38,355 nucleotides of DNA from Blastocatellia bacterium (GTDB lineage: Bacteria; Acidobacteriota; Blastocatellia; HR10; J050): assembly GCA_026985075.1 (NCBI GenBank), contig JALSQX010000065.1, forward strand, positions 1-38,355. Direction: 5' to 3'. Positions 1 to 38,355 of this stretch are shown piece by piece (within the stretch, counting starts at the first letter, position 1; each line of letters opens with the position of its first letter). The notes under the pieces were generated by a model, which saw only the letters and a program-made list of their open reading frames with translations, searched no databases and was not told the origin of the DNA. The position numbers and the translations under genes were made by a program.

Positions 1-133
1 CCCCCAATAACCGCCGTATCGATCCATCCGACCCCTCTAAACCCATAATCTCCGAATTCTTCACCACCCGCTCCGGTATGCACGCTCCCGTCGCGACAAT
101 CCGCGCCCCTATCCTCGCATACGAATAGACCAT
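1..133 (-). CDS. 3-oxoacyl-ACP synthase III (KAS III/FabH-like), N-terminal fragment
   Basis: Only the first 44 residues are inside the window; the gene runs off its left edge. The reading frame has the pattern of the KAS III amino terminus: a first strand (ARIVATG), then a Pro-Glu-Arg-Val-Val turn (residues 20-24) and an N-S-E-I-M segment, matching the family's usual P-(E/D)-x-V-V-(T/K)-N-x-(E/D) start. Family members condense acetyl- or acyl-CoA with malonyl-ACP to start fatty acid or related acyl chains. The catalytic Cys-His-Asn triad lies outside the window, so activity and subtype cannot be judged. An AGAGGTG ribosome-binding site lies just upstream of the ATG at 131-133. A secondary-metabolism KAS III is an alternative. 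Confidence 0.68.
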   Translation of the reverse strand, partial: MVYSYARIGARIVATGACIPERVVKNSEIMGLEGSDGSIRRLLG

Positions 134-249
134 GTGCACCTCTCGCTCAACGTCGATGCGGCTTCGCCACAGAGCTCTCGTTGGCGGCGTTCCGAACGGA
201 AGATCCCCCTCGCTTCTCACACTCAATGATCAGCGAGGGGAATCGGACT

Positions 250-996
250 CTATGGAATGAGTCTGAGGGAACCGGCTCCCACGACCCGCACGCGAATGCG
301 CTCTTTACTACCCAGTTGTTCCTCGAGCTCGGGAGGCATATTCGGATCGGGAGAGACGAACTCGGCGAGACCCTCATCAGATACCGGAATCCATCGAACG
401 CGGACGTTGGGGATCTCGGCTTGCTCCAGCGCACCGTCCAGATCCAGAGACTCCCCGCCGTTGAACATGCCGAAGAGCAGACTCGCTATCTGACGGGTCA
501 TCCGGGGCAACTCAACGCGAACGGGCGTGGCGCCGACAAGTTCGATGACGGCTACCGGAGAAGACATCGGTGATTCGATCTGAAAGCTTCGACCCGTGAC
601 GGGGACGTTCAACTGCATGTCAGTGATGGGCCAGTCTTCCGGCACGACGAGAACCGAAGTGGACAGCGTTTGCCCGAGATCTTCGAATGTCACCGACACC
701 TCCTGCCATTCCGGCTCGGAGCCGGAGAGGGCAACTTCGGCTGAGGAGAAGATCGGAACCGAGACCGAGATCTTCCCCAAACAGGGCAGACGCTGGCTGA
801 GCGTGCGGGTTTCCCAATTCCCATTGGGAAGTTGTAACCCAACCTGCACCTTGGCTCCATCGTACACGACCGGCAGACTGGGGACAGCCATGTAATGCTC
901 TCGTCCCTCGGCCGCCAGTGGGCGCACGAGGGTCAGGATGAGACTCGTGGACATGATGATGACCAAGAGCAGGACAGTGGTGCGATTCGTGTTCAT
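250..996 (-). CDS. secreted protein of unknown function, 248 aa
   Basis: Starts at the ATG at 994-996, behind an AAGGAGAAAG ribosome-binding site; the frame stays open upstream to about 1314 but that part has no good start. Residues 1-30 form a signal peptide (charged MNTNRTT, then a long hydrophobic run ending in PLAAEG). The mature part is rich in Val, Pro and short beta-strand-like stretches (for example VQVGLQLPNGNW and RIRVRVVGAGSLRL), suggesting an all-beta exported domain. No catalytic motif or known family was recognised. It lies downstream of, and on the same strand as, the other housekeeping-like genes of the 1-7.5 kb block but is separated from them by 0.7 kb, so it is probably transcribed alone. 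Confidence 0.72.
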   Translation of the reverse strand: MNTNRTTVLLLVIIMSTSLILTLVRPLAAEGREHYMAVPSLPVVYDGAKVQVGLQLPNGNWETRTLSQRLPCLGKISVSVPIFSSAEVALSGSEPEWQEVSVTFEDLGQTLSTSVLVVPEDWPITDMQLNVPVTGRSFQIESPMSSPVAVIELVGATPVRVELPRMTRQIASLLFGMFNGGESLDLDGALEQAEIPNVRVRWIPVSDEGLAEFVSPDPNMPPELEEQLGSKERIRVRVVGAGSLRLIP

Positions 997-1709
997 ACCG
1001 CTTTCTCCTTCATACACTTTTTCTGAGATTTGACGAGGTTTGGAGGGAGGACGAGGAGCGAAAGCGCGTTCGCCCATCGTTTCGGGTGGGGAGTTCCCAT
1101 CGGGGCACTCACGTTCGCCGTCGTGACCTCGGCGGCCAAAGGCGCGCTCGACCAAAGCCACCATCGGATGCGTCGAGCCGGAGCGGCTCCGAAGTCTCGC
1201 GTTGACGACGGGAAGAGAGGCCTGGAGTCGTAGCAGGCGGACTCCTGGCCATATCCTGGTCGAGAGCGCCGTGCCTGATACATTGATCTCCTCATCACCA
1301 CCCTCCGGGTGCACTCATTGTGCAAGCGCCGTGCCATTTCGTGTCAGGGAGGTGGTCGGAGATGGACATCAGGTCGGCAGGATGCAGAAATACAAGGAGA
1401 TAGCTTTTTCACCCGATGATTCTCGATGATTCCGCGCGAGTACATGGGCGAGCATCGTAACTCTTCGACTGAGAATCGGTTCCGCCTCTTCTCTGGGTCG
1501 CACTGGTCTCTCCTGGCGCGATGTCGCAGGGCGGCGACGATGGCGAGGGTCGAGAGGCTCTCGTTGCTGTCGAGTGACCATGGCGAATCGGCATGCATGC
1601 GGCGGGGAGGGAACATCGTGGATCAAGCAGAGTGTCGCTCGAACGCTCCCACCGGGGATCGGGAGGCGTCGGAGAGATGAAAGACGCCTCTTCCCGGCGC
1701 CCTCCCGGA
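997..1709. other. intergenic stretch without a recognised gene
   Basis: Several overlapping open frames cross this 0.7 kb stretch on both strands, but none has a convincing ribosome-binding site, conserved motif or protein-like composition. They are Arg/Ser/Pro-rich, as expected from out-of-frame reading of G+C-rich DNA. It probably contains the promoter of the secreted protein gene ending at 250 and the terminator of the small membrane protein gene ending at 1710, but no clear -35/-10 pair or hairpin with a T-run was identified. Confidence 0.5.
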
Positions 1710-1976
1710 TCACTCTTCTCGGGGATGACGATCTCTGTTGAGCCAACGAGGCAGGCGAGCACCGATCAATTGGCCGAGGAAGAAGGCGCCGATGAGAATG
1801 GGAAATGTGATGAATCGCCAGCCCAGTCCAGAAAAGATGCGCAGGAGGATGACGAAGGGAACCGGCAGGTGGATGGCGAGAAACCATTGGGTGGAGAATT
1901 TCCTGACTCGCGATCGCCAATAACCAAATGGCAAGTTGAGGATGAACACCAATGTTGCGACCGTCCACAGATTCAT
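1710..1976 (-). CDS. small conserved membrane protein, 88 aa
   Basis: The ATG at 1976 is preceded by AAGGAGG at ideal spacing. The product has an N-terminal hydrophobic segment (residues about 4-19, LWTVATLVFILNLPFG), a basic stretch (YWRSRVRKFS) and two more hydrophobic segments (about 28-48 and 54-73), ending in a charged tail. This is a two- or three-pass inner-membrane protein. The Asn-Leu-Pro-Phe-Gly-Tyr-Trp-Arg motif followed by QWFLAIHLPVPFVILLR looks like a conserved hypothetical family, but I know no function for it. The orthodox start and coherent hydrophobic pattern make it a real gene. Confidence 0.75.
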   Translation of the reverse strand: MNLWTVATLVFILNLPFGYWRSRVRKFSTQWFLAIHLPVPFVILLRIFSGLGWRFITFPILIGAFFLGQLIGARLPRWLNRDRHPREE

Positions 1977-2191
1977 GGCCTCGCCTCCTTACCCGCCATT
2001 CATTGTACGCCTGGGGATCGACTCCGAGCAAGCGTCGTCGCTCGACGGCGACAGTGAGAGATCGGCCACGGCCTGATCACACGGTGAAGGGGAGTGGAGG
2101 CTTGCCCAATCGGACTCGGGACTCCTGGCGCTTCGATCTCCTCCACCTGATCGAAGCGCGTCCAGATGCAAGGGCGTCTTCGCTCGGCGCT

Positions 2192-3091
2192 TCATGTATG
2201 GTCGGGCGATCGAGCCATGAACGCCAGAATGTGTTGCGCGATCTCTTCGCCCTTATCTTCCTGAAGGAAGTGACCGGCGCCTTCGATCACGATCTCGGGT
2301 TCATTTCGGGCGGCGGGGATGAGCTGGCGGAAGAAGCGATCCCCGCCCCGGGTGATGGGATCGCTGTCGGAGAACACGACCAGCGTTGGTTTCTCCCATT
2401 GAGAGAGGACGGCGCGCGCGCGTCGCATCTCGGCGGCGCCGGGATCATCGGGACGAATGGGGACGAGAAGCGGCCAGGCCCTCGCTCCGGCTTTGTACGA
2501 GGCGTCGGGGAACGGCGCTTCGTAACCGGCGATGACGTCGGCGGGAATGCCATCGCCACTCACCGTGCCTCGGCGAATCACCTCTCCGATCGGGAGATCG
2601 GGCGTCCGCTCGACGAACCGCCGCCAGGCGAAGAAAGCCTCCGGCATGGCCCGTTCGCCCGTCGGCAGGCCGGTATTCATGATCACCAGGCGCGCAAACC
2701 GATCCGGCATCTCGCTGGCCACGGTGAGTCCGATGAGACCGCCCCAATCATGTACCACCAACGTGATCTCACTGAGTCCCAGCGTCTCAATGAAATTCAC
2801 CAGCGTATCGCGATGCATGTGAAATGAATATTCGCTCTGCTCGGTGAACTTATCCGAGCGCCCAAAACCGATGAAGTCCATCGCCAGCGCGCGGTGATGC
2901 GCCGAGAGCGATGGGATCATCTTTCGATAGAGGAATGACCAGGTCGGTTCGCCGTGGAGACAGAGGATGATCTCTCCTTCTCCCTCATCCACGTAATGGA
3001 CGCGCAATCCCTCGATCTCAACGTAGTGGGGCGCGAAGGGAAAATCGGGCAGAGCATCGAATCGTTCATCAGGTGTGCGAATGACGGGCAT
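2192..3091 (-). CDS. haloalkane dehalogenase (alpha/beta-hydrolase fold), 299 aa
   Basis: Alpha/beta hydrolase with the haloalkane dehalogenase signature. HGEPTW (46-51) supplies the oxyanion/halide-binding Trp, VVHDWGG (112-118) supplies the nucleophile Asp115 and second halide-binding Trp116, SDSDPIT (241-247) the likely acid Asp244, and GAGHFLQED (271-279) the catalytic His274. The nucleophilic Asp followed by Trp separates it from epoxide hydrolases and esterases, and its length and late acid resemble the HLD-I (DhlA-like) subfamily. Such cytoplasmic enzymes hydrolyse carbon-halogen bonds to alcohol and halide; the natural substrate is not predictable. The ATG at 3091 has an AAGGAGAGG ribosome-binding site. 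It is followed on the same strand by a small membrane protein and preceded by the PhzF gene, with gaps that do not force an operon. Confidence 0.88.
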
Positions 3092-3226
3092 GAGACCTCT
3101 CCTTGGTTCATCTCGGCAGAGAGAACCGAAATGCCCTCTCCGAGAGATGCATGGATGAAAGCGTTTCTCCTCCTCGACGCCTCATTCATCGTACGGTCTT
3201 CTCACAGTGGGGCGCGAGGAGGAGTA

Positions 3227-4039
3227 TTATTTTGCGTTCTCTACCAGGACATCCTCCAGTTCCCCGCGCAGGACGGTGACCGCCTGCCCACCGAGGATGA
3301 CGCGGTCGCCTTTGACGTCGACGCGCACCACACCACCGCGCGCCGAGGCTTGATACCCGATGAGCGCGTTCTTCTGCAGTCGTTCGCTCCAGAAGGGACC
3401 GAGACAACAATGCGCCGAACCAGTGACCGGATCTTCATCGACACCCACCCGGGGAGCGAAGAAGCGGGAAACGAAATCATAGGCCTCGGACGAAGCCGGG
3501 GCGGTGACGATGATGCCGCGAACGGGGATCGTCTTCAGCAAGGCGAAATCCGGGTTCAGACTCCGCACGACATCTTCGGACGCCACGCTCACCAGGTAGT
3601 CGAATCGATTCCGGCCCACGTACTCGGGCACGACGCCCAGCGCTTCGATGAGTTCGGGGGGCGCTGTGGTCGGCCGTTCGGGCTCGGCGGGGAAATCCAT
3701 CTCGATCCAATCGCCCTTCCGCACGGCGGTCAGAAGGCCGCTGCGCGTATAAAACCGGGCCGGCTGGTCTGACTCGATGTGGCCCTCTTCCCACAGGACA
3801 TGAGCGCTGGCCAGCGTGGCGTGGCCACAGAGATCCACTTCGGTCGTCGGCGTGAACCAACGAAGCTGAAATCCGTCTCCCTGCCGACGTAAGAAGGCCG
3901 TCTCCGAGAGGTTCATCTCCCGGGCGACGTTCTGCATCCAGCGCTCGTCGCGCGGTTCGGTGAGGAGACACACGGCCGCCGGATTGCCGGTGAACGGCTT
4001 ATCGGTGAAGGCGTCGACTTGGATGATCGGTTGTTTCAT
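3227..4039 (-). CDS. PhzF-family isomerase/epimerase, 270 aa
   Basis: Matches the PhzF/diaminopimelate-epimerase-like fold over its whole length. The N-terminal VDAFTDKPFTGNPAAV block (8-23), the MNLSETAF block with the predicted catalytic Glu46, DLCGHATLAS (69-78) and DEDPVTGSAHC (201-211) are all present; both Gly-rich phosphate/carboxylate-binding loops are complete. PhzF itself isomerises dihydro-3-hydroxyanthranilate in phenazine synthesis, but most genomic members lie outside phenazine clusters, as here, and have unknown substrates. I start at the second Met (4037-4039) because the family begins two or three residues before the first strand; an upstream ATG at 4052-4054 would add five residues. 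No strong ribosome-binding site decides between them. It lies 40 bp downstream of the selenoprotein gene on the same strand, so cotranscription is likely. Confidence 0.88.
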   Translation of the reverse strand: MKQPIIQVDAFTDKPFTGNPAAVCLLTEPRDERWMQNVAREMNLSETAFLRRQGDGFQLRWFTPTTEVDLCGHATLASAHVLWEEGHIESDQPARFYTRSGLLTAVRKGDWIEMDFPAEPERPTTAPPELIEALGVVPEYVGRNRFDYLVSVASEDVVRSLNPDFALLKTIPVRGIIVTAPASSEAYDFVSRFFAPRVGVDEDPVTGSAHCCLGPFWSERLQKNALIGYQASARGGVVRVDVKGDRVILGGQAVTVLRGELEDVLVENAK

Positions 4040-4079
4040 TCTGCATCGATGCATCGGGCGCGCGCGACACCGTTATCGT

Positions 4080-4748
4080 TCACTTATTGAGCGCCGCCTT
4101 GGCCGCCGTTAACAAGACGTCGGGATCGACGCGCACCTTGTAATTCGGGTTGATGTACTCGAAGGCGATGGTGCCATCGGTCCGGATGACGAAGGCCGCC
4201 GGGACGGGCAACAAATGATGCTTCTCTCCCGATGCCTCTTCGAGATCGATGCCCAGTTTCCTGTATCGCTCGACCGTCCGATCATCGACCTTATAGGCGA
4301 GGCCGAAGGCACGCGCCGCCGTCATCTGACTGTCGGAGAGGAGCTGATAGCGGAGCTGGTGTTTCTGAATGCTCTGGCGCAGCCTCTCCGGGCGATCGGC
4401 GCTGACGGCGATGAGTTGATAGCCCAGGGCGATGAGCTGAGATTCGATGTTGCGCAGTTGACCCAACTGCAGATTGCAATAGGGTCACCAGCCGCCACGG
4501 TAGAAGATGAGCACGGTCGGTTTCCGGGCAATGGCCGCCCTCAAATCGAACGGGCGACCATCGACCGTCTTCAAGGTGACCGGAGGAACCCGCTCGCCCA
4601 CGAGCAAGGGGCAGATCTCATGGGCCGAATCGGGTATCGCTGTCGTCCGATGATCGGATCGTTCCCCGTCTCTCTGTGACCATCCTGCAGAGAGAATCAG
4701 CAGCAGGACGACCCATCCGGTAGCGCATCGGCGCGCGTGTTTGGTCAT
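4080..4748 (-). CDS. selenocysteine-containing peroxiredoxin-like protein (in-frame UGA = Sec88), 222 aa
   Basis: One reading frame runs from the ATG at 4746-4748 (behind GAGGAGG) to the stop at 4080, interrupted only by a TGA at 4485-4487, codon 88. Protein similarity continues across it: residues 45-87 are the AhpC/TSA-type N-half (CPLLVGERVPPVTLKTVDG, then LIFYRGGW), and immediately after the TGA comes PYCNLQLGQL. The family consensus is Y-R-G-G-W-C-P-Y-C-N-x-Q-L, so UGA occupies the catalytic Cys and yields a U-P-Y-C redox motif (Sec88, Cys91). Residues 1-25 form a signal peptide or membrane anchor, suggesting extracytoplasmic peroxide reduction. Positions 4450-4479 can form a bacterial SECIS hairpin. 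Read conventionally, translation would stop at 87 residues without the active site. A Cys-to-stop pseudogene is the alternative, but no other lesion is present and the hairpin argues against it. PhzF follows 40 bp downstream. Confidence 0.85.
4450..4479 (-). promoter_or_regulatory. putative bacterial SECIS element
   Basis: Read on the minus strand, the RNA after the UGA at 4485-4487 folds as a lower stem UUGC/GCAA (4479-4476 with 4453-4450), a 5-nt one-sided bulge AAUCU, an upper stem GCAGUU/AACUGC (4470-4465 with 4459-4454) and an apical loop GGGUC (4464-4460). The loop begins 20 nt after the UGA and its first bases are G. That agrees with the general bacterial SECIS model, in which a short hairpin soon after the UGA presents a G-rich apical loop to SelB. 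Folding was done by eye only. Confidence 0.72.
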
Positions 4749-4887
4749 GCTCGTTTTCCTCCTCGCTCGACATGGCGTCATGAGTATGGTCGAATTCGAT
4801 GGAGTTGTTCTGTAATGCATCTGACGTTCGGTTCGCACCTGGAGAGCCATTCCGGGACAAGGGTGGGAGCGGCATTTGCCATTGTGT

Positions 4888-6198
4888 TCACCGCTGGAAT
4901 TCATTTTTGATGACGATCCCTCCCTTCATGACGAATTTCACGCGCTCCAGCTCGGTGATGTCCTCCAACGGATTGCCTTCCACGGCGATGAGATCGGCAA
5001 ACTTCCCCGATTCCAGTGAGCCGACGCGGTCGGACCATCCCAGGAGATCGGCAGCGTTGATGGTCGCCGCGCGAATAGCGTCCAGCGGCGTCATGCCATA
5101 CTTCACCATGTAGGCGAACTGTTTGGCATTATCTCCATGCGGGTACACGCCGCCATCGGTGCCGAAGGCCATCTTGACGCCGGCTTTGACGGCGCGGGCG
5201 AAATTGTCCCGTTGCAATTGGCCGATCTGTCGCTCTTTCTCCAGCGACTCTTCGAGCATGCCCACTTCCTTGCCGTGCTGAAGGATGAAGTCATCGTTAT
5301 AGATGTCCATGACTAGGTAGGTCCCATACTGTTTGGCCAGCTCGATGCCTTCGTCGTCGATCAGGCTGGCGTGCTCGATGGAATCGACGCCGGCGCGAAT
5401 GGCCGCTTTGATCCCTTCTGCGCCATGAGCGTGAGCGGCGACTTTTCGTCCCAGCTTATGTGCTTCCTCGACGATGGCGCGCATTTCTTCGAGCGTGTAT
5501 TGCTGGGTTCCCGGTTGATCGCCCTTGGAGAGCACGCCGCCGGTGGCGCAGATTTTGATGAGGTCGGCGCCATACTTGACGACTTCGCGAACCTTAGCGC
5601 GCGCCGCCCACGGTCCATCGGCCACGCCTTGGGCTGTGTAATCGAATTCGGGCGCCAGCAGATTGACGTCGCAGTGTCCGCCGGTGATGCCCAGCGCCGG
5701 TCCAGAGACGAGCAGGCGCGGCCCGATGATATCCCCGTCATTGATGGCGTCGCGGAGGGCGACATCGGCGTAACCGGCGGCTCCGACGTTGCGCACGGTG
5801 GTGAATCCGGCCTCCAACGTCCGACGGGCGTTCCTCGCTCCGATGAGCGCTCGGCGAGGAACCGAGATGCCCAGCGCCGCATAACCCGCATGTTCCGGAT
5901 CTCCCGTCAGATGATCGTGGCAATCGATGAGGCCGGGCAGCACGGTGGCCTGACCGAGGTCGATCACTCGGGCATCCTCAGGCGCGTGCGGTTGAACGAC
6001 GTCGGCCGGCCCAACCTCTTTGATGCGCTCGCCTTCGATGAGAATGGCTTGATCCTCGAGCAGGCGTCCTCGTTTCACATCGAGCAGGCGACCGGCTTTG
6101 ATGAGCGTGATCGGCGATTTGCCCTCATTGGCTTGCTGTGCTTGAAGAGTCGTGCAGGCGAGACATATGATGAATGCGAGGAGCACAACGCGTTTCAT
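4888..6198 (-). CDS. secreted metal-dependent amidohydrolase, 436 aa
   Basis: The ATG at 6196-6198 has an AAGGAGGTG ribosome-binding site. Residues 1-20 are a signal peptide ending ACTTLQA|QQ. The mature protein is a complete amidohydrolase of the imidazolonepropionase-like group. The N-terminal beta-sandwich (about 30-88) leads to PGLIDCHDHL with metal ligands His94 and His96, a probable carboxylated Lys215 (DLIKICATGG), AHAHG with His256/His258, SIEHASL with His276, and the catalytic FGTDGG Asp348. The C-terminal segment returns to the beta-sandwich (GSLESGKFADLIAVEGNPL). Exported members typically cleave amide or peptide bonds, such as Xaa-Pro dipeptides; the substrate here is unknown. A 26-bp palindrome lies 24 bp upstream of the start, within its leader or promoter. 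The selenoprotein gene begins 140 bp downstream on the same strand. Confidence 0.9.
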   Translation of the reverse strand: MKRVVLLAFIICLACTTLQAQQANEGKSPITLIKAGRLLDVKRGRLLEDQAILIEGERIKEVGPADVVQPHAPEDARVIDLGQATVLPGLIDCHDHLTGDPEHAGYAALGISVPRRALIGARNARRTLEAGFTTVRNVGAAGYADVALRDAINDGDIIGPRLLVSGPALGITGGHCDVNLLAPEFDYTAQGVADGPWAARAKVREVVKYGADLIKICATGGVLSKGDQPGTQQYTLEEMRAIVEEAHKLGRKVAAHAHGAEGIKAAIRAGVDSIEHASLIDDEGIELAKQYGTYLVMDIYNDDFILQHGKEVGMLEESLEKERQIGQLQRDNFARAVKAGVKMAFGTDGGVYPHGDNAKQFAYMVKYGMTPLDAIRAATINAADLLGWSDRVGSLESGKFADLIAVEGNPLEDITELERVKFVMKGGIVIKNEFQR

Positions 6199-6221
6199 TT
6201 GGCACACCTCCTTCATAGCGA

Positions 6222-6247
6222 GTGGCGCAAGATGGCATCTTGCGTTC
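6222..6247. repeat. REP-like palindrome, copy 1
   Basis: Begins GTGGCGCA and contains the perfect inverted repeat CGCAAGATG-G-CATCTTGCG. The same sequence occurs in opposite orientation at 7845-7871, and two related palindromes with the same eight-base head lie at 14671-14734. It sits in the leader of the amidohydrolase gene, so it could act as an operator, but its recurrence at unrelated places favours a dispersed repeat. Confidence 0.7.
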
Positions 6248-6478
6248 CATTCCCCCGACTTCCTTTTCGCCCCCTCGGTGTGACTCGCCAAGCCATAGGT
6301 CACTCCTTCGGGACATCGTCGGGGGTAGGGAATCATCTATCATATCGAACACGGATATTTCAAGGAGAAAGATGTGTTTTGAGGGCGCAGCTTGAGGAGC
6401 GTCATCGGGGGAATCGATGATTGGCGTTCTCATGACATCGGGCGAAGACCGGGAGGACGATACTCTGAGCTGGACCGC

Positions 6479-7549
6479 CTATGGCTGCTCGTCAACTTCG
6501 GTCATGGCCGCGCGTCGCTCGTCGAATTCGATGGCCACTTTCTCGTCGGCTTGGATGAGCTCTTCGATATTCACTTTGGCGAAGTCAATGACGCCCATAT
6601 CGGCGAATGCCTTCTGGATGCGCGGTCCCCACAGACCGATATCTTTCAACGTGGGCACGATGCGGGTGAACAATCGCTTTTGATATTCCCGCATGAGCGC
6701 CGATTGGCGAACGTAGGCGACGCAGGCTCTGGTATCCAGACCCAGCGTCTCCCACACTTCTTCACCCAGAAAACGATCGCGCATGAGGTAGCAGGCGTCC
6801 ACGGCGAATTCTTCCCGTTCGTCGCGCTCTTTTTGCGTGAGATGAGGATAATAATCGCGCAGAGCGAGTCGACCGAAAGCCACGTGGCGCGCTTCATCTT
6901 CCATAACGTAAGCGGTGATGGCTCGACCGAGCGGTTCGGTGGCCAGATCGCGGATGGTGCCGAACGCGGCTAAGGCCAATCCTTCGATGATGACCTGCAT
7001 GGCCAGATAGGTGAAATCCCAACGGGCATCGGTGATGGCCTGATCGAGCAACGTCTTGAGATGTGGATTGATGGGATAGAAGAGTTGTAGCTTTTCGCTG
7101 AGGTACCGCGCGTAGACTTCCACGTGCCGGGCTTCATCGACGACCTGCGTCGCCGCATAGAATTTGGCATCCAGATCGGGGACGGTCTGAACAATCTTGG
7201 CGGCGCAGATGAGTGCTCCTTGTTCGCCGTGGAGGAATTGCGAGAAGCGCCAGGCGTCCAGGTGCCGACGAACGCGCCCTTTTTCTTTTTCGGTCAGCTT
7301 GTCCCAGACGTCCGAGCCATAGATGGGCACGAAGACATCGGGGAAACCGAGAGGATTGGATGGATCGACGTCGGGGGACCAGTCGATACGCTGGCTGGCG
7401 TTCCATTGTTTGGCTTTTCCTTTCTCGTACAGCTTGAGCAGTGACTCGCGACCACCATCGTAATCCCAGTTGAAAATAGTGGTGGCGTCCGATACCGGGA
7501 TCGCCCATTGGGTATGATCTGGAGGGATCGTGTAGGTTCGGGTCCGCAT
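6479..7549 (-). CDS. ferritin-like di-iron protein, 356 aa
   Basis: The ATG at 7547-7549 follows AAGGAGAAATCCCT. The central four-helix region carries a complete set of carboxylate-bridged di-iron ligands: Glu109 (LHGEQGA), Glu139 and His142 in the first DEARH, Glu189 (VIIEG) and Glu219 and His222 in the second DEARH. Two E-x-x-H motifs plus two single Glu residues are the layout of ferritin-like oxidases and oxygenases such as ribonucleotide reductase R2, AurF and acyl-ACP desaturases. The protein is longer than ferritins and has N- and C-terminal extensions (about 1-95 and 245-356) that I cannot assign. A soluble di-iron oxidase or N-oxygenase is likely; the substrate is unknown. It is the first gene of the minus-strand block, about 280 bp upstream of the amidohydrolase. 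Confidence 0.82.
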   Translation of the reverse strand: MRTRTYTIPPDHTQWAIPVSDATTIFNWDYDGGRESLLKLYEKGKAKQWNASQRIDWSPDVDPSNPLGFPDVFVPIYGSDVWDKLTEKEKGRVRRHLDAWRFSQFLHGEQGALICAAKIVQTVPDLDAKFYAATQVVDEARHVEVYARYLSEKLQLFYPINPHLKTLLDQAITDARWDFTYLAMQVIIEGLALAAFGTIRDLATEPLGRAITAYVMEDEARHVAFGRLALRDYYPHLTQKERDEREEFAVDACYLMRDRFLGEEVWETLGLDTRACVAYVRQSALMREYQKRLFTRIVPTLKDIGLWGPRIQKAFADMGVIDFAKVNIEELIQADEKVAIEFDERRAAMTEVDEQP

Positions 7550-7844
7550 AGGGATTTCTCCTTGGCGTGCTCCTCGTTCCTTCATCACGCGATGTGCGCC
7601 GAGAAGGCGTGACTCATCATACTCGGTCATTCGCAAACGGGTCAAGGTTGATCGCCCGGTCCGACGACAGGAGGGTTAAGGACGTCGGATTCGCTAGCAA
7701 TGAGTATTGGAATCTCACTGGTGGGCGCTGAGCGTGTAAAGGAGAGACCTCGTCGCTCGACGGCGGGGAGACGTCATGCTCTCGGCCGAGAGACGGAGAA
7801 GTCGCTCATGGCTCTGCGGGCTACACGGCGAGGATGAAAGGGAT

Positions 7845-7871
7845 GTTGCGCAAGATGCCATCTTGCGCCAC
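7845..7871. repeat. REP-like palindrome, copy 2 (inverted relative to copy 1)
   Basis: The reverse complement reads GTGGCGCAAGATGGCATCTT followed by GCGCAAC and is identical to the 6222-6247 copy across the head, both palindrome arms and the centre. It lies in non-coding DNA, which supports a mobile or dispersed palindrome rather than a gene-specific operator. Confidence 0.7.
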
Positions 7872-8005
7872 CTTCACCAGCATGACTATACGGCAGTGCA
7901 ACGGCATTCTCTTGACATTCGCCGCCGGTTTGGTCCCCTCAGGTCCCGGAGCTGGTCTCCGGAGATCCTTACTTCCATCGCTATCTGAGCTCCCAACTGA
8001 CGCCT

Positions 8006-8026
8006 CCCCGCAGACGAGCTGCGGGG
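8006..8026. other. perfect hairpin of unknown role
   Basis: CCCCGCAG and CTGCGGGG flank an ACGAG loop (8-bp arms). No U-run follows on either strand and no gene ends nearby, so a terminator role is not supported. Confidence 0.3.
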
Positions 8027-8459
8027 CTTCTCCGAGGTCGGCGTCCATCCCGCTTGGAGCTGTGCCGATCTGTGTCCTATTCGAGATGGGATCGAGTTAG
8101 GGGAAGGCCCTGTCTCCATGCTCCGAAGCGCGCTCCGTGACCCTCTTCCTCCTGAGATGAGGAATTTTCGAATGTCTGAATCTTGATTGACTCGGGTATT
8201 GGAGTCTTGATAGGATTCCAAGGAGGTATTGTATCCATGGGGACATGTACATGTTCGTGGCGAATAGTGCACCGGCTTGGAATCGATGGGACGAAGCTCG
8301 ACGCGGAATGATCGATCGCAACGTGATGGTGACGGAGTTGGGGAAGGACGCACAACCGAAAGACGATTCCAGCGGAGAGATCCGTCACGGCGGCAGCTTG
8401 TTTGAATTGCTCTGGACCCGTGTTTGGGAAGGGCCCGTCAATTCGAAGAATGATCGAAG

Positions 8460-8612
8460 CAGATCGATAGGGCGGCGCACACCTTGCCTTTCTGGTTCAT
8501 GACCTGCATGCAGCTCATGGTCGCGCTCGCATCCTTATGCTCGAGGAGTTCATGCACAGTTCGGATGTCATACCCGGCTTTCCGGAGATGCACCGCGAGG
8601 TGTGAGAAAAAT
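8460..8612 (-). pseudogene. integron-type tyrosine recombinase, C-terminal remnant 1
   Basis: The minus strand encodes a continuous but degenerate recombinase tail: [18 protein letters not shown], then HELLEHKDASATMSCMQVMN. It aligns with the second remnant at 17.6 kb ([20 protein letters not shown], then [14 protein letters not shown]) and with the IntI/XerD box II, where the usual form is [21 protein letters not shown] followed by a nucleophile Tyr in TTMIYTH. Here the nucleophile position is Cys and the GH of box II has become EH, so it cannot be active. No N-terminal part was found. About 70 bp beyond the coding end also resemble the flank of remnant 2, showing that the two are related copies. 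The small plus-strand genes starting at 9004 lie on its 5' side, the usual position of integron cassettes. Confidence 0.72.
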
Positions 8613-9003
8613 TGACTCGCGTCGCATTCACTCTCGTCCGCCGAATGACGTTTCCTAGGAAAGAAGATGATCAGACTCGGCAGACATAAAACCCTTCGGT
8701 TCGGATGCTGTAATGCTTAGCGCAGGTGGCCGGCCGGATGTGATTGAGGAACTCTGATTGCTCACGAAGTATTTCAGGCATATAATTTAGTCTTGCTGTA
8801 AGTCCAATGGTGATTGATAGATATGTTCACCCCACTTTGAATAAAAGCGCGGCCTTTCCCGGTCGTGTATGATTAAATGCTTAGGTAGATCGCAAAGACA
8901 ATGATTGCCTGACGAGATGCTCCACCTGACGGCTACTCCGCTGCGCTCCATAGCAGTGGGTGAGCTTAGTCGTTGAGGAGGAAGAAGACGCTGCTGATAG
9001 AGT

Positions 9004-9330
9004 GTGAGTGACACGTTGCAAAGAATCAAAGAGCTGGCTCGGAGGAAGGTGATTCGGATTTCCGAGCACGGTTACGATGAATTGTCGCATGATGGCCTCA
9101 CGGCAAAAGGGATTGTGGAGGGGGTTCCCGGTGCAATATTGGTTGAGGATTACCCGGATTATCCCAAAGGCGCTTGTGTTCTCGTTTTGCAACGAGATAA
9201 GGAAGGTCGTCCAGTGCATGTGGTTCGGGGAATTCCAAAAGGTCAGAGCCAACCCGCCTTGGTCACCGCATACCGCCCTGATCCCAATCTGTGGGATGAA
9301 ACATTTACGAGGAGGAAGGAAAAGAAATGA
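9004..9330 (+). CDS. DUF4258 domain protein, 108 aa (possible toxin of a two-gene module)
   Basis: GTG start, with an AGGAGGAAG stretch some 25 bases upstream. The protein has the DUF4258 pattern: an N-terminal helix (TLQRIKELARRKVIRISEHG), the ISEHGYDEL motif (residues 18-26), VEDYPDYPKGACVLVLQ and a final HVVRGIPKG-x-ALVTAYRPDP segment. DUF4258 belongs to the small RelE/BrnT-like beta-sheet proteins found both alone and in toxin-antitoxin-like pairs. The next gene overlaps its stop by four bases (ATGA), so the two are translationally coupled. Toxicity is an inference from fold and organisation; the key RNase residues of RelE are not obvious. Confidence 0.8.
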   Translation: MSDTLQRIKELARRKVIRISEHGYDELSHDGLTAKGIVEGVPGAILVEDYPDYPKGACVLVLQRDKEGRPVHVVRGIPKGQSQPALVTAYRPDPNLWDETFTRRKEKK

Positions 9331-9542
9331 TGACGAAGCGAAAGACAAAATTCATCCATAAGGGTAAGTATGTGGCTGAGGTGGATGTCGAGCTCATCGT
9401 GGATGAAACTGAATGGTCACCGTACTTGTCTCTAGAAGAGGCGTACAAGTTAGATAAGATCAAGGATGCTTTGAGAAGGGGAGATCTCAAAGCCGCGGCC
9501 AAATTAGCCAAGGTATATGAACTGCATCCGATTACTATGTGA
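9327..9542 (+). CDS. small partner of the DUF4258 protein, 71 aa
   Basis: Begins inside the stop of the DUF4258 gene (ATGA overlap). The product is a short alpha/beta protein: a basic start (MTKRKTKFIHKGKYVAEVDV), a strand VELIVDE, then helices SLEEAYKLDKIKDALRRGDL and KAAAKLAKVYEL. I know proteins like this only as uncharacterised companions of DUF4258 genes. The layout fits an antitoxin or chaperone-like partner. No DNA-binding motif such as ribbon-helix-helix or helix-turn-helix is clear, so autoregulation is uncertain. Confidence 0.72.
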   Translation: MMTKRKTKFIHKGKYVAEVDVELIVDETEWSPYLSLEEAYKLDKIKDALRRGDLKAAAKLAKVYELHPITM

Positions 9543-9749
9543 AGTGGTAATCGTCCTGTAACTTTGCTACCCTGGGCGCGGATGGACGCTGCAGCATGCT
9601 TATAGCATCCAAGTCTATGCTCATTAACGAAAAAGCCTGGAAAATAAAGCTTCATTTCGACAAGTTGAAGGCCACTTATTGTCGTATCGAAGGGAACGCC
9701 ATAATCTCAGCGGCAGAGATAAAAACCAGAATTCGTTTGAGGATTAGAA

Positions 9750-10466
9750 ATGCCTGGCGATGAACATAAGCTACATGGGATAATCTCGCGCCTGCGTCGG
9801 AGAGCTTATGCGCTTCCATTGGTGAAGTCGCTTCTTCGCAAACTACTTAACCCGCGCCTACTTGAGGATGTCTCTCTGATCGTGCGCGCTGGTGAAAAAG
9901 TCATCGTCATCCGTGAGCCATTTATGCGTGATATGAGATGGAAGGGAGTCAATGGCTTTTCCACGACGTTCAAGGCATTGTCAGCCCATGAGCGGTTGTA
10001 CAGGTTGTGCCGTGCGTACCTTGAGGCGGCCATGACTCTGTGCGAACGAGCTGGAGAAGCAGGACCCCGACTCGAATGGCCACAGGCGAGCGTCGTCTGC
10101 TACTGTCTGTATCATGCAACGGAACTCTTCCTGAAAGCCTGCATCCTCACTACCGGATGCGAGCCCCCTAAGGTGCACGATGTCCCTCAACTTCTACAGC
10201 GATACCTGGAGCTTTTCCCAGCGCCGGAGTTCTCCTTTGAAGTCCCCACCCGCTGGAATCGTTCGGCCCAGGAGATTAATGAGATGTGGGGAGTCGAGGT
10301 CATTCCTCCTGGAGTTGATCGAACACCAGATCAGCTTTACCGGTATGGAATGGACAAGAGAGGAGCTCCTCCCACAGGTGTCCAGCAGTTCGTTCCAGGC
10401 CTTGAATTCAACTACATGAAGTATCTGGAGGAACGATGGACCGCGATCTGGGCAGCCATTCGTTAA
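9750..10466 (+). CDS. HEPN-like domain protein, 238 aa
   Basis: ATG at 9750 after a weak GAGGA site. The first 70 residues are basic and unassigned. Residues about 80-155 form a helical domain typical of HEPN proteins: long helices around ERLYRLCRAYLEAAMTL, then CYCLYHATELFLKACIL (118-133) and the helix-capping VHDVPQLLQRYLELF. The Y-H-x-x-E-L-x-L-K core and the following H-D-x-x-x-L motif are characteristic. The catalytic R-x4-6-H motif of HEPN RNases is not evident, so it may be a binding or scaffold member, as in nucleotidyltransferase-associated HEPN proteins. It is followed 28 bp later by a GIY-YIG-like gene; the pair and the next gene look like one plus-strand unit. Confidence 0.65.
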   Translation: MPGDEHKLHGIISRLRRRAYALPLVKSLLRKLLNPRLLEDVSLIVRAGEKVIVIREPFMRDMRWKGVNGFSTTFKALSAHERLYRLCRAYLEAAMTLCERAGEAGPRLEWPQASVVCYCLYHATELFLKACILTTGCEPPKVHDVPQLLQRYLELFPAPEFSFEVPTRWNRSAQEINEMWGVEVIPPGVDRTPDQLYRYGMDKRGAPPTGVQQFVPGLEFNYMKYLEERWTAIWAAIR

Positions 10467-10493
10467 ACCGATTATTATGGAGTCATATGTCCA

Positions 10494-10994
10494 ATGAGAA
10501 TGCTCACGTCCATATCTGAGCTACCAAATGTACCCGCTGTTTATGCGCTCTATGGAGGACGTGGGCCAGGGGTGTACGTGGCATATGTAGGCATAACCGA
10601 TGCGCTTCAACGTCGTATCATCCAACATCTTGTCGCCCGTGATAGCAGCATTACTGTGGGTACCTCTGCGGTGGGGTTGAATCCCGATTACGTGACCGAG
10701 GTGCGGTGGTGGGAGCATCCTGAATTCAAAGAGCGCTCGGTTCTGGAGGCTGCCGAACTGGTGGCTTTCGATATGCTCGATCCTGCCTTACGCAGCAGGA
10801 GCAATATACGCCGACAAGCAAGACAGTTATACGCCGATGAAGAGTTTAGACAGAAAATGCGTTCTCTTCTTGCTGGCGAGCCAGCGGGACGATTATGCAT
10901 TCTTACGCTCCAAGATGCTATTGAGAAGATCGCGGAGATTGAGAAACGTTTGCAAGCTCTCGAAAAACGACTGGCGGAAAATCGACGGCTTTGA
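10494..10994 (+). CDS. GIY-YIG-like nuclease domain protein with C-terminal coiled coil, 166 aa
   Basis: GGAG lies ten bases before the ATG at 10494. The N-terminal module resembles GIY-YIG: VYALYGG (16-22) and YVAYVGIT (28-35) stand for the two three-residue strands, followed by LQRRIIQHL with the usual Arg and His (about 39-46). A later LEAAELVAFD segment could give the metal-binding Glu, and RSRSN the Asn region. The C-terminus (from about residue 140) is a strongly amphipathic IEKIAEIEKRLQALEKRL coiled coil, suggesting dimers or partner binding. Such domains occur in homing, repair and defence nucleases. Its position between HEPN-like and uracil-glycosylase-like genes hints at nucleic-acid metabolism or defence, but no complete known system is recognised. 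Confidence 0.65.
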   Translation: MRMLTSISELPNVPAVYALYGGRGPGVYVAYVGITDALQRRIIQHLVARDSSITVGTSAVGLNPDYVTEVRWWEHPEFKERSVLEAAELVAFDMLDPALRSRSNIRRQARQLYADEEFRQKMRSLLAGEPAGRLCILTLQDAIEKIAEIEKRLQALEKRLAENRRL

Positions 10995-11087
10995 TGACGC
11001 TCTCCGGAGCAACGAACACCCCGCACACTGACTGCAATTGGCATGCTTGCGGCTGACTGAACCCGGCCATCAGTTCAGAACCTACGA

Positions 11088-11855
11088 ATGCGAACAAGCA
11101 TCCTGGCGATGATGAGTGAACTATTCGGGATATTTGCTTCATACATTGCTGCGCTCCCGACCCGCGATATACTGACCAAAGACGACTTGCTGGTCTCCAC
11201 ATTTTTGCTGCACAAAGAGAAAGAAATCGAGATCTACTATGCGCCCTTTGATTACGTGAATGAAGAAGCGAAGATCATCTTGATGGGGATTACGCCGGGT
11301 TGGACGCAAATGGAGATTGCCTATCGTTGTGCTCAGCAGGGATTACAACGAGGAATGGACCCCAGCGAAATTTGCGCCTATGCCAAGCGCCAGGCCAGTT
11401 TCGCCGGTTCCATGCGAAAGAATCTCATCGAGATGCTAGACGGAGTAGAGCTTCCCAAAGCTCTAGGTATCGCGTCGAGTGCGCTGCTTTTCAGCGAGCA
11501 TCGAGATTTGCTGCATACAACATCTGCCATTCGTTATCCGGTCTTTGTGGGCGGGCGGAACTACACTGGTCATAAACCTCATTTACTGAAGACACCGGTA
11601 CTTCGCGGATACGTGAGAGAAGTCCTGGCCGAAGAACTGAAACGCACCGGCAGTGCGCTCATCATCCCTCTCGGCAAAAGCGTGTCTGCGGCTCTGCAGA
11701 TGTTGATCGATGAGGGACTGCTGATTTCCGATCGCTGCTTACTGGAATTTCCCCATCCATCGGGAGCAAATGGGCATCGCGTGAGGCAGTATGCGAATAG
11801 GCAAGCTGGGTTCAAAAGCATAGTCAGGGCCTGGTTCGAGCGGCAGACGGATTAA
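11088..11855 (+). CDS. uracil-DNA glycosylase-like superfamily protein, 255 aa
   Basis: Shows the alternating-strand pattern of the UDG superfamily. IILMGITPGWTQ (64-74) corresponds to the motif I loop G-x-x-P-G, ALIIPLGKSVSAAL (190-203) to the central strand and helix, and EFPHPSGANGHR (220-231) to motif II, normally H-P-S-x-x. The motif I polar residue that activates water in UDGs is not at its usual place, so substrate and activity are open; many such proteins remain uncharacterised. The start is ambiguous: Met1 (11088), Met8 or Met9 could each begin translation and none has a strong ribosome-binding site. It is the last intact gene of the plus-strand group 9.0-11.9 kb; an IS5 transposase fragment follows in the opposite direction. 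Confidence 0.62.
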   Translation: MRTSILAMMSELFGIFASYIAALPTRDILTKDDLLVSTFLLHKEKEIEIYYAPFDYVNEEAKIILMGITPGWTQMEIAYRCAQQGLQRGMDPSEICAYAKRQASFAGSMRKNLIEMLDGVELPKALGIASSALLFSEHRDLLHTTSAIRYPVFVGGRNYTGHKPHLLKTPVLRGYVREVLAEELKRTGSALIIPLGKSVSAALQMLIDEGLLISDRCLLEFPHPSGANGHRVRQYANRQAGFKSIVRAWFERQTD

Positions 11856-11908
11856 CCGGCGCTTCCTGCCGAGCGCCGCTCTGTTGCGCTTCTGTTCTGG
11901 GAGCACTT

Positions 11909-12045
11909 TCATGACTCTCTCAGAGTGATGAGCGGGCAGGCGACATGAAGGAAGACTCGATACATGGTGATGTCCCGATCCCAATGGACAACCAAGCGGC
12001 GGAAACGGCCCAACTAAGCGAAGGTCCATTCAACCTTCCAGAGAT
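11909..12045 (-). mobile_element. IS5-family transposase, C-terminal fragment
   Basis: The minus strand reads WKVEWTFA-stop-LGRFRRLVV, then HWDRDITMYRVFLHVACPL and ITLRES before the stop at 11909. This matches the end of IS5-type transposases (consensus W-x-V-E-R-T-F-A-W-L-x-R-x-R-R-L, later Y-x-A-F-x-H-I-A-x-x-L-I). A Trp codon has become TAG and everything upstream, including the DDE residues apart from the final Glu region, is missing. It is a dead fragment with no recognisable terminal inverted repeats. Confidence 0.7.
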
Positions 12046-12091
12046 CGTTTCAAAACCTCCTCTAGTTTGTGGTGGACTGGAGGCGTGGCCT

Positions 12092-12288
12092 GGAGACATT
12101 TAAGGATGGTGGTGCAAACGGCAGGTTTGCAAGTATGGGGCATGTTGAAGGTGCTGCTCGAGGCTAAAGAGGCGGGATTAACCGAGCGATTGGTTCCTTA
12201 TGTGGAACGGCTTGTAAAAGCGGGGATGTGGCTTTCAAAAGATGTGAAACGGCGGATCTTACGGCTGGCGGGAGAAGAGACCTCCTAA
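12092..12288 (+). pseudogene. DUF3368-type PIN-associated protein, C-terminal remnant
   Basis: From about 12103 the plus strand encodes VQTAGLQVWGMLKVLLEAKE, then AGLTERLVPYVERLVKAGMW and LSKDVKRRILRLAGEE. This is the typical end of DUF3368 proteins, PIN-domain-like toxins usually paired with a UPF0175-type antitoxin (consensus G-L-x-V-x-G-T-L-x-x-L-L-x-A-K, then a G-x-x-L-S-x-x-x-x-x-x-x-L-x-L-A-G-E tail). The N-terminal catalytic Asp-rich half is missing and the upstream frame contains a stop (TAA at about 12101), so it is a truncated copy. A short ORF from 12067 could be translated but would lack the active site. Confidence 0.6.
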
Positions 12289-12325
12289 TGAGTAGTGGGA
12301 CTCGCTCTACTCCGCTCGCCGCTCT

Positions 12326-12500
12326 GATAAGCGGCGCGCCGCTCGATCCGCGTGAGAGATCCCATTGGGCAGCCCGTCGCCGCGGCACCTCTCTGTTCAG
12401 TGAAGCCGATCCCAACTCCGTCGGCCTCGCTCCCTGGGTTGAGGGAAACACACGTTCCACGCATCTCCACCTCGAGTCGGGGTGCCGCATATCTGACATG
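12326..12500. repeat. dispersed ~180-bp repeat, copy A
   Basis: Aligns by eye over its length with 23204-23393. Both begin ATAAGCGGCGCGCC, pass through TGAAGCCGA or GGAAGCCGA followed by a CCCA-x-CT block and a GGC-x-TCGC-x-CCC block, then a TCTCCACCTC box, and end near TATCT. No conserved reading frame links the copies; translated minus-strand frames share only a short LGSASL-containing stretch. The first bases match the right half of the attC-like sites at 23150 and 24237, so the repeat may start at a former cassette boundary. Confidence 0.6.
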
Positions 12501-12608
12501 TTGTTCAGCCGCTGACAATGATGTCTCCGAGGGACATGGCGCTCCTGGAGGCGTTTATGAGCGGCGACGCGCCTCAATCCAACGTCTACGCATGACACAT
12601 AGGGGGGC

Positions 12609-13781
12609 ATGGAGATGAGCGAACCCCGGGGAGCGGAACAAGCGAGAACGCCAGTCAATCGACGAAGCGGTCAGGCGTATATCCTGTTCGGTGTGAGCTG
12701 GCTCCTGGTATTGTCGATCGGATCTGTACTGCAACTGATCTCGATCCCCGTCGGACTGGCGATCACCGAAGTCGTCCTGATCCTGTTACCGGCGGTCCTG
12801 TTCGTTCGCCGGAAGCGACTGCCCGTCATGGAGGCCCTCGGATGGCGCGCGGTATCCCCCATCACGGCGGCGCTGAGCATCGCCGTGGGGATGACTGCTT
12901 GGGGCGTGGCGGCGGGGATTGGGGAGCTGTTGCGGCCCGTACTGGGAGAACCACCGCGCATCAGCGGGCTGGAACCACGGACGTTGCCCCAACTATTGGT
13001 GATACTCGTCTGTGGGGCTTTCCTGGCCGGAATCTGCGAAGAAACGCTTTTCCGCGGTGCGATTCAGGGCCTCCTCGGGCGAAAGGGCGCGCGTCAGGCG
13101 GTGTTGATCACGGCGTTTCTCTTTGCCATCTACCACGCCAATCCGTGGATTTTCCTGCCGGCACTGTTTCTTGGGGTGGTGTTTGGAACGCTCGTCATCC
13201 GCACCGCTTCGACGGTTCCGGCAATGCTCGCCCACATGGCGAACAACATAATGGCATTCAGCGTGTCGTACCTGTATCACGACCCGCCCGACTCGGCGGT
13301 TCACGTGCTCATGGCTCTTGCTGCCGTGGCGTTCTGTGCGGCATTCCCGATCTTTTGGGCACGCACGCGCAGAACCGAACCGCCCGAACCCCTTCTGGCC
13401 ACCGTGCCAGCCGGGGTATCTCGGCCATTCCTCTGGGTTGCTGGTTTTGTCGGCGGAACCGTGGTGTTGCTCGTCATTTCCGGGATCATTGTGGCAGTCG
13501 CGCTGGTGGATATTTATCCGGTGCCCAGTGATGCGCTGGAACCCCACGTCCAACGCGGGGAGCGGCTCGTCGTGCTCAAGAGCGACAGCCTGGATTTCGG
13601 GCCGGGAGACATCGTGGCGTACCACCGCGATGGCGAGACGGTTCTGCGGAGCATATCCCGTATCGAGGGTGACAGCGTTTGGATTTCGGAAGGAGCGTCC
13701 GAGCGAGAACTCGCGCGAGAGGAGATCATCGGCAAAGTGGTCTACATCATCAAGAACAGCAAATCGCCCGAGCAGGAATAA
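12609..13781 (+). CDS. CPBP intramembrane protease fused to a nucleophile-less signal-peptidase-like domain, 390 aa
   Basis: ATG at 12609 behind a GGGGGG site (an in-frame ATG six bases later is possible). Residues 20-250 are a multi-pass CPBP (Abi/CAAX-like) protease with all motifs intact: ICEETLFRG (Glu144, Glu145, Arg149), His176 (IYHANPW) and LAHMANN (His209, Asn212/213). After a linker, a further membrane segment (276-300) leads into an extracytoplasmic-type beta domain. YPVPSDALEP (303-312) lines up with the signal peptidase I box P-S-x-S-M-x-P, FGPGDIVAY (330-338) with G-D-I-V-x-F, and LRSISRI (346-352) with the Lys box. The nucleophile Ser position is Ala309 and the general-base Lys is not present, so the second domain should be inactive. 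Plausible roles are substrate capture or regulation of the CPBP domain. A plus-strand GGCT-like gene follows after 157 bp. Confidence 0.82.
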   Translation: MEMSEPRGAEQARTPVNRRSGQAYILFGVSWLLVLSIGSVLQLISIPVGLAITEVVLILLPAVLFVRRKRLPVMEALGWRAVSPITAALSIAVGMTAWGVAAGIGELLRPVLGEPPRISGLEPRTLPQLLVILVCGAFLAGICEETLFRGAIQGLLGRKGARQAVLITAFLFAIYHANPWIFLPALFLGVVFGTLVIRTASTVPAMLAHMANNIMAFSVSYLYHDPPDSAVHVLMALAAVAFCAAFPIFWARTRRTEPPEPLLATVPAGVSRPFLWVAGFVGGTVVLLVISGIIVAVALVDIYPVPSDALEPHVQRGERLVVLKSDSLDFGPGDIVAYHRDGETVLRSISRIEGDSVWISEGASERELAREEIIGKVVYIIKNSKSPEQE

Positions 13782-13938
13782 CAGCCCGGGGACCGCGCCG
13801 TGCAGAGAGTGGCACTCGACCTTGGCCATCGAGAGAAAGACAATCGAGCAGGAAGCGGACAATCAGCCTGACCACGGCTTGGAGCAAACGCAGTTTCTGC
13901 GCCGCTCAATCAACTATGAGCTACTGGAGGATATCCAC

Positions 13939-14511
13939 ATGAAAATCGCCATCCTTGGTTGGGGGTCCCTCCTATGGGACAACCGCCCGGACTTTGATCA
14001 GTGGCACGAGGTTTGGCAATCTGATGGACCAACGCTCAAGATCGAGTTTTCCCGCATCTCAACTTCGCGCTCCGGCGCCCTCACATTGGTCATCGATGAG
14101 AAGCACGGGACTCCTACTACTGTGGCATGGTGCCTCAGCAAGCGCGTTAATCCGGATGATGCCGTATGTGATCTTCGATGTCGTGAAGGTACGACTTTAA
14201 AAAACATCGGGCGGATCGACGTTGCTCAACAAGCGGAGCGACAAGATTTCTCCACAACTCATGACACAATTGTATCCTGGGCTCGGGAAAAAGGACTTGA
14301 CGTTGTGATTTGGACGGCTTTGAAGAGTAACTTCCAGGAAAAGACGAAGCGCCCGTTCTCGGTGGAGGCCGCACTGTCTCATCTCAGAGCTTTAACGGCC
14401 GAAGGCAAGGCTAAGGCGGCGGAATATATCCGGCGTGCCCCTAGCTTCGTGCAGACACCCTTACGTACCGCAGTGGAGAAGGAGTCTTGGTTCTCGAAGG
14501 CCTGTGGCTAA
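13939..14511 (+). CDS. gamma-glutamylcyclotransferase-like fold protein, 190 aa
   Basis: The ATG at 13939 lies after a GGAGG site. The product opens MKIAILGWGSLLWD: the first strand and G-x-G-S-L loop that start GGCT/BtrG-like proteins, where this loop binds the gamma-glutamyl substrate. Further features (SRSGALTLVID about 46-56, then GTPTTVAWCLS) fit the alternating strands of the same fold. The catalytic Glu of GGCTs is not confidently placed, and the second half (from about residue 110) is helical and unassigned. Cytoplasmic, function uncertain. The frame is open far upstream through the preceding protease gene, but the ribosome-binding site and family start choose 13939. Confidence 0.68.
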   Translation: MKIAILGWGSLLWDNRPDFDQWHEVWQSDGPTLKIEFSRISTSRSGALTLVIDEKHGTPTTVAWCLSKRVNPDDAVCDLRCREGTTLKNIGRIDVAQQAERQDFSTTHDTIVSWAREKGLDVVIWTALKSNFQEKTKRPFSVEAALSHLRALTAEGKAKAAEYIRRAPSFVQTPLRTAVEKESWFSKACG

Positions 14512-14603
14512 TCCCGCACTGGAGCGCATGCGCATCGCACTGTTCGGTCGACGTGTGAGATTTTCACTAGCAGTTAGTGTTGAAGTGCCGCCTCTCACTC
14601 CAT

Positions 14604-14655
14604 GAAGTCAAGCTGGGTCTCGTTAGCTTCGCCCCTTTGGTTGAGGCGAGACTCA
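14604..14655. repeat. possible partial copy C of the dispersed repeat
   Basis: Contains GAAGTCAAGCTGGG, then TTAGCTTCGCCCCTTTGG and TTGAGGCGAGAC, resembling the middle of copies A and B (GAAGCC..., TTCGCCCCCTTGG, TTGAGG). It is short and diverged and is recorded only as a possible third copy. It lies directly upstream of the REP-like pair at 14671. Confidence 0.35.
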
Positions 14656-14670
14656 GCGAGCGTGTCCGAA

Positions 14671-14734
14671 GTAGCGCAGGCCTTCCAGCCTGCCATGTGT
14701 CGGCATGTCATGCAGACTCAGATGTCTGCGCCAC
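14671..14734. repeat. pair of REP-like palindromes, copies 3 and 4
   Basis: The first starts GTAGCGCA and has arms GCAGGC/GCCTGC around CTTCCA. The second, in opposite orientation, has arms GCAGAC/GTCTGC around TCAGAT and ends TGCGCCAC, the reverse complement of GTGGCGCA. Head-to-head pairing, a conserved eight-base head and variable arms are typical of REP or BIME-like elements. They lie about 80-140 bp upstream of the epimerase start. Confidence 0.65.
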
Positions 14735-14810
14735 AGGTTTTCGCACAGACTCTTGTCTCGCACCCCATTGGACAAGCTCAGGAGAGCATCAGAAACAAGC
14801 GGAGGACGAT

Positions 14811-15746
14811 ATGAGAGTCTTCATTACCGGTGCAACCGGCGTGCTCGGGCGACGCCTCGTAAAATTATTTTGTGCTCGCGGGGATTCGGTGGTCGGTCTG
14901 GTGCGCAGTCCGGTCGGTGAGCAAACCGTGATCGCTTCAGGTGGCGAGCCTCATCGTGCTGAGCTGTTCGACGCCGGCGCGCTGGCTCGCGGCGCGGAAG
15001 GGTGTGACGTCATCATCCATGCGGCCACCTCTATTCCTGTTAAGACGAGGCCTCGCGCCAGAGACTGGGAGATGAATGACCGGATTCGCCGCGAAGGCAC
15101 AGAAGCACTGGCCACCTGTGCGGCAAAGATGGGGGCAAAGCTTTATTTGCAGCAAAGCGTGATCTGGGTCGCCCGGCCAGCCGACGGTTCGTTTTTCGAC
15201 GAAGATGCCCCCGCGCAGCCGGATCAGCTCTCACGCTCGGCATTCGATGGTGAGAACATCACGCACGAAGCCGGCGAGAAATACGGCTTCAACGTCTCAG
15301 TGCTGCGATGTGGCTGGTTCTACAGCGCGGATGCCGCCCATACGAGATTTTTCGCTGAGAGTCTTCGAGCGCGCCGTTTGCCTGTCATCGGCCACGGAGA
15401 TGCCGTGTGGGCTATTCTTCATCTGGACGATGCCGCCAGCGCCTTTGTGACCGCCGCTGCCGCCCCGTGCAGCGGAATCTGGCATCTCGTGGACGACCAG
15501 GCGGTGAGCGTGCGGGAATTCCTGGATTACTTCGCCGAGCGTCTGGCCGCCCCGCGGCCATGGCAGGTCCCGGCCTGGCTGGCGCGTCTGGTGGCGGGAT
15601 CGTATGCCGTCGATTTCTTCACCACCTCCTCGCGAACTTCAAACGCCCGGGTTCGCCGCGACTTTGGATGGACGCCCCGTTTCCCAACCTTCAGAGAAGG
15701 CATTGATCAGATCGTGGCGAACTGGACGGTCGAGGGAGTCGTATAG
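14811..15746 (+). CDS. NAD(P)-dependent epimerase/dehydratase-family (extended SDR) protein, 311 aa
   Basis: The ATG at 14811 follows GGAGG. The Rossmann start MRVFITGATGVLGRRLV has the G-x-x-G-x-x-G dinucleotide loop at 7-13, and IIHAATSIPV (about 68-77) is the strand-4 loop that borders NAD in extended SDRs. The family's Y-x-x-x-K catalytic pair is not found at its usual distance: after the SVIWV strand comes a DGENITHEAGEKYG helix with no Tyr-Lys spacing. It may be an atypical SDR acting as reductase, isomerase or ligand-binding protein. The C-terminal half (LRCGWFYS, HLDDAASAFV, GIWHLVDD) is standard for the substrate domain. A membrane protein gene follows 20 bp later, suggesting cotranscription. 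Confidence 0.83.
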   Translation: MRVFITGATGVLGRRLVKLFCARGDSVVGLVRSPVGEQTVIASGGEPHRAELFDAGALARGAEGCDVIIHAATSIPVKTRPRARDWEMNDRIRREGTEALATCAAKMGAKLYLQQSVIWVARPADGSFFDEDAPAQPDQLSRSAFDGENITHEAGEKYGFNVSVLRCGWFYSADAAHTRFFAESLRARRLPVIGHGDAVWAILHLDDAASAFVTAAAAPCSGIWHLVDDQAVSVREFLDYFAERLAAPRPWQVPAWLARLVAGSYAVDFFTTSSRTSNARVRRDFGWTPRFPTFREGIDQIVANWTVEGVV

Positions 15747-15766
15747 CGAAAGCACGACCGTGCAAA

Positions 15767-16243
15767 ATGACTGTTGTTACGGCAGTCGTGTGCATCACGG
15801 TGACGGTAGGGATTCACGCCGTCGTGGTCTTTTGGCACGCCTGGGCTCACATGACGCTCGCCGTCAACATGTCATGGCTTCAAAATGCCTTCATCGTATC
15901 GGTCATCATGGCGACTCCGGTCGTTGCGGGAGTGCTGGTGTGGGCGCCGTATCGCCGCACGGGAGCGCTCGCTCTCACCGCATCCATGTTCGGGGCGTTG
16001 ATTTTTGGGGTGTATCACCATTTTCTCGATCCCGGCGTAGACAACATCTCCAGAGTACCGACAGGTGGTTGGGGGATGCTTCTTCGATTGACCGCCATCT
16101 TGCTGGCCATCCTGGAAGGATGGGGGGCATCGTGGGTTGGTGGGGTTTTCGCCCCATCTCGCGGGCTGGGTGAGGCGTGGCGATCCTTCAACGTGAGCGA
16201 AAATACCATTGGTGGTTGGTGGCCGTTCTTTACTGCAGGTTAG
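15767..16243 (+). CDS. multi-pass membrane protein of unknown function, 158 aa (possibly frameshifted)
   Basis: Four hydrophobic segments (about 1-22, 38-60, 68-86 and 103-128) separated by short polar loops describe an inner-membrane protein; no catalytic motif was seen. Its start lacks a good ribosome-binding site, so it may be coupled to the epimerase gene 20 bp upstream. After its stop, another frame continues from about 16229 with a hydrophobic stretch (LLQVSAVLVGMVVTLKF) and a helical tail ending at the TGA at 16344-16346. The original gene may have been longer and suffered a frameshift near 16230; this is a guess from composition. Confidence 0.58.
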   Translation: MTVVTAVVCITVTVGIHAVVVFWHAWAHMTLAVNMSWLQNAFIVSVIMATPVVAGVLVWAPYRRTGALALTASMFGALIFGVYHHFLDPGVDNISRVPTGGWGMLLRLTAILLAILEGWGASWVGGVFAPSRGLGEAWRSFNVSENTIGGWWPFFTAG

Positions 16244-16526
16244 TGCGGTATTGGTCGGAATGGTCGTGACCCTCAAGTTCACTCTGCGGCGGGCATCCGA
16301 GGCTGCGGTTGGGGCGACCTCTGCCTTATGGCGAGATGAGATCTGATTCTGGAACACGTTCAAGACCATGTCTGGAAGGCTGCCGTGGATCTCGCCATGC
16401 AGGTAAGGTGCAGGATGTCGGCCATCGTCGATGCCGGATGGGAAACGTTCCCTTGGATCGCTTGGTAGAAGATGGGGTGGCCGCCGGTTCGACGTCGAGC
16501 ATCAGGCATAAAAGACTGAACAAGCC

Positions 16527-16975
16527 GTGAAAGAGACGCGATGGTTTTCATGCGGAGCTCTGGTCCGGGACGTAGATGGGCTGGTGCATTGCTACCTGGA
16601 ATCCTCGCCGGGCTACTGGGCGGCGTTTGGAGAGGTGTTGGCCCACGAATTCGCTGATGTGACGTATATGAGAAATCATAGGCTGACGGTCGACGCCTAT
16701 ACCGTTCAGCATGCGGGCGGGCCATCGCCGCAAAGCATTCAGTCGGTTGCGGTGCATCTCATCGGCTTGTACTTGGTTTTGGAGTGTAGCGTGAGTCAAC
16801 AGCAGGCGACCACTTGATGCAGGAATTCATCAAAAAGGAGTCGGCTTTGTTCTGGTTGAATCCTCCCGCCAATATGGGCTCTGTTACCGTCCGGGATGTT
16901 TTGGCTGCCAGGGACGCTCGAAGCCACCTGCTGACCGTCGAAGAATGGACGGGACTTACATGCTGCGCCTCATAA
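16527..16975 (+). pseudogene. DUF5946-family protein, frameshifted
   Basis: The first frame (16527-16817) encodes FSCGALVRDVDG, CYLESSPGYWAAFGEVLAHE, NHRLTVDAYTVQHAG and QSIQSVAVHLIGLYLVLE, matching the Cys-rich start, S-P-x-C/Y-W-x-x-x-x-E core, H-x-L-x-V-D-x-Y-x-V-Q-H box and S-I-Q-S-V-A-V-H box of DUF5946. It stops after QQQATT. A second frame, beginning at the ATG at 16817, continues with FWLNPPANMGSVTVRDVLAA and a short end at 16975, which is the family's usual C-terminus. One frameshift near 16813 therefore splits the gene, and the tail after the VEEW helix is altered. A sequencing error is possible. Function of the family is unknown. Confidence 0.68.
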
Positions 16976-17589
16976 GTTATTGTGCTCATAATTGAGCTTC
17001 GCCTTTTGCAGTGAACGAGTCGACCGGAGGGGCTTCGAGAGAGAATCCAAAACCGGGCGCAAGCCCGCCAAGGGACTCCCGTGCAGGCAGCCCACCCTCG
17101 GCAATGAAACAGACAGGCGCGCTCGGCCCCGCCCTGTTGGTGTGCCGGGCTGTTCCTTTCGCCTGACAAAAGTCAATAGCGGTGCCCACTACACCGAGGC
17201 AATCTGCTTATTCCAGGAAGCCGGTACGCGAAACGGCCGCTCGCCTCATGCAGAGCGGACTGGCTTCACCTTCCCTCATCCTCCCATTCATTTTCGGGAA
17301 CGCGAGCTTCCACTTCATATCATATTGACTTCGGTGGGGGATTTGATCCACCAACATGGTTGATCTCGCGCAGTGGTTGAGAGGATGCACCGGGGAGTGT
17401 CCTGATCCTTCTCGAGAGTGGACGTTGATGTGACAAGGACTGCAGTGGGACAATCAATCTTTGGCCGATGAGCAGTTGGTTGATAGCAGGCGACGGACAG
17501 CAAGCCTGGTGGAAAAACTCGCCATAGCGGCAGCTTATCTGAGGTAGCAGTGGATCTGTCAGGCAAAAGGCGAGGAAACTCAAAGAGTG
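16976..17589. other. non-coding stretch between two pseudogenes
   Basis: About 0.6 kb with no recognisable gene on either strand. The last 70 bp (from about 17520) resemble the 3' flank of integrase remnant 1 (both contain CGGCAGCTT and a CAGATC-YAT box), so they belong to the duplicated recombinase segment. No terminator or repeat was identified in the rest. Confidence 0.45.
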
Positions 17590-18095
17590 TTCAAAGCAGA
17601 TCTATCGGACTGCGCACGGCCTCGGCCTCCTCAGTTCATGACATGGGTATGGATCATGGTCGTGCTCACGTCTTTATGTCCAATCAGTTCTGGCACAGTG
17701 CGAATATCGTATCCGGCTTCCAACAGATGGGTGGCAAAACTGTGGCGAAAGATATGATAACTGCCAAGCTTGGTGAGGCCCACGGCGCGGATGGCTCGCT
17801 TGACAGCCTGCTGCAGAACCGATGCGGCCAGATGGTGTTTCCACACAACTCCCGACCGAGTGCTTGGAGCCAGGAAACACCTACTGCCAGCCCCACTCTC
17901 GGTTGGTGTTACGATATTTCCTTTCTAACGCTGATGGCAAATAAACCTGGCCGAAACTCTCTTTTAGATCCTGCTGGTGGAGCATCTCGATCTTGGCCAG
18001 ATGTCGCTGGATGGGCTCTTTCAAATAAGTCTGAGCCTCTTGAAGAAAGGTGTTCATGTTCCCAAAAAATTCCTCAAGCAAATTCGACAAAGGGG
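17590..18095 (-). pseudogene. integron integrase (IntI-like) remnant 2: C-terminal half with nonsense and frameshift lesions
   Basis: Minus-strand segments in order are: [42 protein letters not shown], a TAG at 17881-17883, then VFPGSK; after a frameshift around 17850, [38 protein letters not shown] and [20 protein letters not shown], then TGA in place of Arg before GGRG. The stretch containing [11 protein letters not shown] and REWGWQ-x-VFP corresponds to the extra helix region between boxes that distinguishes IntI integrases from XerC/D. In the usual TTMIYTH motif the nucleophile Tyr has become His. The N-terminal half is absent; it should lie toward 18100+, where the SBBP gene now begins. 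Orientation (integrase minus, small genes on plus beyond its 5' end) is that of an integron. The enzyme must be inactive. Confidence 0.8.
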
Positions 18096-18152
18096 TAGAG
18101 ATCAATCTCCAGCTTTGTCTTGTTCAGCATTATTCATGAAGGAGGTCATGTC

Positions 18153-21065
18153 ATGAAACGCCTTATTCCAATGGTGATCATCTTTTTATTCCTCAAAATT
18201 CAGCCCGGTCTTTTGCAAAGCTCCCGGCAAGTCGACTTCGAATCTTCATGGTTTTTTCTACAAAGGCATGGGGTGCCATTTTGGTCAAAAGGAAGCGATA
18301 AATATCTGAATATCTCCGGAACTGGAAAGGCTTTCATACCTCCCACCAGAGATTACTCCGAACCCTGTGACGTCATTCTGGAATGGGTTCAGCACCTCGG
18401 GTTGAATTCTGCGCCGGGAATCGATGTGGTGACCGACATGGCCACAAATCCGCTGCGCCGACGGGTTTATGTGACTGGCTACAGCTCCTCCCCAACGGGT
18501 ATGTTTGATTTTCTCACCGTCTGCTACAACCTCAGCGGCAACGAGTTGTGGTCGGCACGATATGACGGACCCGTGGGCGGCGAAGATATGGCCATCGGCG
18601 TGGCGTACGATTTCGAGGGCAATGTTTACGTGGCCGGCATCAGCCAGGGAGACGACATTACGGGCTACGACATCGTGGTAGTCAAATACAACGCCACCGG
18701 GCAGCAGCAATGGGCTACGCGCTATAACCACCCCACCACCTCGGACTACCCGCCCGATGCTTCCGATTATCCCAACGACATGGTTCTGCTCGCAGACGGC
18801 GTGGTGGTCACCGGCAAGGCGGCGGATAACTATTTGACTGTGAAATTCAGCCTCGACGGCGCGCTGGTCTGGGAGAATATTCTGGATAACAAGAGCGCCC
18901 GCGATGAGGCCACGGCCATCACTGCGGACAGCGACGGCAATGTGTATGTGACCGGTTTCAGCGATTCACAAATCACCAACTTCCTCACGGTGCAATACGA
19001 TCCGCAGGGCAAGGAATCTTGGGTGACCGGCTACGGTACGGGCAGCGATGGTGCCCATGGCGTCGATATCGCCTTCGACGGGGAGGACGGCATTTTCGTG
19101 CTCGGGGGAAAAACCGGCGGCTTTTTGCTGCTGAAATATGAACGCAACGAGGGGAGCATCCAACAGATCATTCAACCGCCGGGAAAAGGTCTTCTCAGTA
19201 AACTCGTCATTGATCATGCCAACAATCTTTACTTGACCGGATATGATAATTCCGATGACGCCATCCGGACGGACTATGCGACGTTGAAATACGACGCGAC
19301 CGGTAAACTACAGTGGCGGGCGCTGTTCAACGGCGAAAGCAATGACGCCGATATAGCCCACGACTTATTGGTGACGAGTAACGGGGATGTTTACGTCACC
19401 GGTTATTCGTCCCATTCTGCCACCGGGCAAGATTTTGTAACCGTGAAATACAACGCCTCGGGACAGCAACAATGGGCGCAAACCTATAATGGCCCGTCCG
19501 ATGACCAGGATATTGCTGAGGGCATCGGCTTCATGAACCTGCTGCGCCAGGGCGTGCATCTCTTTGTGGCCGGCACCAGCCGGGCGAGCGGCACAGGCGA
19601 TGATTTCACTGTCGTCAAATATCGTCTGAGTTCCGGGGCTCCGGTTCAAGATTGGATTGCACGTCACAACGGTCCCGGCGCCAATGCGGCCAGCGTCCAT
19701 GCCATGGCCGTGGACAGCACCGGCCATATTTATCTCGCCGGGCGCATCGGCAACGATGAACGTTCCGATTACCTGACGGCAAAATATAACGCAGCCGGCG
19801 AATTGCAATGGACCGCGCAATACGATCGGGCGCAAGACGCAGACGCCGCCTCGGCTGTTGCCCTGGATAACGACGGCAATGTTTATGTGACCGGAAAAAC
19901 CAAAGGTGCGGGATACGCCATCACCACCGTCAAATACAACGCTGCGGGAGAGCAGCAGTGGGCGGTTCACCACCCCATCCAGGCGAGCAGCGGCGCCCAC
20001 AGCATCGCTGTGGATGGCAACGGCAACGTCATCGTCGGCGGCCGGCAAGAGACACTCAAGTACGACCCCAACGGTGCGCTGAAATGGGTGGTGGATGGCG
20101 GCAATGCGATGAAGCTGGAAGATTGCTGCAACATCGTTGTTGCCGGAAGCATCCGTGAAAATTCCGATACGGATGTGCTGGTCACAAAATACAACCCAAA
20201 CGGTCAGGTCGTGTGGTCGGCCCGTTACGACAATCTTCCTGGCACAGGGCCTTCTGACTTCGACAACGCGGTGGATTTGGCGGTCGACCGGCATGGCAGC
20301 GTCTATGTTGCGGCCCTGAGCAGGGGCGTCAATACCGGTGAGGATTTTGCAACCATAAAATACGACGCCGCGGGCCAGCAACTCTGGGTAGCGCGCTGGG
20401 AAGAACCAACAACAAACGTCCCGGAGGCCATCGCCGTCGATGCATCCGGCAATGTTTACGTGACGGGCACCTACTACAACAGCTCATCCTTCACCTTTGA
20501 CCTCGGCACGGTCAAGTATGACAGCGCTGGCAACGAACAGTGGGTTCAGCGGTTCGCCGGCGCACTCTCCGGCTCGCAGGAGAGCGTCAGCAGCATTGCT
20601 CTCGATTCAAGCGGCAACGTCTATCTTGCCGGCTCGAGCGGCCTGGACTTCGCGGGTTTCGCACTGGACATGATAATCATTAAATATAGTCCGGATGGTG
20701 ATGAACTGTGGGTCACTTCCTATGATGCACCGACCCGAGATTTTCCCATTGACTTAGCGGTCTCTGAATCGGGGGAAATTGTTGTGGCCGGAAATGCAAA
20801 CGTTTTCTCTCGCGTTGGTTTTAATCATATTGTCCTGCTGAAATACGCCCAGTCCCCGGTTTCTTCCGTGGCTGATGAGACTGGTACGATTCCGGAGCAA
20901 TTTCGATCGCATCAGAATTACCTCAATCCGTTCAACCCGACGACCACCATTACCTATCAACTGCCGCTGATGTTGGCGTTAGGACATCAACGACCTCGGC
21001 CTGGCCATAAAAAAAGTGGTGACAGCAAGATTCAGAATGCACAAAGGCAAACGAAAGATTTCTGA
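18153..21065 (+). CDS. secreted SBBP-repeat beta-propeller protein with truncated sorting domain, 970 aa
   Basis: The ATG at 18153 follows GGAGG at good spacing. Residues 1-22 are a signal peptide (MKRLIPMVIIFLFLKIQ...). From about residue 85 to 910 the protein consists of roughly 16 repeats of about 50-60 residues. Each has a G-N-V-Y-V-T-G-type strand and a D-F-x-T-V-K-Y-N-A-x-G-x-x-x-W-x-x-R-Y strand pair, the SBBP (seven-bladed beta-propeller) repeat of extracellular proteins. The C-terminus has NYLNPFNPTTTITYQLP, the start of the FlgD-Ig/type IX-secretion sorting domain common in Bacteroidota-Ignavibacteria-like bacteria. After this the usual 60-70 residues are replaced by a short unrelated basic tail, so the domain is broken. 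It abuts the truncated integrase and may have arrived by horizontal transfer; binding or adhesion is the likely role. Confidence 0.83.
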   Translation: MKRLIPMVIIFLFLKIQPGLLQSSRQVDFESSWFFLQRHGVPFWSKGSDKYLNISGTGKAFIPPTRDYSEPCDVILEWVQHLGLNSAPGIDVVTDMATNPLRRRVYVTGYSSSPTGMFDFLTVCYNLSGNELWSARYDGPVGGEDMAIGVAYDFEGNVYVAGISQGDDITGYDIVVVKYNATGQQQWATRYNHPTTSDYPPDASDYPNDMVLLADGVVVTGKAADNYLTVKFSLDGALVWENILDNKSARDEATAITADSDGNVYVTGFSDSQITNFLTVQYDPQGKESWVTGYGTGSDGAHGVDIAFDGEDGIFVLGGKTGGFLLLKYERNEGSIQQIIQPPGKGLLSKLVIDHANNLYLTGYDNSDDAIRTDYATLKYDATGKLQWRALFNGESNDADIAHDLLVTSNGDVYVTGYSSHSATGQDFVTVKYNASGQQQWAQTYNGPSDDQDIAEGIGFMNLLRQGVHLFVAGTSRASGTGDDFTVVKYRLSSGAPVQDWIARHNGPGANAASVHAMAVDSTGHIYLAGRIGNDERSDYLTAKYNAAGELQWTAQYDRAQDADAASAVALDNDGNVYVTGKTKGAGYAITTVKYNAAGEQQWAVHHPIQASSGAHSIAVDGNGNVIVGGRQETLKYDPNGALKWVVDGGNAMKLEDCCNIVVAGSIRENSDTDVLVTKYNPNGQVVWSARYDNLPGTGPSDFDNAVDLAVDRHGSVYVAALSRGVNTGEDFATIKYDAAGQQLWVARWEEPTTNVPEAIAVDASGNVYVTGTYYNSSSFTFDLGTVKYDSAGNEQWVQRFAGALSGSQESVSSIALDSSGNVYLAGSSGLDFAGFALDMIIIKYSPDGDELWVTSYDAPTRDFPIDLAVSESGEIVVAGNANVFSRVGFNHIVLLKYAQSPVSSVADETGTIPEQFRSHQNYLNPFNPTTTITYQLPLMLALGHQRPRPGHKKSGDSKIQNAQRQTKDF

Positions 21066-21194
21066 AGCCAGTACCGGGGAGAGGGCGGGTTGGGTCCACC
21101 TCCATATCTCCCATTCCCCGGGAGTCGGAAAAAGCACAGCAGCTTATCTCCCACGTCATTAGCCTCCACCAATGCGGAGGTCTCTTTCGCCAAC

Positions 21195-21782
21195 GTCCGT
21201 AACTTAAATTAGCCGATGTTTTGTCTTGACAATGGGATCCACTTTAGATAGCTTGGCGTTGTGAGCCTGGAAGATTTGAGCGACGTCTTCCGAAATGTAC
21301 ATGCATGTCTGCAACAAGGTGGCCTGTTCCTCTTTGACCTGAATATGGCAGAAGGGTATAAAGCTCGCTGGTGGGGCTCTCTGGGAATTGTAGAAGACGA
21401 CCATGTTTGCGATGTCCGGGCGAGTTTTAACGAAGAAGAGAGGGTGGAGCGAACGGCTATCACTGTGTTTCGATCAGAAGGAGCTTCATGGCACTGCTTT
21501 GATGTAGCGCTTCTGCAGCGATGTTACACCGGATCGGAGATCCAGTCTGCTTTGGCATCAGCAGGTTTTGGGAACATTCAAACCTTTGATGCCGCAGAGT
21601 GCCTTGGGATGGTCAAGAGAAATAGGGAGAACCTTCTTTCTGAGCCAGAAGACCAGGACAAGCAGTGGTGGCGGCTCACATCCACTGTAGCTGCCCCGCC
21701 TCCGCTGACGCCTTGGCGGGCGGCTGAGCTTGGCCGTTGGGCTTCACAAGAATGGGGCGTATCGCGATGCGCCCGTAACTAA
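21195..21782 (+). pseudogene. class I SAM-dependent methyltransferase, C-terminal part
   Basis: From the GTG at 21261 the frame encodes SLEDLSDVFRNVHACLQQGG, LFLFDLNMAEGYKARWWG and FNEEERVERTAITVF: the end of a Rossmann methyltransferase after the SAM-binding strands (L-x-P-G-G-x-x-x-F-D motif). The upstream half with the D-x-G-x-G loop is missing; just upstream, in the same frame, a stop (TAG) interrupts sequence that looks like the preceding loop (CLDNGIH). The tail after GFGNIQTFDA is also unlike the family. A short translated product is possible, but without the SAM-binding loop it cannot be a working enzyme. It lies 13 bp upstream of the ABM gene. Confidence 0.55.
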
Positions 21783-21794
21783 AGGAGATACGTT

Positions 21795-22097
21795 ATGGTT
21801 AAAGTAGCACTATTTGTGCGTCTCGAAGCTAAGCCTGGGAAGGAGAAAGAAGTAGAGCAGTTTCTGCTCGACGGCCTTCCACTCGTTCAGGAGGAGCCCG
21901 CTACGACCGCGTGGTTCGGCATTCGTCTTGGGCCATCCACGTTCGGTATCTTTGATGCGTTCCCCGATGAGGCGGGTCGTCAAGCTCACCTCGCGGGCAA
22001 GGTCGCTGCCACACTCATGGCAAAGGCCGGCGAACTTTTCTCCGCTCCGCCGTCTATTGAGAGGGTTGATGTTCTGGCGGCAAAGCTACCGGGGTAG
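21795..22097 (+). CDS. antibiotic-biosynthesis-monooxygenase (ABM) family protein, 100 aa
   Basis: AAAGGAGATACGTT precedes the ATG at 21795. The product has the dimeric ferredoxin-like ABM fold: strand VKVALFVRLEAKPGKEKEVE, helix LLDGLPLVQEE, strands TTAWFGIRLGPSTFGIFDAF and helix DEAGRQAHLAGKVAATLM. Length and P-G-K-x-x-x-V motif are normal for the family, which includes small quinone or heme-degrading enzymes and many uncharacterised proteins. An attC-like sequence starts five bases after its stop, so it looks like the gene of an integron cassette. Confidence 0.83.
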   Translation: MVKVALFVRLEAKPGKEKEVEQFLLDGLPLVQEEPATTAWFGIRLGPSTFGIFDAFPDEAGRQAHLAGKVAATLMAKAGELFSAPPSIERVDVLAAKLPG

Positions 22098-22101
22098 CGA
22101 A

Positions 22102-22152
22102 GCCCAACAAGTGTTTGCAGCCGACCGGCCCGCCGAAGGCGGGCTGGCGGAG
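22102..22152 (+). other. attC-like site A (left half) after the ABM gene
   Basis: GCCCAAC (22102-22108, the R'' consensus RYYYAAC) is followed at the same spacing as in the other sites by TGCAGCCGACCGG. A perfect hairpin GCCCGCC-GAA-GGCGGGC lies at 22128-22144. No matching GTTRRRY right end was found, so the site appears truncated. Confidence 0.5.
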
Positions 22153-22355
22153 CCAGGATTTATCTCTCAGGGATGTCTGCCAAGTCGCGGGGTCTGAGTG
22201 CGGCCGATATTGAGGGCAAGCCGGCAGGATTCGCGATGCCGAACGTCTTGGTGCAACTTGTGGTTGAACATGACCGCATGTTTACCTATTGGCCGAGCAA
22301 TGAGGAATGAGCTTGTAGAAGGCCACACATAACCTATAGGTGAGGGAGGTCTGAG

Positions 22356-22538
22356 ATGACAAAAGTGGTTTGTTGTAGAGACCTTGGCTTTGACTGCGAT
22401 GGCGTGGTGCGAGCCGAGACAGAGGAAGAGGCGTTGAAACAGGTCGCAGCCCATGCTAAAGCTGTCCACAACTTGGAGACGGTGTCAGAAGAAGTCATCG
22501 CCAAAGTGCGCCAAGTGATGCGCGACGAAGACGAATAG
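22356..22538 (+). CDS. DUF1059 family protein, 60 aa
   Basis: GGGAGG lies seven bases before the ATG. The product matches DUF1059 over its full short length: V-C-C-R-D-L-G-F-D-C-D (5-15) with its conserved Cys residues, VRAETEEEALKQVAAHAKA (18-36) and a final helix ending VRQVMRDEDE. The Cys-x8-Cys pattern and the helix with A-H-A-K are typical. Family members are small soluble proteins of unknown function, often near stress or redox genes. Attachment-like sequences lie on both sides (22102 and 22600), so it also looks like cassette cargo. Confidence 0.82.
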   Translation: MTKVVCCRDLGFDCDGVVRAETEEEALKQVAAHAKAVHNLETVSEEVIAKVRQVMRDEDE

Positions 22539-22599
22539 GTAAAGCAACCTATAGTGACAGCGCCTCAGTTGAGTCTACTGCTTCCTCAAGAGGCTTTCC

Positions 22600-22626
22600 G
22601 CCTAACATGCCGATGGAGCCGACCGG
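22600..22626 (+). other. attC-like site F (left half) after the DUF1059 gene
   Basis: GCCTAAC (22600-22606) followed by N7 and TGGAGCCGACCGG. Apart from C/T in the R'' box and one base in TGSAGCC, it has the same signature and spacing as site A. The right half was not located; the next matching sequence is the left half of site G at 23150. Confidence 0.48.
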
Positions 22627-23149
22627 GCTGGTTGCGCCTTTTCATGAGGTTGAGATCGCCTGTCAGCCTGTCTCATCGCCTGGTTTTGGTGCTGTACCCG
22701 TCCCGCGGCTCATCCGCGTGCCGTTGGGCACGCGGGGTGGTGGTTTTGCAATCGCAGGCGTCTTTGCCGTCCGGTCACGATGGTGGTGGTGGTTTTGACG
22801 GCCTGCTGAGCACATAGACAGAAGTCGATAGGCATCGATCGGGCGAGTTGGCCTCGCCCGCCATGCGGGTCGCCAAGCGTGGAAAGCAGGGGATGGCGGC
22901 TCTACCCGAAAGTCGCTTTGCTCGCCAGGTTGTGCCCAGTGGGGTGCCTCCCCAGCAGGCAAGTTGGTTCGCCCGCCGCGTAGCGGGTGGCGCACGTAGT
23001 GAGACCGGCCATTCATAGCCCACTGCAAGGCGCAAGACTGGCCGTGGAGCTGAGGTGGGTGGTGAAGTGTCGCCGTTCCGTGGCTCCAAGCCCGGCGTGT
23101 CTGAGTAGCGTTTGTGGGCGGGGTGCCTTCCACCGGCAGGGCTGGGCGT
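22627..23149. other. G+C-rich non-coding spacer
   Basis: Half a kilobase of G+C-rich DNA with many short inverted repeats and no start signal, motif or codon-like composition in any frame. Two segments (about 22940 and 23120) share a GGGGTGCCT block followed by Pro/Gly-coding-like runs, suggesting an internal diverged duplication. It resembles the long non-coding parts of integron cassettes. Confidence 0.4.
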
Positions 23150-23218
23150 GCCCAACCCGGCGTGCAGCAGACGGCGCTACGCGCCGCCGCTGATGCCGAA
23201 GTCAATAAGCGGCGCGCC
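23150..23218 (+). other. attC-like site G (both halves)
   Basis: Left half: GCCCAAC (23150-23156), N6, then TGCAGCAGAC. Right half: CGCTGATGCC, then ATAAGCGGCGCGCC (23205-23218). GGC...CAGC on the left can pair with GCTG...GCC on the right around a GGCGC-TAC-GCGCC centre. The right half is nearly the same as that of site B. The terminal GTTRRRY box is missing. Confidence 0.5.
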
Positions 23219-23393
23219 TTGCTTACTACTCATCGACGTGTGAGATTCCTATTGAGCGGACCGGCGGGCCAGACCGGCCGCCTATCTGCTCAAGGAAGCC
23301 GACCCCAGCTTCGCCGGCTTCGCCCCCTTGGTCTCGATGAAGACCTGTGCGTGGGTCTCCACCTCAAGCCGGCGCGGCGGCTTATCTCGCACG
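23204..23393. repeat. dispersed ~180-bp repeat, copy B
   Basis: Matches copy A (12326-12500) from ATAAGCGGCGCGCC through the GAAGCCGACCCCA block, CTTCGCCCCCTTGG and TCTCCACCTCAAG to the TTATCTC end. It begins inside attC-like site G and ends about 50 bp before the CPBP gene. It contains no conserved reading frame. Confidence 0.6.
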
Positions 23394-23441
23394 CCGGTGG
23401 GCGGCGATCGTCGTAGAGCGTCAATCTGGGCATAAGCGAAC

Positions 23442-24227
23442 ATGACAAACGGTAACAACATCAGACCGTTGTCCATTTGGCCCGCCCTGCTTTACTTCGG
23501 CATTCCGGCTGCAGTGATGATCATCATTATTCATGTGGTCATGCCCCTTTTGGCCGCCCGCGGCGTCTCCATCTTCTTCAACTACCTTCTGGTTTATGCG
23601 ACTATCCCTATGCTTGCGCTGCTCGCGGCATCCATCATCGCTTATCGGCGCGAGGGGAATGTCATCTCCTGGCCCGGCTTCAAGATGCGTTTCAGGCTCA
23701 ACAAGATGGATGGCGAGGCTTGGCTCTGGGCAATCGGCCTGACGCTGTTCATGTTCCTGTCTGTGGCCATCCTTTCTTTCACGGCTCGCTGGTTGTCATC
23801 GTTCAGCCTCCTCGCGCCCCCCGATTATTGGCCAACTGAACTGAGGCCATCTGCTCCGGGTGGGCCAACCGGCGCCTCACTCCCGACGGAGTTCTTGGGA
23901 TTATCGCTCGCGGGCAACTGGTGGATACTCCCGGTGGTGCTCGGCTCCTTGGTGATCGCCACCTTCGGTGAAGAGCTTTGGTGGCGGGGCTACATCTTGC
24001 CTCGTCAGGAGTTGGTGCACGGCAATTGGACCTGGCTCATTCACGGATTGTTATGGACCGGGTTTCACTCGTTTACGCCCTGGAATCTTCTCGCGATATT
24101 GCCGGGCAGTCTGGCTCTCTCTTTTGTTGCACAGAGACTCAAGAATACATGGCCGGCCGTGATCGCGCATGGACTAGCCAACGGTTTATTGGTGTTGATA
24201 GTTGTTGTTATGGGAATGGCGAGTTAG
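23442..24227 (+). CDS. CPBP-family intramembrane metalloprotease, 261 aa
   Basis: Multi-pass membrane protein with complete CPBP motifs: GEELWWRGYI (Glu177, Glu178, Arg182), His209 (TGFHSFTPW) and IAHGLANG (His243, Asn247). Hydrophobic segments at about 10-38, 45-66, 92-118, 160-176, 195-212 and 215-258 give six or more passes. Such glutamate-type proteases process prenylated or membrane proteins in eukaryotes; bacterial members are linked to bacteriocin immunity, stress and signalling. The specific substrate is unknown. The start has no clear ribosome-binding site. An attC-like site begins 9 bp after its stop, so it is likely cassette cargo, and it is one of three CPBP genes in this window. 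Confidence 0.85.
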   Translation: MTNGNNIRPLSIWPALLYFGIPAAVMIIIIHVVMPLLAARGVSIFFNYLLVYATIPMLALLAASIIAYRREGNVISWPGFKMRFRLNKMDGEAWLWAIGLTLFMFLSVAILSFTARWLSSFSLLAPPDYWPTELRPSAPGGPTGASLPTEFLGLSLAGNWWILPVVLGSLVIATFGEELWWRGYILPRQELVHGNWTWLIHGLLWTGFHSFTPWNLLAILPGSLALSFVAQRLKNTWPAVIAHGLANGLLVLIVVVMGMAS

Positions 24228-24236
24228 GAGTTCGCC

Positions 24237-24386
24237 GCCCAACAGTGCGTGCAGCCGACCCACCTTGGGCGGCGGTAATTGTCGATCGTTTCGTTGTTGA
24301 TCGTCGGGGGTGGCGAAGTTGCGCTCGGTCTGTCGGCGGGCGGCTGACGCCAGCGATAAGCGGCGCGCCGGAGCGCGCCGTTAGCA
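24237..24386 (+). other. attC-like site B (most complete)
   Basis: R''-like GCCCAAC (24237-24243). A stem of GCGT-(extra G)-CAGCCG (24247-24257) pairs with CGGCTG-ACGC (24341-24350), with one unpaired G as in attC L''/L' arms. The right part contains ATAAGCGGCGCGCC and an 8-bp hairpin CGGCGCGC-CGGA-GCGCGCCG (24361-24380), ending in GTTAGCA (24380-24386), an R'-type GTTRRRY-like box. The outer R''/R' pair is imperfect. It follows the CPBP gene by 9 bp. Confidence 0.55.
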
Positions 24387-24415
24387 GTCTCTGAAACCAC
24401 GAGAGGAGGAATCAC

Positions 24416-24794
24416 ATGCAACAAGAACAAAAGCTCAAGTATTTGAAAATTGCTCTGATAGTGGTCGGCGTCATTTTCATTGCAGGAATCTATGATGTGG
24501 GTGTGGCCTTCGGGTTGGGGTTGAACGCCACGGCAACCCGAGTACGAGCAGATGATTATAGGTGTTTACGCTACTTTGGGAGTTTTTCTGATTCGGGCTG
24601 CGAAAGATCCTTTAGCTCATGCGAGTCTTATATGGTTCACAATTTGGTCGAGTATTGTTCATGGTGGAATAATGTTGGTCCAAGCGATCGTCGATGAGAC
24701 TGACCGGACAAACCTTCTGGGTGACGTCCCAGCTCTATTTCTGGTGGCGATTGTGCTGTGGTATCTCATGCCTGAGAAAGCACTGACAGAGTAG
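24416..24794 (+). pseudogene. DUF6632-type small membrane protein, frameshifted
   Basis: GAGAGGAGG precedes the ATG at 24416. Frame 1 gives LKYLKIALIVVGVIFIAGIY; after a shift near 24500, frame 2 gives VWPSGWG-stop-TPRQPEYEQM, then IIGVYATLGVFLIRAAKDPL, SLIWFTIWSSIVHGGIMLVQ and LLGDVPALFLVAIVLWYLMP. These are the consecutive segments of DUF6632 proteins (about 120 residues, four membrane segments). The frameshift and a TGA in place of the usual Trp make it a pseudogene. Two separate lesions make a single sequencing error less likely. Function of the family is unknown. Confidence 0.7.
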
Positions 24795-24826
24795 AATTGA
24801 CTGCTGACAAGCGCACGCCGTCGGAT

Positions 24827-24874
24827 CAGCAAAAGGCGCAGCCTTTTGCTGACTGCTGATGTGAGGCGTTAGGC
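24827..24874 (+). other. hairpin plus R'-like box (possible attC right end)
   Basis: A perfect 11-bp inverted repeat CAGCAAAAGGC-GCA-GCCTTTTGCTG (24827-24851) is followed by TGAGGC and GTTAGGC (24868-24874), an exact GTTRRRY R' box. The left R'' box is missing. It lies between the DUF6632 pseudogene and the next gene, where a cassette boundary would be expected. Confidence 0.42.
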
Positions 24875-24897
24875 GTACTCACGAAAGAGGATTAAAG

Positions 24898-26175
24898 GTG
24901 AATAGCAAGCTCATCATCTATACCCTCTTCCTCGGAGCAGCAGTGCTCTGTGCGGTGGGGACTAGCTCAGCTCGACGGGACAATGTCATAGCTCGCCAGG
25001 AGCCGTTGCTACGTTACAGCATTGTAGGTTCATCGTCATGTGACAAAAAACCCTGCTACTACGAAGTGATGAGCGACATCGCCGTGCAGAAATTCTTGCT
25101 CAAGCTCGCCAGAGGTCCTCAGGAACGAGATGTGGCGCGTGTAGCCATGGAGGGTTCCGCTGTGCGCATCGCGGATCTGCTGGCCTTGCGGTTGATCCGA
25201 CGTGAGGGCGAGCGATACGTTCTGAATTTCGCGCTCTTCACGGCAGCCGATGTAAAACGCATCCGAGATACGAGCGAGCGCTATGCGGAATCATTGGCGG
25301 CGGCCATTTTGACCCGGCGCAAGGAGATCGAAGAGGCTCTACGCGCTTACGATGCGCCGGGAGTGGATCCCAAGGCCGTGGCGTACTTTCTCCTCGGTTG
25401 CGCCTCACTGGATTGGGACGGATTGAACCTGACGGCTGACAAGGGATACCGCAAGACGACAGAGCAGAGACCCGACGGAACATATGTACCTGTCGCCGAG
25501 GAGGTGGCCAAGATATCGCTGGAGAAGATCTACTGGGGCAGTCATAATGCTACGTATGATGGCGTTCATCTGACATCGTTCGGTGACCATCACTCATTGC
25601 CTCGATTCATGCTTCCGGATTTGCTCTGGCGAGTTCCCGACCTTCCTCCATCCTACCCCGACACGTTGAAAGTGGCTCTCCAGGAACTCCTGGCCGCGTC
25701 ATTTCAGCGCATCGGATACCAGTTGGGACGCATCATGTTGGCGCTACGGGATGGTGAGAAGTCGAGCGCCGATCTGGCGCGGGCGGCAGGAGCGAAAGAG
25801 GGCGAGACCAAGGTATTACTGCATGTGCTCATGGTGCTCGATTACATCACTGAGCATGATGGGATATACCGAGCAAAGATCCCCATACTGACCAAACGCG
25901 ATGAGGCTTTAGCGAGAAAGATCCTGGCGATCGGTCGTCAGGTGATGGAACGATGGCTGGCCGAAAACTATGAGAGTATCAAGGGAGAGTTGAGGGACCT
26001 CAGCTTCTTGCGCTCTGGAGTGCCGTTCTCAGAGGGGTTCACCATGATCTGGCACTACTTGTTCGGCATCACCAATCGAAAGTTGGTCGAAGCGGGCCTG
26101 TTCGCAGATCCGTATGCAGCAACGCGAAAGTACAAAGGAGCGATTCCGGTGGTTTATGAACTCGCACTTCCATAG
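24898..26175 (+). CDS. exported protein with winged-helix-like regions, function unknown, 425 aa
   Basis: GTG start after GAGGATTAAAG. Residues 1-25 form a signal peptide (KLIIYTLFLGAAVLCAVGTSSA). The rest is soluble and mostly helical. Two parts look like helix-turn-helix or winged-helix modules: about 56-115 (VQKFLLKLARGPQERDVARV... ending REGERYVLNFALF) and about 290-345 (GEKSSADLARAAGAKEGETK, then VLMVLDYITEHDGIYRAKIP). A central Cys-x-Ser-Leu-Asp-Trp and an HHSLPRFMLPDLL stretch (about 227-239) may bind a ligand or metal. An exported protein with regulator-like domains is unusual; they could be structural repeats. No family was recognised. It follows an R'-like GTTAGGC box by 23 bp. Confidence 0.72.
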   Translation: MNSKLIIYTLFLGAAVLCAVGTSSARRDNVIARQEPLLRYSIVGSSSCDKKPCYYEVMSDIAVQKFLLKLARGPQERDVARVAMEGSAVRIADLLALRLIRREGERYVLNFALFTAADVKRIRDTSERYAESLAAAILTRRKEIEEALRAYDAPGVDPKAVAYFLLGCASLDWDGLNLTADKGYRKTTEQRPDGTYVPVAEEVAKISLEKIYWGSHNATYDGVHLTSFGDHHSLPRFMLPDLLWRVPDLPPSYPDTLKVALQELLAASFQRIGYQLGRIMLALRDGEKSSADLARAAGAKEGETKVLLHVLMVLDYITEHDGIYRAKIPILTKRDEALARKILAIGRQVMERWLAENYESIKGELRDLSFLRSGVPFSEGFTMIWHYLFGITNRKLVEAGLFADPYAATRKYKGAIPVVYELALP

Positions 26176-26288
26176 TACGATCGTGAGAACCTGGAGGTGA
26201 GCGGTTGCGGCGGGTGGCCCTCGACCGTCGCTGAACCGCAAATCGTTCACTCGCCACCCCGTTATCTACCCTAAAGCGGTTAGAGGGA

Positions 26289-26826
26289 ATGCGGAAGTCA
26301 TTGTTTGGTATGCATGGCCTGGAGCAGAGACGTTCGCTCGGCAGATATGTGAAGGTTACTATGTTGGTTTGGTTATCCATGATTGGATTTGATGTCTTCT
26401 TGCACGCTGGTGTACTCGCCGATTTGTATGTTAGATCAAGTCCATTCCTGCTCCCACCGGAACGGGCCTTTGCATTCATTCCGATCGGCTATCTGTCCCC
26501 TCTCGGTCTTGCGATCTTGTTGATATGGTTAATGGCGAAACTTAGCCTACAGGGTTGCGTCGAGGTGCGATTGTCGGGGTTCAGATAGGGGCGCTTTCGT
26601 GAGGCGCATGCACGTTAGGGTTGCTTTCGATCTCAACAGCGGCACCTCTCCTGCTCGTGGGATGGTTTATCGGTCAAACAGTGGAGTTAGGCATTGCGGG
26701 GTGGTCGTGGGTAGTGGTCTCGCAGCACCATGATTAGGCCGCTTGCTCGTCAAGGTGCTGGCGGTTGTGATTGGCGCATTCGTGGTCACTGTGGCCTTCC
26801 AGAGTTTGGGTCTCGCGCCAGCGGTA
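26289..26826 (+). pseudogene. membrane protein gene broken by several frameshifts
   Basis: Frame 1 (26289-26588) encodes VTMLVWLSMIGFDVFLHAGV, PFLLPPERAFAFIPIGYLSP and LAILLIWLMAKLSL, then drifts into unrelated sequence. Other frames downstream continue plausibly: APLLLVGWFIGQTVELGIAG, then after another shift VVGSGLA and, past a TGA at about 26732, LLVKVLAVVIGAFVVTVAFQ with SLGLAPA. Together they describe a four- to five-pass membrane protein of about 180 residues. At least three lesions separate the parts, so it is decayed. Function unknown. Confidence 0.6.
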
Positions 26827-27180
26827 TTTCACCCAGTGCGAATGTGGGCGGCTGTGTAACACCCACTGCCGGCGCCCCGGACGCGTGCTTCCGCTGATGC
26901 CCCATGCGTGGATCGACGGATTCACCATCTGGCCTCTCCGGATTCTGAAGCTGTTTCCACGATCTGACCGCTTGAGCCGAGCACCATGAGATCGAATACC
27001 GGGCGCGTTCACATTCAATCGGGGTCCGGCGCAGATTCTGCGATCCCCGAAACGGCGGGAGGGCGTCCGTGTGATAGGCGATCGAGCGTGGCCAGACCGA
27101 ACCGGCATGGCTGGCTTCCGCAAGCTCCATGCCCGTTCGGCCCGCGGGTTACGCATAGCGCGGGCGGTCGGGGTCGGGCG

Positions 27181-27915
27181 ATGAGTATTGCTGGAACTCT
27201 TGAGTGCTTTCTCGGCATCGTCCGCGAGTCGCAGGACTACTTCATAAGCGGCTCCCTCTCGTTTCTCCCTCTCCTTCCACATTATCGAGTGCCCAAGCAC
27301 GACGTCGACGTTGGTATCTCGGTCGATCTGTTTGAACAGCGAAGAGCCGAATTCGAGGCAGCGGGTCGCCTGCGCATCCTTCGGCTACGTGAGGTGGCAG
27401 TTGTTGGCACTTCCCGGTCCGCTCTCCTACTTGTGCCCTGCACCGGATTCATGCACATCAACACGCCCGAAGGCCTGATCGATCTCGCCCAGTTCAGTGT
27501 CCGAGGTGGTTTGATGGAATTCTTCTTGGGAGCTGGCCTGACCGTAGCCATTCCGTCTCGGGTGCTGGAACGGGTTCGTCAACTCGAGTGGGCAGGAATT
27601 CGTTTTCGCGCCGGTCCGCCGGAGTTGGCATTGATTCCAAAGCTCCTTTGGTACCTCGCATGGAAGAATTCGAGGGCTGTGCCAACCGCAGACGAAGAGA
27701 AGCACCTCCTCGATCTCCGTCGTGCTCATGGGCTGATTGATTGGGACTTTGTCGATTCAGTGCTCGCGGAGGCCGGTCTCTACTGGCTTGGGCGCCGCTT
27801 CCCCCGATTTGTCGATCGGGCGGTAAATCCGTTCCGGAAATTCGACGTGACTCAGGCAAGAGAGGAACTGGAGCGGCTCGCCACCCAACAAGGCGATGAA
27901 GCTCACCGACCATAG
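27181..27915 (+). CDS. nucleotidyltransferase-fold protein, 244 aa
   Basis: The N-terminal part has the minimal nucleotidyltransferase signature: FISGSLSFLPLL (Ser23-Gly24-Ser25) followed by HDVDVGI with Asp41 and Asp43, the G-S...D-x-D arrangement that holds ATP and metal. A third carboxylate is not placed with confidence. The C-terminal part is helical with an HLLDLRRAHGLIDWDFVDSV segment, like the helical domains after the catalytic core in AbiEii/aminoglycoside-transferase relatives. It may transfer nucleotides to RNA, protein or small molecules; substrate unknown. I start at the ATG at 27181, although the frame is open further upstream; the ribosome-binding site is weak. CPBP gene 3 follows after about 110 bp. 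Confidence 0.62.
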   Translation: MSIAGTLECFLGIVRESQDYFISGSLSFLPLLPHYRVPKHDVDVGISVDLFEQRRAEFEAAGRLRILRLREVAVVGTSRSALLLVPCTGFMHINTPEGLIDLAQFSVRGGLMEFFLGAGLTVAIPSRVLERVRQLEWAGIRFRAGPPELALIPKLLWYLAWKNSRAVPTADEEKHLLDLRRAHGLIDWDFVDSVLAEAGLYWLGRRFPRFVDRAVNPFRKFDVTQAREELERLATQQGDEAHRP

Positions 27916-28028
27916 CGCGAGCGATATTTGGAGCCTCCTTGCGACGACTCGATCGCCTTATCATGGGCGGTCAGTGGCCGGCAGATTATCGCCAGTTCGT
28001 TGGGCAGCCTTGACATTGTTCTCTCACC

Positions 28029-28751
28029 ATGGCAATCGTCCGAGCAATCGCGCTCATGGCTGGTTTGGGAGCTTTGGTCAGCGCTGTCGTGCGAGTGCGT
28101 GAACCGGGCACCTTTCCGCTCGCTACCCTGATGGGGGGGTGGTTTTCGCGCACGCCGTCGCTTGCTCTCATTCTCATTGGGGCTGGCGCTGGTATTGCGA
28201 CTGTCGTGCTCGTCCCCCTGATCGGTGTGTTGGGCGGGTGGGCTCACATCACGCTGGCCGGGCCACTTTCCGGTCAATGGATTGCGATGGCTATTGCGAG
28301 CATAGCAGTCAAGACGGCGTTCGTCCTCTTTGAGGAACTCATCTTTCGCGGCGCCCTGGTGTCCGAACTCCGTCGTCGGACGGGTCCCGCGGTTGCCATT
28401 GGCATGAGCGCGTTGGTATTCGCGGCGGCGCACAGTGGACGTTCCTTAATCGACATGGCAGTTCTCTTCGCGGACGGGATCGGCTTCGCACTCGCCTTCG
28501 TGATGACCGGGAGTTTGTGGGTATCTGCAATCTGGCACGTCAGCAAGAATCTGTCGGTGTGGTTATTCCTTGGTAGCGGGACGATCGACCTGACTCACGG
28601 GCCCTTTGATTTCCAGCACGTCGACGCTCAGTGGGCAATTGGCTCAAGAGGCAGCGCCGGACTGCTTGATCTCGCCGTCACAACATTGATTGTCGGACTC
28701 GTCACTTGGAGTTTGCAACGCTATCGAGTGGGATACACAGAGACTATCTAA
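28029..28751 (+). CDS. CPBP-family intramembrane metalloprotease, 240 aa
   Basis: Third CPBP protein of the window, with intact motifs: FEELIFRGAL (Glu102, Glu103, Arg107), AAAHSGRS (His135) and IWHVSKN (His170, Asn174). Membrane segments lie at about 5-22, 42-68, 84-100, 120-136, 140-165 and 215-232. A polar loop around residues 185-210 is long for the family and could face substrate. The stop codon TAA lies inside an attC-like box (TCTAAC at 28747), the classic arrangement of a gene cassette. It is divergent from the proteins at 12609 and 23442, so the three are separate acquisitions rather than tandem duplicates. Confidence 0.85.
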   Translation: MAIVRAIALMAGLGALVSAVVRVREPGTFPLATLMGGWFSRTPSLALILIGAGAGIATVVLVPLIGVLGGWAHITLAGPLSGQWIAMAIASIAVKTAFVLFEELIFRGALVSELRRRTGPAVAIGMSALVFAAAHSGRSLIDMAVLFADGIGFALAFVMTGSLWVSAIWHVSKNLSVWLFLGSGTIDLTHGPFDFQHVDAQWAIGSRGSAGLLDLAVTTLIVGLVTWSLQRYRVGYTETI

Positions 28752-28805
28752 CAAACTGCTGCACCTGGAGGTCGCCTCTGGCGCCCGCAGGTGAGCCGGG
28801 TCGTT
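28747..28805 (+). other. attC-like site D overlapping the CPBP stop codon
   Basis: TCTAAC (28747-28752) contains the CPBP stop codon. GCT-(extra G)-CACCTG (28758-28767) pairs with CAGGTG-AGC (28788-28796), leaving one unpaired G as in attC arms. The right outer box is degenerate (CGTTCAC near 28803) and lacks GTTRRRY. The primary sequence differs from sites A, B, F and G, as expected for attC sites that conserve structure. Confidence 0.48.
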
Positions 28806-28878
28806 CACCTGATCGCTGGTGGTCAAGTGAACGGAGACGGATGCGCTGTGCTGGTCACCGCCGCCTGCGGTGGCCGGA

Positions 28879-29245
28879 TCAATCGAGGATGACCACTAGA
28901 TGGGTGACGCCATGCGGCATCGGGACGTACGCGATATTGGCGCTCCAGATCTGATGAGAATGCGTGACGTCCAAGTTGTAGAGGAGGTACGGAGTGATCT
29001 TGTGACCCGGGCCGGCCACGTCCGCCTTTCGTTTTGGACGAGTGGCCGGCAAATGCGTGATCCGCATCAGACGTTGCACCCGCTTATGGTTGACGGCGTA
29101 GCCTTCTCGCTTGAGAGAGGCCGTCATCCATGGCCGGCCATGAAAAGGCGCATTCAGGGGCTGCTCATCGATCAGGCACATCAGATGCAGGTTGGTCTCC
29201 CGCTCACCTACCGATGCGTAGTCGTACGTCGAGCGATGCCGCCCG
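28879..29245 (-). mobile_element. IS3-family transposase OrfB fragment
   Basis: The minus strand encodes RHRSTYDYASVGERETNLHL, MCLIDEQPLNAPFHGRPWMT, LKREGYAVNHKRVQRLMRIT and WSANIAYVPMPHGVTHLVVI, ending just after the first catalytic-Asp region. This is the part of IS3-type OrfB that spans the HTH_21 domain (consensus I-D-E-x-x-x-x-x-P-F-Y-G-S-R-R-M, V-N-x-K-R-V-x-R-L-M) and the start of the DDE core (W-S-T-D-I-T-Y-V). Here T-D-I-T is A-N-I-A, so even the first Asp is lost. OrfA, the rest of OrfB and terminal repeats are absent. It marks the right end of the attC-like region. Confidence 0.78.
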
Positions 29246-29362
29246 AGTAGATCACATTACTGGCGAATACTCATGTCTGGATGGGGGCCCGACTATGACG
29301 CTACCTCGGGCGGTCACCTGGAGCATTCGCTCGTAATCTCTATAGCATGAGCCGGCACAAAG

Positions 29363-29602
29363 ATGAAGAGATATGAATCCAAGAGAAAGCCACGTAAATG
29401 TCCTGCATGCGGTTCGGGTCGCATCGCAAGAATTCTATATGGATTGCCCCCGCCAGACCTCCCTGAGGAACTGAAGAATGACCTGGATGCGGGTCGAATT
29501 GTATTTGGAGGATGTATTGTCTCTGGGGATGATTCGGCGTGGCGGTGTGTCGATTGTGGGACATCGATTTTCAGAAAACGCGCTCAGAAGAGGCTCGACT
29601 AG
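29363..29602 (+). CDS. small zinc-ribbon protein, 79 aa
   Basis: Two Cys-x-x-Cys knuckles, CPAC (13-16) and CVDC (61-64), enclose a conserved middle (GSGRIARILYGLPPPDLPEE, then DLDAGRIVFGGCIVSGDD). This forms a zinc ribbon of a type I know only from uncharacterised small proteins; an extra Cys lies in GGC. A cytoplasmic protein or nucleic-acid-binding role is possible. The start has a weak ribosome-binding site. Its reading frame is intact, unlike many neighbours. Confidence 0.72.
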   Translation: MKRYESKRKPRKCPACGSGRIARILYGLPPPDLPEELKNDLDAGRIVFGGCIVSGDDSAWRCVDCGTSIFRKRAQKRLD

Positions 29603-29871
29603 CAGGGCGTTGCACCGGACCGCAGATGTTCGCTCTCGCCACTCTCATCTCCGCTGCAGAGGTGCTGGTGCTCGGTGGCTACGACGACCGGACTCAGCCG
29701 TCGGCGTGACTCATTCTTCCGGCGCGCTGAGGCGCGACCTGGAGACCATGAGAGCTGTTCATCGGCATGCTCCCCGAAATAGGCGGTATGACCAGCTGGT
29801 GACGCCGACGGCTGTCTGCCGCGTATGGTCAACCCATCAGGCGAAATCAGATCACTGAGGAGGCGTACCAC

Positions 29872-30246
29872 ATGATCAAGAAAATTGCGACAACTGCTGT
29901 TTATGTCGACGACCAGCAGAAAGCTGTGGAGTTCTGGACGAAACAAGTGGGGTTCCAAGTACATCGTGACAAACCAATGGGTCCGCAAGCACGTTGGATC
30001 GAAGTCGGTCCGCCTGGCGCGGAATCATGTCTGGTGATTTATCCGAAGTCGATGATGGAGGATTGGGCGGAACGAAAACCTTCGATCGTGTTCGAATGCG
30101 ACGATGTGCAAAAAACCTACGAAGAAATGCGCGAGCGCGGCGTGCAGTTCACGCAGCCACCCCAGGAGATGCCTTGGGGACCGTTTGCCATCTTCGTCGA
30201 TCTTGAGGGGAATTGGTTCGGCTTGAGAGGTCGCCCAATCAGCTGA
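29872..30246 (+). CDS. VOC (glyoxalase/bleomycin-resistance fold) protein, 124 aa
   Basis: GAGGAGG precedes the ATG at 29872. The two beta-alpha-beta-beta-beta modules of a VOC protein are clear: TAVYVDDQQKAVEFWTKQVG (8-27) with the following F-x-V-x-x-D, then IVFECDDVQKTYEEMRERGV (71-90) and the final FAIFVDLEGNWFGL. Length is that of a single-domain member. Likely metal ligands are His32 of the first module and carboxylates such as Glu73 or Asp109, but assignment is uncertain. Cytoplasmic; lyase, dioxygenase or resistance-type activity cannot be separated from sequence alone. Confidence 0.85.
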   Translation: MIKKIATTAVYVDDQQKAVEFWTKQVGFQVHRDKPMGPQARWIEVGPPGAESCLVIYPKSMMEDWAERKPSIVFECDDVQKTYEEMRERGVQFTQPPQEMPWGPFAIFVDLEGNWFGLRGRPIS

Positions 30247-30762
30247 CGATTTCGGAGTTATCCTGGGATCCCCCATCGCCAGTTGCGGGCTCTCTCGAAC
30301 ACGATATCGATTGGTGATTTCGCGCCGATGCTCTTCGGCGCACCCTGGGAGATGCTCGTTGAACGGATTCAAAAGCAGCAATCCGAGTTTGGCCAACGCA
30401 TCATGGACACCATGGAAGGAGCTGCATGAACGAACGCTGTCCGGGTAGAGTGGAAGAATGGATGAGTGGGCGAGAATGAAACTCGAGAGTGTACTGGGCA
30501 CTTCACGCCCATGAGCAGTGTTCGTTGAGGATGACGGGATGAGCGAGCGAAGGAACTCATCGTTCTTGTTCGCCGCTCACATTGAGAGAATATTGTTCGT
30601 CACTTCCCGTGACTCATTGCTGCTGGCGGCGCATGCCCACATTGGAGGCTACCATCCAATTCTACCTGCAGGAGACGGTTTTTGCTGTGCTCGACTTGCT
30701 GCTCCCGTAACACGCGCGAGGTAGCGTGATGCGCCAGATCGACAAATCCGAGCGCGCGAGAA
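30247..30762. other. spacer with a possible gene remnant
   Basis: No intact gene. One short plus-strand frame around 30316-30429 has protein-like composition (FAPMLFGAPWEMLVERIQKQ, then QSEFGQRIMDTMEGAA) and could be the C-terminal end of a decayed gene; its family is not recognised. The rest shows no start signals or repeats. Confidence 0.35.
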
Positions 30763-31245
30763 ATGAAGATGTTGATCCTCATTCGTGCGATCATTTATGC
30801 CGCGCTGTTCACTGGTCTCGTGCTCATTTACTTGCCGGCCCGCCTCTTGTCCTGGTCGGGCATTGTTCGCCCTGCGTCGATTGAAGTCCAGCAGGTGGCC
30901 GGGATGGTGATTGGGACTGCTGGGGCTGTGATCGCTCTGTGGTGCATATTCGCTTTCGCATCCAGTGGGAGGGGCACTCCAGCACCCTTCGACCCGCCTC
31001 GTCGCCTGGTGATTCAAGGGCCTTACCGCTTCCTGCGGAATCCTATGTACCTGGGGGCAGGACTCACCCTGGCTGGCGCAGCGCTCTTCTATGGGTCGTG
31101 GGCGCTCCTGGTTTATACGGGTTTCTTCTTTTTTGCCGCACACCTCTTCGTAGTGTGGTATGAGGAGCCCACTCTGCGGCGAGCTTTCGGAAAGGAATAC
31201 GCGGCATACTGCAGTCGGGTCAAGCGATGGTGGCCGAGCGTATGA
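30763..31245 (+). CDS. ICMT/phospholipid-methyltransferase-like membrane protein 1, 160 aa
   Basis: Small membrane methyltransferase of the isoprenylcysteine carboxyl methyltransferase/PEMT type. Membrane segments lie at about 5-26, 45-66, 97-112 and 114-133. The SAM-binding motifs are GPYRFLRNPMY (86-96) and EEPTLRRAFGKEYAAYC (134-150), both complete. Bacterial relatives methylate prenyl, lipid or small hydrophobic acceptors at the inner membrane; the acceptor is unknown. No strong ribosome-binding site precedes the ATG. A second, related enzyme lies at 31933, with a broken pectate lyase gene in between. Confidence 0.84.
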   Translation: MKMLILIRAIIYAALFTGLVLIYLPARLLSWSGIVRPASIEVQQVAGMVIGTAGAVIALWCIFAFASSGRGTPAPFDPPRRLVIQGPYRFLRNPMYLGAGLTLAGAALFYGSWALLVYTGFFFFAAHLFVVWYEEPTLRRAFGKEYAAYCSRVKRWWPSV

Positions 31246-31422
31246 ATCCGTGTAATGCCGACAGGTGGGGCAGTTCGGTAGATTGGAATTTGAAGGAGGC
31301 GAAGATGAAGCCGGGGCAGAAAGAAAAGATGTCAACCATCCGGCGGTCGCAGTACAATCGCGCAGCTCTACCCGAAGGGGAATATCGGACCTCACCGGCC
31401 AACCAACGAGGGGGATGAGGGG

Positions 31423-31851
31423 ATGAGCGTCACTGGACGGTCGAGCGATTACATGCTCTCATCCTTCCCAGTTGTGCCTCCTTCGGGAATCACCGTCGAT
31501 GACGCTTCCCGGCTGGTCGACGTGCTCTTGCCCGAGGTGGGAGCCATCATACCGGCGCGCGATCCGGTGGACGTGAGAACCGTCGAAGATGCGCGCCACA
31601 GAGCCGGTACCTTATTGATTCACCGGTGGACGTCAGTGGATATCCGACGATGAATCCGGGCACAGCGCCTGCCGATAACGATCATGATGGTACGCCACGA
31701 TGCGTGGGCGCGCGCTCGTGGACTCGATCCTGACAACCCGGAAGATGGCAACGGTGATCTGGACGGAGACGGTTATACGAATGTGGAAGAATATCTGAAT
31801 GAATTCTTCGACAGAGAGCAGGCCGGCAAGAGTGCTGCTCTGTGGAAGTGA
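31423..31851 (+). pseudogene. pectate lyase (PL1-like), C-terminal remnant
   Basis: Frame 1 gives FPVVPPSGITVDDASRLVDV, LLPEVGAIIPARDPVDVRTV and EDARHRAG, then diverges. The next segments are in other frames: GYPTMNPGTAPADNDHDGT and, after a shift near 31694, AWARARGLDPDNPEDGNGDL with DGDGYTNVEEYLNEFFD. This order (G-A-x-x-P-x-R-D-x-V-D, G-G-Y-P-x-M-x-x-G, then D-x-D-G-D-G-Y-T-N-x-E-E-Y-L-N) is the typical C-terminal third of secreted PL1 pectate lyases from soil bacteria. The catalytic parallel beta-helix and signal peptide are missing. At least two frameshifts show it is dead. Confidence 0.7.
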
Positions 31852-31932
31852 CGAGTACGAAGATCAACTCATGTGTCGATATATCCGAGCGACGCTTCGT
31901 TGCGACGAGTGAGTCCTGGCGTGAGAGGCGCG

Positions 31933-32409
31933 ATGGTATGGAAAGCAATCTTGGCCGTTCTCGCATTACCCGGCATCGTGGCCGGGCTCGTTCCTTATAT
32001 TTTGGTGAATCTCGATCCCTGGCGGAAAGACGGGGTGAAAGCTGGGTTCATCGTCTTGTTCGTGGGATTGATCGGTTTTCTGTGGTGCGTCCGTGATTTT
32101 CATGTTGCCGGGGAGGGAACGCTGGCCCCATGGGCGCCACCCGAGCAGTTGGTCATCAATGGGCCTTACCGATTCATGAGGAATCCCATGTATGTGAGCG
32201 TGTTGATGATCATTGCGGGCTGGGGGCTCGCGGTGGGATCTCCGCTCCTCGCCATTTACCTCCTCGGTCTAGGTATAGCCTTCCACCTTCGAGTGGTGCT
32301 TTATGAAGAGCCGAGACTCGCCCGGCAGTTCGGTTCCGAGTGGGTGGCGTATGCGGCGCATGTGCCGCGTTGGATTCCCCGATGGAAGCCGTGGGTGAAG
32401 CCATCATGA
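31933..32409 (+). CDS. ICMT/phospholipid-methyltransferase-like membrane protein 2, 158 aa
   Basis: Paralogue of the 30763 protein, with the same motifs: GPYRFMRNPMY (77-87) and EEPRLARQFGSEWVAYAAHV (125-144). Membrane segments lie at about 4-26, 37-54, 90-104 and 105-122. The tail ends in a basic VPRWIPRWKPWVK run. I chose the ATG at 31933, preceded by AGAGG, because it begins directly before the first membrane segment; the frame is open to 31873. It is diverged from protein 1, so this is not a recent duplication. Confidence 0.83.
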   Translation: MVWKAILAVLALPGIVAGLVPYILVNLDPWRKDGVKAGFIVLFVGLIGFLWCVRDFHVAGEGTLAPWAPPEQLVINGPYRFMRNPMYVSVLMIIAGWGLAVGSPLLAIYLLGLGIAFHLRVVLYEEPRLARQFGSEWVAYAAHVPRWIPRWKPWVKPS

Positions 32410-32470
32410 GCATTCCTGAGTCTTGCTCGTCGCTGACCGTCAGCCGCGAGCAAGCGTGAGGAGATCACCT

Positions 32471-32881
32471 ATGAAACCTTGTCGAGAATGTCGGCACCAA
32501 GTGAGCGAACAAGCCATTTCCTGCCCCAACTGCGGTGCGCCTTATCCCTGGAAGGACAAATGGGAGGGCTGGGGCTTCGAATATAAGAGCCGAACGGCAA
32601 TCGGATCGCTTCCGCTCATTCACATCTCTTTCAAATACCGGCCTGACCGAAAGCCGGTCGTCGCCAAAGGGATCGTCGCTGTTGGTCAGTTTGGCATTGG
32701 TTTCATCAATATTTCGCAGTTTGGCATCGGCGTCATCAGCATCAGTCAATTCGCTGTTGGGATATGGGTCGTCGCCCAGTTTGCCCTGGCCTATTCTTGT
32801 GTCGCTCAATTTGGATTATACGTGCACAAAGGATACGGGCAGATCGTTCACAGTATTTTTCGGTTGCTGGGTGGAGCTTGA
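32471..32881 (+). CDS. zinc-ribbon protein with QFGIG-type repeats, 136 aa
   Basis: GAGGAG lies before the ATG at 32471. The first 25 residues are a zinc ribbon: CRECRHQVSEQAISCPNCGA with CxxC at 4-7 and 18-21. After a charged linker (KWEGWGFEYKSR) the C-terminal half (about 65-125) consists of about five short repeats of the type V-x-Q-F-G-I-G-x-I-x-I-S (GQFGIGFINIS, QFGIGVISIS, QFAVGIWVVA, QFALAYSCVA, QFGLYVHKG). The regular spacing suggests a hydrophobic beta-solenoid-like stack or membrane-inserted hairpins. I know this pattern only from uncharacterised zinc-ribbon proteins. Confidence 0.75.
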   Translation: MKPCRECRHQVSEQAISCPNCGAPYPWKDKWEGWGFEYKSRTAIGSLPLIHISFKYRPDRKPVVAKGIVAVGQFGIGFINISQFGIGVISISQFAVGIWVVAQFALAYSCVAQFGLYVHKGYGQIVHSIFRLLGGA

Positions 32882-33126
32882 GTGTGAGCAACGGGCGAGG
32901 CCCACTTGGTTTTCGTCGTCCGCCGAGCCGGGAATTCCCTTCTGGGAACTCGGCGGACACGGCTATAGAGCGCGCGGGCGGCGCTCGAAGGCAGCGTTTG
33001 ACGCCGGCAGCGAAGCACATGGGAGAGTGAGCGAGGGAATGAACCCTCGGTCAAAAATGTGGGGGCGAGATATCATGAAACACAACTCATCCGACTGCGC
33101 CAAATGTCCTGTGGGCCATCATACTG

Positions 33127-34015
33127 GTGTTCATGATAGGACGCCAGGAGCGGACCGATACCCGAAGTCATAATCGAACTGCGATGGCAACTGGCATCAC
33201 CATCTCCGTCCGCGGAGTCGGGACCTTGACGGCTTCGACTCCATTCAGTCAGCGGGCTATCAATGCCGCTTTTCCTGAATATGAGGTCATCCGGGAGGCG
33301 CGCACCACTGAGGGGGAAGCGTACACTGCCCTCACTGTAAAGCGAGGAGATGAGACGGTGTTGACGATTCACCCTGACCCCAGCGGATCTCACATCTTCT
33401 CAGTGGTCGTAGAGAGTTCTCACATCCGCAACGAATTTGGCCCCGCTCTGGGCATATCCTTCAACGAGGTTTACCGCGGTCGTCCCCCGCGCCATTGCTC
33501 GGCTGGCATGGAGGAGCTATCGGGAAAGGTATTTTGTCCGGTTCCTTCGGCAGATAATGTTACATCAGGAGACTGGGCGGGGCCGGGTGGGGGAGCTGCC
33601 TCCGTCAGATGTTTTAGCTGAGTGGACTGTGCCTCAAATCGTCTGGAGACCGATGGGCGCTGAGAAGACCACCAAGACGCTCTGGACTGAGATATCCGGT
33701 CGCTATGAGCACGATACGGGGACATTGCATATCGAGCAGATTGATGACCAATCGGCTCGTTTCGATATTCTGGTGGCAACGGCCAGCGGATGCACTGGAG
33801 AAATAAGTGGTGACCTGGTGTTTCAAGATCTCAGGCACGCGACGTATTCGGATGGCCCCTGTCGCCTCAGATTCGTGTTCGGCCGCAACCAGGTCGAGTC
33901 CTGGAAGATCACGGTCATGAGCGTCATGGACCGGCGTGCTCATTTAGCGGCCGATATACAAGGAGAGAATAATACGTGGCCCAGTGTAGTGATCCATTCG
34001 ATCTCGAGCGTCTGA
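33127..34015 (+). pseudogene. DUF1131-like (YfeY-type) protein gene, split by a frameshift
   Basis: Frame 1 (from the ATG at 33127) encodes GVGTLTASTPFSQRAINAAF, PEYEVIREARTTEGEAYTAL and GKVFCPVPSADNVT, up to DWAGPGG: the single-domain core of DUF1131 proteins, where Cys residues flank the SGKV-x-CP segment. At the run GGGTGGGGG near 33590 the frame shifts: the frame ending at 34015 continues with GELPPSDVLAEWTVPQIVWR and a further domain of about 110 residues (ISGRYEHDTGTLHIEQIDDQ, GCTGEISGDLVFQDLRHATY). Upstream of 33127 a hydrophobic stretch in the same frame (VLWAIILVFMIG) could be a damaged signal anchor. Because the shift lies in a G run, a sequencing error or slippage is possible; otherwise the gene is broken. 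Confidence 0.62.
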
Positions 34016-34126
34016 TGCCACAAGCCCATGGGTTGTTCGTATAGGAAGGGATGTGAAGTCATCACCGGGACAGTGATGCCGGGAACCCACCTCGTCCCTT
34101 GTTCGTATAGTGCTCGGGGGTGACCT

Positions 34127-34564
34127 ATGAGTGTCATGGAGAGCAGTCGGCTCAGTTCATCCAGCCTGGCGAGGCCGGGGCCGCTGGGTCGAACCGGTCG
34201 GGTCCTATTTGGTCTTTTTCTGGCTTGGTACGCGGCGCGATTCTTCGGTGCATGGCTGAGCGCCATCCAGCAAGGCGGACTGACCGTCGACCAGTCCGTG
34301 TATACGCCTGTGGTGCAAAAAGGGAACCTCGCCCTGTACGCGTTGGCTCTACTCTGTGCGATGGCCATGCCGATAGCCACTCTCCGTCATCGATTCGTGG
34401 GGATAGCGATCTTGCTCCTTGTGATGCTGGGAATCGACTACGCCCTGGTGGGCGACTGGTGGGGCTTGCCGCTCGCCGTGGTGTTGTCACTGATCATCGT
34501 TGCCACCATGGCTTTCTTCGCTCTGGCTCATATCGTAGCCGGGATCATTGCCCATCCCGGCTGA
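34127..34564 (+). CDS. multi-pass membrane protein of unknown function, 145 aa
   Basis: The ATG at 34127 follows GGGGGTGACCT. Four hydrophobic segments (about 27-48, 68-84, 90-107 and 114-142) and an N-terminal Ser/Arg-rich tail describe an inner-membrane protein. No catalytic motif or family was recognised. The region just upstream has a 12-bp direct repeat TTGTTCGTATAG (34033 and 34099), 66 bp apart, of unknown meaning. Confidence 0.65.
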   Translation: MSVMESSRLSSSSLARPGPLGRTGRVLFGLFLAWYAARFFGAWLSAIQQGGLTVDQSVYTPVVQKGNLALYALALLCAMAMPIATLRHRFVGIAILLLVMLGIDYALVGDWWGLPLAVVLSLIIVATMAFFALAHIVAGIIAHPG

Positions 34565-34767
34565 GAGAGGACAGCGTTGGCTCACTGGCTCCGTGCGAGC
34601 CGGCCAGATCGTCAGCCCGAGATTCACGACTGTGTCCTCTGGGAACCGATCGATCGCTTCGAGAGGCGCATGTGGCAGCGCCTGGGCCGATAGGGGTCCT
34701 TCTGCCTCTCCGCCGTCGTGAAGACGGACGCGCTCACTTTCATGACCAATCAACATGGCGTTCTAAA

Positions 34768-34876
34768 GTAGGGAATTCCCATGGCGGTAGCCCTCAGTGT
34801 GACGTGACGAGCGGCATGCGATACATCCGCTCGACGCCCGTAGGGAATTCCCATGGCGGTAGCCCTCAGTGTGACG
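34768..34876 (+). repeat. 37-bp direct repeat duplicating the start region of the next gene
   Basis: The 37 bp at 34768-34804 recur exactly at 34840-34876, 72 bp apart. Each copy contains GTAGGGAATTCCC directly followed by ATGGCGGTAGCCCTCAGTG. The second copy supplies the ATG at 34853; the first contains the same start but its frame ends within a few codons (TGTGACG-TGA). This is a recent local duplication, since both copies are identical. Confidence 0.85.
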
Positions 34877-35461
34877 GTGGGGAGCTCATGCGCTGTGTTT
34901 GTCGGGCTGCGACTGCTCAGGACGCGCGAGCCTCAACTCCGCACCCTCCTCCTGGCAGGTAGTGTGGCGAGCTATGCCATCCTCCTCTGGGCGCGCCCCG
35001 GATCCCTCTGGCTCTCAGATGCAGGCGTTCTGCTGGTCGCCATCGCCGGTGCCTTCATGTTGGGTAGCCTGTTGAAAAACAAAGGGGCAGTCGTCACTTT
35101 TTGCGTGGCGGCGGCCGTGGCAGACGTCCTCTCGTTCTCCGGCGGCCTGACTCGCCACCTGTTGGATCAGTATCGCGGGAGCAGCGAGGTGCTTCCGTAC
35201 TTGGCCGTTTTCAGTCCAATTGATGGTGAGAGCGTCCCGATCATCGGCATGGGTGATCTCATCGTGACCGGCGCTCTGTTTCTCGCTCTCGAACGAATCG
35301 GATTCCGTACCCCTGAAGTCGGGACCGTTCTCATATTCACCATTGTGGCCGCTTTGATCGTCGGGTGGATCGTGGGCGGCGTTCCCGCGATCCCCTTCAT
35401 CGCCGGTGGCGTCATCGCGTATGTTGGATTCTGGTTGGATCGAAGCGCAAGAATAGATTAA
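34853..35461 (+). CDS. membrane protein with GxGD motif, possible presenilin-like aspartyl protease, 202 aa
   Basis: Six or seven hydrophobic segments (about 5-20, 31-46, 56-73, 79-97, 127-148, 157-172 and 174-194). Three features recall GxGD intramembrane aspartyl proteases of the presenilin/SPP type in the correct order: a membrane Asp91 (AAAVADVLSF), GMGD at 132-135 (IIGMGDLIVTGAL) and Pro-Ala-Ile at 178-180 (GVPAIPF), where the family has Pro-Ala-Leu. The usual Tyr before the first Asp is Ala here. If correct, it would be a very small member with a minimal catalytic core; an unrelated membrane protein with a chance GxGD is the alternative. The start is inside the second copy of a 37-bp repeat. 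Convergent with the beta-helix gene, 43 bp away. Confidence 0.6.
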   Translation: MAVALSVTVGSSCAVFVGLRLLRTREPQLRTLLLAGSVASYAILLWARPGSLWLSDAGVLLVAIAGAFMLGSLLKNKGAVVTFCVAAAVADVLSFSGGLTRHLLDQYRGSSEVLPYLAVFSPIDGESVPIIGMGDLIVTGALFLALERIGFRTPEVGTVLIFTIVAALIVGWIVGGVPAIPFIAGGVIAYVGFWLDRSARID

Positions 35462-35504
35462 TACCTCTCCCATCGGCGACATCTCGAGAGAACAAGGTAC
35501 GGAT

Positions 35505-38240
35505 TCATTGTATCCGAATACCAAATTCTCGCTGTACTGTCGGATCGCGTAGATCGCGCTTCCATTGATCGAGCACTCGCCGTAGCGTTGGGCTACTCAC
35601 CGCCCGGAAGGCGTCGAGCAAACGCTCCATCTCGATCACGTCGCTTTGGGTGACAGACGCCCACCTCCTCTCTACCAGCGAACGAATGGTCGGGATGAAT
35701 CGTTGCAACGTCGCTTGAGTCGCCAGCAACAATTCGGGATTGAAGAGGAGTAGATTCACGGCTTCGGACGAGAACCGGTTGAATTGCTCGATGAATTGTC
35801 GCCCTCGCGCGCTTTGACTCAGCACTTCGTCGCGGAAATGATGGAGCAGTTCCAACGTGTTGGCGGCATTCGGCGTGCCTTCGACGGCTGTCGTGGCTGC
35901 ACAATTCCCCGGAGGCGGCGGCGGTGGTGCATTCTCTTCGATGACGAAGGTGCCATCGCTGACATCCCAAATCGTCGCGTCGAGAGCATCCAAAACTTTT
36001 ATCATGGCTTCAGTCGTTACTGGACCGGTCACCGACCAGGAATGTGATCCATCATTCGGCGTGCTAGCAACGATGGTTTGGAAAGTCGCTCCACCATCGC
36101 GCGAGAGGTGGATCGTCACGTTGTCGATGGTGGGGAGCTGACCGGACGTACTCCACTGGATCGTCGCTTCCGATCCGATTCGCCACATCTCGCCTCCGTT
36201 GGGTGCGATGACGGTGATCGAAGCCGGTATGGCCCACGTTTTCGTGGCCGTGCAGGAGAAGGAGGCCCCGTTGACCGCGCCACTCGCTTCAATGGTGTCG
36301 GTCCCCGTCTGTCCATTGCTCGTATAGGTGAAGCTCGCTTGGCCGTTCGCATCGGTCATCGCCGTTCCACTTGTACCAACATTCGGCCCGGCCGTCACGT
36401 CGAAAGTCACCGTCACGCCGGGAGCCGGAGTTCCTCCTTCCATGACGGTCACCGTCACCGTGTGGTCCGTATCCACCGGATTGGTCGCCATCGCCGGATC
36501 GAGCGAGCACGCGGCGGATGACGGATTTCCCACTTCAATGCAGGGTGAGAATTCCGAGGTGTTGCCGTCGGGATCGGTGGCCGTCGCCGTGATGAAATGA
36601 CCTGAGGGAACCGTCTCTGTGAAGGTGACCGTAAAACTCGCATCGCCGCTCTCGTCGGTACTCACTGTGGTCGAACCGAGGAAGTTCTCTCCTTCGCCGT
36701 GATGGGAGGGATCGCAAACAGCATTGGAGAAGAATTCCAGGGTGAAGCTCATGTTGGGGGTGCTGTTCAACGCGCCTTCGATGGTCGTGCTGTTGCTGTT
36801 CGTCGCCGAGGTCAATACGGGGAAATTTTGCAGATTATTCGCACCGGTATCGCTGTCGCCGGCATCGTTAGGCGTCACCCCGTCGCCACCCAGGTCGATG
36901 CCCAGTTCGCCATTGTCAAAGATGGAGTTGCCGGAGATGGTGATGCCGGTTGGCTGGCTGGTGCCAAAACCGGTCATCGCGAGACCGCCCTCCTCATTGA
37001 ACGCGATGACATTCGCCGCGCCAGGAGCCGTTCCTCCAATGGTGACATCGTGTGGCGTATTGCTGGCCAGAAATACGCGGATGACGATCCCGCTTTCGTT
37101 GGGCAAAGCCACCGTACCACTGGCGTCCGTGCCGATGAAATTCCCCTGAATGATGTTGCCCGTGCCACCGATGATGTTGATGCCCTCTCGAGCTCCTCGA
37201 GGCGTGAAGCCATGCCCGGAGATGACATTGCCCGCTCCCGGTTCCATGCCGCCGATAGTATTGAACGATCCGGTGATGCTGATGCCCGATCGCGCTGAGC
37301 CGCTCACATCCTGTGTCCCCGTCTCATCAACGCCGAGGTAGTTGCCTTGCACGACATTGTTATCGCCAGCGAGCGAAATTTGTGATCCCACTGGATTGAG
37401 CTCGCCATCCAGATGCCCATTGCTATGAATGACGTTGCGCGCTTCCTCGGTCGTACCCCCAATGATGTTGCCCGAAGCTCCTTCCTCGATATCGATGCCG
37501 TTGGTGTGGTTTCCAGTGATCGTGTTTCCCTGTATAACGTTGCCAGTGGCCGAAGCGAATCTGATCCAAATGCCATTACCGCCGCTACTGATGAAATTGG
37601 AAGCATCTGGAGCGAGTCCGCCAATGGTGTTGTTGCTGCCCGTAATGTGGATGCCCGCGCTCAGACTATCAATGAAGCACCCGCTCACTTCATTGTCGCT
37701 GCCGTTGAGTTCGATGCCATAGCGAAAATTGATGAAGCCACCAAGCCCAATCACAGCGTTATGATCCGAGTCGATGGTCAAGCCATTGAGGTTGGCCAGC
37801 GGCGGAATCGTCGAGAGATGAACCTCCGGACCATTGGGATCGGTATCACCGGTGAACGCCGTCTGTGTGGTGCCGTCGATCGTGATGCCATTATCGGATA
37901 GAGTCAGTGGCGGGGTGTTCTCCACGCGGATGGTGAAGAATGTGCCATTGAATCCCGGATCGCTCGTTGGAATGTTGAAAGCGATGGTCTCGGAACCTGG
38001 CGTGTTATTCGCCGCGATGATCGCTTCGCGAAGCGAGACGACGCCGTCCGGTCCCGGCAAATCCCCGATGTGTTGCGCCCCACCGAAATCGGCCACGTCG
38101 CTGGTGGTATCCACAGTAATCGTTGTCACTTGTGCCCGACCCCCGATTGTCGATTGGTGAATCAATGTCGTGGCCACGAGTGAGACGACGATCAACGCCC
38201 CTGTGACCCAGATACTCTTGCTCCCGTGCTCGTGTCTCAT
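35505..38240 (-). CDS. large secreted beta-helix/Ig-like protein with CSLREA-type start, 911 aa
   Basis: The ATG at 38240 follows GGGAGG. Residues 1-37 are a signal peptide. Then come a CSLREA-type module (GVVSLREAIIAANN, about 66-79), a right-handed parallel beta-helix (about 110-480) with many N-x-I-x-G-N and G-I-x-I-x-G turns, an extracellular strand-rich part (about 500-585), a Big_1-like Ig domain (about 600-690, TPAPGVTVTFDV and TDANGQASFTYTS), a Kre9/KNH-like domain (about 697-785, PNGGEMWRIGSEATIQWSTS), a Pro-rich linker and a helical C-terminal domain (about 805-911) that starts CAATTAVEGTPNAANTLELL. That last domain resembles the CFIATAAYGS-type tails of some acidobacterial and deltaproteobacterial exported proteins. 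Probably a cell-surface or extracellular binding or polysaccharide-related protein. The upstream 115 bp are A+T-rich and likely hold its promoter. Confidence 0.85.
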   Translation of the reverse strand: MRHEHGSKSIWVTGALIVVSLVATTLIHQSTIGGRAQVTTITVDTTSDVADFGGAQHIGDLPGPDGVVSLREAIIAANNTPGSETIAFNIPTSDPGFNGTFFTIRVENTPPLTLSDNGITIDGTTQTAFTGDTDPNGPEVHLSTIPPLANLNGLTIDSDHNAVIGLGGFINFRYGIELNGSDNEVSGCFIDSLSAGIHITGSNNTIGGLAPDASNFISSGGNGIWIRFASATGNVIQGNTITGNHTNGIDIEEGASGNIIGGTTEEARNVIHSNGHLDGELNPVGSQISLAGDNNVVQGNYLGVDETGTQDVSGSARSGISITGSFNTIGGMEPGAGNVISGHGFTPRGAREGINIIGGTGNIIQGNFIGTDASGTVALPNESGIVIRVFLASNTPHDVTIGGTAPGAANVIAFNEEGGLAMTGFGTSQPTGITISGNSIFDNGELGIDLGGDGVTPNDAGDSDTGANNLQNFPVLTSATNSNSTTIEGALNSTPNMSFTLEFFSNAVCDPSHHGEGENFLGSTTVSTDESGDASFTVTFTETVPSGHFITATATDPDGNTSEFSPCIEVGNPSSAACSLDPAMATNPVDTDHTVTVTVMEGGTPAPGVTVTFDVTAGPNVGTSGTAMTDANGQASFTYTSNGQTGTDTIEASGAVNGASFSCTATKTWAIPASITVIAPNGGEMWRIGSEATIQWSTSGQLPTIDNVTIHLSRDGGATFQTIVASTPNDGSHSWSVTGPVTTEAMIKVLDALDATIWDVSDGTFVIEENAPPPPPPGNCAATTAVEGTPNAANTLELLHHFRDEVLSQSARGRQFIEQFNRFSSEAVNLLLFNPELLLATQATLQRFIPTIRSLVERRWASVTQSDVIEMERLLDAFRAVSSPTLRRVLDQWKRDLRDPTVQREFGIRIQ

Positions 38241-38355
38241 GTAAGCCTCCCATTAGACAAATCGCCTCTGTTACGGTAGTAGCCTCATTCCCTCAAAAAA
38301 TACATTCAATAAAAATAATTCTCCTTTTCTTTGCCTTCGACGCCTGCGGGTGGTC

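Follow-up and report, generated by a model that had tools for sequence, protein, structure and literature searches.

A peroxiredoxin-like gene in the window (the whole 38,355-nucleotide stretch of DNA that was analysed) is interrupted by one in-frame UGA, which raises the question of whether this codon is a lesion, a sign of an altered genetic code, or a site of selenocysteine (Sec) insertion. The last reading is favored here: UGA codon 88 is predicted to encode Sec in a functional selenoprotein gene, with a probability of roughly 0.95. The following features bear on this prediction:

4083..4748, minus strand: predicted peroxiredoxin-like (AhpC/TSA) selenoprotein gene of 222 codons, including one internal UGA, with a match to PF00578
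4485..4487, minus strand: in-frame UGA, predicted Sec88, in the motif FYRGGW-U-PYC; TGA in 32 of 79 homologues and TGC/TGT in 47 of 79
4476..4478, minus strand: codon of Cys91, the UxxC partner of Sec; aligned with the peroxidatic Cys of peroxiredoxins and invariant in 46 homologues
4454..4470, minus strand: bacterial SECIS-type hairpin with stem GCAGUU/AACUGC and loop GGGUC, from covariation and RNAalifold
4674..4748, minus strand: hydrophobic N-terminus that, as judged by eye, is probably a signal peptide or a membrane anchor; pLDDT is low for residues 1-30
3227..4054, minus strand: PhzF-like gene starting 25 nt past the selenoprotein stop; same order in a sister species

When the TGA is read through, a single 222-aa frame extends from the ATG at 4748 to a final sense codon ending at 4083, and is closed by a UGA terminator at 4082-4080. 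The sole internal TGA (4487-4485) falls at residue 88, within IFYRGGW-U-PYC. A Shine-Dalgarno sequence, GAGGAGG, lies just 5' of the ATG, and GC3 is alike on either side of the internal UGA (0.70 and 0.78). The translation scores 90.1 bits on PF00578 (E 1.4e-25), for which the gathering score is 26. An earlier note on this DNA, which gave no strand, had described an otherwise intact gene split by a single TGA at the first Cys of YRGGWCPYC, and had expected standard gene callers to report two fragments. Both descriptions hold: Cys codons occupy this position in the 47 homologues listed above, and ordinary ORF calling yields 4485..4904 and 4080..4466. Gene callers that do not model proteins of this type would likewise break it in two at this codon or flag it as a pseudogene. 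In a scan of UGA read-through frames across the window, only this gene combined a convincing redox motif with a family context, as judged by eye.

The N-terminus (KHARR...WVVLLLILSAG) is hydrophobic, and on the basis of this sequence the product is probably secreted or membrane-anchored, which makes the export proposed in the earlier note plausible. Around the gene, the minus-strand order AurF-like, amidohydrolase, selenoprotein, PhzF-like, and alpha/beta hydrolase (window 2192-7645) is kept in the sister species and was not seen beside more distant homologues. The PhzF-like gene is possibly co-transcribed with the selenoprotein gene.

A sense reading of UGA could also arise through genome-wide reassignment of the codon, or through read-through without Sec, e.g., by a near-cognate tRNA inserting Trp or Cys; either would carry translation across the one UGA in this gene. 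However, UGA serves as the terminator of the selenoprotein gene itself and of several neighbours, which rules out a global code change. As the gene ends in the same codon that it contains internally, decoding of the internal UGA must depend on context. Read-through without Sec is further opposed by the alternation of UGA with Cys codons only among homologues, by the presence of both tRNA-Sec and SelB, and by the conservation of the hairpin, so that this explanation, in either form, is very unlikely.

The machinery for Sec insertion is complete in the source genome, a 5.2-Mb draft of 105 contigs that is 98.7% complete and in which the window is contig C65. A tRNA-Sec with the anticodon UCA was found with 72.8 bits and confirmed by ARAGORN; selB lies above its cut-off, and selA and selD score 577 and 369 bits, respectively. 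Together with selC, these genes are spread over four different contigs of the draft. The earlier note had named selA, selB, selC, and selD as the genes to look for, with the absence of selB, selC, and selD counting against a Sec reading; all four are present. SelB and tRNA-Sec(UCA) would decode UGA codon 88 as Sec in the cell, and the downstream hairpin would guide the insertion.

Comparison with homologues bears on a simpler explanation, in which a Cys-type gene has acquired its UGA through a nonsense mutation or a base-call error. Within a single genome, one change from TGC or TGT to TGA would look no different. The UGA, however, is shared at this codon by an independent sister species (90% identity) and by a relative from the same class (56%), a congener of which carries Cys. 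From 84,980 species genomes scanned, 300 relatives were obtained and 80 loci kept; with the four sequences already named added, 79 homologues could be parsed, in the proportions of UGA and Cys codons given above. The rows of this set are not all independent, as three pairs (L026/L055, L027/L065, and L028/L071) apparently each represent one organism reached twice. UGA forms were found in Acidobacteriota, Nitrospirota, Armatimonadota, Eiseniibacteriota, and Thermodesulfobacteriota. When the window gene is compared with its sister, dN/dS comes to 0.15-0.18 before the UGA and 0.13 after it, which indicates that the downstream part is selected as protein. The conserved UGA, coupled with this purifying selection past it, refutes a nonsense mutation or sequencing error; hairpin covariation and the complete Sec machinery also stand against a broken gene, leaving this explanation with next to no probability.

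The distribution of the two forms is in keeping with Sec use. Among 50 genomes searched, selB was above the cut-off in 24 of 25 with UGA forms and in 7 of 25 with Cys forms, an association and not an independent-sample test, because the genomes are related and some are incomplete. The one exception among the UGA forms (genome G068) possibly reflects incompleteness. A maximum-likelihood tree, built with the Sec residue masked, requires at least 11 Sec/Cys changes; its well-supported branches force only three of them, and many branches are weak.

The RNA downstream of the UGA provides a further line of evidence. The earlier note had pointed to a SECIS-type hairpin with its loop 20 nt from the UGA; the hairpin is present, with 6 bp, beginning 14 nt past the UGA and placing its loop at that distance. 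On one sequence alone, it is weak evidence. The stability of the isolated hairpin is not unusual (z of -1.35 for the single sequence), and a hairpin of equal or better quality accompanies about 2.3% of the TGAs in the window. When a longer stretch of the window sequence is folded, the minimum-energy structure contains a competing UGACCC/GGGUCA helix that pairs the UGA itself; this helix is apparently peculiar to the window sequence, the sister having UGACCG.

Across homologues, the hairpin is far stronger than chance. The contiguous stem averages 6.0 pairs in UGA forms versus 2.1 in Cys forms, where it is mostly disrupted, and position 2 of the loop is G in 32 of 32 UGA forms. A conserved G in the apical loop is a recognized property of bacterial SECIS elements (PMC1088965). 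As the encoded QLGQL residues by themselves favor some of the pairing, a synonymous-codon null was used, in which codons were redrawn 5000 times under each gene's own codon usage. Of 72 pairs, 66 are formed in the UGA forms, whereas the null predicts 51 +/- 3; the observed number was reached in 0 of 5000 draws. The Cys forms lie slightly above their null (167 versus 153.5 pairs; 60 of 5000 draws), an excess that may come from residual stems in recent converts. Among 19 distinct UGA sequences, 94.7% of cells are paired and both sides have changed at four of the six pairs, as in the replacement of CAGUU-AACUG by CAACU-AGUUG; the covariation score was reached by 0 of 500 shuffles, and RNAalifold recovered the identical stem independently and unprompted. 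The synonymous null and the covariation rule out a hairpin that is a product of chance or a by-product of QLGQL. The stem is weak in this register in three of the 32 UGA forms (L027, L065, and L079). Rfam gave no match in the window at gathering scores, a result that is uninformative for SECIS elements here. In a Cys form from Ignavibacteria (L087), an 8-bp stem lies at the SECIS position, either as a relic of a Sec-containing ancestor or by chance.

Taken together, the full set of Sec-insertion genes, the UGA shared among homologues, the Cys codons that take its place in others, the covariation of the hairpin, and the purifying selection strongly support the earlier proposal that the UGA is decoded as Sec. 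The chemistry proposed alongside it, that of a U-x-x-C peroxidase with UGA at the catalytic Cys, lacks such support in that form. The structure model (mean pLDDT of 89.7) has a peroxiredoxin fold, with Sulfolobus Bcp4 as the best structural match (Z of 23.1 over 158 residues, rmsd of 1.8) and Z values of 20-23 to BCP, AhpE, AhpC, and Prx5. In an alignment with solved peroxiredoxins, including the Aeropyrum enzyme, Sec88 falls on the Ser/Thr of the PxxxTxxC motif, and it is Cys91 that occupies the position of the peroxidatic Cys. Placement of the UGA at the catalytic Cys of a peroxiredoxin is not supported. In the same alignment, Arg84 replaces the catalytic Pro and Pro183 replaces the catalytic Arg; of the PxxxT(S)xxC motif and catalytic Arg, the window protein keeps Cys91 alone. 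Arg84, position 88, and Cys91 are invariant in 46 homologues, and Pro183 is nearly so. Pro183 sits where thioredoxin-like proteins have their cis-proline, and is presumably in the cis state.

Judging from the model, the active site looks like a thioredoxin-type UxxC site on a peroxiredoxin scaffold. The thioredoxin/TlpA-like Sec-Pro-Tyr-Cys sequence and the probable cis-Pro183 make a thiol:disulfide oxidoreductase the most likely function, and oxidoreductase rather than peroxidase chemistry is predicted with fair, though far from full, confidence. The product would adopt a BCP/AhpE-like peroxiredoxin fold, probably outside the cytoplasm or anchored in the membrane to judge from its N-terminus, and a Sec88-Cys91 selenenylsulfide would form in its redox reaction. 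A true selenoprotein could instead be a genuine peroxidase, with Sec88 or Cys91 as the attacking group; this alternative concerns the chemistry and leaves the selenoprotein reading untouched. The fold and the location of Cys91 at the peroxidatic position favor it, and peroxide-reducing activity is possible. However, the catalytic Pro, Thr, and Arg are all exchanged, for residues that are themselves invariant or nearly so among the 46 homologues, and a peroxidase is accordingly the less probable of the two, although not a negligible one.

By domain and motif, the window gene is a Prx-like selenoprotein, a family known since 2005. This family is defined by a PF00578 domain with Sec first in UxxC (PMC9312934, PMC13188914); it has been described as "Prx-like" (PMC1088965) and "Prx-like 1" (PMC2398784), and is tabulated with UxxC/UxxU motifs and the representative WP_010940744.1 (Table 1 of PMC13188914), where it is listed as a predicted thiol:disulfide oxidoreductase family (PMC13188914). 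Shared features include the AhpC/TSA domain, a single Sec in a thioredoxin-like UxxC replacing TxxU, a bacterial SECIS element directly downstream, and many Cys homologues. A literature search on the Geobacter member of the family returned nothing specific.

Three other groups are similar in part. Sec-containing peroxiredoxins of the TxxU type share the fold and the Pfam family, but carry Sec at the position of the peroxidatic Cys, whereas the window protein has Sec at the Thr position and Cys91 as the peroxidatic equivalent. SelL-related redox proteins (NF040769) are distantly similar (E 3.2e-13), but the window protein scores 49.7 bits where the cut-off is 120, and has a UxxC motif, while the SelL motif is UxxU. 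TlpA/ResA-type thiol-disulfide oxidoreductases share a CxxC-type motif at a helix start, a probable cis-Pro, and a weak sequence match to ResA, but the overall structure of the window protein matches peroxiredoxins better. Among NCBIfam models, none reaches its cut-off on the window protein.

The present gene adds a well-supported UxxC member to the Prx-like selenoproteins, and its clade illustrates clearly both the covariation of a SECIS element and the exchange of Sec and Cys across phyla. We tentatively suggest, at somewhat less than even odds, that the FYRGGW-[U/C]-PYC clade forms a Prx-like subfamily of its own, as yet without a model and with repeated Sec/Cys switching, in which the SECIS stem lying in the QLGQL codons biases codons and residues there. 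If so, the clade would offer a natural test set for the appearance and decay of SECIS elements within coding sequence.

The source genome holds at least six further UGA-containing redox or Sec-related genes. The selD gene (L018, G000:C33) is itself a predicted selenoprotein gene, with an in-frame UGA in GAG-U-ACK. Two membrane-anchored Prx-like genes, L135 (G000:C102:34800-36200, minus strand) and L136 (G000:C87:71700-73200, plus strand), have in-frame UGAs, and the pair carries the motifs FYRGFW-U-PFC and FYRGDW-U-KFC. A TlpA/ResA-like gene (L137, G000:C71:30200-31600, minus strand) has its UGA in FFWGSW-U-GVC. The TxxU-type peroxiredoxin gene, with FTPG-U (L138, G000:C20:24200-25600, minus strand), is followed directly by a DsbA-family gene (L139; PF01323, 114.7 bits) with UGA in MRLEIFSDYV-U-PFC, so that two predicted selenoproteins adjoin. 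The total of at least seven predicted selenoproteins in this genome exceeds the published counts of three to four for acidobacteria (PMC1794560, PMC12013277).
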